Shown here: positions 1 to 64,000 of the stretch, piece after piece
Position numbering within the stretch: position 1 is the first letter of the stretch
Layout of the letters: every line of letters begins with the position of its first letter
Assembly: GCA_018335295.1 (NCBI GenBank)
Contig: JAGXKI010000009.1
Location: 1-64,000 of the forward strand
Direction: 5' to 3'
From: a bacterium
GTDB taxonomy: Bacteria > Acidobacteriota > Aminicenantia > Aminicenantales > Aminicenantaceae
Length of the DNA: 64,000 nucleotides
Program-made: the position numbers and the translations under genes
Notes under the pieces: generated by a model
What the model was told of the DNA's origin: nothing
What the model saw: only the letters and a program-made list of their open reading frames with translations
The model's database searches: none

Positions 1-585
1 GGAGATTGATTCGTCGCCGATTTGGTTGAACCAAGCAATCTGGTTCAATTTTTTTCTCTTTTTGGCTGAGGAAGGTTTTTTCTGGGGATAGCCCATGGAT
101 AAAAGAGAGACAATTTTATACTTTCGGGGAACCTTAAAAAACTTCCGGGCCTTTTTCTGATTGAACCAACCTATCCAGCATGTCCCCAGCCCGAGTTCCT
201 GTGCCTGAAGAACTATATGCTCTCCAGCAATCCCGATATCAATCAGATAGAAGTGAACGTTCTGAATCTGTTTTCCGATCCTGTTGGCGATAACATCCAG
301 CCGGGCTAATATCATAATAAGGACCGGAGCCTTACAGGCAAACCGGGATACACGATAGATTCCGGAAAACACCTGTTGGGCAAACTTATTTTTTTGCTGA
401 GGATGGTCTATAATCAGAAACCGCCACGGCTGAACATTCTCGGCTGAAGGAGCTAACCGGGCAGCTTGGATACAGGTTAAAATTTTCTCTCTTTCTACTG
501 ATTTATCCTGATAGCGGCGAAGACTCCTCCGGTCCTGGACTAATTTTTGAAAAGGGGTCAGTCTATGCTTGAGTGAATCCATCAT
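1..585 (-). CDS. Nitroreductase family protein, truncated by the window edge
   Basis: The frame is open from an ATG at 585 to base 1, giving 195 codons without a stop, so the C-terminus lies outside the window. The N-terminus reads RRSLRRYQDKSVEREKI and continues ARLAPSAENVQPWRFLII, the FMN-binding pattern of NAD(P)H-dependent nitroreductases (Arg-Arg-Ser with a Pro-Ser-x-x-Asn-x-Gln-Pro-Trp stretch). Further on, GIAGEHIVLQAQELGLGTCW matches the conserved dimer-interface helix. Such enzymes bind FMN as dimers and reduce nitro compounds, quinones or flavins in the cytoplasm; the physiological substrate cannot be read from sequence. A second in-frame ATG at 582 is an alternative start; AAGGA lies just upstream. 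The family is clear, the substrate is not. Confidence 0.85.
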   Translation of the reverse strand, partial: MMDSLKHRLTPFQKLVQDRRSLRRYQDKSVEREKILTCIQAARLAPSAENVQPWRFLIIDHPQQKNKFAQQVFSGIYRVSRFACKAPVLIMILARLDVIANRIGKQIQNVHFYLIDIGIAGEHIVLQAQELGLGTCWIGWFNQKKARKFFKVPRKYKIVSLLSMGYPQKKPSSAKKRKKLNQIAWFNQIGDESIS

Positions 586-702
586 TTTTCCATTTCCTTC
601 ATTGTTTCTCTCTAACATTTTAACCAGAGCAGGTCAACCTCCCTTCTCTTTTCAATAGGAAACAGCAGCACCTTGGAAAAAAGAGGGGACCAAGTTTTTT
701 GG

Positions 703-731
703 TTGCCAAAGGGGCCCATCTTTAATAATAT
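703..731 (+). promoter_or_regulatory. Putative sigma-70-type promoter for the 804 gene
   Basis: TTGCCA (703-708) and TAATAT (726-731) are separated by 17 bases. It lies 72 bases before the ATG at 804. The -35 box is 5/6 and the -10 box 4/6 to consensus. Confidence 0.4.
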
Positions 732-803
732 GAGGAAAACAGTAAGGAGGCCCTTAAAAGCAACTTGATTATTACGTGAGAAGCCAAAAATGAGGAGGAG
801 TCC

Positions 804-1745
804 ATGAAAGTCATCATAAATTTTATGAAAGGGTTGACGGCCACTAAAAAGGTCTTAGGGATGGTTTTGTTCCTGTTTATTATTAACCTGCTTTTTTCTT
901 TGATTGCATCTGTACCCATGTACCATTCGCTTAAAAATTCCTTTGGAGACAGCGTGGTTGGAGAAAAGATGGCTCAAGGGTTCGATTATCTGTGGTGGCA
1001 GGAGTACAGAGATCAATCCCAAGGTCTAGAAAAAACGTTTACTCCCTCCATTATAGGAAAAGGAGCCCTTCTGAATAATCTCCAAGGCTTGGTGTCGTTT
1101 CGTTTCTTCAGGCTCCCTCCCTCTCTATTGATTTTGGGCCTTCTCTATATTCTCCTCCATGCCTTCCTCGCGGGAGGAATCCTGAGTACTTTCATGAAAG
1201 AAAGTCCTCAATTCCGTCTTAAAGACTTTTTAAAAGGAGCCGGAGCCCACTTTTTCCGATTCTTTCTCCTTATGCTCATCTCCATGGTCTTCTTTTTGAT
1301 TACAGCCCGTTTCCTCAGGGGAGGACTCAATTCAATCCTTTCCCATGTTCGTCAAAATGCTTTCTCTGAAGTCACGCCTTTTTATCTAGGTCTTCTTTTC
1401 CATGCTTTGATCCTTTTTTTTCTTTTGCTCATTCATATGATTTTCGACTATGCCCGGATTCATGTCGTAATTGAGGAAAGCCGGAATGTCATCCGGTCCA
1501 CATTAAGGGCATTTGGTTTTGTATTCACCCACCTGGGATCAACCTTGGGTCTGTACTACCTTCTCATTTTGATCAGCGGTGCTGTGAGCGTGATCTATAT
1601 TGTGGTGAAAGGATGGATTCCCCAATCGGCCTGGCCTGGGGTTATTTTTGTTTTTCTCATCCAGCAGATATTCATGTTTGCCTTAATCGGAATCCGATGC
1701 TGGCTTTACTCCAGCCAAATGGAACTCTACCGCTACTTAAAATAA
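804..1745 (+). CDS. Six-helix integral membrane protein of unknown function
   Basis: I do not recognise this 313-residue protein. It has about six hydrophobic helices, at roughly residues 18-40, 100-124, 145-168, 193-217, 243-266 and 275-300. A large soluble loop (about 42-98) follows helix 1. The layout, with a loop ending in RIHVVIEESRNVIRSTLRAFGF between helices 4 and 5, resembles generic bacterial membrane proteins that are predicted to assist envelope processes, but no catalytic motif is visible. The ATG at 804 follows GAGGAG closely. The gene stands alone on the plus strand, followed by a separately promoted secreted protein. No function is assigned. Confidence 0.75.
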   Translation: MKVIINFMKGLTATKKVLGMVLFLFIINLLFSLIASVPMYHSLKNSFGDSVVGEKMAQGFDYLWWQEYRDQSQGLEKTFTPSIIGKGALLNNLQGLVSFRFFRLPPSLLILGLLYILLHAFLAGGILSTFMKESPQFRLKDFLKGAGAHFFRFFLLMLISMVFFLITARFLRGGLNSILSHVRQNAFSEVTPFYLGLLFHALILFFLLLIHMIFDYARIHVVIEESRNVIRSTLRAFGFVFTHLGSTLGLYYLLILISGAVSVIYIVVKGWIPQSAWPGVIFVFLIQQIFMFALIGIRCWLYSSQMELYRYLK

Positions 1746-1837
1746 AATTTACTTTCAAACCCATCACCTGCAAAAAATCTCAGAGGGATACAGAGAAAAC
1801 ATCACTTTTTTGGGCTAATGTCTGTTTCCTTTTTTTA

Positions 1838-1866
1838 TAGACATCTTGTTTTCTTTTTGGTATATT
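1838..1866 (+). promoter_or_regulatory. Putative promoter for the 2024 gene
   Basis: TAGACA (1838-1843) and TATATT (1861-1866) have an exact 17-base spacer and each matches consensus at 5 of 6 positions. Transcription from here would give a leader of about 150 bases before the start at 2024. Confidence 0.5.
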
Positions 1867-2023
1867 CCTGGCAGATTCATCATCCTGTCTCATGAAACTA
1901 GAAAAGGATAAGTATCCTCTCTTGATGAAAGGACCATTTTCTTCTCTCAACAAGGAGACTGAAGGAAGAAAGCGGTGTTCTAACAATAAAAAAAGAGAGG
2001 TGTCCGAGAAAAGGAGGAATGCA

Positions 2024-2980
2024 ATGAAGAAAATCGCTTCACTGGGGCTGATTCTTTTTTTGATTCTTTTTACTTTTGATTTATGTAAAAAGCCTCTCTC
2101 CAAAACTGAAGAGATGCTCCAGTTCATCCCTAAACAAGTTCAAGGGGTTTTATTTGCTGATTTTCAAAAAATTATGGAAACAAATATAGCTGATGAAACC
2201 ATTAAAGAAAGCAAACTGAAAAACAAATACCAAAAGTTTATCCAGAAATCCGGGATCAACCCTAAAAAAGACCTTCACGCCATGGCTCTCGCTGTTATGG
2301 AAAAAAAAGAACAAGCCGAGAGAAAAGGAGTAGCCGTATTCAACCTGAACTACACCAGGGATAAACTTCTATCCCTGGCACAAAAAGAAGGCCCCGAACT
2401 CACCAAAAATCAATACAACGGCATCATCATTTATTCAACCCCACAGGAAAAGGAAAATAAGAAGCAGGAAAGCTTTGCTTTTCTGGATGATTCTCATATT
2501 GTGGTGGGAAATGACAGCGGAGTCAAATCGGTTATCGACGTGGCTGAGGGCCGAGAGGAAAATGTCCATCAGAATGAAGCCCTGGCGGATCTTCTGGGCA
2601 AAACCAACCAACAAGGCATGTTATGGGGAGGAATGATGTTTTCTCCTCAAACCATGGAGAAGCTTGCCTCCGATAATCCCATGCTGCGCAACCTGAAGTC
2701 CCTTCATTCGGCCTCCCTGTATTTGGATTACAAAAATAAAAATCTTATCACTGAAATCAAAATGACCAGCAGCGATGAAACAAAAATTCAGGAACTGGTG
2801 GACCTTTTAAACGGGATCAAAGCGTTGGGCTCCATGGCCTCAGAAAAAAGGCCGGAAATCGGTGAGCTCTTGAAGAAAATCGAAATCACAGCCCAACCTG
2901 AGTATGCACAAATTTCAGCTCATATCCCTGATGAACTCCTCCAGAAATTCAAGAAAAGAGCCCTTGAAAAAGTGGAATAA
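2024..2980 (+). CDS. Secreted or membrane-anchored protein of unknown function
   Basis: The start at 2024 is chosen over an upstream in-frame ATG (1892) because AAGGAGG lies 6 bases before it and the protein then begins with an export signal: MKK followed by a hydrophobic stretch to about residue 20. The signal ends FDLC, which is not a good lipobox, so lipid attachment is doubtful. The mature region (318 residues in total) mixes charged helices with beta segments. It starts with EEMLQFIPKQVQGVLFADFQKIME, a pattern seen in secreted bacterial proteins that assess a 'potential bias' fold (DUF3352-like), but I cannot confirm membership. It is convergent with the ABC transporter block at 2995. 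The function is unknown. Confidence 0.7.
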   Translation: MKKIASLGLILFLILFTFDLCKKPLSKTEEMLQFIPKQVQGVLFADFQKIMETNIADETIKESKLKNKYQKFIQKSGINPKKDLHAMALAVMEKKEQAERKGVAVFNLNYTRDKLLSLAQKEGPELTKNQYNGIIIYSTPQEKENKKQESFAFLDDSHIVVGNDSGVKSVIDVAEGREENVHQNEALADLLGKTNQQGMLWGGMMFSPQTMEKLASDNPMLRNLKSLHSASLYLDYKNKNLITEIKMTSSDETKIQELVDLLNGIKALGSMASEKRPEIGELLKKIEITAQPEYAQISAHIPDELLQKFKKRALEKVE

Positions 2981-2994
2981 AAAACTCTCCCACT

Positions 2995-3807
2995 TCAATC
3001 TTCAAACAGGTATTCTTTAAAGGAAAAGATCACACAGGCCAGAACCAGGAAAAATCCGGTAATCAGAAAGAGCATTCCCACCGCAGCTTGGGGAGAAGTG
3101 GGCTCCAAACGGAAAAGGAGAAAGGAAAATCTTCCTGTATTGAGGGAAGGAAGAAGAGACTTTAGATAATGGGCGATGGTGAATTTTTGGGTCGAACCCG
3201 GAAAATACTGAACCACATTTTCCCACCCAAACCCAAAAATCAAGCCTACCATGACCGATTTTTTTAAAAACGTGCCCAAAAATGTAAAAAAAGAGGCATA
3301 GGAGATAAGCCCTAAACACAGAACCGAGATGTCCCTGAGAAGAATTTTGTATAGGGAGACATCCCCGAGGTTTTCACAATTCAATATAAGAAAAGAAAAC
3401 ACCACCCCCGCCCCCGTCATCAACACAATCAAAACAGAATAAGCGGCGTATTTTCCGAGAATAATGGCTGGCTTGGGGACCGGGCGGGTAGTGAGGTAGG
3501 TAAGAGTTTTTCCCTCCAATTCATCCAAACAAACAGAGGAACCAAAAAAAAGAGCCAGAAGGAGGATCAGAAATTGGAGGTAAAACATCATGATGATATT
3601 AGAAAAGATATAAATTCCCTGAATATCGGTTCTTCCGTAAAAATACTGAGCAAATTTGATCACCAAGGCCATGACCACCGGAAGAAAACTGAGGAGGTAA
3701 AAAACTCGAGTCCTTTTGGTCCTCTTCCCTAAAGAAAAGGAAAAGGAAAACACATCCTTGACAGATTTCCAATAAAATGAAATTTGACCTTTTTTTATGT
3801 GAATCAT
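2995..3807 (-). CDS. ABC-2 type transporter permease
   Basis: This 270-residue protein has about six membrane helices. An N-terminal arm containing SLGKRTKRTRVFYLLSFLPVV precedes helix 1, and the motif DELEGKTLTYLTTRPVPK lies between helices 2 and 3. That 'D-x-x-x-x-K-T-x-x-x-L-x-T-R-P' segment is typical of ABC-2 permeases. It is the last gene of a four-gene minus-strand set (ATPase, permease, ATPase, permease) and starts one base after the ATPase stop codon at 3809. The partner ATPase is therefore the 3809-4735 product. The cargo is unknown; ABC-2 exporters move lipids, polysaccharides, drugs or act in envelope assembly. Confidence 0.85.
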   Translation of the reverse strand: MIHIKKGQISFYWKSVKDVFSFSFSLGKRTKRTRVFYLLSFLPVVMALVIKFAQYFYGRTDIQGIYIFSNIIMMFYLQFLILLLALFFGSSVCLDELEGKTLTYLTTRPVPKPAIILGKYAAYSVLIVLMTGAGVVFSFLILNCENLGDVSLYKILLRDISVLCLGLISYASFFTFLGTFLKKSVMVGLIFGFGWENVVQYFPGSTQKFTIAHYLKSLLPSLNTGRFSFLLFRLEPTSPQAAVGMLFLITGFFLVLACVIFSFKEYLFED

Positions 3808-3808
3808 T

Positions 3809-4735
3809 TCATTTACCTACCAAATAATCAAACACTGCCTGAAGATTGTCATCCGGTGAAGTGATTTCATCAATCTGGATGTTGTTTTTTACACTGAGAG
3901 AAGGAATTATAGAAAATAAACCGTCCCTGTTATTGGTCTCCACAATCAGAGAATCTTGACTCGTCCCAAAAGAAACTTTCAACACATAAGGCTTATGGAT
4001 AAATTCGGAGGCCATCTTCCGGGGATGGCTGCACCTTATAGAAATCTTATGGGGATGGGTTTCCAACAAATCTCTTATGTAATGAATATCTCCTTGAGCG
4101 AAAATTTTTCCTTGATGGATAAGGATGATCTGCTGGGTCAAAGCCTCAATCTCAGGAAGAACATGACTGGATACAAGCACGGTTTTTTCTTTCTGTCTGT
4201 AGGATTTAATAAGGCTTATGAGTTTTCTTTTTCCCAGAGGATCAAGACCGTTGAGAGGCTCATCCAGGATAAGAACCTCAGGATTATGAGCAATGGCCTG
4301 GGCAAACTTGAGCCTTTGTCTCATCCCTTGACTGTAAGATCTGATAACCCTGTGCTTGTCTTCAACCAACTCCACAATGTCCAAAGCCTTCTCAGCCAGA
4401 GATTCAATTTGAGATGAAGAAAAATGCCCCAGCTTCAAAAGTCCGGTAAGATACTGCCAACCGGTCATCTCTTCATAGAATGAATCCCGCTCGGGACAGT
4501 AACCGATTCGAGCCAAAAGGGGATAATTATTCCGGATCCTTTCTCCCAGGAGGGAGACGGATCCTATGCTGGGTTTAATCTGTCCGGTTATAAGACTTAA
4601 AAGTGTAGATTTTCCGGCTCCGTTGGGACCCAGCAGTCCGGTTATCCCTGAGGATATCTGTAAAAAAACATCACTCAGTCCCAAAACATTCCCGTACCAT
4701 TTGGACAGGTTTTTCGTTTCGATGACCGGATTCAT
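3809..4735 (-). CDS. ABC transporter ATP-binding protein
   Basis: The start is set at 4735 (MNPVIETKNLSKWYGN): it is the usual beginning for this family and its ATG overlaps the upstream permease stop in an ATGA arrangement. An upstream ATG-bearing extension to 4825 would lie inside the permease gene. Walker A is GPNGAGKST (about residues 38-46), the signature YSQGMRQRLKFAQ (about 134-146) and Walker B VLILDEPLNGLDP (about 155-167). A C-terminal beta-rich extension follows, as in exporters of the CcmA/NatA type. The 308-residue subunit should hydrolyse ATP to drive the permease encoded immediately downstream. Confidence 0.9.
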   Translation of the reverse strand: MNPVIETKNLSKWYGNVLGLSDVFLQISSGITGLLGPNGAGKSTLLSLITGQIKPSIGSVSLLGERIRNNYPLLARIGYCPERDSFYEEMTGWQYLTGLLKLGHFSSSQIESLAEKALDIVELVEDKHRVIRSYSQGMRQRLKFAQAIAHNPEVLILDEPLNGLDPLGKRKLISLIKSYRQKEKTVLVSSHVLPEIEALTQQIILIHQGKIFAQGDIHYIRDLLETHPHKISIRCSHPRKMASEFIHKPYVLKVSFGTSQDSLIVETNNRDGLFSIIPSLSVKNNIQIDEITSPDDNLQAVFDYLVGK

Positions 4736-5601
4736 TTTATGATTCGAACTCCTTGTACCTTCTTTCTTAAAACCAGGGCCGATAACACACATACCCCCAA
4801 CAGAACCAACAGAGAAAACACCCAACTGATTTCATAGGGAGTTTTTTGCTGGAAAAATAAGGCTCCCACTTGCTGGAGATTGGACTTTATGGAGAGAAGG
4901 GAAAAATAGTGACTGTGGAATATCCCTTTAAAGATCCCGAATAAAATATCTGAAAAAAAGTAAAAGCCCAAGATGAGGACCGCCACATACCTCCTGTTGG
5001 GGCTCAGAGAGGAAAGAAAGAGAGCATAAAAAGAGAAAAAAACAGTGAGTAAAAGGGAATAACCGATGATGGAGAGAGGAAGCCAAGGATAAGTAGAAAA
5101 AAATTTAAAACTCCCGGAAAAAATCAGCTTCATCAGGAAAAGAACCAAAGAAGGGATCATGGTGAGGATGAATAAAAAGAAGACAATAACCGAAGATTTT
5201 CCCATAAAATAATCTCTTTTTTTCAGGGGACGGGAAAAGTACAGTTGAAGAGAGTTATGCCTGAGGTCATCGGATATCAGCCCGGACGCAGCGAAAACCA
5301 GGATCAAAATGATCATAAAATATAAAAAATCTCCAGTAAGGTAGGACTTGAAGTAATTAGGATTGATTTGGAGAAAAGAAACAGATTCCTGCACCATAAA
5401 CCGAAATTCTTCCATCCTTTCGGAAACATAAATTCCCACTAAATAAGCCAGGGCTGGAGATAAGGAAAGAAAGAAGAAAAACTTAAAAAATTTTTTCTTG
5501 AAGGTCAACCGAATCCCCAAGCGGGAGATGGGCCACCAGGGAAACCGGGACTCTTTCAATTTTCCATCCCAATGAGTGTACCCTCTTTCCTTTATAGACA
5601 T
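4732..5601 (-). CDS. ABC-2 type transporter permease
   Basis: The 289-residue protein starts with SIKERGYTHWDGKLKESRFPWW, a soluble arm followed by a helix, and then about six membrane segments. A central motif ISDDLRHNSLQLYFSRPLKKRDYF carries the usual ABC-2 permease pattern after helix 2. The ATG at 5601 overlaps the stop of the preceding ATPase gene (TGATG), which indicates translational coupling; a TTG at 5604 is an alternative. The stop overlaps the ATG of the next ATPase at 4735. With the 5601-6512 ATPase it forms the first of two adjacent exporter modules that may work as one heteromeric complex. Confidence 0.85.
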   Translation of the reverse strand: MSIKERGYTHWDGKLKESRFPWWPISRLGIRLTFKKKFFKFFFFLSLSPALAYLVGIYVSERMEEFRFMVQESVSFLQINPNYFKSYLTGDFLYFMIILILVFAASGLISDDLRHNSLQLYFSRPLKKRDYFMGKSSVIVFFLFILTMIPSLVLFLMKLIFSGSFKFFSTYPWLPLSIIGYSLLLTVFFSFYALFLSSLSPNRRYVAVLILGFYFFSDILFGIFKGIFHSHYFSLLSIKSNLQQVGALFFQQKTPYEISWVFSLLVLLGVCVLSALVLRKKVQGVRIIK

Positions 5602-6512
5602 CAATCCACTCCTACCACCTTGGCAAACAAATCCTCAAGCCTGGTTTGACTTTTGACAAAATGTCTTATTTGAACCCCTTCTTCGGCGGCAATCTTAAAA
5701 ATCTCTTGATGGCTTTTTCCGGCAGACATGTACACTTTTATCAGCCCTTCCTCGGTTTCTTCTATCCGGCAGTCGATCTCCTTCAGTCTCTGCCAAAATT
5801 GAGGGTTGGATTCCTTGACTTTCAGCTCATAAAGACGGTAATGGAGCTGCTTCAGATTTGCCATCTCTCCCTGGGCGGCCAGTTGGCCTCGGTTCAAAAT
5901 CACCACATAAGAACAAACCTCTTCGATATCGGAAAGAATATGAGAAGAAATCAAAGTCTGAATATTCTTTTCTGTAGAAATTTCCTTAATGAGCTTTAAA
6001 ATTTCTTTTCTCCCTCCAGGATCCAATCCGCTGGTGGGTTCGTCTAAAAAAATAAGCCTGGGATCATGGACGAGAGCTTGAGCCAGTTTCAACCTCTGCT
6101 TCATCCCCCCCGAATAAGTTTCGAGGTTTCGGTAGCGGCTCTCCTCTAACCCCACATAAAACAAAACCTCATGAGCTCTTTTTATGGCTTCCTGTTTGGG
6201 CATTCCCGAGAGTTCGGCCATAAACGAGGTGAAAGTGACGGCATCCATTCCCGGAATGATACAGTCATTTTCAGGCATATAGCCGACAAAACGGCGGATC
6301 ATAAACTGATTGTTCTGAATATCATAACCAAGCACCTTTCCCTCTCCTTTATCGGGAGAGAGAAATCCCAACAGGATACGGAGAAGAGTGCTTTTTCCGG
6401 CTCCATTGGGCCCCAAAAGGCCCACAGCTCCTGGAGGAAGATGAAGGCTTACCCCCTTCAAGGCTTGCAGGGATCCATAACTGTAGGAGAGATCTTCAAC
6501 TTGAACACTCAT
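5601..6512 (-). CDS. ABC transporter ATP-binding protein
   Basis: The product is 303 residues from the ATG at 6512 (MSVQVEDLSYSYGSLQ); an in-frame ATG at 6533 has no ribosome site, while AGAGG precedes 6512. Walker A is GPNGAGKST (about residues 34-42), the signature YSGGMKQRLKLAQ and Walker B LIFLDEPTSGLDPGG. The C-terminal 90 residues form the extra domain typical of ABC-2 exporter ATPases. It is first in the four-gene exporter set, with overlapping codons to the permease at 5601. The cargo is unknown. The two modules in this block are of different sequence, not a recent duplication. Confidence 0.9.
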   Translation of the reverse strand: MSVQVEDLSYSYGSLQALKGVSLHLPPGAVGLLGPNGAGKSTLLRILLGFLSPDKGEGKVLGYDIQNNQFMIRRFVGYMPENDCIIPGMDAVTFTSFMAELSGMPKQEAIKRAHEVLFYVGLEESRYRNLETYSGGMKQRLKLAQALVHDPRLIFLDEPTSGLDPGGRKEILKLIKEISTEKNIQTLISSHILSDIEEVCSYVVILNRGQLAAQGEMANLKQLHYRLYELKVKESNPQFWQRLKEIDCRIEETEEGLIKVYMSAGKSHQEIFKIAAEEGVQIRHFVKSQTRLEDLFAKVVGVD

Positions 6513-6588
6513 TTTCTCGGTGCCTCTTTCCATTAATACGAACAGAACCTCAAAAAGTTCCCTTCATAGCTCCCAAGGGCATCTTTTC

Positions 6589-8178
6589 CTAAGTTTTCTC
6601 ACCCCCCAGTTTGAAAAGAGTCCCTTTTCCATACACTAAAGCCTGGTAGGCTTTCTTTACCCGGTCCCAATTTTCTTCTCTATCCAGAGCCCAATATCTT
6701 CCCATCACTGTGACCACTTGTCCCAACGAAAGTTCCCGGCATTTCTTTTCGATCTTGGATATGTAATTGGCTCCACTCTCCGGCTTCTCCCCTCTTCTTC
6801 CTATGAGAGAATGGATGAATACATTCTCCATCCCTCTTTTTTGGGCCATTTGAAGAAGGGCAAACAGATGGCGAATGGTTCCGTGGGAGCTGTAATGAGA
6901 AACGATTCCCAGAAGATGCAGGGCTTTCTGGTTTTGGAGACACGAATCCATGGCCCAGATAAAAGCAGGGTTTGAAAAGAAACTTCCATCCTGAACGGCC
7001 TTATCGATTTTAACTCGGTCAAGGAGAATCCTTCTTCCTGCTCCCAAATGAAGATGCCCTGCTTCCGAATTTCCTACCGTATCCGCGGGCATACCCACAG
7101 CTTCCCCTGAAGCCTGAAGGGAGGCATGGGGAAATCGAGACCATAATTTTTCAAAAGAGGGAGTTTTCCCTTCCTTAATGAGGTTTCCCTGAGAGGCTTC
7201 TCTCAATCCCCAACCGTCAAGAATGAGAAGAAGAACTTTGGGGCAGGGCTCGGAAAATGAATCCGGAAGTAAACTTTGGCCTTTCATTTCAGGAGGAGAT
7301 TCCACACCTAAAAGATGAAGAATGGTGGGGGCTACATCACTCAGCTCTCCTTTTTTCCTTATCTCCCTCCTCTCTTTTTCACCAGAGGAAAAATCAGCCA
7401 AGATAAAGGGAACTGGATTTTTGGTGTGGCCCGTATTTATGGTTCCATCCGGATATCTCCATTCCTCCACGGTTCCGTGGTCGGCTGTCACCACCAGAGT
7501 GATTCCTTCTTTCCGGCATTCCTCCACTATTTTTCCTAATTCCTTATCCACACTCTGAACAGCCTGAAGGACAGCTGATTTGTTTTCACTGTGACCCACC
7601 ACATCCACATTGGCTAAATTCGCTATTATGAGTGAATAATCGGGATTCTTTAATTGAGCGGCAATTTCTCTGGATACTTGAGCGGCACTCATTTGGGGCT
7701 TTTGAGTGTAGGAAGAGATTCCTGGGGGTGAAGGGATGATAATTCGGTCCTCTCCAGGAAAAGGTTTTTCTCTTTTCCCATTCATAAAGTATCCAATATG
7801 GACAGCCTTTTCGGATTCTGCCACTTTCAGAACCCCTAGAGATGCCCGGGACAGCACTTCGGGCAGAGTGCCCTGAACGACTTCTTCTGGAGGGAAAGCG
7901 ACTTTCACGTTGAGAGAGGAATGATACTCAATCATGGTGGCCATCCGGATATTCAAATTTTCTTTCACTGGAAAATGGGGAAAGTTTTTTTCGGTTAAAC
8001 TTCTTGTCAACTCAACTTCTCTTTCCCCTCTTATATCATAAAATACCACCGAATCTCCCTCTTGAATCCGGCCCACAGGCCGCCCTTGCCCATCCACAGC
8101 CACCAAGGGCTTTAAAGCCTCATCTTCTTCTCCATTCCGGTAAGCCTCTTTTATGGATTTAACCACTGGCGAATACAT
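6589..8178 (-). CDS. Circularly permuted cofactor-independent phosphoglycerate mutase-like enzyme
   Basis: This 529-residue protein contains every part of cofactor-independent phosphoglycerate mutase (GpmI, usually about 510 residues), but in swapped order. Residues 1-304 match the normal second half, from the transferase domain to the usual C-terminus (EMKGQSLL). Residues 314-529 match the normal first half, from VLLLILDGWG to AYQALVYGKG. In the family, interconversion of 3- and 2-phosphoglycerate uses two Mn ions and a phosphoserine. All these residues appear: D192, H196, D233, H234, H251, D321 and the nucleophile S371 in GNSEAGH. Substrate residues R50, R53, K124, H432, R462, R494 and R500 are also kept. 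The usual Asp after R462 (GRD) is Gly463, and the SDGGVHSH motif is SHYSSHGT, so the substrate could differ. AAGGAG lies 8 bases before the ATG and a good promoter lies upstream, so the permuted start looks genuine. Confidence 0.88.
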   Translation of the reverse strand: MYSPVVKSIKEAYRNGEEDEALKPLVAVDGQGRPVGRIQEGDSVVFYDIRGEREVELTRSLTEKNFPHFPVKENLNIRMATMIEYHSSLNVKVAFPPEEVVQGTLPEVLSRASLGVLKVAESEKAVHIGYFMNGKREKPFPGEDRIIIPSPPGISSYTQKPQMSAAQVSREIAAQLKNPDYSLIIANLANVDVVGHSENKSAVLQAVQSVDKELGKIVEECRKEGITLVVTADHGTVEEWRYPDGTINTGHTKNPVPFILADFSSGEKERREIRKKGELSDVAPTILHLLGVESPPEMKGQSLLPDSFSEPCPKVLLLILDGWGLREASQGNLIKEGKTPSFEKLWSRFPHASLQASGEAVGMPADTVGNSEAGHLHLGAGRRILLDRVKIDKAVQDGSFFSNPAFIWAMDSCLQNQKALHLLGIVSHYSSHGTIRHLFALLQMAQKRGMENVFIHSLIGRRGEKPESGANYISKIEKKCRELSLGQVVTVMGRYWALDREENWDRVKKAYQALVYGKGTLFKLGGEKT

Positions 8179-8186
8179 TTAAATAA

Positions 8187-8192
8187 CTCCTT
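8187..8192 (-). promoter_or_regulatory. Ribosome binding site of the permuted mutase gene
   Basis: AAGGAG on the minus strand lies 8 bases before the ATG at 8178. It decides the start codon and shows that translation begins at the new, permuted N-terminus. Confidence 0.8.
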
Positions 8193-8221
8193 TGCATGGG
8201 ATCCCTTAAAATTAATGCTCT

Positions 8222-8250
8222 ACTATAGAAACCCAGTCCAAGATTGTCAA
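8222..8250 (-). promoter_or_regulatory. Promoter of the permuted mutase gene
   Basis: On the minus strand TTGACA (8250-8245) and TATAGT (8227-8222) are separated by exactly 17 bases. This is one of the best sigma-70-type promoters in the window, so the mutase gene probably has its own transcript. Confidence 0.7.
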
Positions 8251-8290
8251 CGAATAAGGAAACTCTTTAAAAGGGCCCTTTCGTGTTCTT

Positions 8291-9193
8291 CTATTCCAGT
8301 TCAAGACTCAAAAGAGAAAACGGGTCCACCCTTTTTCCCCTTATTTTAACACCCCAGTGAAGATGAGGGCCGGTCACTCTTCCGGTCGCTCCTATTTCAC
8401 CGATAACCGAGCCCTTTTCCACAAACACACCTCTTTGAACTTTTATCTTGGAGAAATGGCAGTAAAGAGTGAACACCCCAAGACCATGGTCTAAGATTAC
8501 TGTCTTCCCAGCAAAATAAAGGTCATCAGCCAAAACCACTTTCCCCGAATTGGAAGCCTTGACCGGAGCTCCCAGCGGAGAGGATATATCCTCTCCGCTG
8601 TGAGATGAGCGGGGTTTATTGTTGAAGAACCTTCTTTCTCCAAAATTGTGGTGAGCCTCACCCTGTACGGGAACCATGAATGAGCCCTCCCCCAACCACT
8701 GGGAAGTATAGATGTCATAGACCACTTGGAGCAGCCGGGATTCCCTCCGAATTCTTTCCAAGACTTCCTGCGGGGGTGAAACAAATTTCTCCTTCACCCA
8801 TAATTTCTTCACCGGGAATTCTTTCTTTCGTACCAGGATTTCCTTTTTGATTTTCTTCAACTCTCCATTCTCATAAACAATAGAGACAGAGATGGGATAG
8901 GCTCCGGGCTCCAAATTCAGGTCAAGTCCGAGAAAAGCAATGAATGTTTCTCCCTTTCCAAACCCATATTTCTCTCCCTGAAAATGAATTTGGGCTTTCC
9001 GGATAGGTCTATCATGAGAAATGGTAAGTTTAAGAACTTCTCCGGGTTGAAGAGACCTATAATCGAGACGAACCCGGGGTTGGGACAATTCATCAAAAGA
9101 AGCCTCGGCGGAGAGAGCAAAAAGACTCAACCAACCGGACAACAACACAGCTGCTGCCATCATCCCTTTTCTATCCACCATCTTCTCCTTCAT
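8291..9193 (-). CDS. Secreted M23-family peptidase (LytM domain)
   Basis: The product (300 residues) has an N-terminal signal peptide ending near SAEA, a beta-rich domain (about residues 30-140), and a C-terminal M23 metallopeptidase domain. The zinc ligands are visible in HSGEDISSPLGAPV (H-x-x-x-D) and in GPHLHWGVK (H-x-H). A linker, YCHFSKIKVQRG, also matches the family. M23 enzymes cut peptide bridges in peptidoglycan, or act as non-enzymatic regulators of amidases; the intact zinc ligands favour an enzyme. The ATG at 9193 follows GGAGG by 6 bases; a TTG at 9196 and an ATG at 9181 are alternatives. It starts 13 bases after the D-aminoacylase stop, so the two are probably co-transcribed. 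Confidence 0.88.
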   Translation of the reverse strand: MKEKMVDRKGMMAAAVLLSGWLSLFALSAEASFDELSQPRVRLDYRSLQPGEVLKLTISHDRPIRKAQIHFQGEKYGFGKGETFIAFLGLDLNLEPGAYPISVSIVYENGELKKIKKEILVRKKEFPVKKLWVKEKFVSPPQEVLERIRRESRLLQVVYDIYTSQWLGEGSFMVPVQGEAHHNFGERRFFNNKPRSSHSGEDISSPLGAPVKASNSGKVVLADDLYFAGKTVILDHGLGVFTLYCHFSKIKVQRGVFVEKGSVIGEIGATGRVTGPHLHWGVKIRGKRVDPFSLLSLELE

Positions 9194-9206
9194 CAATTTC
9201 CTCCAA

Positions 9207-10910
9207 TCAACCCTTCTCTTGTTTTCTGAGAACCCTTCCCGGCAGTTTTCCCCTGTGTTTCTCTCTTTCTACAACCATCTGGCCGTTCACCATCACATAT
9301 TCAATCCCTTCTGGGTATTGATGGGGATGAGTCCAGATGGCTTTGTCTCTAACTCGTTTTTCATCGAAAGCCACAACATCAGCGAAGCATCCTTTTTTCA
9401 GTCTCCCTCTTTTCTCAAACCCAAACTTCTGAGCCGCTCGGGAAGTCATCTTTTTTATCATTTCCGGAAGAGGAAGGATCTTTTCTTCCCTGACGTACTG
9501 TCCCAGTACCCGGGGAAATGTCCCATAGCTTCGAGGGTGGGGTTTTCCCTCTCCCAATAGTCCGTAGGGAGCCAGAGCTGTTCCATCTGTCCCCACTCCC
9601 ACCAGGGGATGAGCTAAAATTCTTTTTAAATTCTTTTCTTTCATCATGAAGGTAACCATTCCCACTCTATTTTCTTCTTCGATCAGCAAATCTCTCATAA
9701 ATTCATAGGGATCTTTGTCCGTTTCTTTGGCCCCTTGAAGCACACTCTTTCCTTCAAACTTCTTGTTTTTCTCTGATACCACCGAAGAAATCACCACTTT
9801 ATCCCAGGAACCTAATTTTTTTCTCTGCTCAGCCACATGAGCCCTCAATTTGCTTTCCAGAGTAGGGTCCTTAAGCCGGGCTAAAAATTCATCCGTGGTT
9901 CCCTGCTTGGCCCACAGCGGAAAGTAAAAACTAAGGCCGGTGGAGCCGGCTGTATAAGGGTACCGGTCACAGTAAAGGTTCACTCCCTCCCGATGGGCAT
10001 TCTCAATCTTAGACAGAGCCGCATCAATCTTATCCCAATTGCGAGGATAGGCCACCTTGAGATGAGAAATTTGGACACTCACTCCCGATTTTTGAGAAAC
10101 CCCAATGGTTTCATCTAAGGCCTTGAGTAATTCATCCCCCTCACTCCGCATATGTGTGGCGTACACCCCTTTGAAACGGGCCACCACACGGCACAACTCC
10201 GCTATTTCTTGAGGAGAGGCATAACTTCCTGGGGCATACTCCAGCCCGGTGGATAAACCTAAGGCTCCATTTTTCATATTCTTCTCTATCATCGACTTCA
10301 TCTTCTTCAGCTCTTCGGGCTTAGGCGGACGGTCATCGTAACCCATCACCGCCCCCCGGAGGTCTCCATGTCCCAACAACGTGGAATAATTCAAAGCCGT
10401 ACCTTTTTCCTCTATTCTGGAAAGAAATCCTCTGATATCCCTCCAATCCAGTTCTATATCGTACTGTTCTTTCAAGTTTTCCTTGGTTTTTTCAAAAACT
10501 TCATCCGCTACAGGAAAGGGAGATGAGCCACAGTTTCCACTGATCAAAGTGGTGATTCCTTGTCGAACACAACTTTCAGCTTTGGGATTGACCAAAAGTT
10601 CCACGTCTGTATGATTGTGCGGATCGATAAACCCTGGACAGACCGATAAATTTTTCGCATCGATCACTTGTTTCCCTTGAGATGCCGAAATCTTTCCAAC
10701 CTCTTTGACAAATTCTCCCTGGATCCCCACATCTCCAGGGAAAGGTTCATCATGAATCCCGTCGTAAATGAGTCCATTCTTGATGATGACATCCAAATCT
10801 TTCTTGGATGTACATCCCTTAAGCAGTATCCCGCAGCCGCTTAAACCGGCAGCAGCGGTTATTTGTGAAGTTTTTCTAAGGAAATCTCTTCGGGTGATAG
10901 GTTTTTTCAT
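9207..10910 (-). CDS. Exported N-acyl-D-amino-acid deacylase (D-aminoacylase) family amidohydrolase
   Basis: The 567-residue protein begins with a twin-arginine signal (ITRRDFLRKTSQI) followed by a short hydrophobic stretch ending in LSGC, so it is probably a Tat-exported lipoprotein. The amidohydrolase core starts with DVIIKNGLIYDGIHDEPF and contains the metal motif DPHNHTDVELL, a GHGDLRG segment, THMRSEGDELL and the late Asp motif GVGTDGTALAPYG. This order is typical of D-aminoacylases, which remove acyl groups from N-acyl-D-amino acids or dipeptides. A periplasmic or surface location would suit peptidoglycan or detrital peptide recycling, together with the neighbouring M23 peptidase. The true substrate is not determined by sequence. 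Confidence 0.88.
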   Translation of the reverse strand: MKKPITRRDFLRKTSQITAAAGLSGCGILLKGCTSKKDLDVIIKNGLIYDGIHDEPFPGDVGIQGEFVKEVGKISASQGKQVIDAKNLSVCPGFIDPHNHTDVELLVNPKAESCVRQGITTLISGNCGSSPFPVADEVFEKTKENLKEQYDIELDWRDIRGFLSRIEEKGTALNYSTLLGHGDLRGAVMGYDDRPPKPEELKKMKSMIEKNMKNGALGLSTGLEYAPGSYASPQEIAELCRVVARFKGVYATHMRSEGDELLKALDETIGVSQKSGVSVQISHLKVAYPRNWDKIDAALSKIENAHREGVNLYCDRYPYTAGSTGLSFYFPLWAKQGTTDEFLARLKDPTLESKLRAHVAEQRKKLGSWDKVVISSVVSEKNKKFEGKSVLQGAKETDKDPYEFMRDLLIEEENRVGMVTFMMKEKNLKRILAHPLVGVGTDGTALAPYGLLGEGKPHPRSYGTFPRVLGQYVREEKILPLPEMIKKMTSRAAQKFGFEKRGRLKKGCFADVVAFDEKRVRDKAIWTHPHQYPEGIEYVMVNGQMVVEREKHRGKLPGRVLRKQEKG

Positions 10911-10956
10911 TTTAACTCCTTCCCGCTTATATTTAATAGACCTGAATCACTCACAG

Positions 10957-10974
10957 AAAGGCCGATACTTATAA
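10957..10974 (+). repeat. Degenerate fourth copy of the GGCCGA dispersed repeat
   Basis: AAAGGCCGATACTTATAA matches 17 of 18 bases of the stretch at 32809-32826. It lies in the gap between the D-aminoacylase and PAP2 genes, on the strand opposite to them. Confidence 0.5.
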
Positions 10975-11104
10975 ATATCACAAAATGTATGGAGAAGTTA
11001 AGAGCAGGCATCTGTAAAGAAAGTCAGTTTCATTGACTCTTTTTTTAAACGTTGACTTTTTTCCCGGTCCCCTTCTTGCTTGATTCTCTCAGAAAATCAT
11101 GTTT

Positions 11105-11950
11105 TTAAAACCGTAAAGACAAAGTAAAAGAGGTTCTGTCTCGGATGAAAGAGAAAGACAAATGAAGAGAATTCCTTTCTGAGTTTTGCCTCAGGTCACA
11201 GATCTTTTTTCCCACAAAATATCCCAAAGCCGAACCCACAAACACATCCGAAGCCCAGTGCTTTTCATCGTGGATTCGAGAGAGCGCCACCAGCCCAGCC
11301 AAGCTGTAGACCATCAAGTCCAACTCCCATTCCTCTGTCTGCTCCGCCACAACCGAAGCCACCGCAAAAGCTGAACTGGAATGACCCGAAGGGAAGGAAT
11401 GAAAAGAGGACCCCAGGGAAAAAGGGTGAAAAGTAGTGCTTTGTTTACCAGTATAAGGCCGCGCTCTTCCTATTATAAATTTTATCCCTAAAACGAGAAC
11501 TCCGGAAGTCAACCAACCCTCCAAGCTCAACAAAGCTGTCTTCCTCAAAGAGGTGGAATGGAAAATCTCTCCTCCTGCATAAAGAGAGGTGATCACACCC
11601 CCTAAAAAAATCCCATGTCCCAAATGGGAAACCAAACCAGAGGCTTCTTCAGAAAAGGGAGTCTGATTCTCCTGGAACCAGCCATGAATATCTCCATCCA
11701 CGGTGTAAAGCAGGGCTCCCCCTCCCAGAACAGCGGCCAAATTCCAGAGACTCCTGGAATCCCAATCCAGAGGAGAACTAACTACCCCTATCCAATCCTG
11801 CCCGAAATTTTTTAAAAACTCCTGATTGAGTCTGTATTCTCCTTCTCCATCCTGAGCATAAATTCCTGTAGACCCTATCCACACAGCAAGGATCAGGATA
11901 ATCATCACCCTGGATCCCCAACTCTTGTCCCACCTGAACTGATAGCTCAT
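11105..11950 (-). CDS. PAP2 superfamily membrane phosphatase
   Basis: This 281-residue protein has an export signal (residues about 12-32) and several hydrophobic helices. The three phosphatase motifs are present: KFIIGRARP (K-x6-R-P), FPSGHSSS (P-S-G-H) and SRIHDEKHWASDV (S-R-x5-H-x3-D). PAP2 enzymes remove phosphate from lipid phosphates such as undecaprenyl pyrophosphate or phosphatidic acid, or from lipid A. The gene overlaps the waaA stop in an ATGA arrangement (11947-11950), so it is co-translated with a Kdo transferase; a role in lipid A or lipid-carrier phosphate removal is a reasonable inference. The exact substrate is open. Confidence 0.88.
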   Translation of the reverse strand: MSYQFRWDKSWGSRVMIILILAVWIGSTGIYAQDGEGEYRLNQEFLKNFGQDWIGVVSSPLDWDSRSLWNLAAVLGGGALLYTVDGDIHGWFQENQTPFSEEASGLVSHLGHGIFLGGVITSLYAGGEIFHSTSLRKTALLSLEGWLTSGVLVLGIKFIIGRARPYTGKQSTTFHPFSLGSSFHSFPSGHSSSAFAVASVVAEQTEEWELDLMVYSLAGLVALSRIHDEKHWASDVFVGSALGYFVGKKICDLRQNSERNSLHLSFSFIRDRTSFTLSLRF

Positions 11951-13230
11951 GCTTTTTTTTCAGAGGCTTCCATGAATGATTCCATGATTTCTAAAATCTG
12001 ACCTGAAGCCCCCTGGAGTGAATTCAAGGTTTCCTTGGCCTGTGTTCCCATTTTTTCCAAATGCTCTGGGTCTTTCATTAAAAACATCTCTTCCAATTCT
12101 TCAGGAGTGGAAACAATCTGAGCGGCTCCGGATTGGACAAATTTTTCAGCTAAAACAGAAAAATTTTCCATATGCGGTCCAAAGAAAACAGGCTTTTGAT
12201 AAAAGGCCGGCTCCAACAAATTATGTCCTCCCCAGGGAACAAGACTTCCTCCTACAAAAGCCACATCACAAAAAGCATAGAAGGAAGCCAACTCTCCCAA
12301 GGTATCCAGGATCATAATCTCCCATTGAGAATGAGACACCACCTCTGTCCTTTTCACCCCCCGGAGCGAAAACTTCCGGACAATTCTTTCAACCTCCTCC
12401 ACTCTTTGGAGGTGCCGGGGAGCTATGATTAAAAGAAGGTCCTTTCTTTTTTTCAGGGCTCTCCCAAAAGCCTGGATCAACTTTTCTTCCTCTCCTTCCC
12501 GGGTACTTCCGGCGAGAATAATTTTCTTACTCTGGGGGATATGGAGTTCTTTTTTCAATGAGGAAACCTCTTTTTTGCCTGGGGAGGAGAAATTGACTTC
12601 AGCCTTCAAATTCCCCGTGATTCTGATCTTTTTTGAATTCAACCCCAATTTTTCCAATCTCTCTTTATCCTGAAGGGTTTGAACCATGAAAAAGTCAACG
12701 TTTTTTAGTAATTTCTGGATGCAGAATTTAAATCTTCGATACCGTTTGAAGGATTGATCGGAGATTCTTCCGTTGACCAGGAGAACACCCCTGGTTTTTT
12801 TCCTGGCTTCTCTCAATAAATTCGGCCAAAATTCAGACTCAGAGAGGACCAGAAGGCGGGGTTGGAGCCGGTTGAAAAATTTTCTCACCACCCAGGTGAA
12901 ATCTAAAGGGATATAGAAATGATTGTCGGCCTCTCTGATTTTTTCCTTGGCCATCTGCATCCCTGATTGAGTCAGTGTAGAAAAGTAGACTCCCCAATGA
13001 GGGTGTTTCTGCTTGATCTGGGTGATCAAATTCTGAAGGGAGAGAACTTCTCCCACTGAAACCGCATGGATCCACAGGGATTTTTCTTTGTTTGGGGGAT
13101 GAATCAATCCCCATCCCAGCCTCTCTTTAAGATGAAGCCTCTCCCCTTTCTTTATTTTTAATTTGATGAAGTAGAGAGGGAAATTCACCAGAAGGAATAC
13201 AAAAAGGAAAATTTTATATAATAGATACAT
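11947..13230 (-). CDS. waaA: 3-deoxy-D-manno-octulosonic acid (Kdo) transferase
   Basis: The 427-residue protein starts with a single membrane anchor (residues 1-24) and continues with a GT-B glycosyltransferase of the Kdo transferase family. It shows SLWIHAVSVGEVLSLQ, where the Glu is the catalytic base, then YFSTLTQSG, SESEFWPNL, LVNGRIS, a nucleotide-sugar segment ILAGSTREGEEE, and VGGSLVPWGGHNLLEPA. It transfers Kdo from CMP-Kdo to lipid A at the inner membrane, showing that the cell makes lipopolysaccharide. The stop overlaps the PAP2 start. The start has no ribosome site and lies only 8 bases after a -10 box, so the mRNA may be leaderless. Confidence 0.92.
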   Translation of the reverse strand: MYLLYKIFLFVFLLVNFPLYFIKLKIKKGERLHLKERLGWGLIHPPNKEKSLWIHAVSVGEVLSLQNLITQIKQKHPHWGVYFSTLTQSGMQMAKEKIREADNHFYIPLDFTWVVRKFFNRLQPRLLVLSESEFWPNLLREARKKTRGVLLVNGRISDQSFKRYRRFKFCIQKLLKNVDFFMVQTLQDKERLEKLGLNSKKIRITGNLKAEVNFSSPGKKEVSSLKKELHIPQSKKIILAGSTREGEEEKLIQAFGRALKKRKDLLLIIAPRHLQRVEEVERIVRKFSLRGVKRTEVVSHSQWEIMILDTLGELASFYAFCDVAFVGGSLVPWGGHNLLEPAFYQKPVFFGPHMENFSVLAEKFVQSGAAQIVSTPEELEEMFLMKDPEHLEKMGTQAKETLNSLQGASGQILEIMESFMEASEKKA

Positions 13231-13238
13231 TTCAAATG

Positions 13239-13267
13239 ACTATACTAAATCCCTCCGTTCAGTTCAA
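13239..13267 (-). promoter_or_regulatory. Putative promoter of waaA
   Basis: On the minus strand TTGAAC (13267-13262) and TATAGT (13244-13239) have a 17-base spacer. The -10 box ends 8 bases before the waaA ATG, leaving little or no room for an untranslated leader. Confidence 0.5.
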
Positions 13268-13409
13268 GATAGTTGGACTTTCCGGGTTTTTGTATCCCAT
13301 TCAAAGAGAGTTTCCGGGAGCCAGCCGAACCTCCCCTAGCTTTATGTTTTGATTTCTGATAATCTTAGGGTTACAAAAGAATTTACTTCAAAAAACGAGG
13401 AAGGATAAA

Positions 13410-13733
13410 ATGGTTGAGGAAAAAAAAGAATCAGCTCAAAAAACGCAGTCCTCATCAAAAAAAGAGGATTTGAAGAAAACTCAAACTAAAAAGGAAGAGG
13501 CTCCCCCAGAATCCAAGGAAAAAGCCCCGGAAAAATCCCAAAAAGAAAAACAACCGGAATCCAAAGAGACCAAGGAACAGCCCGCCCCATCTCCTCCACC
13601 TAAAAAAAAGATCAATAAAATGAGTCTTCAGGAAGTGGAGGCTAAACTCAAAAAAGTCGAAGAAAAAATGGGAGGATTGAGCTCAAAGTATGCGCAGCAT
13701 CTCTTAAGAAGAAAAAAATATCTCTCTTCTTAA
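13410..13733 (+). CDS. Small lysine/glutamate/proline-rich protein of unknown function
   Basis: The product is 107 residues. Residues 1-75 are low-complexity, rich in Lys, Glu, Gln and Pro, and should be disordered. Residues 76-107 (KMSLQEVEAKLKKVEEKMGG and the following basic tail) form a likely short helix or coiled coil ending RRKKYLSS. I do not recognise a family. GAGGAAGGA lies shortly before the ATG. It is convergent with the 13742 gene. High charge could mean nucleic-acid or ribosome binding, but nothing else supports this. Confidence 0.7.
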   Translation: MVEEKKESAQKTQSSSKKEDLKKTQTKKEEAPPESKEKAPEKSQKEKQPESKETKEQPAPSPPPKKKINKMSLQEVEAKLKKVEEKMGGLSSKYAQHLLRRKKYLSS

Positions 13734-13741
13734 CATAATTT

Positions 13742-14263
13742 CTATCCGGAGGAATGAGAATCATTCCCCCGAAGTCCCATTTTCTGGCGAAAGCGGTAAT
13801 AGGGTATAAAAAGCAGGATGATCCCGAAAAGAGAATAAAAGTAAACTTGATTTATACTTTTTTCTATACCGTAAGCTTGAAAGATAAGGCCTCTTTGAAT
13901 ATGAATGAAAATCAAATTAAAGAATATAAGGACCACAGCCACAAATTCTTTCTCCAGAGCGGGATGAAGCCTGAGAGAAGAAAGGTTCCGTTTAGATAGC
14001 CAATCCTGGAGGAAATGATTTCGGGAGAGCAACCAAAACCCCCCCACAAAAACAGTCTGGAAAAAGGGATAGAGAAAGTAAAGCCAGGATTTCTCCACAC
14101 TGAAAGCAGGTTGTCCAGAAAAGCTCAGCCAGAGAGGCATTATTTGGGGAAGACGGGGAAATGAATAGAGGGCCATGATCCAACCCAGAGAGACCAGAAT
14201 TCCATTAGCCACATAAAGGAGTATCAATAAATTCTTTTTGACTTTAGCCTTCGCCAAATCCAT
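13742..14263 (-). CDS. Four-helix membrane protein, possibly DUF1648-like
   Basis: This 173-residue protein has four membrane helices (about residues 10-32, 60-82, 108-128 and 138-158). Between the first two is LPQIMPLWLSFSGQPAFSVEKSW, which resembles the 'P-x-x-I-P-x-H-x-x-x-x-G-x-P' motif of DUF1648-type proteins (found in some phage-shock or sporulation-delay-immunity-like proteins). The His is absent here and the match is weak. The function is unknown. It is divergent from rpsO. Confidence 0.65.
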   Translation of the reverse strand: MDLAKAKVKKNLLILLYVANGILVSLGWIMALYSFPRLPQIMPLWLSFSGQPAFSVEKSWLYFLYPFFQTVFVGGFWLLSRNHFLQDWLSKRNLSSLRLHPALEKEFVAVVLIFFNLIFIHIQRGLIFQAYGIEKSINQVYFYSLFGIILLFIPYYRFRQKMGLRGNDSHSSG

Positions 14264-14374
14264 CTTTTTATAATATAATAATGATTAATCTCCATCAACT
14301 AACCCATGAATACTTCAGGGCAAATAAAGAAACTCTATCACGGAAAATGAAATTCTGACAATCTTCTCAATTCA

Positions 14375-14403
14375 TTTACATTCAAGGACTTTTCTGTTAA
14401 TAT
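14375..14403 (+). promoter_or_regulatory. Putative promoter of the rpsO-pnp operon
   Basis: TTTACA (14375-14380) and TAATAT (14398-14403) are separated by 17 bases. The rpsO ATG follows 21 bases after the -10 box, with CAGGAG as its ribosome site. Confidence 0.55.
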
Positions 14404-14424
14404 AAATTTTTTCAGGAGAAAGAA

Positions 14425-14694
14425 ATGGTTTTAAGTACAGAAGAAAAATCAAAAATTATCAAAGAAAATCAAACTCATAAAAAGGATACCGGCACTCCAG
14501 AAGTACAAATCTCGATTCTGACTCAACGAATCAACTATTTAACCAGTCATTTATCCACCCACAAACAGGATTTTCATTCTCGAACGGGACTTATGAAATT
14601 AGTGGGACGCCGAAAAAAACTTCTGGAATACTTGAAAAAACAGGATATAAATCGATACGAAAATCTCATCAAAAGGCTGAAACTTCGAAAGTAA
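14425..14694 (+). CDS. rpsO: 30S ribosomal protein S15
   Basis: The 89-residue product matches S15 in length and in its diagnostic segments: [20 protein letters not shown] and [20 protein letters not shown], ending [14 protein letters not shown]15 binds 16S rRNA at the central domain early in 30S assembly. It precedes pnp, the classic rpsO-pnp pair in many bacteria. In E. coli S15 represses its own translation and PNPase acts on the same mRNA; whether this occurs here cannot be read. The start follows CAGGAGAAAGAA. Confidence 0.97.
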
Positions 14695-14715
14695 GTTAAG
14701 GTCACGGGGAACAAA

Positions 14716-16872
14716 ATGTCTCATACAATTTCTTTAGAAATCAATAAGCGCACCCTTTCCATGGAAATAAACAAAATCGCCACCCAAGCGGACGGCTCAA
14801 CTCTCCTCCGGTATGGAGACACCATGATGCTGGTCACCGCCACATCCAAAAAGGAAGTCAAAGAGAAAAAGCCTTTTCTCCCGCTGATTGTGGACTACAG
14901 GGAAAACACTTATGCCGCAGGGAAAATCCCAGGGGGATTCTTCAAGAGAGAAGGAAAGCCGTCGGAAGGAGAAATCCTACTCAGCCGGCTCATAGATAGA
15001 CCCATTCGCCCTTTATTCCCGGATGGTTACTTTTATGACACTCAGATAGTAGCTTTGCTCCTCTCTGCGGACTTAGAGAACCAACCTGATACTCTGGGGA
15101 TCATTGGAGCCTCTGTGGCCCTTTATTTCTCGGATATACCTTTCACCACTCCTTTAGGAGCTGTGAAAGTGGGCTATGTGGACAACCAATTTGTCATTAA
15201 CCCCACCGAAAGCCAGCTGGAAAACAGTCCCCTAAATATGATAGTGGCTGGGCGAGAAGAAGGACCTATCATGATGGAGGCCGAAGCTGAAGAAATGGAA
15301 GAGGAAAAAATCGCAGAAGCCATCACTTATGCCCAAAAGCCCATCCAGGAAATCATCAAAGCCCAAAAGGATCTCTTCCAGCAATTGAATATTTCCAAAA
15401 GAGAATTCATCCCTTCCCAGCTCGATGAAGATAAATACCAAAAAATAAAAAAGGAAATTTCCTCTTCTATGCTTCAAGCCATTCAAATAAAGAACAAAAA
15501 AGAGAGGGAGGAAAAACTCAACAGCATTCTTGATTCACTCTTGGAAAATATTCCTGAAGAGGACGAAGAACAAAGCTCTGAAATCAAAGAAATCTATAAC
15601 AAAATCCAGAAAGACCTGGCAAGGAATTTAATCCTCAATCAAGGAAAAAGAACGGATGGAAGGGAATTCGATCAGATTCGTCCTATTTCTATAGATGTAG
15701 GACTTCTCCCCCGAACTCATGGGTCAGCCCTGTTCACTCGAGGAGAAACCCAATGCTTGGCCACCGTCACCCTGGGTACATTTGAAGATGTCCAGAGATT
15801 GGATCTTCTGACTGATGAAGAGGCTTCCAAACGATTCATGCTTCATTACAATTTTCCTCCTTTCAGTGTGGGAGAAGTCGCTTTCCTGCGGGCACCCAAA
15901 AGACGAGAAATTGGTCATGGACTCCTTGCCGAAAAATCCATTTGGCCCTTCATCCCTGATGAAGAAAATTTTCCCTACACCATCCGTATTGTTTCGGATA
16001 TCCTGGAATCCAACGGTTCCTCTTCCATGGCCACCGTATGCGGAGGAGTTCTCTCTCTGATGGATGCGGGAGTTCCTCTTTCCAAAATGGTTGGTGGAAT
16101 CGCTATGGGCTTGGTCAAAGAAGCCGACAATTATGCCTTCCTCACGGATATTGCTGGGTTTGAAGACCACTTTGGAGATATGGACCTGAAAATTTCAGGA
16201 ACCGATCAGGGAATTACATCCATCCAAATGGATTTAAAGATTCCTTCCATTCCCCATGAAATCTTGAAAGAAGGAATGATAAAATCCAGAGAAGCCCGTC
16301 TGAAAGTCCTGGAGAAAATGAAAGAAGCAATCTCTCAGCCTCGGCCGGACATTTCTCCTTATGCTCCCCGAATCATGCACCTCCACATCAAACCTGAAAA
16401 AGTGCGGGAAGTGATTGGTCCGGCCGGCAAAGTGATCAAAAATATCATCTCCGAAACCAATGCCAAAATCAATATAGATGATGATGGAAACATCACTATT
16501 GCTGCTGCCGATGTGGAATCGGCCGAAAAGGCCAAGGAAATGATCGGCGATATTACCGTCGAACCGGAAGAAGGAAAAGTCTATACCGGTAAAGTGGTCC
16601 GCATTGAAGATTATGGAGCGTTTGTGGAAATCCTTCCCAACGTGGTGGGCCTGCTTCACATCTCTGAAATTTCCCATCAGCACACTCGGAAAGTCAAAGA
16701 TGTTCTCAAAATAGGACAAACCGTGCAAGTAAAAGTACTCTCTATCGAGGATAACAACCGTATCCGTTTAAGTAAAAAAGCATTGGAACAAAAACCTTCC
16801 CGAGGCTCTGTCTCTTCAAAATCCAATCCCAAAGATAAATATTCCGAAGATAAACAGAAAAATCGATTTTAA
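14716..16872 (+). CDS. pnp: Polyribonucleotide nucleotidyltransferase (PNPase)
   Basis: The 718-residue product has the full PNPase layout. Two RNase PH domains lie at about residues 10-225 and 320-545; the second holds the conserved DIAGFEDHFGDMDLKISGT. The linker between them is enriched in Lys and Glu. A KH domain follows (VREVIGPAGKVIKNIISET, about 562-620) and then an S1 domain (KVVRIEDYGAFVEILPNVVG, about 626-695). The enzyme degrades RNA 3' to 5' with phosphate and can add tails in reverse. It starts 22 bases after rpsO and is probably co-transcribed with it. Confidence 0.97.
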   Translation: MSHTISLEINKRTLSMEINKIATQADGSTLLRYGDTMMLVTATSKKEVKEKKPFLPLIVDYRENTYAAGKIPGGFFKREGKPSEGEILLSRLIDRPIRPLFPDGYFYDTQIVALLLSADLENQPDTLGIIGASVALYFSDIPFTTPLGAVKVGYVDNQFVINPTESQLENSPLNMIVAGREEGPIMMEAEAEEMEEEKIAEAITYAQKPIQEIIKAQKDLFQQLNISKREFIPSQLDEDKYQKIKKEISSSMLQAIQIKNKKEREEKLNSILDSLLENIPEEDEEQSSEIKEIYNKIQKDLARNLILNQGKRTDGREFDQIRPISIDVGLLPRTHGSALFTRGETQCLATVTLGTFEDVQRLDLLTDEEASKRFMLHYNFPPFSVGEVAFLRAPKRREIGHGLLAEKSIWPFIPDEENFPYTIRIVSDILESNGSSSMATVCGGVLSLMDAGVPLSKMVGGIAMGLVKEADNYAFLTDIAGFEDHFGDMDLKISGTDQGITSIQMDLKIPSIPHEILKEGMIKSREARLKVLEKMKEAISQPRPDISPYAPRIMHLHIKPEKVREVIGPAGKVIKNIISETNAKINIDDDGNITIAAADVESAEKAKEMIGDITVEPEEGKVYTGKVVRIEDYGAFVEILPNVVGLLHISEISHQHTRKVKDVLKIGQTVQVKVLSIEDNNRIRLSKKALEQKPSRGSVSSKSNPKDKYSEDKQKNRF

Positions 16873-16896
16873 CTCAAGCAATATAGACCATACATC

Positions 16897-17385
16897 ATGG
16901 CTAAATTGTCCGGTCCAAGATCAGGATTTACCCTGATTGAGATGTTGGTGACTCTCACAATCTTGGCCGTTTTAGCCTCCGCCGCCCTCCCCTTGGCCAA
17001 GGTTGCCGTCAAACGTCAGAATGAAATCGAACTGAGACGAAGCCTCAGACAGATCCGAAATGCTATCGATGAATATAAAAAATTGGCCGATCAAAAAAAG
17101 ATAGAAGTCGAAGAGGATTCTTACGGTTATCCCCCTGACCTGGAGACTTTGGTGGAGGGTGTGGAATTAAAGGGGGAAGAAGGAAAAGAAGAAGAGGATT
17201 CAACCAAAATTGTGAAATTTTTAAGACGTATTCCTAAAGACCCCATGACTAAATCCTACGAATGGGGATTGAGGTCCTATCAAGATGACCCTGACTCCGA
17301 TATCTGGGGGGGAGAAAATGTTTATGATGTTTACACCGAAAGCACGGGAACAGCCCTGGATGGGACCAAATACAGGAATTGGTAA
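16897..17385 (+). CDS. Type II secretion/type IV pilus-like pseudopilin (GspG-like)
   Basis: The 162-residue product has a short basic leader (MAKLSGPRSG) followed by FTLIEMLVTLTILAVLASAALP, the prepilin signature: cleavage after Gly, N-methylated Phe and a Glu at mature position 5. The rest carries an RRSLRQIRNAIDEYKKLAD helix and a charged loop. RRIPKDPMT and WGLRSYQDDPDSDIWGGENVYDVYT resemble the calcium-binding end of major pseudopilins. It is the first of three pseudopilin genes following pnp. No secretin or ATPase is present in the window, so the machine it serves is unknown. Confidence 0.88.
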   Translation: MAKLSGPRSGFTLIEMLVTLTILAVLASAALPLAKVAVKRQNEIELRRSLRQIRNAIDEYKKLADQKKIEVEEDSYGYPPDLETLVEGVELKGEEGKEEEDSTKIVKFLRRIPKDPMTKSYEWGLRSYQDDPDSDIWGGENVYDVYTESTGTALDGTKYRNW

Positions 17386-17386
17386 A

Positions 17387-17794
17387 ATGAAAAAGAATCT
17401 ATCCCATCCCCGAGGATTCACTCTTATCGAGCTGATCATCGTTCTCACCATAATAGGTATTTTAGTTGGCCTGGGTATCCCTCAATACACCTATTCGGTA
17501 AAAAGAGCCAGGGAAGCCGTGCTGAAAGAAGACCTTTTTCAGATGAGGAAGCTGATCAACCAGTATTACACAGACAAAAAGGAATATCCTCCTTCCCTCC
17601 AGGCTTTGGTTGATGAAGGCTACTTAAAAAAAATACCGGTGGATCCCATCACTCAATCTTCTGAAACCTGGGAGGTGGTCCGGCAAACTCTGACTCAAGA
17701 AGAGATGATGGCCGGAAAACAACCGGGAGTGGTGGATGTTTTCTCCGGCTCCGAAGAAATCAGCACCAAAGGCACTCCTTACAATACTTGGTAA
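17387..17794 (+). CDS. Pseudopilin (GspG-like)
   Basis: The start at 17387 is chosen because it gives a short leader (MKKNLSHPRG) before FTLIELIIVLTIIGILVG; the in-frame ATG at 17285 would run inside the previous gene. The product is 135 residues, with Glu5 intact. It continues with an EDLFQMRKLINQYYTDKKEY helix, a PPSLQALVDEGYLKKIPVDPIT loop and an end containing VVDVFSGSEEIS. This is very similar in plan to the preceding protein, which suggests an old duplication. The gene starts one base after the preceding stop. Confidence 0.87.
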   Translation: MKKNLSHPRGFTLIELIIVLTIIGILVGLGIPQYTYSVKRAREAVLKEDLFQMRKLINQYYTDKKEYPPSLQALVDEGYLKKIPVDPITQSSETWEVVRQTLTQEEMMAGKQPGVVDVFSGSEEISTKGTPYNTW

Positions 17795-17806
17795 GAGAAA
17801 AACCTC

Positions 17807-18346
17807 ATGAATCACCGCTCTCCAACCCCACATTCAAAGGGATACACTCTTCTCGTTCTGATGTTTGCTGTTGCCTTGTTGAACATCGGCCTTATGGTAG
17901 CCTTTCCTGTGTGGCAAACTCAGATTCAGCGGGAAAGAGAAAAAGAATTGATTTTCAGGGGAAATCAGTATGTGGAAGCCGTCAGGTTGTTCCAACAAAA
18001 ATACCCCGGAAGTTTTCCTCAATCTCTAAAGGAACTCCAAAAAGAAAAATGCATCCGCCGTCTGTACAAAGACCCCATCACCGATCACGGCCGGTGGAAT
18101 CTTGTTCTTTCTACGGGACAACCTTCCAGAGAAAAAAAAGGGGAATCTCCCCAGACTGTGATGGTGGTTCCTCCTGGCAGTCTTTCTTCTATAGATAACC
18201 CCCAAATCTTAGGTGTGGTGAGCTCATCTCATCAAAAATCCATAAAGATTTACCATAACCAGGAAACCTACGACCGATGGCTTTTCTTTTACGGAATGGC
18301 CCCCCAAAAAATGCCGGAAATCATTCAGTACGGAGAAAGGGATTGA
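17807..18346 (+). CDS. Pseudopilin-like protein lacking Glu5
   Basis: The 179-residue product has a leader MNHRSPTPHSKG before YTLLVLMFAVALLNIGLMV, so the prepilin cleavage site is probably kept. The position normally filled by Glu5 is Val (Y-T-L-L-V). In type II systems GspK-like tip subunits lack Glu5, so this may be a tip or minor pseudopilin rather than a fibre subunit. The soluble part has REREKELIFRGNQYVEAVRL and a long tail with no motif I know. It overlaps the lpxB start (TTGA) at 18343-18346. Confidence 0.78.
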   Translation: MNHRSPTPHSKGYTLLVLMFAVALLNIGLMVAFPVWQTQIQREREKELIFRGNQYVEAVRLFQQKYPGSFPQSLKELQKEKCIRRLYKDPITDHGRWNLVLSTGQPSREKKGESPQTVMVVPPGSLSSIDNPQILGVVSSSHQKSIKIYHNQETYDRWLFFYGMAPQKMPEIIQYGERD

Positions 18347-19482
18347 AAAATTCAGTTCTTATCGTGGCCGGAGAAAATTCAGGGGAGAAATATGGAGCTG
18401 ACTTAGTCCATCAGTTTAAAAAACATCATCCTTCCTCTCATTTTTTTGGAATCGGAGGAAAACACATGCAGAACCAGGGAGTCGACCTTCTTTTCTCCAT
18501 TCAAGACCTTTCTGTAGTGGGGATTGCAGAAATCCTTCGGGATCTTCCTCGGATAAAAAAAATCCTTGATACGGTGAAAAAGGAAATCAGGTATCGATCT
18601 CCCTCGGCGGCGGTCCTTATTGACTCTCCCGACTTTAACCTCCGCCTAGCCAAAACACTGCACAAACGCTCCGTTCCCGTTCTCTATTACATAAGCCCCA
18701 CTGTGTGGGTATGGAGAAAGAGAAGGCTCAACTCCATAAAAAAATATATCACCAAAATGCTTCTTATTTTCCCTTTTGAAGAAAAAATTTACCGACAAAA
18801 GAGGATCCCCTCTCTCTTTATCGGTCATCCTCTTTTAGAACGGATTCAACTGAACCTTTCCCCAAAAGAATTTTTTCAAAAATACGGGATTCAGCCTCAA
18901 AAAAAATTGATATCTCTCCTCCCTGGAAGCCGGAAAAGTGAATTGAAACGCCACATGCCGGTACTCAATTCTTCCTTAAAAAAACTGGAGAAAGCTATTC
19001 CCTCTCAGTATATTCTTCTCAAGGCCGAAAATCTGGAGAAGTCTTTTCTCTCAAGCCTTCTTCCTCCCTCTCCTCCCATCCGAATCCTGGAAGAGGATTT
19101 CTATGAATCTTTGGCTTACAGTGATTTAGCCTTTTCTTCTTGCGGCACCGCCAACCTGGAATCAGCCCTGCTCAGCACTCCTTTTGTCTCTTTTTACCGT
19201 CTCTCTCCTTTAACCTATCATCTGGGTAAAAATTTTGCGATGGTTAAAAATTTCAGCATTGTGAACATCCTGGCCGGGGAACAAATCGTCCCTGAATTAA
19301 TCCAGAATCATTTCACCCCTCAAAATGTGTTCAAAGAAGCCACAAGAATCCTGAAATCCCCAACCCTCCAATCTGAAATGATCCGTCGTTTCCAGAAAAT
19401 CAGAAAGGTTTTAGGAGACAAGAAAGCCTCTCATAACGGAGCCGTAGAATTGGAAAAAATCATATATGGAATACAGGAATAA
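18343..19482 (+). CDS. lpxB: Lipid-A-disaccharide synthase
   Basis: The product (379 residues) starts LKNSVLIVAGENSGEKYGADL with a TTG at 18343 whose last bases overlap the preceding TGA; GGAGAAAGG lies before it. Further motifs are FFGIGGKHM, AVLIDSPDFNLRLA (D in the active-site loop), SPTVWVWRK, FPFEEKIY, HPLLERI, and the GT-B donor site ISLLPGSRKSELKR and SCGTANLESALLSTPFV. The enzyme condenses UDP-2,3-diacylglucosamine with lipid X in lipid A synthesis at the inner membrane. With waaA and lnt it shows an LPS-type outer membrane. The upstream ORF extension to 18277 is discarded because it lies within the pseudopilin gene. Confidence 0.95.
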   Translation: MKNSVLIVAGENSGEKYGADLVHQFKKHHPSSHFFGIGGKHMQNQGVDLLFSIQDLSVVGIAEILRDLPRIKKILDTVKKEIRYRSPSAAVLIDSPDFNLRLAKTLHKRSVPVLYYISPTVWVWRKRRLNSIKKYITKMLLIFPFEEKIYRQKRIPSLFIGHPLLERIQLNLSPKEFFQKYGIQPQKKLISLLPGSRKSELKRHMPVLNSSLKKLEKAIPSQYILLKAENLEKSFLSSLLPPSPPIRILEEDFYESLAYSDLAFSSCGTANLESALLSTPFVSFYRLSPLTYHLGKNFAMVKNFSIVNILAGEQIVPELIQNHFTPQNVFKEATRILKSPTLQSEMIRRFQKIRKVLGDKKASHNGAVELEKIIYGIQE

Positions 19483-19523
19483 TCCTCATTCAAAATTCAA
19501 AAATATTTATTTAGAAAGAACCA

Positions 19524-19646
19524 ACCAAATAGACTATAAGGACCAAACAGACGAAATAAATAAAACATTTCTCGCCTTTCTCGCTTTCTAAACCAAATAG
19601 ACGACAGAGACTAAATCGACTAAATGAACTAAACAGCCTAAATCAC
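19524..19646 (+). repeat. Degenerate tandem 11-base repeat region
   Basis: Six short units follow a consensus ACYAAAYnGAC: 19524-19534 and 19592-19602 are identical (ACCAAATAGAC), and 19542-19552, 19610-19620, 19619-19629 and 19628-19638 differ at one to three positions. They are spaced irregularly and lie between lpxB and the DUF192 gene (19483-19717), where no protein-coding frame is seen. An internal TTCTCGCCTTTCTCGCT (19569-19585) recurs with one change at 54464-54480. Confidence 0.6.
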
Positions 19647-19717
19647 CCATCAGGATATTAATAACTTTATTATCAGTAACTTATGCTCGGTCCGACCCCA
19701 CATTAAAAAATATAAGG

Positions 19718-20206
19718 TTAAGGTTGAGGGTGAGTTAATTCAACGGACCGCTTTTTATGGATGATCTCGGGAAGGATAAAATCGACTTTCTCATACACTT
19801 CCAGGTTGTACTTTTCCACACTCCCTGCCTTTAATTCCAGTACATACTTGGCAGGAATTTCAGACTGATAAGTGGGACAAGGAGGGCTTTTACACGGAGG
19901 AACCTGACTCTCCAGATGAACGATCCTTTTGTGTTCATTCAACCAAAGGATATCTATCGAAAATTTCATGTTCTTCATCCAGAAACCGTGAGGGCCTTCT
20001 TCTTCCATCACAAACAGCATCCCCTGATTTTCCTTTATTCCTTCTCGAAACATCAGCCCCCGCACTCTCTGCCGTTCGGTCACTGCCAGTTCCGCCGTAA
20101 TCTCTTCCCCATCAGGAAGAAGCACTTGAACATACTGTTTGGATGAAGAACTCAGAAACAAAAAACTTACCACCAGAATCAACACTCCCCGTTTCAAATA
20201 CTTCAT
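19718..20206 (-). CDS. DUF192 family secreted protein
   Basis: From the ATG at 20206 the protein has 162 residues: a signal peptide (MKYLKRGVLILVVSFLFLSS) and a DUF192 domain. The pattern VTERQRVRGLMFREGIKENQGMLFV and HGFWMKNMKFSIDILWL matches that family, which adopts a small beta fold of unknown function. The QVPPCKSPPCP insert contains two Cys. An upstream GTG (20227) would lengthen it but lies before GGAAGGAAGAG, the likely ribosome site. The gene starts 24 bases after the pcm stop, so the two are co-transcribed. Confidence 0.85.
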   Translation of the reverse strand: MKYLKRGVLILVVSFLFLSSSSKQYVQVLLPDGEEITAELAVTERQRVRGLMFREGIKENQGMLFVMEEEGPHGFWMKNMKFSIDILWLNEHKRIVHLESQVPPCKSPPCPTYQSEIPAKYVLELKAGSVEKYNLEVYEKVDFILPEIIHKKRSVELTHPQP

Positions 20207-20229
20207 ATCTCTCTCTTCCTTCCACACCG

Positions 20230-20862
20230 CTAATGCCTCTGGATTAAGGGAACAAAACGGACCGGCAGAAGCTTCTTTTTTTTGAACTTTCCCTTTTTCT
20301 TAACCACCAGATAAAGATCCTGATACGTCTCCCCCACAGGAAGAACCATCCTCCCCTCCTCCCTCATTTGTTCTTGAAGAGGAGTAGGGATGGAAGGAGG
20401 GGCGGCGGTCACCAGGATAGCATCATAAGGGGCCTGTTCTTTCCATCCCCAAGTCCCATCTCCCACTTTAAAATAGATATTGGTGTAACCTAAATCCTCT
20501 AATGTTTTCTGGGCTTTCCGGGATAGACTGGAGATGGCTTCGATAGAGAAGACTTGGCTGACCATCTCAGCTAGAATAGCCGCCTGATATCCGGAACCTG
20601 TGCCGATTTCCAAAACCTTATCCTCTTTCTTCAACCCGAGGACATCTGTCATGTAAGCAATGATATAAGGCTGGGAGATGGTTTGTCCTTCTCCGATAGG
20701 AAGAGGTTCGTCATGGTAGGCAAATTTTTGGGTTTGGTCAGGGACAAACTGATGGCGGGGAACTTTTTTCATCGCGTCCAAGATTCTCTTATCTTTAATC
20801 CCCCTTGATTCAATCTGAGAGCGGACCATTTCCTCTCTCTCTTCCCTGAATTCTTCTTTCAT
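20230..20862 (-). CDS. pcm: Protein-L-isoaspartate O-methyltransferase
   Basis: The ATG at 20862 gives 210 residues; a TTG at 20877 is possible. The protein begins with a helical region (REEMVRSQIESRGIKD), then VPRHQFVPDQ, the segment GQTISQPYIIAYMTDVL, the SAM-binding motif VLEIGTGSGYQAAILAEM and a motif II AILVTAAPPSIPTPL. These are typical of PCMT, which methylates damaged L-isoaspartyl residues to start their repair. The KKKGKFKKKKLLPVRFVPL end is usual. It lies upstream of the DUF192 gene on the minus strand and starts well after proS. Confidence 0.93.
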   Translation of the reverse strand: MKEEFREEREEMVRSQIESRGIKDKRILDAMKKVPRHQFVPDQTQKFAYHDEPLPIGEGQTISQPYIIAYMTDVLGLKKEDKVLEIGTGSGYQAAILAEMVSQVFSIEAISSLSRKAQKTLEDLGYTNIYFKVGDGTWGWKEQAPYDAILVTAAPPSIPTPLQEQMREEGRMVLPVGETYQDLYLVVKKKGKFKKKKLLPVRFVPLIQRH

Positions 20863-21001
20863 CGGATCCAAATTCAAAAATAGATAGGGAAATTACTTCT
20901 TTACAGGGTGTGATTCTAACATGAAGTTCTGGCTATGTACAACGAAAGAATGGGAAAATTACCCTTTTTAAGAAAATCGAGCTTGATAGGGAATGTTAAC
21001 T

Positions 21002-22456
21002 TCAATAAGCCTTAGCAAAATAGGCTAAAGTGTCGGTCTGAGCTCCACAGCAGATACATTTTTTAGAACTTCTCTTTTCTTGAGGAATGAGAGGAACCGC
21101 TCGAATGGTGGCCATGGTTTCATCCTTAATTTTTTCTTCACACTGGGAATTTCCGCACCAATAAGCCTTCACCAGGCCTTTTTTCGAATCCATTATGGAC
21201 TTAAACTCCTGGTAATCCTCTGTCTGGTAAGTATTGCTTTTCTGGAATTTCAGGGCCTCTTCAAACATGGATTTCTGTATATCCTTGAGGAGATGAGGGA
21301 CTTTATCAATCAACGAATCAAAAGGGACCGATTCTTTTTCTCGAGTATCTCTTCGTACAGCTATGAGTTGATTCTTCTCAATATCTTTGGGGCCAATCTC
21401 TAGCCTTAAAGGCACTCCCTTCATTTCCCACTGGGAAAATTTCCATCCTGGAGTGAATTCCTCTCTGTCATCCAATTTCACCCTCACTCCAGAATTCTTC
21501 AATTGAGATTCCATCTTTTGAGCTGTGGGAAGTATATTTTCCTTCCAATTTCCTTTGGAAATGGGAACAATGACCACCTGAACAGGGGCCACTCTAGGAG
21601 GAAATTGGAGACCCGAATCATCTCCATGAGCCATGACCAGCGCTCCGATCAGTCTGGTAGAGACTCCCCACGAAGTTTGATAGACATGTTGAAGGTTTTG
21701 ATTGCGGTCTTCAAACCGAATGTTGAAAACTTTTGAAAAATGTTGACCCAAATTATGAGAGGTCCCCATTTGAAGGGCCTTTTTATCGGACATCAACGCT
21801 TCGATAGTGTAAGTGGCCAAAGCTCCCGCAAATTTTTCTCTATCTGTCTTTTTTCCTGAAATGACCGGGATGGAAAGCTCTTTTTCGACAAACTCTTGGT
21901 ACATAGAAAGGATTTGTAAGGTTTCCTTCTGAGCCTGCTCATAGTTCTCGTGAGCGGTATGGCCTTCCTGCCAGAGGAATTCAGTGGTTCTCAGGAAAGG
22001 CCGGGTCACTTTTTCCCACCGGACGATGTTGGACCATTGGTTGATCAGGACGGGTAAATCTCTCCATGAATTTATCCACTTTGAATACATATTCCCGATA
22101 ACGGCCTCAGAAGTGGGGCGAACAGCAAGCCTCTCTTCCAATTCCTCTTCTCCCCCATGTGTGACCCAAGCCACCTCCGGAGAAAAACCTTTCACATGTT
22201 CGGTTTCTTTCTGAAGGAAACTTTCCGGGATGAAAAGAGGAAAATAAGCATTGGAATGCCCTGATTCTTTGATCCGTTTATCCAAAAGTTCCTGGATCTT
22301 CTCCCATATGGTGTATCCATAGGGCCGAATAACCATCATCCCCTTCACGGGTGCATAATCCGCCAGCTCAGCCGTCCGTATGACTTCCGTATACCACTTG
22401 GAAAAATCCTTACTTTTGGGAGTTATCTTTGTCACAAATCGTTTATCTTCGGTCAA
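21002..22456 (-). CDS. proS: Prolyl-tRNA synthetase, archaeal/eukaryotic-like type
   Basis: The 484-residue product is the short prokaryotic form without an editing insertion, ending in a zinc-type domain with four Cys (CGNSQCEE and CICCGAQ) and a C-terminal AYFAKAY. Class II motifs are visible: RTAELADYAPVKGMMVIRP, RPTSEAVI, WEKVTRPFLRTTEFLWQEGHTAH, and HNLGQHFSKVF with RLIGALVMAHGDDSGL. It charges tRNA-Pro with proline. This type (ProRS type 3) is common in archaea and some bacteria. The gene starts with TTG, and GGAG lies 7 bases upstream. Confidence 0.95.
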   Translation of the reverse strand: MTEDKRFVTKITPKSKDFSKWYTEVIRTAELADYAPVKGMMVIRPYGYTIWEKIQELLDKRIKESGHSNAYFPLFIPESFLQKETEHVKGFSPEVAWVTHGGEEELEERLAVRPTSEAVIGNMYSKWINSWRDLPVLINQWSNIVRWEKVTRPFLRTTEFLWQEGHTAHENYEQAQKETLQILSMYQEFVEKELSIPVISGKKTDREKFAGALATYTIEALMSDKKALQMGTSHNLGQHFSKVFNIRFEDRNQNLQHVYQTSWGVSTRLIGALVMAHGDDSGLQFPPRVAPVQVVIVPISKGNWKENILPTAQKMESQLKNSGVRVKLDDREEFTPGWKFSQWEMKGVPLRLEIGPKDIEKNQLIAVRRDTREKESVPFDSLIDKVPHLLKDIQKSMFEEALKFQKSNTYQTEDYQEFKSIMDSKKGLVKAYWCGNSQCEEKIKDETMATIRAVPLIPQEKRSSKKCICCGAQTDTLAYFAKAY

Positions 22457-22485
22457 TAGAAGCTCCTCTCTTTCGATTCCTGGCC

Positions 22486-22514
22486 ATTCTATCCACAGTC
22501 ATAATTTTTGTCAA
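22486..22514 (-). promoter_or_regulatory. Promoter of proS
   Basis: On the minus strand TTGACA (22514-22509) and TAGAAT (22491-22486) have a 17-base spacer. It lies about 30 bases before the proS TTG. No T-box signature is visible. Confidence 0.7.
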
Positions 22515-22751
22515 GAAACGGGGCTCCGGTTTCAGGTAAACTATCCCTGTGCTGAAAATTCACCCCTTATGCTTTCTTACAGAGCGGTTGATTCCCTTTC
22601 ATTCCTGTTTCCTCCATAAAGGGAAAAATCTATTTTCGTTATCGTCTGAATTAGTCCTTTTCGATGACAAAAATGAAAAAAAAATCACCCCGTAATTCAT
22701 CCTTAAGAGCGATTGAAGAAAATATCGTTATCTGTAAGAATTTTATTCAAA

Positions 22752-23135
22752 ATGAGCATAACAAAATCAGCCCATAAATCCCTCATCCAAGGTACCACCA
22801 GAGCAACGGAGGGAGAGCAGCAATTCAAGCTCTCTCTCCCAGCTCTGGTCAAGGGCATCAACGCTCATGGAAAAAAATTTGAGGAGAAAACAAAACTCCA
22901 CTCCATAAGCTCTCAGAAGGCTATTTTCTGGCTGGACTCCAAAGTCACCATCGGTTCCCTTCTGGATATATCCCTGGATATTCCCAAAACTCTTATTCTG
23001 GAAACACCCCTTAAGCTTCAAATCTCAGGAAAAGTCAATTTTGTCCAGAAAAACAAACAAAATAAAAATAAAACTCAGCTCATTTCCCTTCATCTCCACA
23101 AAAGATTCCAAATCCATCCCTCTGTTTCCTCTTAA
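22752..23135 (+). CDS. Degenerate PilZ-like protein
   Basis: From the ATG at 22752 the product is 127 residues (a TTG at 22713 would extend it). It aligns along its length with the protein at 23999: LSLPALVKG corresponds to LELPLPVMVEG, HGKKFEEKTKL to QGKKFKEETSL, and FWLDSKVTIGSLL to FCLDSKVTVGSNL. The RxxxR pair that binds cyclic di-GMP in PilZ domains, present in the second protein as DRRKELR, is replaced by EGEQQFK here, and the DxSxxG loop is SISSQKA. It probably does not bind cyclic di-GMP; the fold is inferred by the alignment only. A frame without clear promoter precedes it. Confidence 0.6.
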   Translation: MSITKSAHKSLIQGTTRATEGEQQFKLSLPALVKGINAHGKKFEEKTKLHSISSQKAIFWLDSKVTIGSLLDISLDIPKTLILETPLKLQISGKVNFVQKNKQNKNKTQLISLHLHKRFQIHPSVSS

Positions 23136-23201
23136 CCCAGTCTGAATTCGTCTGTTTGGTTCAATACTCCCTTTTTTTGCCCCAAACAGATTTTGATTTA
23201 C

Positions 23202-23230
23202 TTGACAATAAATATTTGTTTATATACCAT
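23202..23230 (+). promoter_or_regulatory. Putative promoter of the LuxR-type regulator gene
   Basis: TTGACA (23202-23207) is followed by TACCAT (23225-23230) after 17 bases, with a TATATA stretch just before it. Transcription would start near 23237, upstream of the ATG at 23250. Confidence 0.45.
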
Positions 23231-23249
23231 AATTCAGAAAATAAGGGAA

Positions 23250-23975
23250 ATGGCAAACGAACCTGAGGATGAAAAGGGATTGAAAAAAGACACTCCAACC
23301 AACGACCCGAATGCGGAGGAATCCATTAATATACTGATTTATTATACGTCTGAATTTATCCTCTCGGGAGTAAAAAACTCTCTTCAATCAGCCTCAGATA
23401 TAAATCTTGTGGATCTTCAAAAGGGGACCATCGAGGCCCTTCTTGAATCTATAAAAAAACACAAACCTCAGGTGATTGTTTTTGCTAACTCCGAACCTTT
23501 ACCCAATATGAGAGAAATCTGCAAGGCGATTCAAGAGATTTTCAACGGGGACCACAAACCTCATATCATGCTTTTGGGAAATATCCCCCCTCATGAAGAA
23601 GTGGTAAGCCTGATAAACTCAGGAGTAAGGGGATATTTTGACTTAAATGAATCGGCGGCTCAGCTCCCCGAAGCTATCCGAACCCTCCACAGGGGAGAAA
23701 TCTGGCTTCCCCGGGATAAAATGAGCAGTATCATGGACCGAATCATCTCCGTGGTGGGAAGAGACCTTAAGGAGAAAACTTTAGACCAGCTCACCCCTAC
23801 CGAATTCCAAGTTCTCAGACTTGTAGGACAGGGAAAAAGCAACGATGAAATCGCTGAAACTATGTTTATCAGCAAAAACACAGTGAGGTCCCATATCAAA
23901 AGTATCTATGCCAAACTCAACACTCACAGCCGACTCCAATTGGCGCTTTATGCGATAAATTCAGCCTTGTTTTAA
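23250..23975 (+). CDS. LuxR-family regulator with receiver-like domain lacking the phosphoacceptor
   Basis: The start at 23250 follows AAGGGAA and avoids an upstream extension that lies in a promoter. The 241-residue product has a receiver-like fold (about residues 25-145) and a C-terminal LuxR helix-turn-helix (about 175-241: LTPTEFQVLRLVGQGKSNDEIAETMF and ISKNTVRSHIKSIYAKLN). In the receiver, the strand that normally ends in the phosphorylated Asp reads VIVFANSEPLP, with Ala-Asn at residues 79-80 in its place. The acidic pair near the N-terminus is also missing (ILIYYTS). It should therefore act without standard phosphorylation. It lies between two PilZ-like genes, which hints at a cyclic di-GMP connection. 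Confidence 0.82.
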   Translation: MANEPEDEKGLKKDTPTNDPNAEESINILIYYTSEFILSGVKNSLQSASDINLVDLQKGTIEALLESIKKHKPQVIVFANSEPLPNMREICKAIQEIFNGDHKPHIMLLGNIPPHEEVVSLINSGVRGYFDLNESAAQLPEAIRTLHRGEIWLPRDKMSSIMDRIISVVGRDLKEKTLDQLTPTEFQVLRLVGQGKSNDEIAETMFISKNTVRSHIKSIYAKLNTHSRLQLALYAINSALF

Positions 23976-23998
23976 ATAAAAATACACAAGGGGTCACC

Positions 23999-24385
23999 AT
24001 GACAAACATATCATCTTCCAAAAAAAAGCCGGGTCAGAGCCGCTCCTCCTCGAATATCAAAATTGACCGCCGCAAAGAGCTGCGGTTAGAGCTTCCTCTC
24101 CCAGTGATGGTGGAAGGAAAACTTCCTCAAGGAAAAAAGTTTAAAGAGGAAACTTCTCTCCAAGATATCAGCGCGACCGGGGCTTATTTCTGCCTCGATT
24201 CAAAGGTCACAGTCGGTTCAAATCTCCACCTGGAGGTGGAAGTCCCCAATGAACTGACCAAAGACAAAAAAACCAATCTATCCTTAAATGGTTCGGTCAT
24301 TCGCTTAGAAAAATTGAGTGAAAAGGAGAAAAAACAAGGCGTGGCTCTTCGTTTCAACAAGAAACACCGCTTTATCACTCAATAA
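23999..24385 (+). CDS. PilZ domain protein
   Basis: The 128-residue product has an N-terminal basic tail and a PilZ domain. The cyclic di-GMP motif is seen as DRRKELRLELPLPV (R-x-x-x-R) with DISATGAYFCLDSK (the D-x-S-x-x-G loop) and GVALRFNKKHRF near the end. PilZ proteins bind cyclic di-GMP and change the activity of partners. The gene follows the LuxR-type regulator by 23 bases; AAGGGG precedes the ATG. Its upstream relative (22752) has lost these residues. The output is unknown. Confidence 0.85.
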   Translation: MTNISSSKKKPGQSRSSSNIKIDRRKELRLELPLPVMVEGKLPQGKKFKEETSLQDISATGAYFCLDSKVTVGSNLHLEVEVPNELTKDKKTNLSLNGSVIRLEKLSEKEKKQGVALRFNKKHRFITQ

Positions 24386-24502
24386 AACTTCAGGTCCCAT
24401 CACATCAATTTGTCACGTCAATTATATCGCTTGGAGGGAAAGGGAAATTTGGAAGCTTCCTCAGGTTCATCAACGATGGAATCGTTTTCCCAAAATAAAT
24501 CC

Positions 24503-25138
24503 ATGCTCATCGTTTCTTTAACCGGGGGAATCGGTTGTGGAAAATCTGTTGCAGCCAAGGTCTTTCAAGAACGGGGATGCTATGTTCACCAGGCCGATAA
24601 GGCGGCTCATTCTCTCATGGAACCTCATCAACCCGCATGGAAAAAGATTGTGTCCCACTTTGGTCACCATATCCTGAACCAGGACAACACTGTCAACCGA
24701 GCCCGATTGGGATCCATCATTTTTTCCAATCCTCAAAAACGTGAATATCTAAATTCCATCATCCATCCCCTGGTCCTCCAAAAGAAAAAAGAAATAATCA
24801 ATCAACTGGAAAGGGAGAAAAAGTACAAAATTTTTATCTCCGAAGCAGCCTTGACCATTGAAGCGGGGTACTCCCATTTTTTTGACAAGGTGGTGGTGAC
24901 CTATTGTGACGAAGAAGTTCAAATCCAACGTCTTATGGAAAGAGACCATATAAATAAAACTGAAGCTCAGAAAAAAATCACCAGTCAAATGCCCTCCCAA
25001 AAAAAATTGGAATACGCTGATTATATCATCGACACTTCAGGGGAAATACAGAAAACAGTAGAGCAAACAGAGCGGATCTACCAAAGACTCATACTGGATT
25101 ATCAACTCAAACAAAAAGGTTTTTCCCAAAAAATTTAG
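24503..25138 (+). CDS. coaE: Dephospho-CoA kinase
   Basis: The start at 24503 gives MLIVSLTGGIGCGKSVAAKVF, the usual N-terminus (P-loop GGIGCGKS) of CoaE; in-frame starts at 24476 (ATG), 24449 (TTG after GGAGGGAAAGGG) and 24410 are alternatives, and the ribosome site suggests 24449. Further motifs are VHQADKAAHSLM (the D-x-D-like adenosine site), INRARLGSIIFSN-type text (VNRARLGSIIF), HPLVLQKKKE, and MERDHINKTEAQKKITSQMPSQKKLEYADYII. It phosphorylates dephospho-CoA to coenzyme A. The gene is convergent with the deoxyhypusine-synthase-like gene. Confidence 0.93.
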   Translation: MLIVSLTGGIGCGKSVAAKVFQERGCYVHQADKAAHSLMEPHQPAWKKIVSHFGHHILNQDNTVNRARLGSIIFSNPQKREYLNSIIHPLVLQKKKEIINQLEREKKYKIFISEAALTIEAGYSHFFDKVVVTYCDEEVQIQRLMERDHINKTEAQKKITSQMPSQKKLEYADYIIDTSGEIQKTVEQTERIYQRLILDYQLKQKGFSQKI

Positions 25139-25160
25139 CGTCTCTATCTCTGGGAAACTT

Positions 25161-26123
25161 TCAGCTCCCTTTACCGGGAAAGGCTTTGAGGCAGGCCGCT
25201 AAAAGAGGAATCATAATTTCATGATGACCTATGAAATAAAAACCCTTCTGGTTTTCCCCTAGTGGTCTTCGGGTTACGTTCTGGAAAGGACGATAGTGAT
25301 GGATGAAATCAAAAACAGCCGTTGAGAATTTTTCCAGATGTTTTCCCTTATTCCGGACCAGAGTGACCGCCTTCAGGAAAACTTCAGGGAGAATGACCGC
25401 TGAACCCACATTGATATAAATCCCTCCTCCTTCCAGGTCTTGAACCAGAGAACACAACAGAAAAAAATCTTGTAAAGAGGTTTTTCCCAGCATTTCCCCG
25501 TTGACAGAAGGATGGTAATGAATGATATCGGTTCCTACAGCCGTATGAACGGTCACCGGTATGTTCCGGTTGTAAGCGGTAGAGAGAAGACTCATTCCTT
25601 TGAAAGGAAAACGGGAATAGGCGATCATTCGTCCTACTGCTTCTCCTAGCCCAATCCCCTCCTCTCCTCCATTTTTAATGGCCTTGTTTAACATTTCTCC
25701 GGTCTCTCGAGCCATACCAAAACGGCCCCCTTCAATCTGGGAGGAAACATCTTCAGAGGTTTTTCCGGCGAATGCAACTTCAAAATCATGAATGATTCCG
25801 GCTCCGTTGAGCGAAATAGAGGTGACCCAATTCCGTTCCATAAGGTCTATAATAACCGGATTCAATCCCACCTTGATGACATGAGCTCCCAACCCCATCA
25901 TGATAGCTTTTTCTTTTTTCTTGGCCTCTTTCATCAAAGAAAGGAAATCTTTCCAATCCTTGCCTGCCAAGATATCGGGAAAGCTATCAATAAAATCCTC
26001 AAATTTTTTATCCGGAGCCGCTATTTTTGAAAAATTTTGGACATTCACCTTACTATCTCTTTCTTTTAACGGATAGGTCTTTAAATCATTATAAGAAAAA
26101 GGCTTGTATTTGTATTGGCTCAT
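25161..26123 (-). CDS. Deoxyhypusine synthase-like family protein
   Basis: The 320-residue product reads like a member of the DS family (deoxyhypusine/homospermidine synthase fold). It contains GLGAHVIKVGLNPVIIDLME, SISLNGAGIIHDFEVAFAG and VTVHTAVGTDIIHYHPSVNGE, then GGGIYINVGSAVILPEVFLKAV and FDFIHHYRPFQNVTRRP. Deoxyhypusine synthase is archaeal/eukaryotic and modifies aIF5A/eIF5A. Bacteria have no IF5A, so bacterial family members probably act on polyamines or an unknown substrate. The ATG at 26123 lacks a clear ribosome site; a TTG at 26132 is possible. The conserved lysine nucleophile was not identified with certainty. Confidence 0.62.
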   Translation of the reverse strand: MSQYKYKPFSYNDLKTYPLKERDSKVNVQNFSKIAAPDKKFEDFIDSFPDILAGKDWKDFLSLMKEAKKKEKAIMMGLGAHVIKVGLNPVIIDLMERNWVTSISLNGAGIIHDFEVAFAGKTSEDVSSQIEGGRFGMARETGEMLNKAIKNGGEEGIGLGEAVGRMIAYSRFPFKGMSLLSTAYNRNIPVTVHTAVGTDIIHYHPSVNGEMLGKTSLQDFFLLCSLVQDLEGGGIYINVGSAVILPEVFLKAVTLVRNKGKHLEKFSTAVFDFIHHYRPFQNVTRRPLGENQKGFYFIGHHEIMIPLLAACLKAFPGKGS

Positions 26124-26149
26124 GATTTTCAATGAGAAAAAGGAAAAAA

Positions 26150-26419
26150 TTACTTCAAGTTTTTAAGATCCTGTCCTGGACGGAATTTTATCCGTTTCCC
26201 CTTTTTGATTTTGATTTGCTTATTTTTCCGAATATCTCTTCCGTATCCTGTTTTTTTCGGAACGATTTTGAAAGTAGCGAACCCTCTGATCTCGACTTTT
26301 TCGTCATTTGCTAACGCTGTGTTTAATTCTTCCAATATTTTTTCTATGATCATTAAAGATTTAGCCTTATTGAATCCTGATTTTTCCTCCATGGTGAGGG
26401 CGATGTCGTTCTTTATCAT
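26150..26419 (-). CDS. HU/IHF family DNA-binding protein
   Basis: The 89-residue product has the two-helix start and beta-arm of bacterial histone-like proteins: LMIIEKILEELNTALANDEKVEIRGFATFKIV, then KKTGYGRDIRKNKQIKI and KRIKFRPGQDLK. The usual arm tip G-R-N-P-x-T-G, where Pro intercalates into DNA, is GRDIRKN here, so the Pro is replaced by Ile. Such dimers bend DNA and organise the chromosome. AAGGAG precedes the ATG. The gene and nfeD are divergently transcribed from an AT-rich region. Confidence 0.9.
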   Translation of the reverse strand: MIKNDIALTMEEKSGFNKAKSLMIIEKILEELNTALANDEKVEIRGFATFKIVPKKTGYGRDIRKNKQIKIKKGKRIKFRPGQDLKNLK

Positions 26420-26455
26420 TCAAAACTCCTTTTGAACGGAAGATTTCTGCATTAA

Positions 26456-26488
26456 ATTATAATTAATTTATTGAAAATAAAATGTCAA
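26456..26488 (-). promoter_or_regulatory. Putative promoter of the HU/IHF gene
   Basis: On the minus strand TTGACA (26488-26483) is followed by TAATTA after 17 bases and by TATAAT (26461-26456) after 21 bases. It is probably the promoter, though the -10 choice is uncertain. Confidence 0.5.
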
Positions 26489-26510
26489 GATAAATTCTAT
26501 TTTTAAATTA

Positions 26511-26539
26511 TTGACTTCCTTTAGGCTCCTCTCTATAAT
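26511..26539 (+). promoter_or_regulatory. Strong promoter of the nfeD operon
   Basis: TTGACT (26511-26516) and TATAAT (26534-26539) are separated by exactly 17 bases. The GTG start of nfeD at 26549 is only 9 bases beyond the -10 box, so the transcript probably begins at or just before the start codon. Confidence 0.75.
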
Positions 26540-26548
26540 TATCTCAAA

Positions 26549-27826
26549 GTGAAAAAGAGGTTCTGGATTTTCCTTATTTTGTTTTTATTCCCCCTCTCTC
26601 TCTATTCTTCTATCCTTCAAATCACGGTCCATGCCCCCATTCATCCAGTCACCTCTGAATACATCCGCGACGCCATCCAAAAAGCTGAACAGCAAAACGC
26701 CTCTCTTCTCATCCTGAAGATCAACACCCCGGGAGGATTGGACACATCTATGAGAGCGGTGATTGAACAGATCCTTGACTCTCAAACCCCGGTAGCCGCC
26801 TATGTAAGTCCCAGCGGATCCCGGTGTGCCTCGGCTGGCTTTTTCATTGCCATGGCCTGCGATATATTTGTCATGGCTCCCGGGACCAATACAGGAGCGG
26901 CTCATCCGGTGGGCGTCTCTTTAACTGGACAGTCCATGGATGAAACCATGGAAAAAAAGGTCACTCATGATGCCGCTTCCTACATCAAAACTCTGGCCCA
27001 AAAGAGAGAAAGAAATACCGAGCTCGCCGAAAAAGCAGTCCGGCAAAGTCTTTCCTACACCGAAGAGGAAGCTTTAGAAGGCAACCTAATCAACCTGGTC
27101 GCTTCCGACGTGCAGGAAATCATTGATCATTTTGACGGTCAAGAGATCCAACGGTTTGGTGGAGAAAAACAATTATTGAAATTAAAGGGGGAAACCATCA
27201 CCTCTTACCCCATGTCCTTCCGACAAAAATTTCTTCTGACGATCTCCAACCCCAACTTAGCTTATATCCTCTTCATGCTGGGATTATTAGGATTGTACTT
27301 TGAGTTTGCCAACCCAGGAGCTATTTTCCCAGGAGTGATCGGAGGCATTTCTCTTCTTCTGGCCATATTTTCTTTCCAGATCCTGCCTATCAATTATGTG
27401 GGTCTTCTCCTCATCCTCCTCTCGGTAGGTTTGTTTGTCCTGGAGATAAAAATACAGAGCTACGGGATTTTATCGATTGGAGGAATCATAGCTCTGGTGT
27501 TAGGTTCCATCATGCTTATAGATGCTCCCATTCCTCAACTGGAGCCAAGCCTTAAATTCATCATCCCCATTGCTTTAGGGCTTTCTCTTATCTTTATCTT
27601 TCTCATCGTCCTGGCTATCCGTTCTCAAACCAGGAAAATTTCCACTGGAAAAGAAGGGCTGGTGGGAAAGATTGGCACGGCCCAAACAGACCTCAACCCT
27701 GAAGGAAAGGTGTTTGTCCATGGAGAAATATGGAAGGCCCAAGCTTCAGAACCCATTCCCAAGGGAAATAAAGTCAAAGTCCTTGAAGTTATGGAGGGTT
27801 TAAAGATCAAAGTGACCAAACCTTGA
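26549..27826 (+). CDS. NfeD-family membrane-bound serine protease (ClpP-like)
   Basis: The 425-residue product has a signal peptide, a ClpP-class protease domain (about residues 22-225), five or so membrane helices (about 228-355), and a C-terminal OB-like NfeD domain (GLVGKIGTAQTDLNPEGKVFVHG). The serine nucleophile is in SPSGSRCASAGFFIAMACDIF and a Lys of the Ser-Lys dyad probably lies in MEKKVTHDAASYIKT. The downstream slipin gene is the standard partner; in archaea NfeD cleaves the C-terminus of stomatin. The start is GTG, without a ribosome site and close to a strong promoter. Confidence 0.9.
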   Translation: MKKRFWIFLILFLFPLSLYSSILQITVHAPIHPVTSEYIRDAIQKAEQQNASLLILKINTPGGLDTSMRAVIEQILDSQTPVAAYVSPSGSRCASAGFFIAMACDIFVMAPGTNTGAAHPVGVSLTGQSMDETMEKKVTHDAASYIKTLAQKRERNTELAEKAVRQSLSYTEEEALEGNLINLVASDVQEIIDHFDGQEIQRFGGEKQLLKLKGETITSYPMSFRQKFLLTISNPNLAYILFMLGLLGLYFEFANPGAIFPGVIGGISLLLAIFSFQILPINYVGLLLILLSVGLFVLEIKIQSYGILSIGGIIALVLGSIMLIDAPIPQLEPSLKFIIPIALGLSLIFIFLIVLAIRSQTRKISTGKEGLVGKIGTAQTDLNPEGKVFVHGEIWKAQASEPIPKGNKVKVLEVMEGLKIKVTKP

Positions 27827-27891
27827 GTCCATTGATTTACCAAAAGGATTCTTTTGATTAAAATGGAAAACAAGAATTAAGGAGGCAAACA

Positions 27892-28671
27892 ATGTTAACC
27901 TTACCTGTAATTATCATAGGTTTGGTGGTTTTTTACTTACTGACCGCGATCAAAATTCTCAAAGAATACGAAAGAGGAGTGATTTTCCGGTTGGGCCGGG
28001 TTCTGGCTAAGCCCAAAGGACCCGGACTCATTTTGGTGTTTTATCCGATTGACCGAATGGTTCGGGTGAGCCTGCGTATCGTGACCATGGACATTCCCGG
28101 TCAAGATATTGTGACCCAAGACAATGTCTCTGTGAAGGTCAACGCTGTGGTTTATTTTCGGGTAATGGACCCTCATAAAGCGGTCCTGGCTGTCCAGGAT
28201 TATATCTATGCCACCTCTCAACTCGCTCAAACCACTCTTCGGAGCGTATTGGGAGCCAGTGACCTGGATGAACTCTTGTCCAAAAGGGATAAAATCAATG
28301 CGCAACTTCAAGAAATCATAGACAAGCACACAGACCCCTGGGGCATCAAGGTGCAGCTGGTGGAAGTCAAACACGTGGATCTTCCCGACAACATGATCCG
28401 AGCCATCGCCAGACAAGCCGAAGCCGAACGAGAAAAAAGAGCGAAAATCATCCATGCGGAAGGAGAATACAAAGCCGCGGACCAACTCACCAACGCAGCC
28501 GAGAGACTTTCTCAAAACGTTCAGGCCTTACAGCTGCGGTTTTTAGGAACTCTCACGGAGATTGCCGCTGAAAAAAATTCCACGATTCTCTTTCCCCTTC
28601 CCCTTGAATTGACCCGGGCCTTCATGCAAAAGGAATTCTCCTCTGACAAAAAGGATGAAAATGAGAAATAA
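27892..28671 (+). CDS. Slipin/stomatin-like SPFH-domain membrane protein
   Basis: The 259-residue product has an N-terminal membrane hairpin ([18 protein letters not shown]), an SPFH domain ([21 protein letters not shown], then [20 protein letters not shown]) and a C-terminal helix rich in Ala/Glu ([22 protein letters not shown]). Slipins form ring-like scaffolds in the membrane. It forms the typical pair with the NfeD protease at 26549, and GGAGG precedes the ATG. The role is probably membrane quality control. It overlaps the start of the SPOR gene by about 11 bases. Confidence 0.92.
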
Positions 28672-29212
28672 AGATTACAGAGAACTGCAGCTTTCCAGTC
28701 CTCAAGTAGTCCTGATTTTCATAGGGATATTGATCCTGGGAGTGGTGGTTTTTCTTTTTGGGGTTTCGGTAGGGAAAAAACAAGCCAAAATGGCCCTTAA
28801 ATCCCAATTGTCAGAAAAGGATTCGGTGGAACAGGTGAAACAACAGAAACCTCAACCTGTCCAAACAACCAAAAAAGCCCAGCCCGAAGAAACTATAAGT
28901 AAAGAATTGGCTTCCCATCAAAAAATCAAGGAGGAAACTCAGAAAAAAGGGGAAAATGAAAAACCATCTTCCCTTTATTATATCCAAGTGGGCGCTTTCA
29001 ACCAAAAACAGGGAGCCTATTCTTTCGCCGAAAAATTCAGAAAAATGGGTTATGAAACCCTTATGCTCAAACCTCTCCCTTCAGATAAAAAACCTGTTTA
29101 TCGGGTTAGACTAGGAGGCTACACCACTAAAAAGGAAGCTCAGGAGATCAAGGCTGAACTCATAGAATCTCAAGGCAAAAAAAAGAGCGATTACTTTATT
29201 ATCAGAGACTGA
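28661..29212 (+). CDS. SPOR-domain membrane protein
   Basis: The product (183 residues from the ATG at 28661; an ATG at 28655 is possible) has one membrane helix at about residues 13-36 and a disordered Lys/Gln-rich linker. A C-terminal SPOR domain begins [21 protein letters not shown] and continues [21 protein letters not shown] domains bind denuded peptidoglycan strands and often recruit proteins to septal sites. AAAAGG 6 bases before 28661 supports that start. It overlaps the slipin gene end. Confidence 0.85.
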
Positions 29213-29228
29213 CTCTTCCTAGATTATC

Positions 29229-29243
29229 CATAAAAAAGGCCGA
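29229..29243 (+). repeat. Dispersed repeat CATAAAAAAGGCCGA, copy 1
   Basis: Exact 15-base copy; the other exact copies are 32803-32817 and 34417-34431. It lies between the SPOR gene and lnt and ends 2 bases before the lnt start codon. Confidence 0.75.
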
Positions 29244-29245
29244 GA

Positions 29246-30823
29246 TTGACGAATCCAATAAAAAACAGAAAAAGTCTTTTTTTAAAAAAAGAAAAAGTCC
29301 AATCCAAAATAAAGATCCCGGATATTTTTCTCGCTCTTCTATCAGGAGTTCTGACTGCTTTGGCATTTCCCAAATTTCAGTTTCCTTTCCTTGCCTGGAT
29401 TTCCCTTCTTCCTCTCTTGTTGGTGATTGTGAATAAAAATGCGAAACATTCTTTTCTTTTGGGTCTTTTGGCCGGGATCTCTTTTTATCTTATTCTTATA
29501 TACTGGATTCCTTCCGTCCCTTCCCACTACGGAAACCTTTCTTGGGGATTGAGCCTTCTTATCTACCTTCTTTTTGTTCTGTATTTAGCTCTTTTTTGGG
29601 CTTTTTTCTCTCTGGTCACTGCACTCATAAATCAAAGATTTCCCAAAATTGTCTTTGCCGTTATTCCTTTTTTATGGGTCAGTTTTGAATACCTCTTGGC
29701 TCACCTCCTCACAGGTTTCCCCTGGGGTTTGTTGGGAAACACCCAGTTCAAAAACATCTATTTCATTCAACTTGCCTCTCTAGTGGGTGTGTATGGACTC
29801 TCCTTTGTCATGGTCTTTTTCCAAAGTATGTTCGTTTACTCTTTCAAACAGAAAAAGGTGCTTCCCTTTTTAACCACACTTCTCATAGTGGGGCTCATCC
29901 ATGGAGGAGGAAACCTTTGGCTGAAAAAATCCTCTCCTTCCTCTGAAAGTTTTACGGCTTCAGTGATTCAAGGGAATGTTTCTTCCGATATTTACTGGCA
30001 TAAGATACCGGAAACAAAGAAAAAAAAATTATTCTCCCGTCACCTCATCCTTAATCATAAAGCTCAACAAAATGGAGCCCAACTCATCATCTGGCCTGAA
30101 TTCTCGGTCCCCCTTTGCTTCAGCTGCTCCTATGGGTTGTACCTTGAGTTTAAAGAAAAGCTTTTTCAATTTGTGGAGAAAACCGGATGCACTCTCCTTC
30201 TGGGAACCAACGAAATCAATTCCACATCCGGGGAACCGCGCTACTTCAACACAGCGTTATGTCTTCATCCTGATCTAACTATGAGTCAATACCACAAGAT
30301 GCATCTGGTTCCTTTTGGAGAATATACCCCTTTAAAAAAAATATTTTCTTTCATCCAAGAATTCACCCATGCCATAGGAGAAATCACCCCGGGGAAAAAA
30401 CACATTCTCCATCAATTTCAAGAGTTCAAGTTTGGTTCTCCCATTTGCTATGAAATCATTTTCCCTGATCTAGTCCGGAAATTTGCTCAGAAAGGAGCCC
30501 AATTTCTGGTGACCATCACCAACGATGGATGGTATGGAAAATCCTCTGCGCCCTACCAACATTTCTCTATTGCTGTGTTACGGGCTGTGGAAAACAGGAG
30601 ATATATTCTCAGAGCCGCCACCACCGGAATAAGCGGAATCATTGATCCCTATGGACGTATACTCACCCGATCCCATCTTTTGACCCCAGCCGTCCTCACT
30701 CATAAAATTACTCCTGTCGAGACCCAAACCTTTTACACCCGGCACGGGAACCTACTCCCCCTGGTCAGCTTGACTTTGGGTGGACTCTTTTTTATCCTGT
30801 CTATGGTAAGAAGAAAAAAATGA
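29246..30823 (+). CDS. lnt: Apolipoprotein N-acyltransferase
   Basis: The 525-residue product has about seven N-terminal membrane helices and a C-terminal carbon-nitrogen hydrolase domain. The catalytic triad is visible: Glu in LIIWPEFSVP, Lys in YHKMHLVPFGEYTPLK, and Cys in GSPICYEIIFPDLVR. It adds the third acyl chain to lipoproteins at the inner membrane, the last maturation step in Gram-negative bacteria. The start is TTG just after the dispersed repeat (29229-29243). The stop overlaps the prfB ATG. Confidence 0.93.
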   Translation: MTNPIKNRKSLFLKKEKVQSKIKIPDIFLALLSGVLTALAFPKFQFPFLAWISLLPLLLVIVNKNAKHSFLLGLLAGISFYLILIYWIPSVPSHYGNLSWGLSLLIYLLFVLYLALFWAFFSLVTALINQRFPKIVFAVIPFLWVSFEYLLAHLLTGFPWGLLGNTQFKNIYFIQLASLVGVYGLSFVMVFFQSMFVYSFKQKKVLPFLTTLLIVGLIHGGGNLWLKKSSPSSESFTASVIQGNVSSDIYWHKIPETKKKKLFSRHLILNHKAQQNGAQLIIWPEFSVPLCFSCSYGLYLEFKEKLFQFVEKTGCTLLLGTNEINSTSGEPRYFNTALCLHPDLTMSQYHKMHLVPFGEYTPLKKIFSFIQEFTHAIGEITPGKKHILHQFQEFKFGSPICYEIIFPDLVRKFAQKGAQFLVTITNDGWYGKSSAPYQHFSIAVLRAVENRRYILRAATTGISGIIDPYGRILTRSHLLTPAVLTHKITPVETQTFYTRHGNLLPLVSLTLGGLFFILSMVRRKK

Positions 30824-31948
30824 AAAAAAAAGAGTCTCCATCCAAAGAAAGTTTTTCTGATCTCCTTTCCAAATGCAAGGATTGTCACCAGAAATTTGAT
30901 GAACTAAGAGGTTTTCTTTGACATCCCTCAGAAAAAATCTGAACTCAAAAAAATAGACCAGGAACTGACTTCCCCTGATATGTGGAAAGATCCGGATAAA
31001 TCCCGTCCATTCCTCCAAAAAAAGAAAAGACTTGAAGAACAAATCAACCTGTTTGAACGCCTCAATCAAAAGCTCGAAGAAACGGATGTTCTGATTGAAC
31101 TGGGAGAAGAAGGAGAAAACATTCACCAAGAATTGAAAAACCGGGTGGAAGAAGTGAAAAAGGATCTATCAGATATCGAGCTGCAAACCCTCTTTTTCGA
31201 AAAAGATGATCTCCGCAACGCTCTGCTGACCATCCATCCGGGTGCAGGAGGAACCGAATCTCAAGATTGGGCTGAAATGCTTCTCCGGATGTATCTCCGG
31301 TATGCAGAAAGAAAGGGTTTCCAGACTCGAATTCTTGATTATCAACCCGGAGATGAAGCAGGTGTAAAAAGTGTGACCGTAAGGGTGGTGGGTGATTATG
31401 CCTACGGCTGTCTGAGTCAGGAATCTGGTATCCATCGTCTGGTTCGGGTCTCTCCTTTTGATGCCAATAAACGGCGGCACACCTCTTTTGCCGCCGTATT
31501 TGTTTACCCGGAAATTGAAGAAGATATCGAAGTCAATATCAATCCGGACGATTTGAAGATAGATACCTACAGGGCCTCCGGCCGCGGAGGGCAGCATGTG
31601 AATGTCACGGACTCAGCGGTGCGAATCACTCATCTCCCCACCGGGATCGTTGTGCAGTGTCAGAATGAAAGATCTCAGCACAAAAACAAAGCCACGGCCA
31701 TGAAAGTTCTCCAGTCTCGGCTTTACGAACTGGAGAAACAAAAGAAACAAGAAAAAAAGGAAAAACTGGAAGACACCAAATCAGAGATAGGCTGGGGGAA
31801 TCAAACTCGCTCCTATGTTCTTCATCCCTATCAGATGATCAAAGATGTTGAAACCAACATTGAAATCGGAAATGTAGAGAAGGTTCTGGACGGGGATATC
31901 GATGAATTCATCAAAACCCGGCTTCAACAGCGCAGGAAAAATCGCTAA
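30820..31948 (+). CDS. prfB: Peptide chain release factor 2 with programmed +1 frameshift
   Basis: Zero frame runs from ATG 30820 for 33 codons to an in-frame TGA (30919-30921), ending DELRGFL. The +1 frame continues at GAC (30920) as DIPQKKSELKKIDQELTSPDMWKDPD, exactly as in bacterial RF2; total about 375 residues. The GGQ motif is SGRGGQHVNVTDSAVRI and the stop-codon-reading SPF motif is in VRVSPFDANKRRH. RF2 reads UGA and UAA and its own level is set by frameshifting at the internal UGA. The codons CTT TGA C are the standard slip site. The start overlaps the lnt stop as ATGA. The stop overlaps mazG. Confidence 0.93.
30905..30922 (+). promoter_or_regulatory. Programmed +1 frameshift site in prfB
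   Basis: The sequence AAGAGGTTTTCTTTGAC contains a Shine-Dalgarno-like AGAGG followed by CTT TGA C. Slip occurs on CTT (30916-30918) at the UGA stop, as in other prfB genes. The Shine-Dalgarno element is weaker than the E. coli AGGGGG. Confidence 0.85.
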
Positions 31949-32727
31949 GAAATTTTGTTTTTCGATTCCTCCCAGATCCGGTCCATTTCTTCCAAATTGG
32001 ATTCCGCGAGACTTTTCCCTTTTTCCTTTAATTTCTTTTCTATGTATTGAAACCGCCGGATGAATTTCTGGTTGGTCTGCCTCAATGCCAGTTCTGGGTT
32101 TATATTCAGATGACGGGATAATTGAACTAAGGAAAACAACATATCCCCTATTTCCTGGGATATTTGTTCTCGATTTTGAGTGGGGATAGCCTTCTCCATT
32201 TCATCCATTTCTTCTTGGGCCTTATTCAACACTTCCGAAACCTGTTTCCAATCAAATCCATACGAAGATACAAGAGCCCCCATCTTAAAAGCAGTGAAGA
32301 GGGCGGGAGAGCTTTTGGAAATTCCTTCCAAAAGCGATCCTCTCTCCTTCTCCTCTCTTTTTTGTTTTTCCCATTCACTGCTCACTTCTCCGGCATCTTT
32401 AACTTGCTTGGAGCCAAACACATGGGGATGACGCCGGACCATCTTCTGGTTGATTCCTTCTAAAACCTCTCCAATATTGAATTCACCCTTTTCCTCGAAA
32501 ATTCGGGCTAAAAATACGATTTCCATCAGAACATCCCCCAACTCTTCAGCTACCGAGGAGACCTCCTCCTTCTCCAGAGCCTCCACAGCTTCATACACTT
32601 CTTCTAAAAAATAGTTGGTTATAGACTTTTCATCCTGGGCTTTATCCCATGGACATCCCTCATCACTCCGCAAAATATCCATAATTTCAACCAATCGCTT
32701 AAATTTTTCGCCCTTTTTCATTCTCAT
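31945..32727 (-). CDS. mazG: Nucleoside triphosphate pyrophosphohydrolase MazG
   Basis: The 260-residue product has two MazG domains. The N-terminal motif EEVYEAVEALEKEEVSSVAEELGDVLME is the ExxE-x-ExxD metal site; a second copy is QISQEIGDMLFSLVQLSRHLN. MazG hydrolyses NTPs to NMPs and pyrophosphate, including ppGpp-related and damaged nucleotides. The order is convergent with prfB and the stop codons overlap (CTAA, 31945-31948). The start may be the ATG at 32721, which lies 9 bases after AAGGA. Confidence 0.92.
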   Translation of the reverse strand: MRMKKGEKFKRLVEIMDILRSDEGCPWDKAQDEKSITNYFLEEVYEAVEALEKEEVSSVAEELGDVLMEIVFLARIFEEKGEFNIGEVLEGINQKMVRRHPHVFGSKQVKDAGEVSSEWEKQKREEKERGSLLEGISKSSPALFTAFKMGALVSSYGFDWKQVSEVLNKAQEEMDEMEKAIPTQNREQISQEIGDMLFSLVQLSRHLNINPELALRQTNQKFIRRFQYIEKKLKEKGKSLAESNLEEMDRIWEESKNKIS

Positions 32728-32799
32728 TTGTCCTTCTGTTTCCTTGAATTTTCTCCTAAAATGATGATATATTTTTCTGTAATTATCAAATCTTTAATG

Positions 32800-32826
32800 A
32801 TTCATAAAAAAGGCCGATAATTATAA
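32800..32826 (+). repeat. Dispersed repeat CATAAAAAAGGCCGA, copy 2 (extended)
   Basis: The exact 15-mer is 32803-32817. It shares 18 bases (ATTCATAAAAAAGGCCGA) with the third copy and, through TAATTATAA, matches the degenerate copy at 10957-10974. It lies upstream of the DUF1844 gene. Confidence 0.75.
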
Positions 32827-32934
32827 TAAATACAGACAGCATGAGTGAGTTAAAAGATTTTTTCAAGGCCTACATAAAGAAAAACCAGTAATAATCTCAA
32901 TCCCGTTTGTAATTCCCTCAATCAGAGGTGAAAA

Positions 32935-33321
32935 ATGACAGAAAAAGATAAACAAAAACAACAAGAAAAACAAAATCAACAAAAACAACAAGACAAACAA
33001 GAACAACGAGACAAACAAGGATCACGAAACCAACAAGACCAACAAAAACAGAAGAAAAAGGAAGAAGTCATCCCTCCACTTGATTTTTCGTCCTTACTTC
33101 TTCCTTTCTATACCCAAGCTCTGGTGAAACTGGACGAGATAAAAAACCCGGAGAAAGACAAACATACTCTCAATCTTGTCAAAAGGCTCATCGACCTTCT
33201 GGATCTTTTGAAACAGAGAACCCAGGGCAATTTAAAGCCTCAAGAAGAGGAAACACTGAACAACAGCATCCATCATCTGAAAATGGCTTACATGCAGAAA
33301 TCGAAAATAATCAAGAGTTGA
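32935..33321 (+). CDS. DUF1844 protein with Gln/Lys-rich N-terminus
   Basis: The 128-residue product has a disordered N-terminal 40 residues made mostly of Lys, Gln, Asp and Glu, then a DUF1844 domain: LDFSSLLLPFYTQALVKLDEI, NLVKRLIDLLDLLKQRTQGNL and EEETLNNSIHHLKMAYM. DUF1844 is a small helical domain of unknown role found in many anaerobes and Acidobacteriota. The domain match is strong in sequence pattern. It lies before ribF, separated by only 4 bases. Confidence 0.78.
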   Translation: MTEKDKQKQQEKQNQQKQQDKQEQRDKQGSRNQQDQQKQKKKEEVIPPLDFSSLLLPFYTQALVKLDEIKNPEKDKHTLNLVKRLIDLLDLLKQRTQGNLKPQEEETLNNSIHHLKMAYMQKSKIIKS

Positions 33322-33325
33322 GTTT

Positions 33326-34243
33326 ATGCAGATTGTTAGAGGCATTCACAACTTACCTCCCCTCTCCCAAAGGACCGTTATAGCCATCGGCAACTTTGAC
33401 GGGCTCCATCTGGGACACCAAAAAATACTGAGGCTCCTGATTCACAAGGCCCAACAGTCCAACCTTCCTTCCTTGGTTTTAACTTTTTATCCTCATCCCG
33501 CTAAAGTATTAAAAAAAAGAGACCTCAAGATGATCCAGACACTCCAACAAAGGATTCAAGAAATCCAAAAGTTTAATCCCCGAATTCTTCTGATTATGAA
33601 TTTTGATAAAAATTTTTCCCATCTTTCCAGTCAGGATTTCATCCAAAAAACCATTGTCCGTACTCTCCAAGCTCAGGAAATTATAGTGGGACAAGACTTT
33701 CATTTTGGCAGGTACCGAGAAGGAAACATCCAACTTCTCCGTTCTCTTTCTTCCCAATACCAAATGAGCGTTCATGCGGTTTCTTCAGTCAGGAAAAATG
33801 GAACGGTCATAAGCAGCAGTGCCATCCGGGATCTTCTTAGGGAGGGGAGGGTTGAAAAAGCCCATAGATTCCTGGGACGACCTTACGAAATCAACGGAAA
33901 AGTTTTTAAAGGCAAAGCCCGAGGGAAAATCTTGGGATTTCCCACCGCCAACATTCGCACTGATAATGAAATCATCCCTCCGGGCGTCTATCTTTCTAAA
34001 GTGAAAATCAATTCAGATGAACTCCCGGCTTTAACTAACGTGGGCGTCTGTCCCACTTTTTCTCAAAATGAAATCAACGTGGAATCTTACATTCTGGATT
34101 TCAATAAATCTCTCTACGGAAAGAGCATAAATGTCCGTTTTCTGAAAAAAATGAGAGATGAAATTAAGTTCAATTCTCCAGCTGAACTGAGTTCTCAAAT
34201 CCAAAAAGACATAAAAACAGCTAAATCCTTTTTTCAAACTTAG
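33326..34243 (+). CDS. ribF: Bifunctional riboflavin kinase/FAD synthetase
   Basis: The 305-residue product has an FAD-synthetase domain (residues 1-185) with VIAIGNFDGLHLGHQKILR and VGQDFHFGRYREGN, a central SSSAIRDLLREGRVEKAHRFLGR, and a C-terminal riboflavin kinase domain with KVFKGKARGKILGFPTANI and SYILDFNKSLYGK. It phosphorylates riboflavin to FMN and adenylylates FMN to FAD in the cytoplasm. It is followed by a strong transcription terminator. Confidence 0.95.
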   Translation: MQIVRGIHNLPPLSQRTVIAIGNFDGLHLGHQKILRLLIHKAQQSNLPSLVLTFYPHPAKVLKKRDLKMIQTLQQRIQEIQKFNPRILLIMNFDKNFSHLSSQDFIQKTIVRTLQAQEIIVGQDFHFGRYREGNIQLLRSLSSQYQMSVHAVSSVRKNGTVISSSAIRDLLREGRVEKAHRFLGRPYEINGKVFKGKARGKILGFPTANIRTDNEIIPPGVYLSKVKINSDELPALTNVGVCPTFSQNEINVESYILDFNKSLYGKSINVRFLKKMRDEIKFNSPAELSSQIQKDIKTAKSFFQT

Positions 34244-34280
34244 GTGTTTTCCTGGAAGCACTCCCCTATCCTGATGAGAA

Positions 34281-34320
34281 GAAGGGTATGGGATTCCTCA
34301 TCCTATACCCTTCCCTTTTT
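34281..34320 (+). terminator. Rho-independent terminator after ribF
   Basis: A 13-base stem (34281-34293 with 34301-34313, one G-U pair) with a 7-base loop is followed by CCTTTTT. It ends the DUF1844-ribF transcript before pyrR. Confidence 0.85.
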
Positions 34321-34413
34321 CTATGAATAAACTCTATCCCGGTAAAAGAAATGCTCGGGGTTTTCCTTGACTTTTTGCCCCAATTATTGCATTTTCTTAA
34401 CGAAACTTGGAGC

Positions 34414-34441
34414 ATTCATAAAAAAGGCCGAGTCAGCCTTT
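34414..34441 (+). repeat. Dispersed repeat copy 3 with adjoining hairpin before pyrR
   Basis: The exact 15-mer is 34417-34431. It flows into a small hairpin: AAAGGC (34423-34428), loop CGAGTCA, GCCTTT (34436-34441), which ends one base before the pyrR Shine-Dalgarno AGGAG (34443-34447). Confidence 0.7.
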
Positions 34442-34453
34442 CAGGAGTTGGAA

Positions 34454-35020
34454 ATGGAAGATAAAACCAAAGAAAAAGTTAAAGCCAGGGTTATGGATTC
34501 GAGGAAGATCAAAAGAGTGCTTCACCGCATGACCACTGAAATCATTGAACACAACCGAAACTTGAAAAACCTAGTCATTGTGGGGATCCGGACTCGAGGA
34601 ATTTATTTGGGGAAAAGAATCTCTGCCCAGATTAAGGAGATGGAAAACATAGAAATTCCTGTTGGAGTTCTGGATATCACTCTCTACAGGGATGATTTTT
34701 CGGAGCTGGAATCCCAACACATGGTCAAGAAAACAGAAATAAATTTTTCAGTGGCCAATAAAGATATTCTTCTTGTGGATGATGTTCTCTTCACCGGACG
34801 AACCATCCGGGCGGCTATGGACAGCATCATTGACCTGGGGCGTCCTCAAACCATCCAACTTCTCATCCTCATAGACAGGGGACACCGTGAACTTCCGATA
34901 AGAGCCCACTATGTAGGCAAATTCCTTCCTACCTCCAAACGTGAGATCGTTCATGTCCGGCTAAAAGAAATTGATGATAAAGACGAAGTCCTTATTTCCG
35001 AACCTACGGGAATAAAATAG
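34454..35020 (+). CDS. pyrR: PyrR-type bifunctional regulator/uracil phosphoribosyltransferase
   Basis: The 188-residue product carries the PRPP-binding loop DILLVDDVLFTGRTIRAAMDSI and the early motif LVIVGIRTRGIYLGKRI; both are characteristic of PyrR. In Bacillus PyrR binds pyr mRNA and also acts as a weak uracil phosphoribosyltransferase. The start at 34454 follows AGGAG by 6 bases; an upstream frame back to 34367 is unlikely because it runs through the repeat. It is first in a pyrR-pyrB-pyrC-rnc set. No classical PyrR anti-antiterminator loop was found upstream. Confidence 0.92.
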   Translation: MEDKTKEKVKARVMDSRKIKRVLHRMTTEIIEHNRNLKNLVIVGIRTRGIYLGKRISAQIKEMENIEIPVGVLDITLYRDDFSELESQHMVKKTEINFSVANKDILLVDDVLFTGRTIRAAMDSIIDLGRPQTIQLLILIDRGHRELPIRAHYVGKFLPTSKREIVHVRLKEIDDKDEVLISEPTGIK

Positions 35021-35030
35021 GAGATAAATT

Positions 35031-35969
35031 TTGCCGTTTAACCAAAAACATCTTTTAGGCATCGAGCATTTATCCCCCTCTGAAATCACCACCCTCTTGG
35101 AGGCCGGAGAATCTTTCCTGGAAATTTCGACTCGAGAAGTCAAAAAAGTTCCTATATTTAGAGGAAAAACCATAGTCAATCTTTTCTTTGAGCCCAGCAC
35201 GCGAACTCGAAGTTCCTTTGAACTGGCGGCCAAAAGATTGAGTTCAGATATTCTTAACTTCAGCAGTCAATCCAGCAGTGTGGTGAAAGGCGAAAGCCTT
35301 AAAGATACGGTCCGGAATTTAGAAGCGATGAACGTGGATACCCTCATCATCAGGCATTCCTGTTCCGGAGCTCCTCATTATGTCACCACTTTCTGCCAAT
35401 CTCATGTGATCAACGCCGGAGACGGCCCCCATGAACACCCCACTCAAGCTTTACTGGATGCCTTCACCATCAAGCAAGAAAAAAAGAAATTAGAGAATCT
35501 GAAGGTGGTGATCGTTGGAGACATCCTCCACAGCCGGGTGGCTCGATCAAACATTTTTCTCTTGACCAAATTGGGGGCCCATGTGGTACTGGTAGGGCCT
35601 CCTTCCCTGGTACCGGTTGAATTTAAAAAATTCGGAGTGGACATCGACTACAACCTCGACCGAGCCTTGGAAAAAGCGGACGTGATCATGATGCTCAGAA
35701 TCCAGAGTGAAAGGCAGCAAAAAAATTATTTTCCTTCGATCAGAGAATACATCAATCTTTACAGTCTCAACCCCAAGAGATACCGACGGGCCAAAAAAGA
35801 CGCTATCATCATGCATCCTGGGCCTATCAACAGAGGTGTGGAATTATCCACAGACCTGGCAGATTCAGCAAAATCAATGATTTTGAAACAGGTGGAGCAT
35901 GGGATAGCCATACGGATGGCTGTTCTTTATCTTTTAATGGGAGGAAAAGAGCGTGAAATTATTGATTAA
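35031..35969 (+). CDS. pyrB: Aspartate carbamoyltransferase, catalytic chain
   Basis: The 312-residue product contains FFEPSTRTRSSFELAAKRL (carbamoyl phosphate site), the HPTQALLDAFTI motif, VVGDILHSRVARSN, and MHPGPINRGVELSTDLADSAKS, the canonical set for aspartate transcarbamoylase. It condenses carbamoyl phosphate with aspartate, the first committed pyrimidine step. The start is TTG with GGAGAT nearby. It overlaps the pyrC start by 17 bases. No pyrI regulatory chain is present in the window. Confidence 0.96.
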   Translation: MPFNQKHLLGIEHLSPSEITTLLEAGESFLEISTREVKKVPIFRGKTIVNLFFEPSTRTRSSFELAAKRLSSDILNFSSQSSSVVKGESLKDTVRNLEAMNVDTLIIRHSCSGAPHYVTTFCQSHVINAGDGPHEHPTQALLDAFTIKQEKKKLENLKVVIVGDILHSRVARSNIFLLTKLGAHVVLVGPPSLVPVEFKKFGVDIDYNLDRALEKADVIMMLRIQSERQQKNYFPSIREYINLYSLNPKRYRRAKKDAIIMHPGPINRGVELSTDLADSAKSMILKQVEHGIAIRMAVLYLLMGGKEREIID

Positions 35970-37239
35970 AAACGGCCGGGTGATCGACCCTGCCTCCCGC
36001 ACAGATGAAACTCTCGACATTTTGATCGACCGCGGAAAAATCACCGAAGTGAAGGACAAAATAGAGGACAAAGACGCTCGAGTGCTGGAGGCTTCCCGGT
36101 TGGTGGTGGCTCCTGGATTCATCGACATGCATACCCATCTCAGAGAACCGGGCCAGGAATACAAGGAAACCATAAAAACAGGCTCTCGGGCCGCTGCCAA
36201 AGGAGGCTTTACTTCGATCGCCTGTATGCCCAATACTCAACCGGTCAATGACAACCGGGGAACCACCGAATACATACTTTCGCAGGCCAAAAAAAGCGCG
36301 GTTACCAACATTTTCCCTATTGCGGCGGTCTCCAAAGAACAGAAGGGAAAAATTCTTACCGACATGGCCGATATCGCAGAAGGGGGAGCGGTGGCTTTCT
36401 CCGATGACGGAAACCCTGTAGCCAACAGTCAAATCATGAGGAGAGCTCTGGAATACTCAAAAATCGTGGATACTCCTGTTATCGACCACTGTGAAGATAA
36501 ACAATTGAGCGAAGATGGAATGATGCACGAAGGCTATTATTCCTATCTTTTTGGGCTCAAAGGAATTCCCAGCACTTCCGAAGAGGTCATGGTTTCCCGA
36601 AACCTATCCTTGGCCCGTAAAGCTGAGACCCCGATTCATCTGGCTCATATAAGCACCAAGGGATCTGTGGAATTTATCCAGCAGGCCAAAGAAAAGAAAA
36701 TTCCTGTTACGGCTGAAGTGACCCCTCATCACCTTTTTCTCACCGATGCTTCTCTAAAAACCTATGACCCCAACTTAAAAGTCAACCCTCCTCTCCGGAG
36801 CGAAGAAGATGTCCAATCCCTTATGGAGGGAGTCAAAAAAGGGATCCTGGACGTCTTTGCCACTGACCATGCCCCTCACGCCTTTGACGAGAAGGACACC
36901 GAATTTGATCTGGCTCCCTTTGGGATTAACGGACTGGAAACGGCCGTTTCCTTGATTCTGGACCGGTTGGTGAAAAAGAACCTCATTTCCATTTCCCGAT
37001 TTGTTCAGATGATTTCCACCACTCCCGCATCGATATTTAAGCTTGAGAATAAAGGGAATATTTCCCCCGGAGCCGACGCTGACCTCACCATTCTGAACCT
37101 CCATAAAGAAATCACAGTGGATGTCAACCAATTCGAATCCAAAAGCCGGAATAGTCCTTTTCACGGATGGAAATTAAGAGGGGCTCCAGTCATCACGATT
37201 GTGGGAGGAAAAATAGTCTATTCACTCCAAAAACATTGA
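35953..37239 (+). CDS. pyrC: Dihydroorotase
   Basis: The 428-residue product is a class I dihydroorotase: DMHTHLREPGQEYKETIKTG (metal site with carbamylated-Lys context), VDTPVIDHCEDKQLSEDGMMHEG, LAHISTKGSVEFI and VFATDHAPHAFDEKDTEF. It converts carbamoylaspartate to dihydroorotate. The GTG start overlaps pyrB and the stop overlaps the rnc ATG (TGATG), so the three genes are translated in a coupled way. Confidence 0.96.
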   Translation: MKLLIKNGRVIDPASRTDETLDILIDRGKITEVKDKIEDKDARVLEASRLVVAPGFIDMHTHLREPGQEYKETIKTGSRAAAKGGFTSIACMPNTQPVNDNRGTTEYILSQAKKSAVTNIFPIAAVSKEQKGKILTDMADIAEGGAVAFSDDGNPVANSQIMRRALEYSKIVDTPVIDHCEDKQLSEDGMMHEGYYSYLFGLKGIPSTSEEVMVSRNLSLARKAETPIHLAHISTKGSVEFIQQAKEKKIPVTAEVTPHHLFLTDASLKTYDPNLKVNPPLRSEEDVQSLMEGVKKGILDVFATDHAPHAFDEKDTEFDLAPFGINGLETAVSLILDRLVKKNLISISRFVQMISTTPASIFKLENKGNISPGADADLTILNLHKEITVDVNQFESKSRNSPFHGWKLRGAPVITIVGGKIVYSLQKH

Positions 37240-37985
37240 TGAAAAAAAATATTCCCTCTATTGAGAAAAGAATCGATTATCATTTCAAAAACAATAACCT
37301 TCTCCTTCAAGCTCTCACCCACAGTTCCTACGCTTATGAACATAAGGAGGAGAACTTATCCGATAACGAAGTGCTGGAATTTTTAGGTGATTCCGTTCTT
37401 GAATTGGTGGTGGCTGATTATCTTTTCACCCACTTTCCCCATCTATCGGAAGGAGACCTCTCCAAACTCAAATCTATCGTGGCCAATACCAATACATTAT
37501 CTCAATTCGCCAAGAAAAATAAGCTGGATAAACACCTCCTTCTGGGAAAGGGCGAACAAAAAAATAAAGGCAGCCACAAAAAAACAATACTGGCCGGAGC
37601 CTTTGAAGCCCTGATTGCAGCCATCTACAGGGATGGGGGATTTGAATCAGCTAAGAAATTTATAATCAATCATCTGAATTCTTTTTTTAAAAAAATTAAA
37701 GTGGAAAATTTTCTTATCAATAATTATAAATCCGCCCTTCAAGAATTCCTTCAAAAAGAAAACCGCTCCACCCCTGTATACAAAACTGTCAAATCCAAAG
37801 GCCCCAATCATAAAAAAAGTTTTGTGGTGGAAGTCTTCTCCGATAAGCATTCTTTAGCCAGAGCCTCCGGAAATTCTAAAAAAGATGCCGAACAAAAGGC
37901 CGCTCAGAAAGCCCTGAAAAACTTAATGGGAAATGGCCTCAAATCTTTGACTTCAGATACGTTCATCATAAAAAAGAAAACTTGA
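37239..37985 (+). CDS. rnc: Ribonuclease III
   Basis: The start at 37239 overlaps the pyrC stop. The 248-residue product has the RNase III motif NEVLEFLGDSVLELVVADYLF (nuclease signature) and VAGAFEALIAAIYRDGG-like text (LAGAFEALIAAIYRDGG), then a C-terminal double-stranded-RNA-binding domain (NYKSALQEFLQKENRSTPVY ... ASGNSKKDAEQKAAQKALKNL). The enzyme cuts double-stranded RNA and processes rRNA precursors. The usual downstream partner era is not present. Confidence 0.94.
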   Translation: MKKNIPSIEKRIDYHFKNNNLLLQALTHSSYAYEHKEENLSDNEVLEFLGDSVLELVVADYLFTHFPHLSEGDLSKLKSIVANTNTLSQFAKKNKLDKHLLLGKGEQKNKGSHKKTILAGAFEALIAAIYRDGGFESAKKFIINHLNSFFKKIKVENFLINNYKSALQEFLQKENRSTPVYKTVKSKGPNHKKSFVVEVFSDKHSLARASGNSKKDAEQKAAQKALKNLMGNGLKSLTSDTFIIKKKT

Positions 37986-38064
37986 ATCCTTTTTCATCCC
38001 CTTCCCCAGCCCACCAAGGGAATGCTTCCCGTTGCCTTTACAGATTCTCTATATTATCATATTC

Positions 38065-38715
38065 ATGATGGCAAAATGTGTGAGATGTCAAAAAAGAAAG
38101 GGCAAGCGCTACTGTAAAGTTTTGGGGGATTACCTTTGTCCCCTTTGCTGCGGTCAGATCCGAGAAAAGGAGATTCACTGTCCCCCGGACTGTCCTTATT
38201 TGAGCAAACATAAATCCTACCAACAACAACGGAAAATAGAGAAAAGTTCATCCAATATCTCTCCTATTTCCCCCGGAGAGGATATTCTCAATGATGAAAG
38301 GCTGGGTTGGCTGGTTTTTAACATTGAAAAATCCATCATTGAGTACACTCAATCCCATGATTCCCTCACAGATAAGGAAGTTCTTCTGGCTCTGAATTAT
38401 GCTAAAGAAAAGGTGGACAAGGAAAAAACTCTTTTTTCCATATCTGAAGGAATGTCAGGCCCCCGAAATGAACTGGGAGAGACCATCTACAATCAGATAG
38501 AAAACGCCCGGTTCGAAAAAAAGATTATTGTTCCCGGCGAACACCAACGGTACAACCAAGAAGAAAAAAAGAAATGTTTGGACAGAACTCTCCTTTCAGT
38601 GAAGCACACCGCTCAGGGAAATTATGAGGGTCAAAACTATATCCGTCACTTAATCCAAAGATTTTCAAAAATAAAAAAGGATTCTTCTTCAAGCAATATC
38701 CTGGGGACTCCCTGA
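38065..38715 (+). CDS. Cysteine-rich zinc-finger-type protein of unknown function
   Basis: The 216-residue protein begins with a cysteine cluster: MAKCVRCQKRKGKRYCKVLG, DYLCPLCCGQIREKEI, HCPPDCPYLSKH. The pattern suggests two zinc sites or one iron-sulfur site. The rest is helical, with no motif I know. The start is an ATG pair (38065/38068); upstream in-frame residues (to 38032) overlap a TATATTATCAT -10-like stretch. If that is the promoter, the mRNA may be nearly leaderless. The function is unknown. Confidence 0.7.
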   Translation: MMAKCVRCQKRKGKRYCKVLGDYLCPLCCGQIREKEIHCPPDCPYLSKHKSYQQQRKIEKSSSNISPISPGEDILNDERLGWLVFNIEKSIIEYTQSHDSLTDKEVLLALNYAKEKVDKEKTLFSISEGMSGPRNELGETIYNQIENARFEKKIIVPGEHQRYNQEEKKKCLDRTLLSVKHTAQGNYEGQNYIRHLIQRFSKIKKDSSSSNILGTP

Positions 38716-38837
38716 ACACTCCTCTCCGTCACTCCCCTCCCCCCACATTAAATTTTCAGGCTAAGCAACTTCTTTATCCTCCTCTCCGGTGAACTTCGAT
38801 GGATTAATTTCACCCCTCTGTTCACCTAAAAAGGCTA

Positions 38838-38866
38838 TTGACCCCGCCCCCCTTTTGTAATAAAAA
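38838..38866 (+). promoter_or_regulatory. Putative promoter of the diguanylate cyclase gene
   Basis: TTGACC (38838-38843) and TAAAAA (38861-38866) are separated by 17 bases, 16 bases before the ATG at 38883. It makes the longer frame starting at 38838 unlikely to be translated. Confidence 0.5.
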
Positions 38867-38882
38867 ATCAAAAGAATCAAAA

Positions 38883-39824
38883 ATGACCGAAGAAAAAGCA
38901 TCATCCCAAATATTGATTGCTGAAGATGAATTTTTATCCCGAACAGCCCTGGAAAGCAATATCCAAGATTGGGGATATGACACGATTTCCGCAAAAAACG
39001 GCGAAGAAGCTTGGAATATCATCCAAAATAAGAATATCCGCATCGCCATCCTTGACTGGATGATGCCGGGTTCCAACGGCCTTAATCTCTGCCGCAAAAT
39101 TCGGGAAGAATTTCAGGAAAAAAAGAAAAAATACATCTATATCATCCTAGTCACGGGTCGAGACAGTCAGGAGGATGTGCTGGAAGGATTGGCAGCCGGG
39201 GCTGATGATTATTTATCCAAACCTCTCAATTATCAAGAACTCCGGATCCGGCTTCAAAACGGGAAACGAATCATTGATCTGGAAGAAAGCCGGATGAAAC
39301 TGGCCAGTTTCGATAGCTTAACCCAATTATGGAACCACAATAAAATTCTGGATTTTTTCGAGGAGGAGATCCAGCGTGGAAAGAGAGAAAACCTTCCCAC
39401 GGGAATCATTATGGCCGACATCGATTACTTCAAACGGATCAACGACAACTACGGTCATCAAATCGGAGATCAGGCTCTTTTTGAAGTCTCCCGCCGTTTG
39501 AAAACAGCCATCCGGCGTTATGACAAAATTGGAAGATACGGAGGGGATGAAATGCTCGTGGTCCTCCCCAACTGCCGTCATCAAAACATCCTACAAGTAG
39601 CCCAACGCCTGTGCACTTCAGTAAACCAGGAAAAAATAAAATCCGATGGGGGATTCCTGGACATCACCATCAGCGTGGGGGGAGTATCTTCAAGTATCTT
39701 TCCTCAAGCTTCATCCAAAAACCTCCTCCAAATCAGTGATAAGGCCCTTTATTCAGCAAAAATGAAAGGCCGCAACCAAGCTCAGATCGCCCAGCCAGGA
39801 AAGGAATACATGTCTGTGAAGTAA
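38883..39824 (+). CDS. Response regulator with receiver and GGDEF (diguanylate cyclase) domains
   Basis: The 313-residue product has a receiver domain (about residues 9-125) with ILIAEDE, the phosphoacceptor Asp in VIL-type strand IRIAILDWMMPGSNGLNL, a Thr at LVTGRDSQED and a Lys in DDYLSKPLN. A GGDEF domain follows (about 147-300): IMADIDYFKRINDNYGHQIGD and GRYGGDEMLVVLP. The signature is GGDEM instead of GGDEF, which is often tolerated, and the inhibitory RxxD site (RRYD) is kept. It should make cyclic di-GMP on phosphorylation; the PilZ proteins in the window are possible targets. Confidence 0.9.
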   Translation: MTEEKASSQILIAEDEFLSRTALESNIQDWGYDTISAKNGEEAWNIIQNKNIRIAILDWMMPGSNGLNLCRKIREEFQEKKKKYIYIILVTGRDSQEDVLEGLAAGADDYLSKPLNYQELRIRLQNGKRIIDLEESRMKLASFDSLTQLWNHNKILDFFEEEIQRGKRENLPTGIIMADIDYFKRINDNYGHQIGDQALFEVSRRLKTAIRRYDKIGRYGGDEMLVVLPNCRHQNILQVAQRLCTSVNQEKIKSDGGFLDITISVGGVSSSIFPQASSKNLLQISDKALYSAKMKGRNQAQIAQPGKEYMSVK

Positions 39825-39910
39825 AGGGAGAAGGATAAGGGAAAATCAGCGGCTTTGGAAACTCTCCGGCAGAGAAAGGAGTAGACCGGGATTATTGATA
39901 TCTTTCAGGA

Positions 39911-40828
39911 TCATTGATTTTTCAGATTCTGGATAAGAAGGTTTAAATATCTGATTCCTGTCTTCTCATGCCCATCCTGGATCTTCATCACCCCGCAGAG
40001 ATATTCCTTGACCCTGGCTATGTACACATGTTGGTAGTAGGGGTCTTTTAGATGATATCCGGAAGAAATCTTTTGAGGGCTGGCTTCGCTCTTTTTATCC
40101 AGGTACTGCTCCAACATGCTCTGAGCTTCTTTTTTGTCTTGGGCATGAATGAGGAAACAATCAAATCCCAGCTTTCCCTTTTTGTAATGGGCTTTATAGC
40201 CATTATGGAAAAACTGATACCCCATAAAATTTTCCAGAACAAACTTTTGGGTATGGTCCACAAGCCCCTCTTGAGGGAAATGATTGAGATCCGGAGGAAA
40301 CTGTCCTTTTTGGGAAACTTTTTGAACAATTTTTTCTGCAAAAAATTTGAGATAGTCATTTCCCTGCTCTCCACAGTCGAAACAGAGAAGTTTGACATAG
40401 TATTCCCCTACCAGGAAATTCAGAGAACCTTTTTCGATATAGCCTTCTATCCCCACAGGAATGAACTCACTTTCGGGGTATGTTTCGGCACTGTAAATCC
40501 CGAAAGAATTTTTCTCTCTTCCCATGTCATAGATTTCTACAGAGACACTGATACCCCCCTCTTTTTGGGTGTATTCACTCGCCACTAACTCTTTAAAATC
40601 ATAAGACAGGTAGATTTCAGCAGCTCCATCTATATGCTCATAGAGGTTCTGGGGTTGGAAAGTCAGGGGTGAATCCTTGAGTTCCCATCCCTCTAAATCA
40701 GGGAGCAGCTCAATCAGTTCAGAATCAGGCGGGTCAGCCAAAACCGCTCCGTTCAGAGATAACAAAAACAAAACAAAAAGGACCGCCAGGCCGTTTTTAA
40801 TTAGGGGGTTGGACCTGAATACTCTCAT
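39911..40828 (-). CDS. DUF6599-type exported protein
   Basis: The start at 40828 follows GGAGTGAGG; the product is 305 residues. It has a signal peptide ending near VLADPPD. The mature part begins LLPDLEGWELKDSPLTFQPQNLYEHIDGAAEIYLSYDF, which is the hallmark of DUF6599 proteins (exported, unknown function). I recall this family beside DUF362 and radical SAM genes in anaerobes, as here. It stands convergent to the cyclase gene and divergent from the DUF362 gene at 40999. The function is unknown. Confidence 0.75.
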   Translation of the reverse strand: MRVFRSNPLIKNGLAVLFVLFLLSLNGAVLADPPDSELIELLPDLEGWELKDSPLTFQPQNLYEHIDGAAEIYLSYDFKELVASEYTQKEGGISVSVEIYDMGREKNSFGIYSAETYPESEFIPVGIEGYIEKGSLNFLVGEYYVKLLCFDCGEQGNDYLKFFAEKIVQKVSQKGQFPPDLNHFPQEGLVDHTQKFVLENFMGYQFFHNGYKAHYKKGKLGFDCFLIHAQDKKEAQSMLEQYLDKKSEASPQKISSGYHLKDPYYQHVYIARVKEYLCGVMKIQDGHEKTGIRYLNLLIQNLKNQ

Positions 40829-40998
40829 TATCCTCACTCCTGTTCATAAATTGTCTTTAAAATGTATTTTATCATGGACCCCTTCCAATCACAATTTTTC
40901 GAATCAGATCATCATAGAAGATTTTAAATGAGTTGACAGGTTTTTCCCTTTCTCGGGAGCTTTTATTGATATCCTGTTTGAGGTAAAATAATGTAAAA

Positions 40999-41889
40999 AT
41001 GTCAAAAGTAATCATCATCAAAGGTAAAGGAGTTCTTTCCGATTCCCGAAAAATCAACACGAATAAACTGCGCCGGATGTATCAGAGGGGTTTCTGCCGG
41101 CTCACCGGAGAGAACAGCCCTCAAAAAGCCTTGAGGGCTCTTTTTGCTAATAATGAAAAGGTAGGGATCAAAATAAATACCATCGCCGGGAAAAAGCTAT
41201 CCACCCCTCCCCCTGTCTCCTTGGAACTGGCTCAATTTCTTCACACGGGAGACATCCCAAAGAAAAACCTTGTCGTTTGGGACCGAACCAACCGGGAATT
41301 GAAAACCGCCGGATACAATTTAAACAAACACAGAAAGGGGATTCAAATCTTCGGAACGGACACCCAGGACGTGGGATACAGTGAGAGGCCCATTTCCCAC
41401 CTTCAGATCGGAAGTCTTTTCTCCAACATACAAAAGAACATCATTTCCTCTTCCATCAGTTTAGCCATCCTCAAAGACCACGGAATAGCCGGAGTTACAG
41501 CGGGAATGAAAAACTATTTTGGATCCATCCATAACCCCAATAAATACCATGACAATCACTGCGACCCTTTTGTGGCTGAATTGTTTGATACCTCCTTTAT
41601 TCAAAGAAAACATCGATTGACCATCCTGGATGCCCTGGTGGTCCAGTACCATCTGGGCCCATCTTTTCATTCTTCATGGGCGGAAAAATTGGAATCTCTT
41701 GTTTTCGGACTGGATCCAGTGGCCACCGACCGGGTGGGATGGAATATCATCGCTAAACTGCGTTCACAGAAGAACCTTCCTTCTCTGGAAGAAGAAGGGC
41801 GGGTCCCCTCCTATCTCTTCACGGCTCAAAAAATGGGCTTAGGAGAGGGGGATTTAAATAAAATCGAGATTCAGGAGGAAGAAATCTAA
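40999..41889 (+). CDS. DUF362 domain protein
   Basis: The 296-residue product contains KVGIKINTIAGKKLST and LVVWDRTNREL near its start, NIISSSISLAILKDHGIAGVTAGMKNYFGSIHNP in the middle and an end with VFGLDPVATDRVGWNII. This is the DUF362 pattern (iron-sulfur-like family in archaea and anaerobes). Its role is not known. It is the first of three plus-strand genes (DUF362, radical SAM, membrane spermidine-synthase-like). Confidence 0.82.
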   Translation: MSKVIIIKGKGVLSDSRKINTNKLRRMYQRGFCRLTGENSPQKALRALFANNEKVGIKINTIAGKKLSTPPPVSLELAQFLHTGDIPKKNLVVWDRTNRELKTAGYNLNKHRKGIQIFGTDTQDVGYSERPISHLQIGSLFSNIQKNIISSSISLAILKDHGIAGVTAGMKNYFGSIHNPNKYHDNHCDPFVAELFDTSFIQRKHRLTILDALVVQYHLGPSFHSSWAEKLESLVFGLDPVATDRVGWNIIAKLRSQKNLPSLEEEGRVPSYLFTAQKMGLGEGDLNKIEIQEEEI

Positions 41890-41939
41890 GAAAGATGAGA
41901 GCTTTACGAACACCTCGAATCTTTTTACCATAGAAAGTG

Positions 41940-43061
41940 ATGGATCGACGCCAATTTATTAAATCGGCCTCTACTACCAGCCTTCTGGCCAGTCCAGGGA
42001 TGTGTGCTCTGTGCAAGAACCTTTATTCTTTTACCGACAAAGTGAATATTTCTCATAGGGAAGCTCGTTACTACAAACAACTTCCCCATAAAGAAATCGA
42101 ATGCAAGCTCTGCCCCCGCTTGTGCAAACTGGGAGACAAAGAAAGAGGCTACTGCGGGGTCAGGGAAAATGAAGGAGGAACCTATAATACCCTGGTCTAC
42201 GGAAAAGCCTGTGCGGCCCATGTGGACCCCATTGAAAAAAAACCTTTATTCCATTTTCTCCCCAGCAGCCGAGCTCTTTCCATCGCCACAGCCGGGTGCA
42301 ACGTTCACTGTAAATTCTGTCAAAACTGGGAAATCTCCCAAAAAAGACCCGAACAGGTTCACAATATTGACCTCCCCCCTTCCTCAGTGGTCCGGTCCGC
42401 TCAAAAATACGACTGCCCAGTGATTGCTTATACCTATTCGGAACCGGTTGTATTTTATGAATACATGTATGATACCTCTAAAACCGCTCGAACGGAAGGA
42501 ATCAAAAACGCGGTAATCACCGGAGCTTATATAAACCCAGAACCTCTGGAGGACCTCCTTACGGTCGTGGATGCAATCAAGATTGACCTGAAAGCCTTCA
42601 CTCAAAAATTCTACTCAGAATACGTGCGAGGAAAACTTCAGCCTGTGCTGGATGCGATTAAGATGGTTTCCCAGAGTGATGTATGGCTGGAAATCGTTTA
42701 TCTAGTCATTCCCACTCTCAATGACAGCCCTGAAGAAATTCAAAGTTTATGCCGCTGGGTTAGGAAAGAAACAAGCCCGGATATTCCGGTCCACTTCTCC
42801 CGGTTCCACCCTATGTATCTGCTAAAGAATCTTCCCCCTACCCCCATCTCCACACTGGAACGGTGCCGCCAGATAGCTCTGGACGAAGGGATCCACTTTT
42901 CCTATGTGGGAAATGTACCCGGACATAAAGGAGAAAGTACTTACTGCCCCCAATGTCATAACACTCTCATCAAAAGGAGGGCCTATCAAATCCAGAAAAT
43001 CAACCTCCATCAAGGAAGGTGTAAATTTTGCGATACACCAATTCCTGGGATTTGGTCTTAA
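41940..43061 (+). CDS. AmmeMemoRadiSam-type radical SAM enzyme with Tat-like leader
   Basis: The 373-residue product carries the radical SAM motif in TAGCNVHCKFCQNWEISQ (C-x3-C-x2-C), a Cys-rich segment upstream (CKLCPRLCKLGDKERGYCGV) and a C-terminal zinc-ribbon (CPQCHNTLIKRR ... CKFCDTPIPG). The layout fits AmrS, the radical SAM member of the AmmeMemoRadiSam system. The N-terminus reads MDRRQFIKSASTTSLLAS, resembling a Tat signal, though the hydrophobic part is weak. An exported radical SAM enzyme would be unusual. The start may be ATG 41940 or GTG 41937. Confidence 0.82.
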   Translation: MDRRQFIKSASTTSLLASPGMCALCKNLYSFTDKVNISHREARYYKQLPHKEIECKLCPRLCKLGDKERGYCGVRENEGGTYNTLVYGKACAAHVDPIEKKPLFHFLPSSRALSIATAGCNVHCKFCQNWEISQKRPEQVHNIDLPPSSVVRSAQKYDCPVIAYTYSEPVVFYEYMYDTSKTARTEGIKNAVITGAYINPEPLEDLLTVVDAIKIDLKAFTQKFYSEYVRGKLQPVLDAIKMVSQSDVWLEIVYLVIPTLNDSPEEIQSLCRWVRKETSPDIPVHFSRFHPMYLLKNLPPTPISTLERCRQIALDEGIHFSYVGNVPGHKGESTYCPQCHNTLIKRRAYQIQKINLHQGRCKFCDTPIPGIWS

Positions 43062-45193
43062 GAAATTATCTTCCCCCCTTTTTCCTGGGGTTCCTAGCCT
43101 TCTCTTTCCAATTATTCCTCCTACGTGAATTTTCAGTCCAATTCTACGGCAATGAAATCACCTTTGGGCTGATCCTGGCAGCCTGGCTCCTGTGGAGTGG
43201 ACTGGGAAGCATTTCTTCAGCCAAATTCAAATGGAATACAGCCCACTTCCCTCTCGCTTATTTTTTGGTTATTTTCCTTTTCCCTCTGTGCTTGGCAGCT
43301 CTTCGGCTGTCCCGGGTGGTCCTGGGGACTTTTCCCGGAGAAACCACTGGAATGCTCTCTATCCTGATTTTTTCGGTGGTTCTGGCCTTGTTTGTGAGCT
43401 TTCCTCTGGGAACCCTGTTTGTCTTCAACACATACTTCTTGAAAGGAAACCTCACTCATGTTTATCTTCTCGAATCTCTAGGGTCGGCTGCAGGAGGGGG
43501 TGTGGTTTATTTTCTCCTTGTCCCTTACCTTTCCAACTGGCATGGAGTCGCCCTCATAGGGGGCTTTGTGGCCTCGGTTATTTTTATGACTTTGGGGAAA
43601 AGAAAGCATCTATTTGCCTTTCTGTTTATCCTTGCCTATTTAGGGGGATTCTGGCTGTGTGATTTTCCCAGCCAGAAATTTTACTGGAAACCCTTTTCCC
43701 TGGTTCAGAGTGAAGACACTCCCTACGGAAAGCTTCAGGTGATCCGGACCAAGGAACAAATCTCTGTTTACGACAACCATCTTCTGGCCTATTCTTACCC
43801 CAACCGTGCCTCGGCGGAAGAATCGGTCCACTTTTCACTCCTCCAAAACCCTCGGGCTGAAAAGGTTCTGCTCGTGGGGGGAGGAGCCGGAGGTAGTCTC
43901 AGACAGATTTTGAAATACCCCCGCACGGAAGTGGATTTTGTGGAACTGGACCCCGAAATCATCCGTCTCTCTCTCCGTTATCTTCCAGAAAAAGGAAAAA
44001 AAGTTCTTCAGAGCCCCCGGGTTCATATTCACTACCAGGATGGAAGGGCTTTTATCAACCAAACCCAAAACACCTATGATGTGATCATTCTCAACCTTCC
44101 CCAACCCACCACGGCCCAGATAAACCGTTTTTATACGGAAGAATTCTTTTTAAAAATCAAAAAGAGACTGAGTTCAAACGGCATATTTTCTTACAGCATC
44201 CCCTCAGCCGAAAATTACATCAGTTCCGAACTCCAGAGTTTTCTCTCTTCTCTCTTTTATACCACTCACAAAGTTTTTCCCCATGTCAAAATAGTCCCCG
44301 GGAGCACCAACATTTTCATAGCCTCTGCGGGTCCCCTCACCCTGGATTTGAAAAAAATCAATCAAAGAATCCGGTCTTTGGACTTAAATAATACCTATGT
44401 GACCCCTTCCCTTCTTTCTTCCCGGCTGAATCCTCTCCGAATCCAATTCTTAAGGAAAAAAGTGACCTCAGGGCCCCAAACTATCAATCATGACCTGACT
44501 CCCATCAGCTACTTCTTCAATTCAGTCCTGTGGAGCTCTCAATTTCAAGGAATTGAATCTCAAGTCTTTTCTTTTCTCGCTCACATCAACCCTTTCTGGC
44601 TTCTGGATGTGCCCCTCATCCTGTTTATCCTCCTCCTGGTGGCTTTGATCTTGAGGAAAAAGAAGACCCCCTTTCTGATGCTTCCTCTCTCTGTCATAGG
44701 TTTAACCACGATCGTGGTTGAAATCATCATCATCATCGCTTTCCAAACCTATTATGGTTATCTCTACAAAAAAGTTTCATTCCTTTTTGCTTCCTTTATG
44801 TTGGGGGTTTTCCTGGGAGCTCTCAGGGGAAAAAATAGAAAAAAAATCCATTACCGTCAGATTGTTTTCATTCAGTTCGGATTCATATTTCTTATTTTTA
44901 TCATCCTCTCTCTCCTGAAAATCCCTCCTCCCGAACCCTTCTTCTTCCTTTTTCTCATCTGTATGGGGTTTCTCGGGGGCGACTTGTTCGTCGTCTCCAA
45001 CCACCTTTTCCTGCAGGAAAAAAGAAATTACGGGTTGGGAAACGGATTGGACCTTCTCGGTTCCTTCTCCGGAGCTTTAGTGGCCTCCTCCGTTCTCATC
45101 CCTTTGGTCGGTCTTCCCACGGTGTTGAGATATATCCTTCTTCTCAATTCCTTCTGCTTCCTGTTCCTCTTAGTGGGGCTTTTTAAAAAATAA
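43028..45193 (+). CDS. Membrane protein with a spermidine-synthase-like domain
   Basis: The 721-residue product starts with about seven membrane helices (residues 10-210). A soluble domain at about 220-445 contains VLLVGGGAGGSLRQIL, VDFVELDPEIIRLSLRYL and HYQDGRAFINQTQNTYDVIILNLPQP, the SAM-like fold of spermidine synthases. Seven or so C-terminal helices follow. Such proteins are called fused spermidine-synthase membrane proteins; few have been studied. The gene starts with a TTG that overlaps the radical SAM gene end, so the two are coupled. The canonical polyamine-binding residues were not verified. Confidence 0.8.
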   Translation: MRYTNSWDLVLRNYLPPFFLGFLAFSFQLFLLREFSVQFYGNEITFGLILAAWLLWSGLGSISSAKFKWNTAHFPLAYFLVIFLFPLCLAALRLSRVVLGTFPGETTGMLSILIFSVVLALFVSFPLGTLFVFNTYFLKGNLTHVYLLESLGSAAGGGVVYFLLVPYLSNWHGVALIGGFVASVIFMTLGKRKHLFAFLFILAYLGGFWLCDFPSQKFYWKPFSLVQSEDTPYGKLQVIRTKEQISVYDNHLLAYSYPNRASAEESVHFSLLQNPRAEKVLLVGGGAGGSLRQILKYPRTEVDFVELDPEIIRLSLRYLPEKGKKVLQSPRVHIHYQDGRAFINQTQNTYDVIILNLPQPTTAQINRFYTEEFFLKIKKRLSSNGIFSYSIPSAENYISSELQSFLSSLFYTTHKVFPHVKIVPGSTNIFIASAGPLTLDLKKINQRIRSLDLNNTYVTPSLLSSRLNPLRIQFLRKKVTSGPQTINHDLTPISYFFNSVLWSSQFQGIESQVFSFLAHINPFWLLDVPLILFILLLVALILRKKKTPFLMLPLSVIGLTTIVVEIIIIIAFQTYYGYLYKKVSFLFASFMLGVFLGALRGKNRKKIHYRQIVFIQFGFIFLIFIILSLLKIPPPEPFFFLFLICMGFLGGDLFVVSNHLFLQEKRNYGLGNGLDLLGSFSGALVASSVLIPLVGLPTVLRYILLLNSFCFLFLLVGLFKK

Positions 45194-45226
45194 AATTTCC
45201 CCATTTTGACTTTTTTACAAATATCC

Positions 45227-45291
45227 TTGACAGCTATTATTAATTATGCTTTATTCTAATGTTAAGATTTTCATATATTATATTAATCTTA
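45227..45291 (+). promoter_or_regulatory. Promoter region and inverted repeat upstream of the Hdr-Kor-Frd cluster
   Basis: TTGACA (45227-45232) is followed by TTTATT (45250-45255) after 17 bases. Downstream, TAAGATT (45263-45269) and AATCTTA (45285-45291) form an inverted repeat whose centres are 22 bases apart, which is two helical turns, a plausible repressor operator. The region is very AT-rich, and no frame is evident. Confidence 0.45.
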
Positions 45292-45328
45292 TAATAATAA
45301 TAAAGTTAATATTCAGAGAGTCAGTCAA

Positions 45329-45736
45329 ATGAGAATTAATATTTCCCGCCAAAAACTTAAAAACCCGCTGGTCAAAAAAATCCAAGAACTGAGCGGTCAG
45401 AATCTTCTGGCCTGCTACCAGTGTGGAAAATGTTCAGCCGGATGCCCCAGTATTTCTCAAATGGATCTTCTCCCCAACCAAGTCATTCGTTACGCTCAAT
45501 TGGGTTTCACTGATGAACTGATCAACTCCAAAACAATATGGGTTTGTGCCTCCTGTATGACCTGCAATGTCCGCTGCCCTAAAGGCATCAATATCGCCGA
45601 AATCATGGAAGCTTTAAGGCAGATTCTGCTGCGGCAAAGGAAAGAACACGTAGATCTCAACAAGCTTTCCCACGAACAACTGTGTGAACTTCCTCCCATC
45701 GCTTTAGTGAGCAATTTTAGAAAATCTTCTTCATAA
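45329..45736 (+). CDS. HdrC-like 4Fe-4S protein
   Basis: The 135-residue product has two 4Fe-4S motifs, CYQCGKCSAGCP and CASCMTCNVRCP, in the usual HdrC spacing, with the ending NIAEIMEALRQILL. HdrC transfers electrons between HdrA and HdrB in heterodisulfide reductase. It begins a ten-gene co-oriented cluster and is followed after 49 bases by an HdrB-like gene. Confidence 0.9.
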   Translation: MRINISRQKLKNPLVKKIQELSGQNLLACYQCGKCSAGCPSISQMDLLPNQVIRYAQLGFTDELINSKTIWVCASCMTCNVRCPKGINIAEIMEALRQILLRQRKEHVDLNKLSHEQLCELPPIALVSNFRKSSS

Positions 45737-45785
45737 ATTCATATGATATTGAACCGCAAAATTATCTATAAAAGGAATCATAATA

Positions 45786-46664
45786 ATGAAACTTTCGTAT
45801 TATCCAGGATGCACTCTTAAGAATCATGCTAAAAATTTTGAAGATTCAACTTTATGTTCCTTGAAACAGCTGGGAATCGGGGTGGAAGAACTTCCCCGAT
45901 GGAACTGCTGCGGCACTGTCTTTTCCTTGACCACCGATGACCTCATTCATCACATCGCCCCTGTACGAAACCTCATCCGGGCCAAAGAACAAAACGCCGA
46001 TAAACTCTTCACTCTCTGTGCCATGTGTTACAATACCTTGAAAAGATCCAATCAACGAGTCAAAGATAACTCCGAAGACCTAGAAAAAATCAACGATTTT
46101 ATGTACAGAGAAGAAATCAACTACCAGGGAGATGTTCAAGTTCTCCATCTCCTGGAAATACTCCAGAATGAGATTAAATTCGAAAACATAGCCAAAAAAA
46201 TAAATAAGTCTCTTGGAGGCTTAAATGTGGCCAGTTATTACGGCTGCATGTTGGTCCGACCCCAAGACATCGGATTTGATGACATGGAAAATCCATCCTC
46301 TATGGATGACCTCATGTCCACGTTGGGAGCTCAACCTGTGGAATTCCCCTATAAAACAGAATGCTGCGGCGCATATCAAACGGTGGATAATCAGGACATC
46401 GTGGCAGAACGGACTTTCCAAATTCTATCTTCGGCTCAATCTCGCGGAGCCGAAGTCGTTGCGGTAAGCTGCCCCCTGTGTGCCTTCAACCTGGATCAGC
46501 GTCAGAAAAAAACGGAGCAGAATTATCCAGAATTCAAACACATACCTGTGCTCTACTTCACTCAACTCTTGGCCTTAGCTCTGGGCTGTCCCAAAAAGAG
46601 TTTAAGGTTGGACCTTCATCACATAGACCCTAAACCTATTCTTAAAGAAAAAGGATTGATATGA
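45786..46664 (+). CDS. HdrB-like protein with two CCG domains
   Basis: The 292-residue product has two cysteine-rich (CCG) domains: YPGCT, WNCCG and CAMC in the first, YYGCM, TECCG and CPLC in the second. These bind unusual non-cubane 4Fe-4S clusters that reduce disulfides in methanogen HdrB; both sites look intact. The disulfide substrate in a bacterium is unknown. AAGGAA lies 9 bases before the ATG. It is followed by an 8-base gap and korD. Confidence 0.9.
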   Translation: MKLSYYPGCTLKNHAKNFEDSTLCSLKQLGIGVEELPRWNCCGTVFSLTTDDLIHHIAPVRNLIRAKEQNADKLFTLCAMCYNTLKRSNQRVKDNSEDLEKINDFMYREEINYQGDVQVLHLLEILQNEIKFENIAKKINKSLGGLNVASYYGCMLVRPQDIGFDDMENPSSMDDLMSTLGAQPVEFPYKTECCGAYQTVDNQDIVAERTFQILSSAQSRGAEVVAVSCPLCAFNLDQRQKKTEQNYPEFKHIPVLYFTQLLALALGCPKKSLRLDLHHIDPKPILKEKGLI

Positions 46665-46671
46665 GGAACCA

Positions 46672-46947
46672 ATGGTTTATTTTGGTGAATTAAGACCACA
46701 CAAGGGTAAAATCCACATCATTAAAGATCGATGCAAGGGATGTGGATTTTGCGTGGAATATTGCCCCAAAGATGTTTTGGAACTTTCCAAAGAGTACAAT
46801 GCCAAAGGCTATCATCCTCCATTCATTAAGGATGAGGATAACTGCTGTTATTGTCAGCTTTGTGAGACAATATGTCCTGAATTTGCCATTTATGTGACTC
46901 TTAAAAACGAGGAGGACCAAGGTGAAAAAGAACAAAGCAGACCCTAA
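46672..46947 (+). CDS. korD: 2-oxoacid:ferredoxin oxidoreductase delta subunit (ferredoxin)
   Basis: The 91-residue product contains two 4Fe-4S motifs: CKGCGFCVEYCPKDVLEL and NCCYCQLCETICPEFAIY. Its position and the overlap with the korA start match the small ferredoxin subunit of the four-subunit oxidoreductase. Electrons from the 2-oxoacid would pass through it to free ferredoxin. Confidence 0.88.
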   Translation: MVYFGELRPHKGKIHIIKDRCKGCGFCVEYCPKDVLELSKEYNAKGYHPPFIKDEDNCCYCQLCETICPEFAIYVTLKNEEDQGEKEQSRP

Positions 46948-48088
46948 AGGAGTCTTAACGGGAACTCATTTTTTAGACGGAGACTTTTCCCTCGCCGAAG
47001 GAGCTCTGGCAGCGGGATGCCGATTTTTCGGCGGATATCCCATCACTCCCTCCACTGAAACTGCCGAAAGGTTCTCTGAACGGATCCCCCGAGTGGGTGG
47101 AGTTTTCATCCAGATGGAAGATGAACTGGGAACCATGGCTGTCTTGATCGGAGCCTCCTGGGCAGGGAAAAAGGCCATGAGTGTGACTTCAGGTCCGGGT
47201 TTTTCTCTGATGATGGAAAACCTCGGCCTGGCGTGCATGCTGGAAACCCCCTTGGTCCTGGCCAATGTTCAAAGAGGAGGACCTTCCACAGGACTCCCCA
47301 CCTTAACCGGTCAACAGGACATGATGCAGGCCCGATGGGGATCCCACGGAGATTATGAAATTATCGCCATTTCCCCGGATTCCCCTCAAGAATGCTTTGA
47401 TTTTACCATCGAAGCCTTCAACCTCTCCGAGAAATATCGTGTCCCTGTTTTGGTGATGACCGATGAGTGTGTGGGCCATATGCACGAGAAAGTCGTCATC
47501 CCCCCTGCTGAAGAAATTGAAGTGTCAGAAAGAAAATTGTACAAAGGTCCCAAGGATCAGTATCTTCCTTTCAAGCCAGACAAGGATGGAATTCCTCCTA
47601 TGGTCAAAGCCGGAGACGGCTACCAGTTTCATGTGACCGGTCTTACCCACGATGAGAGAGGCTATCCGGTCATAAACGCGGAATGCCAGGATTGGTGTGT
47701 GCGCCACCTTGTGGACAAGATCAAAAACAACGCTGATGACATCATCCAAATTGAAGAAGACCAAACCGATTCTGCGGAAGTGGTGGTGGTTTCCTACGGA
47801 ATATCTTCCAGAGTGGCGGTGAGAGCTGTGAATAAAGCCCGCAAAGAAGGGCTCAAAGTAGGAAATCTCCGTTTGATCACCGTGTGGCCTTTTCCAGAGA
47901 AACGAATCAGAAAACTGGCTAAAGATGTAAAAGCATTCGTATTCCCTGAAATCAATTACGGCCAGGTGGTTCATGAACTGGAGCGTTGTGCGGGAGGACA
48001 GTGTAAAGTTGTCGGTGTCCCCCATATGGGAGGCGGAGTCCACAATCCCGATGATATTTACAAAGTTATCAAGGAGGCCGCAAAATGA
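46922..48088 (+). CDS. korA: 2-oxoacid:ferredoxin oxidoreductase alpha subunit
   Basis: The 388-residue product is like KorA: FFGGYPITPSTETAERFSERI, VTSGPGFSLMMENLG and ANVQRGGPSTGLPTLTGQQDMMQARWG. A GTG start follows a GGAGG, and the ORF overlaps korD by 26 bases. With KorB and KorC it would oxidise 2-oxoglutarate or a related 2-oxoacid with CoA and ferredoxin, or run in reverse. Specificity between 2-oxoglutarate and other acids is not certain. Confidence 0.9.
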   Translation: MKKNKADPKGVLTGTHFLDGDFSLAEGALAAGCRFFGGYPITPSTETAERFSERIPRVGGVFIQMEDELGTMAVLIGASWAGKKAMSVTSGPGFSLMMENLGLACMLETPLVLANVQRGGPSTGLPTLTGQQDMMQARWGSHGDYEIIAISPDSPQECFDFTIEAFNLSEKYRVPVLVMTDECVGHMHEKVVIPPAEEIEVSERKLYKGPKDQYLPFKPDKDGIPPMVKAGDGYQFHVTGLTHDERGYPVINAECQDWCVRHLVDKIKNNADDIIQIEEDQTDSAEVVVVSYGISSRVAVRAVNKARKEGLKVGNLRLITVWPFPEKRIRKLAKDVKAFVFPEINYGQVVHELERCAGGQCKVVGVPHMGGGVHNPDDIYKVIKEAAK

Positions 48089-48957
48089 ATAAAGAAAAGC
48101 CCCGACATCCAGTCGAACAATTTCTCAGGATGGACAGGATGCCTCACATCTGGTGCCCTGGATGCGGAATCGGCACCGTAGTGACCTCTTTTACGGAAGC
48201 TCTTCGAAAAGGTGAGATGGACCTGGATAAAGTCTGTGTGGTTTCGGGTATTGGATGTACGGGAAGAGTCGCCGGGTACATCAAACTGGACTCCTTCCAC
48301 ACCACCCACGGCCGAGCCGTTCCGTTTGCCACAGGTTTAAAGCTGGGCAACCCTGAACTCAACGTGGTGGTTTTCAGCGGAGATGGAGATATCGTGGGAA
48401 TCGGAGGGAACCATTTCATCCATGCGGCTCGAAGAAACATGGATCTGACTATTATCGTGGTCAATAACTTCAACTACGCCATGACCGGAGGCCAAGTGGC
48501 GGCGACAACCCCTATAGAAGCCAACGCTTCCACTTCTCCTTATGGGAACTTTGAATATCCTTTCAGCATCCCCTATCTGGCTGAAGCTTCCGGAGCTACC
48601 TATGTCGCCCGGTGGACCGCTCTTCATATACGCCGGATCACCAAATCCATCCAGGAAGCCATGGCCAAGCCCGGGTTTTCCGTGGTCGAAGTCATCACTC
48701 CGTGTGTCACTTTGTATGGGCGCCGGAATCGGCTGGGCGATGGATTGAACATTCTGAAATATTACTATGATCAATCCGAAATCCAGCACAATGCAGACCC
48801 CCGGAATATCAATATTTCTTATCAAGGAAAATTGATCGTGGGGAAATTTGTGGATAAGGAAAAACCCACTTTTCTGGATGCCATGAACCAGCATTTGAAC
48901 AAAGTTCTGGGAGATGATTACCAAAAATACGGGAAAATACGGGAGGATCAACAATGA
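48085..48957 (+). CDS. korB: 2-oxoacid:ferredoxin oxidoreductase beta subunit (TPP-binding)
   Basis: The 290-residue product has the TPP-binding segment VVVFSGDGDIVGIGGNHFIHAARRN and the motifs MPHIWCPGCGIGTV, IGCTGRVAGYIKLDSFHTTHGRA and NNFNYAMTGGQVAATTP. ATGA overlap with korA. It carries thiamine diphosphate in the active site; the four-Cys arrangement (CPGCG, GIGC) is conserved. Confidence 0.92.
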   Translation: MNKEKPRHPVEQFLRMDRMPHIWCPGCGIGTVVTSFTEALRKGEMDLDKVCVVSGIGCTGRVAGYIKLDSFHTTHGRAVPFATGLKLGNPELNVVVFSGDGDIVGIGGNHFIHAARRNMDLTIIVVNNFNYAMTGGQVAATTPIEANASTSPYGNFEYPFSIPYLAEASGATYVARWTALHIRRITKSIQEAMAKPGFSVVEVITPCVTLYGRRNRLGDGLNILKYYYDQSEIQHNADPRNINISYQGKLIVGKFVDKEKPTFLDAMNQHLNKVLGDDYQKYGKIREDQQ

Positions 48958-49502
48958 CAGAGATTAGGTTTTCTGGATACGGAGGACAGGGAATCATCCG
49001 ATGTGCCATGATAGCTGGAAAAGCCTTTTCTGTTGTCGAAGGGAAACACACTACCATGACTCAAAGTTTTGGTCCGGAAGCACGGGGAGGCGCCTGCAGT
49101 TCCCAACTGGTGGCTTCTGATGAAAGAGTTCTCTATCCCTATATCACCAAGCCGGAAGTTCTGGTTTGCATGTCTCAGGAAGCTTACGAAAAATACGAAC
49201 CCAACCTAAGAGAAAATGGAACTCTCATCATAGATAAAGACCTGGTGAAACCCAATTCTCAGAAAAGAAAAATTTATTCTGTTCCTGCCACTCGGTTCGC
49301 AGAAGAGCTGGGAAACCGAATCATCGCCAACCTCGTGATGATGGGTTTTTTCACAGCCATCACCCAATTCGTCTCTCCGGAGTCCATGAAAAAAGCCCTG
49401 CCCGGATTGGTACCAGATAGATATCTGGATCTTAACTATAAAGCTTTCGATAAAGGATATGAATACGGTCTTAAAGTTCTGGAAGAAGAAAAGAAATCAT
49501 AG
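48954..49502 (+). CDS. korC: 2-oxoacid:ferredoxin oxidoreductase gamma subunit
   Basis: The 182-residue product has the typical start RFSGYGGQGIIRCAMIAGKAF and the TMTQSFGPEARGGACSSQLV segment; the remaining part closes with a basic tail. ATGA overlap with korB. It completes the four-subunit 2-oxoacid oxidoreductase of this cluster. Confidence 0.92.
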   Translation: MTEIRFSGYGGQGIIRCAMIAGKAFSVVEGKHTTMTQSFGPEARGGACSSQLVASDERVLYPYITKPEVLVCMSQEAYEKYEPNLRENGTLIIDKDLVKPNSQKRKIYSVPATRFAEELGNRIIANLVMMGFFTAITQFVSPESMKKALPGLVPDRYLDLNYKAFDKGYEYGLKVLEEEKKS

Positions 49503-49555
49503 ATTCAAACGCCTTGTGCGGACTTTCCTAAACTAAGAAGGAGATAAGTCTGGCC

Positions 49556-51517
49556 ATGAATGATAAAAAAAAGAAACGGATAGGAGTTTTTGTCTGTCAC
49601 TGCGGCATAAATATCGCCGGAACAGTGGATGTGAAAAAAGCAGCCAAAGAGCTTTCTAAACATAAAAACGTGGCTCACGCTGAAGACTACGTGTATATGT
49701 GTTCCGATCCCGGACAAAAATTGATATCGGATACCATAAAGGAAAAAAACTTGGATGGAGTGGTGGTGGCTTGCTGCTCCCCTTCTCTCCATGAATCTAC
49801 TTTCAGAGGGACCTCGGAAGAAGCGGGTCTCAACCCCTATCAGTGTGAGATCGCCAACATCCGAGAACAATGCAGTTGGGTCCATAAAGATAAACAGAGA
49901 GCCACCTCCAAAGCCATCACTATTTCCAACAGCATTGTGGAAAAAGTCCTGCGGAATCAATCCTTAGAACCCATCAGTGTTCCTCTTACCAAAAGAGCAA
50001 TGGTCATCGGGGGAGGAATCGGCGGGATTCAGGCGGCCCTGGATATCGCCAATGGGGGCCATGAGGTCATCCTGGTGGAAAAATCTCCCTCCATCGGGGG
50101 ACATATGATCCAGCTTTCCGAAACCTTCCCTACTCTGGATTGTTCCCAATGTATTATGACTCCAAAGATGGTGGAAGTTTCCAAACATCCCAACATCAAG
50201 CTCATGACTTACAGTGAAGTCCAGGATGTTTCCGGATATGTGGGAAACTTCAAAGTCAAAATCCTTAAAAAACCCACCTACGTGGACCCGGACGCCTGTA
50301 CCCTCTGCGACGAATGCACCAAAGTATGTCCTGTGGTCACCTCTAATGAGTTTGACCAAGGACTCACCGGAAGAAAGGCCATCTACGTTCCCTTTCCTCA
50401 GGCGATCCCCGCAACCTACACCATCGATGCCGAAGCCTGTCCGGGCTTTCTCCCTATTGCCTGCGGCAAATGCGCGGAGGTTTGTGAACCCAATGCCATC
50501 AATTTTGATATGAAACCGGAAACCGTGGAAGAGGAAGTGGGAGCCATCGTGGTGGCCACCGGATACGACCTTTATTCCCAGAAAAATTTAAAGGAATACG
50601 GAGGCGGTCAATATCCCGATGTGCTGGACGGCCTTCAGTTTGAACGTCTTCTTTCGGCTTCGGGTCCCACCCAAGGAAAAATTCTCAGACCTTCCGACCA
50701 TAAAGAGCCCAAAGAAGTGGTGTTTGTTCAGTGCGCCGGTTCAAGGGACCCCGAACTCCATTGTGCTTACTGTTCCAAAATTTGCTGTATGTATACGGCC
50801 AAACACGCCATGCTGTACAAGCATCACGTTCAAGACGGCCAGCCCTATATTTTTTACATCGACATTCGCTCGGGGGGAAAGGATTATGAAGAATTTGTCC
50901 AGAGAGCGGTGGAAGATGACGGGGTGGTTTATATCCGGGGTAAAGTTTCCAAAATTTTCGAAGAGGACGGAAAGGTTAAAGTTTGGGGGGTGGATACCCT
51001 CACCGGAAAGGATATCCAGGTCGATGCGGACATGGTGGTATTGGCTATGGCTCTCCGCCCCTCCGGCGGAGCTGGAGAACTGGCTAAAATACTCAAGATG
51101 GCCATGGACAAGGATGGTTTCCTGAGTGAAGCTCATCCTAAATTAAGACCCGTGGAAAGCGTCACTTCCGGCATGTTCCTGGCAGGGGCCGCTCAAGCTC
51201 CTAAGGATATCCCCGAAGTGGTGGCTCAATCCAGTGGAGCAGCCAGTAAAGTCCTGGCCATGTTTTCCTCGGACGAACTTCACCACGATCCCATCGTAGC
51301 TGAGGTTGACGAAGACGTATGCAGTGGATGCAAGATGTGTATCCGGGTCTGCCCTTATGATGCCCGGGTCTATGATGAAGAAAAAGGAGTTGTCACCGTT
51401 AATGAAGTTCTCTGCGAAGGGTGCGGTGCCTGTATCGTGGCCTGCCCATCCGGAGCCACTCAGCAGAAGAACTTCTCTGACGATCAAATCAATTCTATGA
51501 TAGATTCCATTTTGTAA
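49556..51517 (+). CDS. HdrA-like iron-sulfur flavoprotein
   Basis: The 653-residue product is a full HdrA. An N-terminal domain (GVFVCHCGINIAGTVDV, then VVVACCSPSLHE) precedes an FAD domain (VIGGGIGGIQAALDIANGGHEVILVEK). Inserted ferredoxin motifs include CTLCDECTKVCP and CGKCAEVCEP, and a second flavin segment includes VVFVQCAGSRDPELHCAYCSKICCM. The C-terminal ferredoxin has CSGCKMCIRVCP and CEGCGACIVACP. HdrA flavin can bifurcate electrons. AAGGAG lies 12 bases before the ATG. The neighbour MvhD is the normal electron-input partner. Confidence 0.92.
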   Translation: MNDKKKKRIGVFVCHCGINIAGTVDVKKAAKELSKHKNVAHAEDYVYMCSDPGQKLISDTIKEKNLDGVVVACCSPSLHESTFRGTSEEAGLNPYQCEIANIREQCSWVHKDKQRATSKAITISNSIVEKVLRNQSLEPISVPLTKRAMVIGGGIGGIQAALDIANGGHEVILVEKSPSIGGHMIQLSETFPTLDCSQCIMTPKMVEVSKHPNIKLMTYSEVQDVSGYVGNFKVKILKKPTYVDPDACTLCDECTKVCPVVTSNEFDQGLTGRKAIYVPFPQAIPATYTIDAEACPGFLPIACGKCAEVCEPNAINFDMKPETVEEEVGAIVVATGYDLYSQKNLKEYGGGQYPDVLDGLQFERLLSASGPTQGKILRPSDHKEPKEVVFVQCAGSRDPELHCAYCSKICCMYTAKHAMLYKHHVQDGQPYIFYIDIRSGGKDYEEFVQRAVEDDGVVYIRGKVSKIFEEDGKVKVWGVDTLTGKDIQVDADMVVLAMALRPSGGAGELAKILKMAMDKDGFLSEAHPKLRPVESVTSGMFLAGAAQAPKDIPEVVAQSSGAASKVLAMFSSDELHHDPIVAEVDEDVCSGCKMCIRVCPYDARVYDEEKGVVTVNEVLCEGCGACIVACPSGATQQKNFSDDQINSMIDSIL

Positions 51518-51534
51518 GGAGAAAAGAGAGAAGA

Positions 51535-51957
51535 ATGGCTAAATTTGAACCAAAGATAATCGCCTTTGCCTGCAACTGGTGTACTTCAGCAGGAGCTGAT
51601 TTGGCCGGAACCTCCAGGATGAAGTATCAGCCCAACAGCACCATCATAAGGGTCATGTGCTCCTCCCGAGTAGACCCTCAACACATCCTACGGGCTTTTA
51701 AACAGGGAGCCGATGGCGTGTTTGTAGGGGGATGTCATCCCGGAGACTGCCATTATCTCACCGGCAATTACAACACACTCCGCCGAGTGAAGCTGCTGAA
51801 AAAAATGATGCAAGATATGGGAATCGACCCCCAAAGGCTTCAACTGGAATGGGTGTCTGCTGCTGAAGGACAAAAATTTGTTCAGGTTATAAATGAGTTT
51901 ACAGACAAAATAAGAAAATTAGGAGCTTTGAATTTATCCAAAGAGACATCAAACTGA
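51535..51957 (+). CDS. MvhD-like 2Fe-2S electron-transfer protein
   Basis: The 140-residue product has the motif IIAFACNWCTSAGADLAGT and VMCSSRVDPQHILRAFKQGADGVFVGGCHPGDCHY, which is the MvhD pattern (2Fe-2S). In methanogens MvhD links hydrogenase to HdrA. No hydrogenase genes are present here, so another donor, possibly ferredoxin or the fumarate reductase module downstream, is likely. GGAGAAAAGAGAG precedes the ATG. Confidence 0.9.
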   Translation: MAKFEPKIIAFACNWCTSAGADLAGTSRMKYQPNSTIIRVMCSSRVDPQHILRAFKQGADGVFVGGCHPGDCHYLTGNYNTLRRVKLLKKMMQDMGIDPQRLQLEWVSAAEGQKFVQVINEFTDKIRKLGALNLSKETSN

Positions 51958-52009
51958 TGACAAACTTATATATATGTGACCATTATTTTATTTTTTCACG
52001 GAGGAACTC

Positions 52010-52765
52010 ATGAAAGAGAAAAAGAGTATAATGGACAGAATCGCTGAGTCAAACAGGTCCGTGACATCTGGAATCGATGAAAAAGATATTAAAAATTGGG
52101 TGAACATCTACATTATGGGAAAAGCCTACAAGGTTCCTGCGGGAGTAACCATTATGCAAGCCATGGAATATTCGGGCTACCGGTTTGTCCGGTCAGCGGG
52201 CTGCCGTGCGGGATTTTGTGGGGCCTGCGCTACCGTTTACAGAAAAGCCGGAGATTACAAACTTCAATCAGCCATGGCCTGCCAAACTCGAGTGGAAGAC
52301 GGAATGTTCCTGGTCCAAATTCCTTTTGCTCCCGCAGAAAAAGCCTCTTATGATATTCACAAAGAAAAATATGACACCAATGTCTTCTACAAATACTATC
52401 CTTCTCTTGCTAAATGCGTTTCCTGCAACACCTGTACAAAATCCTGCCCCCAGGACCTTGAAGTTATGGATTACATCCAAGCTGCTATTCGGGGAGATTT
52501 TGAGACAGTGGCTGAAGAGTCTTTTGACTGCATCCAGTGTGGGCTCTGTGCCATCCGCTGTCCGGCCGAGATTGTCCAGTACCATGTAGCTCAGTTGGGC
52601 CGGAGGATGTACGGCCTTTATGGATGCGAAACCCCCGGACATTTAACCCAAAGAGTGAAAGAAATTCAAGAAGGAAAATTCGATAAGGATTTTGAAAATA
52701 TTCTCAAAAAGAATAAAAAAGAACTTGAAAAAATGTACGCAGAAAGAGAAAGGGAAAAAGATTAA
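52010..52765 (+). CDS. Fumarate reductase/succinate dehydrogenase iron-sulfur subunit (atypical)
   Basis: The 251-residue product has an N-terminal 2Fe-2S domain (GCRAGFCGACATVY, with a later Cys in MACQTRV) and two 4-Cys motifs, CVSCNTCTKSCP and CIQCGLCAIRCP. In ordinary SdhB the last site is a 3Fe-4S cluster. Here both look like 4Fe-4S clusters of the HdrC type, which makes it resemble the iron-sulfur part of thiol:fumarate reductase. No membrane anchor gene is next to it. The GGAGG precedes the ATG by 7 bases. Confidence 0.85.
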   Translation: MKEKKSIMDRIAESNRSVTSGIDEKDIKNWVNIYIMGKAYKVPAGVTIMQAMEYSGYRFVRSAGCRAGFCGACATVYRKAGDYKLQSAMACQTRVEDGMFLVQIPFAPAEKASYDIHKEKYDTNVFYKYYPSLAKCVSCNTCTKSCPQDLEVMDYIQAAIRGDFETVAEESFDCIQCGLCAIRCPAEIVQYHVAQLGRRMYGLYGCETPGHLTQRVKEIQEGKFDKDFENILKKNKKELEKMYAEREREKD

Positions 52766-52778
52766 TAAAGGAGGAAAA

Positions 52779-54437
52779 ATGCCTGAAATGAAATACATCG
52801 GTGGTTATCCTGAGTACATGCGGGAACTTATAAAAAAAGTAGAAAAGACCCGGATGAAAAGGAAGGATTATGAACCCCCCGCCATGAGCAAAAAAGAAAG
52901 AGAAGATACCCTGAAAATTCATCCAGATTACGCCGAAGGGGGGAAGAGAAAAATCTCCGTTGGTCCGAATAAAGGAGAAATCGCTCCCAATGAACTGGCT
53001 GACCTTCTGGAAGCTTACCCTATCATTGAAGAAAATGAAGTTGACCTTTCCCGGGTTGACTATGATGTGGATGTACTCATTATAGGAGGCGGCCTGGCCG
53101 GGACATCAGCCGCTCTCTGGGCCAATGATCAGGGGATTTCATCCCAAAAAATACTCCTGGCGAATAAATTAAGACATGGGGATGCCAATTCCATGATGGC
53201 TGAAGGAGGAACTCAAGCCGCCGACCGGCCCAATGACTCACCTCTTATTCACTATCTGGATGCCTTGGGTGGAGGTCACTTTACCAATAAACCTGAAGTC
53301 CTTCAGGCGCTGGCCAAAGATGCTCCCTTGATCATGAACTGGCTTCTGGAAATGGGTGCCATTATTGACCGGGATGAAAACGGAGATTTTGTAGAGCGAT
53401 CGGGCGGCGGAACATCCATAAACCGAATGCACGCCTGCCGGGATTACACAGGAATGGAAGAACTGAGAGTGATGAGAGATAAGTTTAGAAACAGAGATTT
53501 CCAGTACCTGGAATACTACCCCGCTGTTGAACTTCTTACTGAGGAAAACGGAAAGGTCAGCGGAGCTGTTCTGTGGAACTGCGAAACAGGAGATTACAAA
53601 GTGGTCCGAGCCAAGGCCACCATCATGGCCACCGGAGGATTTGGAAGACTCCATATCCGAGGTTTTCCCACCACCAATCATTATGGAGCTACCTGTGATG
53701 GAGTGATTCTTTCCTACCGGGCTGGAGCCAAGCTCAGAGATGTGGATACCGTCCAGTACCACCCCACTGGAGCCGCCTTCCCTCAACAAATTGTGGGGCT
53801 TCTTCTCACCGAAAAACTCCGGAGTATGGGAGCTCAACCGGTCAATAAAGATGGAGAAGCGTTTGTATTTCCTCTGGAACCCCGAGACGTGGAAGCAGCG
53901 GCCTTGATCAAAGAGTGTTACATCAACGAAAAGGGAATCATCACCCCCACAGGAATGCGAGGGGTGTGGCTGGATACTCCCTTGATCGAACTCAAACATG
54001 GAGAGGGGACCATCGAAAAGAATTTTCCTGGAATGTTCCGCATGTTCAACCGGTGCGAGTTGGATATGAGAAAGGACCCTCTTTTGGTGTTTCCCAGTCT
54101 TCACTACCAGAATGGAGGCGTGGAAACCGATCCCAAAGGCCACACCAACGTGGAAGGACTGTTTGTGGGAGGCGAAGTCTCTGGTGGAGTCCACGGGAAG
54201 AATCGGTTGATGGGAAATTCCACCCTGGACTGTATGGTATTTGGCCGAAGGTCGGGAATCAACGCCGCCAAGTATGCCAAAAAAGCCAAGAAACCCGGTA
54301 AGCTCACCCTGAACCATATGAAAAATTACTCCTCCACATTGAAAAAAGCCGGAATCAAACCCGAACGGAGAGCCCCCATTCTTCTGCCTGATTACCGAGG
54401 AAAAGCCGTCCTGGCCCGGATGATCGATATCTTTTAA
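52779..54437 (+). CDS. Fumarate reductase/succinate dehydrogenase-like flavoprotein subunit
   Basis: The start at 52779 follows GGAGG; a longer frame back to 52692 overlaps the previous gene. The 552-residue product has a 95-residue N-terminal extension. The FAD motif follows (DVLIIGGGLAGTSAALWAN). The covalent-FAD His of SdhA is Asn137 (DANSMMAEGG), so FAD is probably not covalently bound. Substrate residues are kept: VQYHPTG, EPRDVEAA, PSLHYQNGG and GKNRLMGNSTLD. The C-terminal cap domain is shorter than in SdhA. It probably interconverts fumarate and succinate, though related oxidases are possible. Confidence 0.85.
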   Translation: MPEMKYIGGYPEYMRELIKKVEKTRMKRKDYEPPAMSKKEREDTLKIHPDYAEGGKRKISVGPNKGEIAPNELADLLEAYPIIEENEVDLSRVDYDVDVLIIGGGLAGTSAALWANDQGISSQKILLANKLRHGDANSMMAEGGTQAADRPNDSPLIHYLDALGGGHFTNKPEVLQALAKDAPLIMNWLLEMGAIIDRDENGDFVERSGGGTSINRMHACRDYTGMEELRVMRDKFRNRDFQYLEYYPAVELLTEENGKVSGAVLWNCETGDYKVVRAKATIMATGGFGRLHIRGFPTTNHYGATCDGVILSYRAGAKLRDVDTVQYHPTGAAFPQQIVGLLLTEKLRSMGAQPVNKDGEAFVFPLEPRDVEAAALIKECYINEKGIITPTGMRGVWLDTPLIELKHGEGTIEKNFPGMFRMFNRCELDMRKDPLLVFPSLHYQNGGVETDPKGHTNVEGLFVGGEVSGGVHGKNRLMGNSTLDCMVFGRRSGINAAKYAKKAKKPGKLTLNHMKNYSSTLKKAGIKPERRAPILLPDYRGKAVLARMIDIF

Positions 54438-54463
54438 TAAAAGAGGATTTTCAACCAACACAA

Positions 54464-54480
54464 TTCTCGCTTTTCTCGCT
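54464..54480 (+). repeat. Short sequence shared with the 19.5-kb repeat region
   Basis: TTCTCGCTTTTCTCGCT matches 16 of 17 bases of 19569-19585. Both lie at the 3' side of a gene block. The 345-base gap (54438-54782) otherwise holds a palindromic element and a putative promoter, with no gene. Confidence 0.5.
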
Positions 54481-54599
54481 CAATCAAATAAAAGAAAAAT
54501 TGGTGACACAATACCTATTCCCCTTTTTCCAATAATTCCTAATGGCAGCCTCGCCACCCTCAACCAATGAAAATGATTATCTGTCATTCAATCCTATCC

Positions 54600-54665
54600 G
54601 TCATTCCCGAGGAATCGAGAATCCAGGATAAAAAGAACTGGATTCCGGGTCAAGCCCGGAATGAC
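54600..54665. repeat. Palindromic REP/MITE-like element
   Basis: Outer arms GTCATTCC (54600-54607) and GGAATGAC (54658-54665) are inverted, as are inner arms GAATCCAG (54619-54626) and CTGGATTC (54638-54645). The 66-base element could fold into a long hairpin and resembles the 'GTCATTCC...CTGGATTCC...GGAATGAC' repeats scattered in many bacterial genomes. A partial arm GTCATTCA lies at about 54582. Confidence 0.75.
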
Positions 54666-54717
54666 AAAGAGAGATTCAATGTTTATTTTCAAGCTAAATG
54701 AAAAATGTGCTTTCATG

Positions 54718-54746
54718 TTTACTTGGATATTATCCTGTGCTATAAG
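54718..54746 (+). promoter_or_regulatory. Putative promoter of the glycerate kinase gene
   Basis: TTTACT (54718-54723) and TATAAG (54741-54746) are separated by 17 bases. The glycerate kinase ATG at 54783 follows after 36 bases. Confidence 0.4.
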
Positions 54747-54782
54747 CATCATTAGATAAAGAAATTTTTTTCTTCGGAATCC

Positions 54783-56120
54783 ATGAACACCAATCAATTG
54801 AGAGAAGATGCTTTCCAAATCTTCCAGGCGGGATTGGATGCGGTCAACCCGGCTCAAGCCGTTAAAAGGCACCTCCAAGTTCACAAAAACAGCCTGAGCG
54901 TTTCTCATCATCACTACCCTCTTTCCCGCTACCAAAACATTTACCTCATCGGCGCAGGAAAAGCTTCGGCCGCCATGGCTCAGCCTCTAGAGGAAGCTCT
55001 GGGAAGTCTCTTGGCTTCCGGCTTCATCAACGTCAAGTACAGACATTCTCTTCCTTTAAAAAGGGTCCAAGTCAAAGAGGCCGGTCACCCTCTACCGGAT
55101 GAAGCAGGGATTAAAGGAACCCGCGAGATTGTGGATCTTTTGAAAAAGAGCGGAGAAAAAGACCTGGTTATTTTTCTCATATCGGGAGGCGGTTCCGCCT
55201 TATTGACTCTTCCGGTTGAAGGAATCTCTCTGGACGATCTGCAGCAGGTCACTCAAACTCTCCTCCGCTGTGGGGCCAGCATTCATGAAATCAATGCGGT
55301 GAGAAAACACATCTCCCAGGTCAAAGGAGGGCACCTGGCCCGATTGGCTTATCCCTCAACTTTAATTTCTCTCATCCTCTCCGATGTCATCGGAGATGAC
55401 CTGGATACCATCGCCTCCGGTCCCACTGTTCCCGACAAAAGCACATTTCGGGATTGTCTTCAAATTCTGGATAAATACGGAATCAGAGATCAAATCCCTT
55501 CATCGGTCCTTCTTCACCTGGAAAAAGGACTCCAAAAAGGAATCAAAGAATCCCCTAAAAAGGGAAATCCTGCCTTTACCCGGACCCAAAATGTCATCGT
55601 GGGAAGCAATCGACTGGCTGTGGAAGAAGCCCGGAAAAAATCGGAACTTCTGGGCTACAACAGCTTGATCCTCTCTGCTTTTGTGGAAGGAGAAACTAGA
55701 GAAATCGCCAAAATGCATGCCGCTGTTGCCAAAGAAATCAGGAGGTCAGGAAACCCCCTCTCTCCTCCAGCTTGTGTGATTTCTGGGGGTGAGACCACAG
55801 TGACAGTGAAGGGAGAAGGATTCGGTGGACGAAACCAGGAATTTGTTCTCTCTTCAGCCATCGAGATAAAGGGATGGAAAAACGTGGTTGTCCTGAGCGC
55901 AGGGACCGATGGAACCGACGGTCCCACCGATGCAGCCGGAGCGTTTGCCGATGGGGAAACGGTTCAAAGAGGCCTCGATTTGGGGCTGGATCCCTATCCA
56001 TACCTAAAGCAGAATGATTCTTACAATTTTTTCAAACCTCTGGAGGATCTCATCATCACCGGACCCACTTACACCAATGTCATGGACCTTCACCTAGTGA
56101 TGGTGGGAGCCAAGGATTGA
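54783..56120 (+). CDS. Glycerate 2-kinase (MOFRL family)
   Basis: The 445-residue product resembles GckA/TtuD-type kinases. It has LIGAGKASAAMAQPLEEAL, FLISGGGSALLTLP and VIGDDLDTIASGPTVPD. It also has a C-terminal MOFRL region: VISGGETTVTVKGEGFGGRNQEFVLSSAIEI and VLSAGTDGTDGPTDAAGAFAD. These enzymes phosphorylate D-glycerate at position 2 (2-phosphoglycerate), feeding glycolysis near the phosphoglycerate mutase step. It is co-transcribed with the HAD gene three bases downstream. Confidence 0.92.
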   Translation: MNTNQLREDAFQIFQAGLDAVNPAQAVKRHLQVHKNSLSVSHHHYPLSRYQNIYLIGAGKASAAMAQPLEEALGSLLASGFINVKYRHSLPLKRVQVKEAGHPLPDEAGIKGTREIVDLLKKSGEKDLVIFLISGGGSALLTLPVEGISLDDLQQVTQTLLRCGASIHEINAVRKHISQVKGGHLARLAYPSTLISLILSDVIGDDLDTIASGPTVPDKSTFRDCLQILDKYGIRDQIPSSVLLHLEKGLQKGIKESPKKGNPAFTRTQNVIVGSNRLAVEEARKKSELLGYNSLILSAFVEGETREIAKMHAAVAKEIRRSGNPLSPPACVISGGETTVTVKGEGFGGRNQEFVLSSAIEIKGWKNVVVLSAGTDGTDGPTDAAGAFADGETVQRGLDLGLDPYPYLKQNDSYNFFKPLEDLIITGPTYTNVMDLHLVMVGAKD

Positions 56121-56123
56121 ACT

Positions 56124-56960
56124 TTGGGCTGGCATAGTCATCAAATTTTCCCTCTCCTTATTTTTACAGACCTTGATGGGACTCTTTTGGATGAGAAAAC
56201 CTATTCCTATAAGCCCGCCGTCCCGGCTCTTGAAGCCATCCAGAAAAGGAATATCCCTCTGATTCTCTGCTCCAGTAAAACCCGGGCTGAGATAGAAAAA
56301 ATCAGAACCCAACTCCAAAACACTCATCCCTTTATCTCTGAAAACGGAGGCGCTGTTTTCATCCCTCAAGGGTATTTCTCATTCCCTTTTCCTTTCACTC
56401 GGAAAAAAGAAGGCCATGAGATTCTGGAGTTGGGAACTCCTTATCCCAAACTCAGAAAAACACTCCAGCACATGAAATCTCTCTACCCCCATAAAATCAT
56501 AGGATTTGGTGACCTTTCTCCTGAAGAAATAGCCTCCCTCTCCGGTCTATCGCTGGAGCGAGCCAAACTATCCCAAAAGAGAGAATACGATGAACCCTTT
56601 CTTTTGGAAGACCTCAGCCTCCTGGAACGAATCAAGAAAACCGCTTCCCGGGCCCATCTTCACATCACCCGGGGAGGACGGTTTTTCCATCTTCTGGGTC
56701 AAAATGACAAGGGAAATGCTGTGAATCGATTGAAAGCCCTCTATCAAAAAGAGACTTCGGTTTCCTCCATAGCTCTGGGAGACAGTTGGAATGACTTACC
56801 GATGTTCCAAAACGTGGACATCCCTGTCCTGGTGCAGAAGTCCGACGGAACTTACGAGACCGGCCTCTCCTTCTCCTCTCTCCGCCTGGCCCCGGGAAAG
56901 GGTCCCGAAGGCTGGAACCGTTGGGTTTTAGATTTTCTATCCCACCTGGAAGAAGATTAA
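56124..56960 (+). CDS. Mannosyl-3-phosphoglycerate phosphatase-like HAD hydrolase
   Basis: The 278-residue product shows HAD motifs LIFTDLDGTLLDEKTYSY (motif I), PLILCSSKTRAEIEK (motif II) and SIALGDSWNDLPMFQNV (motif IV). The cap is like mannosyl-3-phosphoglycerate phosphatase, with HPFISENGGAVFIPQGYF. The family dephosphorylates mannosyl- or glucosyl-3-phosphoglycerate to the compatible solute. The matching synthase is not in the window. The start is TTG 3 bases after the preceding stop, with AAGGA nearby. There is no ATG before the HAD motif. Confidence 0.8.
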   Translation: MGWHSHQIFPLLIFTDLDGTLLDEKTYSYKPAVPALEAIQKRNIPLILCSSKTRAEIEKIRTQLQNTHPFISENGGAVFIPQGYFSFPFPFTRKKEGHEILELGTPYPKLRKTLQHMKSLYPHKIIGFGDLSPEEIASLSGLSLERAKLSQKREYDEPFLLEDLSLLERIKKTASRAHLHITRGGRFFHLLGQNDKGNAVNRLKALYQKETSVSSIALGDSWNDLPMFQNVDIPVLVQKSDGTYETGLSFSSLRLAPGKGPEGWNRWVLDFLSHLEED

Positions 56961-57038
56961 TCCTTTCCGTACGTTTGAGTCATCTTCAAAAGTTTTTGAG
57001 AAGGAATCTTTTCAAAAAGGAATCAATATCCACATTCA

Positions 57039-57066
57039 TTGACTTCCTTTGTGATTTTGATATACT
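57039..57066 (+). promoter_or_regulatory. Promoter of the PilZ gene at 57109
   Basis: TTGACT (57039-57044) and TATACT (57061-57066) are separated by 16 bases. The ATG follows after 42 bases with GAGAGGAAT as ribosome site. Confidence 0.65.
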
Positions 57067-57108
57067 TAGGAAAATTTAGAAATATTTCAAGCGAAAGAGA
57101 GAGGAATT

Positions 57109-57549
57109 ATGGCCCAAAAAGAAACAGAACGTCGAGCCTGCGTCCGGTTTGAAGTCCCTGGGGCCATCGTGAGTTTCAAAATCAAAAAATTATTCCCCTC
57201 CAAAAAAAAATTTGATGAAGAATTCTGTCCCGTACTGGATATCAGCCGGGGAGGATTGAGATTCGAGGGGGAAAAATCTTTAAAATCCAAAACCAAAATC
57301 TCCATGAAACTTTCCCTTCCTGGAGAAAGAGTCCCTTTGAATTTAATGGGTGAAGTCCGTTGGCAGTCTTTCGACCAGGGAAAAAATAAACACCAAACAG
57401 GAGTCCAGTTTTTTCCTTATGGGGAAAAAAAGGGACAAAATTATCCGGGAGCTCTGGTCAAAATCATCGCCCTGGAACAGAAATTTGCCCCCAGCCAAAA
57501 ACCCGACACCCAAAAATCTGACAAAGACGAATTCAAAATGGATAGCTGA
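57109..57549 (+). CDS. PilZ domain protein
   Basis: The 146-residue product has an intact PilZ domain. The arginine motif is ERRACVRFEVPGAIVSFKI and the DxSxxG loop is LDISRGGLRFEGEKSL; a late GVQFFPYG segment completes the barrel. It should bind cyclic di-GMP. The C-terminal tail is rich in Lys and Asp. It stands alone with its own promoter, next to glyS on the other strand. The effector partner is not known. Confidence 0.87.
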   Translation: MAQKETERRACVRFEVPGAIVSFKIKKLFPSKKKFDEEFCPVLDISRGGLRFEGEKSLKSKTKISMKLSLPGERVPLNLMGEVRWQSFDQGKNKHQTGVQFFPYGEKKGQNYPGALVKIIALEQKFAPSQKPDTQKSDKDEFKMDS

Positions 57550-57638
57550 TTTTTTTGGATTCTTCCCTATTTATTTTAATCCCCATATTCCTTCCCCTCC
57601 GTAGTGAATCCTGGTAGGGTGAAAGCGACATCACCGAT

Positions 57639-59702
57639 TCATTTTTCGATGACGATTTGAGAATAATCCGCCACCTGCATCAAAAGATTACGGACATCCT
57701 GAAGAAGGGCCATCCTGTTTCGTTGAAGCCTTTTATCCTTGTCCATTACCATCACATGGTCAAAAAATCGGTCCACAGGATTCCGGATACGGAAAAGGAT
57801 CCTCTGGGCTTTAGTGAAATTTCCTTTCTCCACCAAAGGAACCACATTTTCCTTGAGGATCTGGTAGGTGGTATAAAGTTCTCTCTCTTCCCTTTCCTCA
57901 AGGAGTTCCGGGTTGATTCGATACCGGGGGTGTTCTCGAAGGATGTTGTTTATTCTTTTAGCAATCAGCATCATGGGCTCAAACTGAGCGCTGTCCTTCA
58001 GCTTATCGATGGATTCCAGTCGAAGGAAAATGTGGTAGATGTTCTCGATTCCCGAGTTTAACACGGCTTGGACCAGGTCATAGCGGTAACCTTTCTGCTC
58101 AAACATGTACTGAAGTCGATCTTTGAAAAAAGAAAGGGTGTAATCTTTCACCTCTTTCTTTGATTTTTCCAATTTATTCCCATAAATTCTCAACACCTTA
58201 TCCAAAAGAAGGTAAAATGAAAAACTCAATTTCTTATCCAGGATGATCTTACAAATGCCTTGAGCGCTCCGGCGCAAACCAAAGGGGTCCTTTGAGCCGG
58301 AAACTTCCACTCCCACTCCGAGCACTCCCACCACCGAGTCTATTTTATCTGCGATAGAGAGCAAAGCTCCACAAAGTGTGGAGGGAGAATCCTCTCCCAA
58401 ACCGGAAGGGCGGTAGTGTTCGTAAATTCCTTTCCACACCTGGGAACTATACCCCTCTTTCCGGACGTACAATCCGCCCATAATCCCCTGAAGCGAAGAA
58501 AATTCTCTCACCATTTCAGTGGTCAGGTCGCTCTTGCACAGCCGGGCTGCTTCTCCTACGGCTTCTTTGATCTTTTTAGCCTCCACCTTATTGGCAAGAT
58601 AGACAGCAATATTCTCAATCCTCTGGATTTTATCCTGATAGGTACCCAATTTTTCCTGGAATAAAATGTTATCCAGTTGAGAGATCCGTTCTTTAAGGGA
58701 AACCTCCCGATCCTTATTCCAAAAAAACTGAGCATCATCCAACCGGGCCTTCAGAACCCTTTCATTTCCCTGACGAATCAATCCTTTGGGATCCCGGTCA
58801 TGATCGGCCACGCCTAGAAAATAAGGCTTCTGTTTCTTTCCTTTCACCACAGAAAAAAGCCTCTGTCCTTCTTTCATCGCCGTGCTCAAAACTTCTAGAG
58901 GAAGTTCCAGGTAGGACTCAGGGAAAGAGCCTAAAAACACGTAGGGATTCTCTACATCATAAACGAGTTTCTCCATAAGCGGCTCATCCGGATGAAGCTC
59001 CCCCTCTACTGAAGAAAGTCTTTTTTTTATCTGATGAAGGATTATTTTTTTTCTTTCGTTGGGATCCACCATGACCTTTTTCTCTCTGAGAACTTCTTGA
59101 TACTGAGTGAAAGAATCCACTTTGATTTTTTGGGGAAAATGAATTTTATGCCCGTAGGTGAATTCACAGCTCTCCACTCCATCGACCTGAAAAGGAACCG
59201 GCTTCTGACCCAATAAACAGAGAATATTTTTAACCGGGCGGGAAAACCTGACAGACCATTCTCCCCATCTCATCATTTTGGGAAATGACAAAGAGGTTAT
59301 AAGAGGGGGGAGAATCTCGGTCAAGATTTCCCTGGTGGAGCGGCCTTGGGTCACCTTTTTCAACCCCACATACTCCCCTTTGGAAGTATTTATAACCTCC
59401 AATTGGTCCACACTCACTCCCTGAGAACGGGCAAATCCTTTGGCGGCCGAAGTGGGTTGGTTTTCCGGAGTAAAGGCCGCAGCCCGAGGAGGGCCTACCA
59501 CCTGCTCTTCTTTATCCTTCTGCTGAGGAGCCAGCTCCCCATAAACCACCAACCTTCGACAGGTCCCCAAACTTTGTATGTTTTCAACATCCACATCGAC
59601 CCCGGAGAGCTTCTGAGCTAACCCTTTTTCTAGTTGGGAAAGGCCCGCTTTCACATGGGAATAGGGCATCTCTTCGGTGATAATCTCCAGAAGAAACTCC
59701 AT
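57639..59702 (-). CDS. glyS: Glycyl-tRNA synthetase beta subunit
   Basis: The start at 59702 ([20 protein letters not shown]) is the usual one and its ATG overlaps the glyQ stop (TGATG); an upstream frame runs to 59855. The 687-residue product shows GLGEDSPSTLCGALLSIADKIDSVVG and SKDPFGLRRSAQGICKII, and has the usual length for GlyS (about 690). It joins glyQ to form the alpha2-beta2 enzyme that charges tRNA-Gly. Confidence 0.96.
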   Translation of the reverse strand: MEFLLEIITEEMPYSHVKAGLSQLEKGLAQKLSGVDVDVENIQSLGTCRRLVVYGELAPQQKDKEEQVVGPPRAAAFTPENQPTSAAKGFARSQGVSVDQLEVINTSKGEYVGLKKVTQGRSTREILTEILPPLITSLSFPKMMRWGEWSVRFSRPVKNILCLLGQKPVPFQVDGVESCEFTYGHKIHFPQKIKVDSFTQYQEVLREKKVMVDPNERKKIILHQIKKRLSSVEGELHPDEPLMEKLVYDVENPYVFLGSFPESYLELPLEVLSTAMKEGQRLFSVVKGKKQKPYFLGVADHDRDPKGLIRQGNERVLKARLDDAQFFWNKDREVSLKERISQLDNILFQEKLGTYQDKIQRIENIAVYLANKVEAKKIKEAVGEAARLCKSDLTTEMVREFSSLQGIMGGLYVRKEGYSSQVWKGIYEHYRPSGLGEDSPSTLCGALLSIADKIDSVVGVLGVGVEVSGSKDPFGLRRSAQGICKIILDKKLSFSFYLLLDKVLRIYGNKLEKSKKEVKDYTLSFFKDRLQYMFEQKGYRYDLVQAVLNSGIENIYHIFLRLESIDKLKDSAQFEPMMLIAKRINNILREHPRYRINPELLEEREERELYTTYQILKENVVPLVEKGNFTKAQRILFRIRNPVDRFFDHVMVMDKDKRLQRNRMALLQDVRNLLMQVADYSQIVIEK

Positions 59703-60559
59703 CAGGAAACCCTTCCCTTTTGTTCCTTTTGAGTGTATTCCTGGGTAATCTGCACTACCTGAGTCCTTATTTGAGAAATCATCTTGACTCTTTCGGTCAC
59801 ACTGATCGCTCCTCTGGAGTCCAGAAGGTTGAAATAATGAGAGCCTTTCAAACACATATCATAAGCCGGGAGCAGCAAATCCATGTGGACCAGCTTCTGT
59901 GCTTCCTTGATGGCTTTGGAAAAATTTCCCCGAAGCATCCGGATATCGGCTTTATTGAAATTGTACTCGGAAAATTCTTTTTCTTCTCGGTACCTCAAAT
60001 CCCTGTATTTCACATCCCCGGACCAGTGAAGGTCATAAATGTTATCTTTTTTTTCGAGAAACATTTCCAATCTTTCCAGCCCGTAGGTAATTTCCACAGG
60101 AATGGAATAAAGATCCATTCCTCCGGTTTGCTGGAAATATGTGAATTGAGTGATCTCCAAACCGTCCAACAGGACCTGCCAACCCACTCCCCAGGCTCCG
60201 ATGGTGGGAGATTCCCAATTGTCCTCATCAAACCGGATATCGTGATCCCTAAGCCTGATGCCTAATGAAGTCAAACTTTGGAGATACATTTCCTGAATGT
60301 TGGGGGGAGAAGGCTTCACAATCACCTGGTACTGAAAATGTTTTTGCACCCTATGGGGATTTTCCCCGTAGCGTCCGTCGGTGGGTCTTCTTGAGGGTTG
60401 GACATAGGCCACCTTCCACGGTCTTTGGTCCAGAACCCTGAAAAACGTATCCGGGGTCATGGTCCCAGCCCCCACTTCCACATCATAGGGTTGAGCCAGA
60501 TAACAGCCCTTATCCGCCCAGAATTTTTGAAGATTCATTATGAGGTCTTGGACAGCCAT
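59702..60559 (-). CDS. glyQ: Glycyl-tRNA synthetase alpha subunit
   Basis: The 285-residue product begins [37 protein letters not shown] and includes [41 protein letters not shown] and [15 protein letters not shown]. It is the catalytic class II domain of the bacterial-type glycyl-tRNA synthetase. It couples to glyS by overlapping stop and start codons. A TATAAT (60580-60575) lies 15 bases before the ATG, but the -35 box is weak. The 199-base gap to gcvPB holds no gene and no T-box signature. Confidence 0.96.
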
Positions 60560-60758
60560 TCTTTTCCTGTATTTATTATAAGGATTAGAAAAAAGGAATA
60601 AAGACCTTTTCTATAAATAGTTGCACATCGTTCGAAAAGATACGTTTTTTCATCTTAAATCCTGGATTCGCGCCTCCGCGGAAAAACAAAAAGTAACCAT
60701 GCAGTAATTTAACAATGAATTCTTTTGACTTTTGATTTTTGAATTTTAATTTTTTTAC

Positions 60759-62216
60759 TCAGGTTTCTTGGGACTCTTTTTTCCAGCGAAGCACCGGTTT
60801 CCGGGCGGCCCGGGTCTCATCCAACCTGCGTACATAAGGGATATGGGGAGCTTGTTTTAAAAGATCGGAATTTTCCTTGGCCTCTTGATCGATCTTTCTC
60901 ATCGCTTGAATGAACGCATCCAAATCCCTTCGGCTTTCTGTTTCTGTGGGTTCGGTCATCAAGGCTCCATGGACCACTAGAGGAAAAGAGACCGTGGGAG
61001 AATGGACACTGTAATCAAGAAGACGCTTGGCTATGTCGATGTTGGAAACGCCTCGATCTTTCTGGTATTTATCTGAAAAAACACATTCATGGAGGGTGGG
61101 GGTTTTGTATTTTACTTCGTAGATATCCTCCAGATTCTTTCGGACAAAGTTGGAATTCAAAACCGCTCCTTCAGAGACCGCTTTCAATCCATCGTGCCCT
61201 AGAATAAGAATGTAGGCCAAAGCTTTGATAACCACCAGAAAATTTCCATAGAAACTCCGGATTTTTCCTATGCTCTGGGGACGGTCAAAGTCCCAAAAGA
61301 GCTTTCTTCCCTTTCTTTGAATGACGGGGGAAGGAAGATAGGGCTCCAACTCTTGGGTCACGCCCAACGGGCCCGATCCCGGCCCCCCTCCTCCGTGAGG
61401 AGTGGAAAAGGTTTTATGAAGGTTAAGGTGGATGATGTCCACATTCATATCACCTGGTTTGCAAATTCCCAGCAAGGCATTCATATTGGCTCCATCCATG
61501 TAAACATATCCGCCTTTGGAATGAACGATTTCACAGATTTTTTTAATATCCGATTCAAATATTCCCAGGGTATTGGGATTGGTGATCATCAACCCGGCCA
61601 CATCCTCATTCATATTCTGGGAAAGGTCTTCCAAGTCCACTTTTCCATCTTCATTGGACTTAATCTCATGGACTTTATAGCCGCACACATGAGCACTGGA
61701 GGGGTTAGTCCCATGAGCGGAATCCGGAATCAGCACAATTTTCCGGGGATCCCCCTTATCTTCCTGGCGGGCCCGGATGAGCATCATCCCTAAAAGTTCC
61801 CCGTGAGCCCCTGCCGAGGGCTGGAGAGAGATGGCCTCCATACCGGTGATCTCGGCAAGAAGTTCTTCGGTTCGCTTCAGAATTTCCAGGTTCCCCTGGA
61901 CCAAAGGAGAAGGAGAAAAAGGATGAGTCCCTCCGAATTCAGGGCGAGAAGCCACTTTCTCATTGATCTTGGGGTTGTACTTCATGGTGCATGAACCCAG
62001 AGGGTAAAACCCTTCATCCACGCAGTAATTGGTTTTAGAAAGCCGAGTAAAGTGACGAACCACTTCCACTTCGGAAACCTGGGGAAATCCCTCAATATTT
62101 CTGCGGAGGGGAACATCGGAAAGAAGGTTTTTTTTCTGGGGAACATCCAGGGGAGGCAGGGAAAAAGCTTGTTTCCCTTTCCCGCTTATTTCAAAAATCA
62201 ATGGTTCTCGAATCAT
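60759..62216 (-). CDS. gcvPB: Glycine dehydrogenase (decarboxylating) subunit 2
   Basis: The 485-residue product has the PLP-binding Lys in DIIHLNLHKTFSTPHGGGGPGSGPLG, an earlier SLQPSAGAHGELLGMMLIRA, PDSAHGTNPSSAHVCGYKV and a late TPTLHECVFSDKYQK. It pairs with gcvPA as the split P protein, which decarboxylates glycine and passes aminomethyl to GcvH lipoamide. GAGGAAGAT precedes the ATG. Confidence 0.95.
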   Translation of the reverse strand: MIREPLIFEISGKGKQAFSLPPLDVPQKKNLLSDVPLRRNIEGFPQVSEVEVVRHFTRLSKTNYCVDEGFYPLGSCTMKYNPKINEKVASRPEFGGTHPFSPSPLVQGNLEILKRTEELLAEITGMEAISLQPSAGAHGELLGMMLIRARQEDKGDPRKIVLIPDSAHGTNPSSAHVCGYKVHEIKSNEDGKVDLEDLSQNMNEDVAGLMITNPNTLGIFESDIKKICEIVHSKGGYVYMDGANMNALLGICKPGDMNVDIIHLNLHKTFSTPHGGGGPGSGPLGVTQELEPYLPSPVIQRKGRKLFWDFDRPQSIGKIRSFYGNFLVVIKALAYILILGHDGLKAVSEGAVLNSNFVRKNLEDIYEVKYKTPTLHECVFSDKYQKDRGVSNIDIAKRLLDYSVHSPTVSFPLVVHGALMTEPTETESRRDLDAFIQAMRKIDQEAKENSDLLKQAPHIPYVRRLDETRAARKPVLRWKKESQET

Positions 62217-62250
62217 TTTATCTTCCTCATTTTATGTGATCTCGCCCCTT

Positions 62251-63600
62251 TCAGAGGGCTTTCTCTAATTCCTGGACCAATCGGTCGATCTGGTCTTTCT
62301 TATGACATTCTGTGACACAAAATAAAGCACACTCCTTGAGTTCAGGGTAAAACTCTTCCATACCTATGCCTCCGATGATTTTTTTATCCCTGAGTGATTG
62401 ATCGATCTCTTTCCAGGGTTTATCCAACTTCAAAACAAATTCGTTGAACACATTTCCTTTAAACCGGGGCTCTACACCTTTGATCTGGCTGAGCTTTTCC
62501 AGAGCATAATGAGATTTCTGGACATTCTGATAGGCCAGCTCCTTCATCCCCTCTTCACCCAGAGTTTCCAGATAAACGGCGGCCCTCAAGGCACACCAGG
62601 CATGGTTGGTGCAGATGTTGGAAGTCGCCCTTTCTCGTCTTATATGCTGTTCCCGGGTGGAGAGAGTCAGAACAAACCCTCTTTTTCCCTCGGCATCCCG
62701 AGTCTCTCCAGAGATGCGGCCGGGGAACTGACGCACAAATTCTTTCCTGCAGGCCATGAATCCCAGAGTAGGACCTCCAAAACTGGGAGGAATGCCCAAA
62801 GATTGACCTTCTCCGATCACTATATCCGCCCCCAGCTTTCCCGGAGCCTCCACCATTCCCAGAGAAACCGGCTCGGAAACAGCCACAATGAACATAGCTT
62901 CCTTCTGGTGAGCCAGCTGGGCCGCTTTTTCCAGATTCTCGATCACTCCAAAAAAATTAGGGGATTGAAGGACCACAGCTGAGGTCTGATCATCGATCTG
63001 CTCCTGGATTTGGGAAAAATCGGTCTCTCCTGAGTCTGTGTAATCCAATTCTTTAAGTTGGAGGCCTAAATTCTTTACGTACGTCTGGATAACCCTCCTG
63101 TACTGGGGATGAAGAGACCGGGAGACCAGAATTTTGGGCTTCTTTTTGATCCGATGAGCCATCAACACGGCTTCAGCCGCTCCGGAAGCTCCATCATAAA
63201 GAGAGGCATTGGAGATTTCCATTCCGGTCAACTGAGAGATGAGGGTCTGAAATTCAAAAACTACTTGCAGAGTCCCTTGACTTACTTCTGGTTGATAAGG
63301 AGTGTAGGGAGTGAGAAACTCCCCTCGACTGCTCAAATAATCCACCACGGTGGGGATGAGATGAGGGTAAATCCCTCCCCCCAAAAAAGAGACATAATCC
63401 TGGTACTGATTCTTTCCGGCCAGCTGTTCAAAATACTGGATTAATTCAGGTTCAGAGAGAGGATCCGGGAGATTGAGTTTTCCTTTTAATCTGATCTCCT
63501 GGGGTACGGTGCGGAAAAGATCCTCCATCGAAGAAAGACCGATGGTGGCCAACATTTCTTTTTTATCTTTGTCACTTAACGGAACGTAATTCATTGACAC
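62251..63600 (-). CDS. gcvPA: Glycine dehydrogenase (decarboxylating) subunit 1
   Basis: The 449-residue product has YVPLSDKDKKEMLATIGLSSMEDLF, LSEPELIQYFEQLAGKN, FLGGGIYPHLIPTVVDYL, SNASLYDGASGAAEAVLMAHR and GGPTLGFMACRKEFVRQFPGRI. All are typical of GcvPA, which with GcvPB makes the P protein. The start is GTG (63600) with AGAGG 6 bases ahead; an ATG at 63594 is an alternative. Order gcvH-gcvPA-gcvPB on the minus strand suggests an operon continuing beyond the window. Confidence 0.95.
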   Translation of the reverse strand: MSMNYVPLSDKDKKEMLATIGLSSMEDLFRTVPQEIRLKGKLNLPDPLSEPELIQYFEQLAGKNQYQDYVSFLGGGIYPHLIPTVVDYLSSRGEFLTPYTPYQPEVSQGTLQVVFEFQTLISQLTGMEISNASLYDGASGAAEAVLMAHRIKKKPKILVSRSLHPQYRRVIQTYVKNLGLQLKELDYTDSGETDFSQIQEQIDDQTSAVVLQSPNFFGVIENLEKAAQLAHQKEAMFIVAVSEPVSLGMVEAPGKLGADIVIGEGQSLGIPPSFGGPTLGFMACRKEFVRQFPGRISGETRDAEGKRGFVLTLSTREQHIRRERATSNICTNHAWCALRAAVYLETLGEEGMKELAYQNVQKSHYALEKLSQIKGVEPRFKGNVFNEFVLKLDKPWKEIDQSLRDKKIIGGIGMEEFYPELKECALFCVTECHKKDQIDRLVQELEKAL

Positions 63601-63631
63601 GATAACCTCTTCATTTTTTTAGGGGAAAAGT

Positions 63632-64000
63632 TTATTCTTCTTGACTTTGGGTAAACTTTTCATAATCTGAAACCGACATCAACTTGTCTAATTCTGACTT
63701 ATCCTTCAGTTTGATCCGGATAATCCATCCTTTTCCGTGAGGATCTTCATTCACCAGTTCCGGAGATTCTTCTAATTTCTCGTTGACAGCTACCACTTCT
63801 CCGGAGACTGGAGCATACACATCGGAAACAGCTTTCACCGATTCAATCACCCCTAAAGACTGGTGAAAAGCCAGTTGGGTTCCCTTTTTAGGGGTCTCCA
63901 CATACACCACATCTCCCAGCTGCTTTTGAGCGAAATCGGTAATCCCCACAGTTCCTTCTCCGTTTTCCACTTTTATCCATTCATGGTCTTTGCTGTAATA
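63632..64000 (-). CDS. gcvH: Glycine cleavage system H protein, truncated at the window edge
   Basis: The open frame runs from the stop at 63632 to base 64000 without interruption, starting YYSKDHEWIKVENGEGTVGITDFAQKQLGDVVYVETP. The lipoyl-Lys lies in SLGVIESVKAVSDVYAPVSGEVVAVNE (E-S-V-K-A), matching GcvH. Only a few N-terminal residues are cut off. The lipoyl-lysine carries the aminomethyl group between the P, T and L proteins. gcvT probably lies beyond the edge. Confidence 0.95.
   Translation of the reverse strand, partial: YYSKDHEWIKVENGEGTVGITDFAQKQLGDVVYVETPKKGTQLAFHQSLGVIESVKAVSDVYAPVSGEVVAVNEKLEESPELVNEDPHGKGWIIRIKLKDKSELDKLMSVSDYEKFTQSQEE

Follow-up and report, generated by a model that had tools for sequence, protein, structure and literature searches.

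The locus considered here raises two linked questions: whether a gene that holds the whole of the cofactor-independent phosphoglycerate mutase (GpmI, or iPGM) family with its second half first is genuine, and, if so, whether its product is still a phosphoglycerate mutase. Such an order had been claimed, within one uninterrupted frame, in a preliminary description of the window (the whole stretch of 64,000 nt analyzed). Both the order and the frame are borne out. The open reading frame runs through 529 codons without interruption, and phmmer aligns its product with the iPGM of B. stearothermophilus (PDB 1ejj) as two segments that have changed places, residues 315–523 corresponding to iPGM 6–214 (199.7 bits) and residues 5–304 to iPGM 216–509 (206.8 bits). 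The match to NCBIfam TIGR01307 (493 bits, cut-off 330.65) also falls into two stretches, with residues 6–304 on model positions 214–504, and the score against PRK05434.1-5 stays below its cut-off (388 vs 862). In Pfam terms, Metalloenzyme precedes iPGM_N, which is the reverse of the usual arrangement. The N-to-C order of GpmI (phosphatase part 1, transferase, phosphatase part 2) is thus swapped, the family is complete except for a few terminal residues, and the ordinary GpmI proteins compared have the opposite segment order. The second segment, initially given as 314–529, runs from 315 to about 523, and the linker of about 10 residues lies between the halves as described; its sequence and length vary among relatives in an alignment of 52 permuted proteins. 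The ribosome-binding site and near-consensus promoter reported upstream are likewise present, the latter as a consensus match only, in a region where the number of promoter-like sites is not above chance. The circular permutation of GpmI is established (Table 1).

Table 1. Positions in the window of the permuted gene, its segments and motifs, and the flanking genes.
Feature	Position	Strand	Remarks
Second permease	2995–3807
Second ABC ATPase	3809–4825
ABC-2 permease	4732–5604		After first ATPase
ABC transporter ATPase	5601–6533	(-)	Conserved downstream neighbor
Circularly permuted GpmI homolog	6589–8178	(-)	529 aa, single frame with stop
Residues 315–523	6610–7236	(-)	Ordinary GpmI 6–214 (phmmer vs 1ejj); phosphatase domain start, then first part of transferase domain
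GRRG, residues 460–463	6790–6801	(-)	Replaces invariant DGRD; Bacillus Arg153 kept, Asp154 lost
YSSHG, residues 429–433	6880–6894	(-)	Replaces GGVHS round Bacillus His123; His432 kept
Ser371, nucleophile (Bacillus Ser62), in VGNSEAGH	7066–7068	(-)	S in 52/52 permuted and 15/15 ordinary proteins
Linker, residues 305–314 (about 10)	7237–7266	(-)	Old C-terminus to old N-terminus
Residues 1–304	7267–8178	(-)	Ordinary GpmI from about 216 to C-terminus (phmmer: 5–304 = 1ejj 216–509); remainder of transferase domain and bulk of phosphatase domain, in that order
DHGTVEEW, residues 233–240	7459–7482	(-)	Metal-site Asp/His kept; ordinary DHGN..E.M
DIRGER, residues 48–53	8020–8037	(-)	Replaces NFRADR round Bacillus Arg261/Arg264; both Arg kept
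Ribosome-binding site AAAGGAG	8187–8193	(-)	8 nt 5′ of ATG
Sigma-70-like promoter TTGACA-17-TATAGT	8222–8250	(-)	11/12 matches; consensus match only
M23 peptidase gene	8291–9196	(-)	Conserved upstream neighbor; functional membership not shown

That the arrangement is an assembly or mis-join artifact, or a decaying tandem duplicate, is extremely improbable, as dozens of separately assembled genomes share the order, two of them on single contigs (G012 and G024), no second GpmI copy or fragment occurs in the window or elsewhere in the genome, and the permuted gene is under purifying selection (dN/dS of about 0.14–0.25 in close permuted pairs). Since the same order is found as one frame in independent genomes, an assembly join near 7236–7266 is excluded, and a search of the window and genome for an un-permuted, frameshifted gpmI alongside found none. 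An assembly join or a pseudogene was therefore rejected. The host genome (2.54 Mb, 93% complete) holds one permuted copy and no ordinary GpmI.

In ordinary iPGM, the transferase domain is inserted in the phosphatase domain. Here the cut lies near ordinary residue 215, so that the phosphatase domain is uninterrupted and the two ends together make up the transferase domain. The permutation would thus reverse the ordinary layout, with the alkaline-phosphatase-like domain continuous and the transferase domain split. Ordinary iPGM has two hinge peptides (PMC5382265); this exchange of inserted and host domain offers a test of how its hinge-coupled closure depends on chain order. The permuted protein would be expected to fold as a two-domain iPGM-like enzyme: its AlphaFold model has a mean pLDDT of 88.2 and a pTM of 0.86, with loop 463–466 among the least confident parts, and the best Foldseek matches are the ligand-bound Bacillus iPGM structures 1ejj, 1o99, and 1o98 (302 columns, 1.8–2.0 Å, TM about 0.53). 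A TM of about 0.53 is expected, because a sequential comparison matches only one side of a permutation. Both domains of GpmI (TIGR01307; 1ejj/1o98, E. coli GpmM) are complete, with 38% identity over the Foldseek-aligned stretch. The two-domain fold is seen by prediction (AlphaFold and Foldseek) rather than in a solved structure, and an iPGM-like fold with phosphoserine chemistry is well supported.

Conservation in the active site was compared by column in two sets, one of 52 permuted and 15 ordinary proteins and the other of 29 permuted and 25 ordinary proteins. Retention of the metal ligands and Ser nucleophile had already been described, and D14, S64, D403, H407, D444, H445, and H463 (E. coli numbers) are indeed invariant in 52 of 52 permuted proteins. 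K336, H125, R155, R187, R193, R263, and R266 (E. coli numbers) are kept in all 29 permuted rows as well, and the metal ligands, Ser nucleophile, Lys336, and substrate-binding His and Arg are invariant in permuted and ordinary sets alike. In Bacillus iPGM, nine residues contact the substrate: S62, H123, R153, D154, R185, R191, R261, R264, and K336 (PMC3886921). Eight of these nine are kept in the permuted proteins, and the ninth, Asp154, is Gly in 52/52; at this position (E. coli D156) the smaller comparison has G in 29/29 permuted rows vs D in 25/25 ordinary ones. The surrounding DGRD is replaced by GRRG in all permuted proteins examined. Elsewhere, the permuted clade has DHGT..E.W vs DHGN..E.M in ordinary proteins, NFRADR is mostly DIRGER, and three permuted proteins carry F instead of Y in YSSHG. 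Altogether, 15 columns that ordinary proteins conserve carry a different, fixed residue throughout the permuted clade, and 13 of these 15 (D156 itself counted) lie at most three residues from catalytic residues, compared with 33 of the 86 columns that are retained (Fisher p = 6e-4). As a pattern in aligned sequences, this clustering suggests a change of specificity rather than drift.

We infer that the protein is, on balance probably, a GpmI-derived metal-dependent phosphotransferase or mutase with changed specificity. A small phosphorylated acid would donate its phosphate to Ser371 with the help of two divalent metals, and the phosphate would then be returned, or passed to an acceptor, in the transferase domain. 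The substrate pocket may have been remodeled through the change of DGRD to GRRG and of neighboring loops, and, with apgM presumably carrying out the glycolytic step, the natural substrate or acceptor may well be something other than simply 2- or 3-phosphoglycerate; these last two steps are the less certain ones. What argues against a changed specificity is that eight of the nine substrate contacts remain and that Glu464, which is invariant in the permuted proteins and directly follows the position of the lost Asp, within the poorly predicted loop 463–466, could assume the Asp role; the ordinary reaction might then still be possible. A phosphatase, in which the phosphoserine is formed, the phosphate is not returned, and a phosphorylated metabolite is hydrolyzed, would accord with a phosphatase half that keeps all metal and nucleophile residues and with changes that fall largely in transferase loops. 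Such an enzyme is nevertheless improbable, as the transferase domain keeps its Arg and His contacts without variation, an unexpected constraint if a bound acceptor were not needed.

The permuted gene is found in 48 of 60 related genomes (Candidatus Aminicenantes, its own genome included), where the relatives are mostly one full-length frame with 58–67% identity. An exact-pattern scan of genome contigs, which requires one of six 8-residue matches and so lets relatives without one escape, returned 43 permuted loci, nearly all named Candidatus Aminicenantes; these are Aminicenantes-type loci only, with none of the 43 labeled as family f29 or f15. A genome named Clostridiales (L058, JARYMI010000003.1) has the Aminicenantes gene row together with the permuted gene and is probably a mislabeled bin. 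In a phylum-wide sample of 347 genomes, the permuted order occurs in 16, including members of f29 and f15; the other matches listed are half-length, and all 14 that were retrieved have the ordinary order. No unpermuted relative with an altered pocket, as an intermediate would be, was seen among these 347 genomes, in which no ordinary half scores above 229 bits. A search of viral contigs found no relative. GpmI occurs in 44 plasmid records; each of the 15 listed is matched in two pieces, and alignment of eight retrieved sequences showed the ordinary order in every case.

In a tree of 29 permuted proteins (rotated to ordinary order) and 25 ordinary ones, the permuted proteins form one side of a branch with support of 100/100. 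This clade covers Aminicenantia and the Acidobacteriota families f29 and f15, and its stem is long (1.2 changes per column, with bootstrapping not fully settled). Each of the two f15 genomes has a further mutase: G243 has an ordinary-order divergent GpmI alongside the permuted one, and G279 has apgM alongside the permuted gene. The ordinary-order protein of the former (L128, G243:C61) is very divergent, with an end branch of about 3 changes per column, and keeps DGRD. The best explanation is that a bacterial GpmI gene was permuted once, long ago, either in an Acidobacteriota ancestor or with later spread by transfer among these lineages. No published account of a permuted GpmI was found in the open-licence literature. 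Among enzymes of central metabolism, circular permutation is uncommon in nature.

The host genome also encodes an archaeal-type mutase (G000:C12:1316-2434) that exceeds the cut-off of both families concerned, scoring 582 bits against PRK04135 (cut-off 468) and 378 bits against apgM. The permuted protein was accordingly rejected as the sole mutase of the genome. The cofactor-dependent mutase GpmA is absent from the host genome, and two genomes of genus g21 are the only ones where it exceeds its cut-off. In these two (L078 and L079, from G030 and G020), GpmA scores about 400 bits where apgM is not detected, and G030 has a partial permuted gene too. In a class sample of 142 genomes including the host, with apgM counted at E ≤ 1e-20, apgM accompanies the permuted gene in 51 of 56 genomes (the host among them) and is found in 68 of the 77 that have neither form, and in none of the nine with ordinary GpmI (one GpmI being a fragment). 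Three unlisted apgM-less genomes were taken as G177, G448, and G449, all outside the match table. The presence of apgM differs between permuted and ordinary-GpmI genomes (p = 6e-8), the nine ordinary-GpmI genomes all belonging to family f9 and thus not being nine independent events. No effect of the permuted gene on the presence of apgM is seen (p = 0.78), and every permuted-gene genome at least 90% complete has apgM. The absence of apgM from all nine genomes with ordinary GpmI indicates that ordinary GpmI replaces apgM in this class, whereas the permuted gene coexists with apgM rather than standing in for other mutase types. Ordinary GpmI and apgM are mutually exclusive in the class, which amounts to a natural mutase swap, in family f9 (G177, G446–G449, G428, G429, and G431).

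These observations bear on the possibility that the protein works as a redundant but true 2,3-bisphosphoglycerate-independent phosphoglycerate mutase, in which both the permutation and the altered motifs are neutral or tuning changes and Glu464 takes the place of Asp154. The TIGR01307 equivalog cut-off is passed, the metal ligands, Ser, Lys336, and Arg contacts are all kept, and the model matches substrate-bound iPGM. Moreover, Geobacter has both the bacterial and the archaeal iPGM (PMC2964296); since some bacteria keep two mutase types, the co-occurrence with apgM is no proof of a new function. We nevertheless consider this explanation rather unlikely, given that Asp154 and DGRD are invariantly lost, that the switched sites cluster at the pocket, that the stem branch is long, that the permuted protein, unlike ordinary GpmI in the class, does not replace apgM, and that it has been cleanly lost in genera keeping apgM. 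Two such genera, g26 and g30, are without the permuted gene and have apgM in nearly all genomes. The earlier naming of the protein as a phosphoglycerate mutase of permuted order thus stands as to the permutation, but the mutase label goes beyond the evidence, given the loss of Asp154, the replacement of DGRD by GRRG, the switches near the pocket, and the apgM gene in the genome.

With changed specificity as the preferred reading, the protein can be set against known systems. It shares with GpmI the metal ligands, Ser nucleophile, Lys336, His123, and all substrate Arg, and differs in having the order swapped (phosphatase domain continuous, transferase domain split), in lacking Asp154, in having GRRG for DGRD and further fixed pocket changes, and in not replacing apgM. 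With apgM (TIGR00306/PRK04135) it has in common the alkaline-phosphatase superfamily and metal-dependent phosphotransfer; apgM itself has about 400 residues in ordinary order and is a separate gene in the host genome, and the permuted protein, which reaches 34.1 bits against TIGR00306 (cut-off 320) through the metal core only, falls outside that family. PhpG-type transferases (CMP-5′-phosphonoformate–3-phosphoglycerate transferase, NF038358) are, by family name only, an earlier case in the superfamily of a mutase-like scaffold with a different reaction. Unlike the permuted protein, they are without permutation, and the match to NF038358 (19.5 bits, cut-off 545) again covers the metal core only. 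A family model score sums segments regardless of their order, so that the protein will be annotated automatically as GpmI, and glycolysis could be assigned to the wrong gene when the metabolism of Aminicenantes is reconstructed. Within the alkaline-phosphatase superfamily, the protein is a concrete candidate for an enzyme of new specificity. The broader proposal, that permutation and pocket remodeling on the same long branch gave rise to a new phosphotransferase, class-wide in uncultured bacteria and annotated by models as phosphoglycerate mutase, has in our estimate about an even chance of being correct.

Within the order, the usual site of the gene is between the M23 peptidase and the double ABC ATPase/ABC-2 permease set, with kdtA, PAP2 phosphatase, and amidohydrolase genes preceding in the upstream row. 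Where the gene is absent, in g30 and g26, the M23 and ABC genes are still in place, and the interval between them holds an S9 peptidase, which is also present in genomes bearing the permuted gene, or no other conserved gene. At five loci (L138–L142, from G057, G054, G041, G059, and G051), a clean loss of the permuted gene leaves both neighbors in place. In families f10, f29, and f15, outside the order, the neighbors are different. As the neighbors are kept without the gene and differ outside the order, the context names no substrate, and coupling to the ABC exporter or to the M23 peptidase is not supported. The M23 gene lies upstream of the permuted gene here, and GpmI adjoins M23 in Proteobacteria too, as in E. 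coli (gpmM-envC, L107) and Ruegeria (gpmI-M23, L135), possibly by coincidence.
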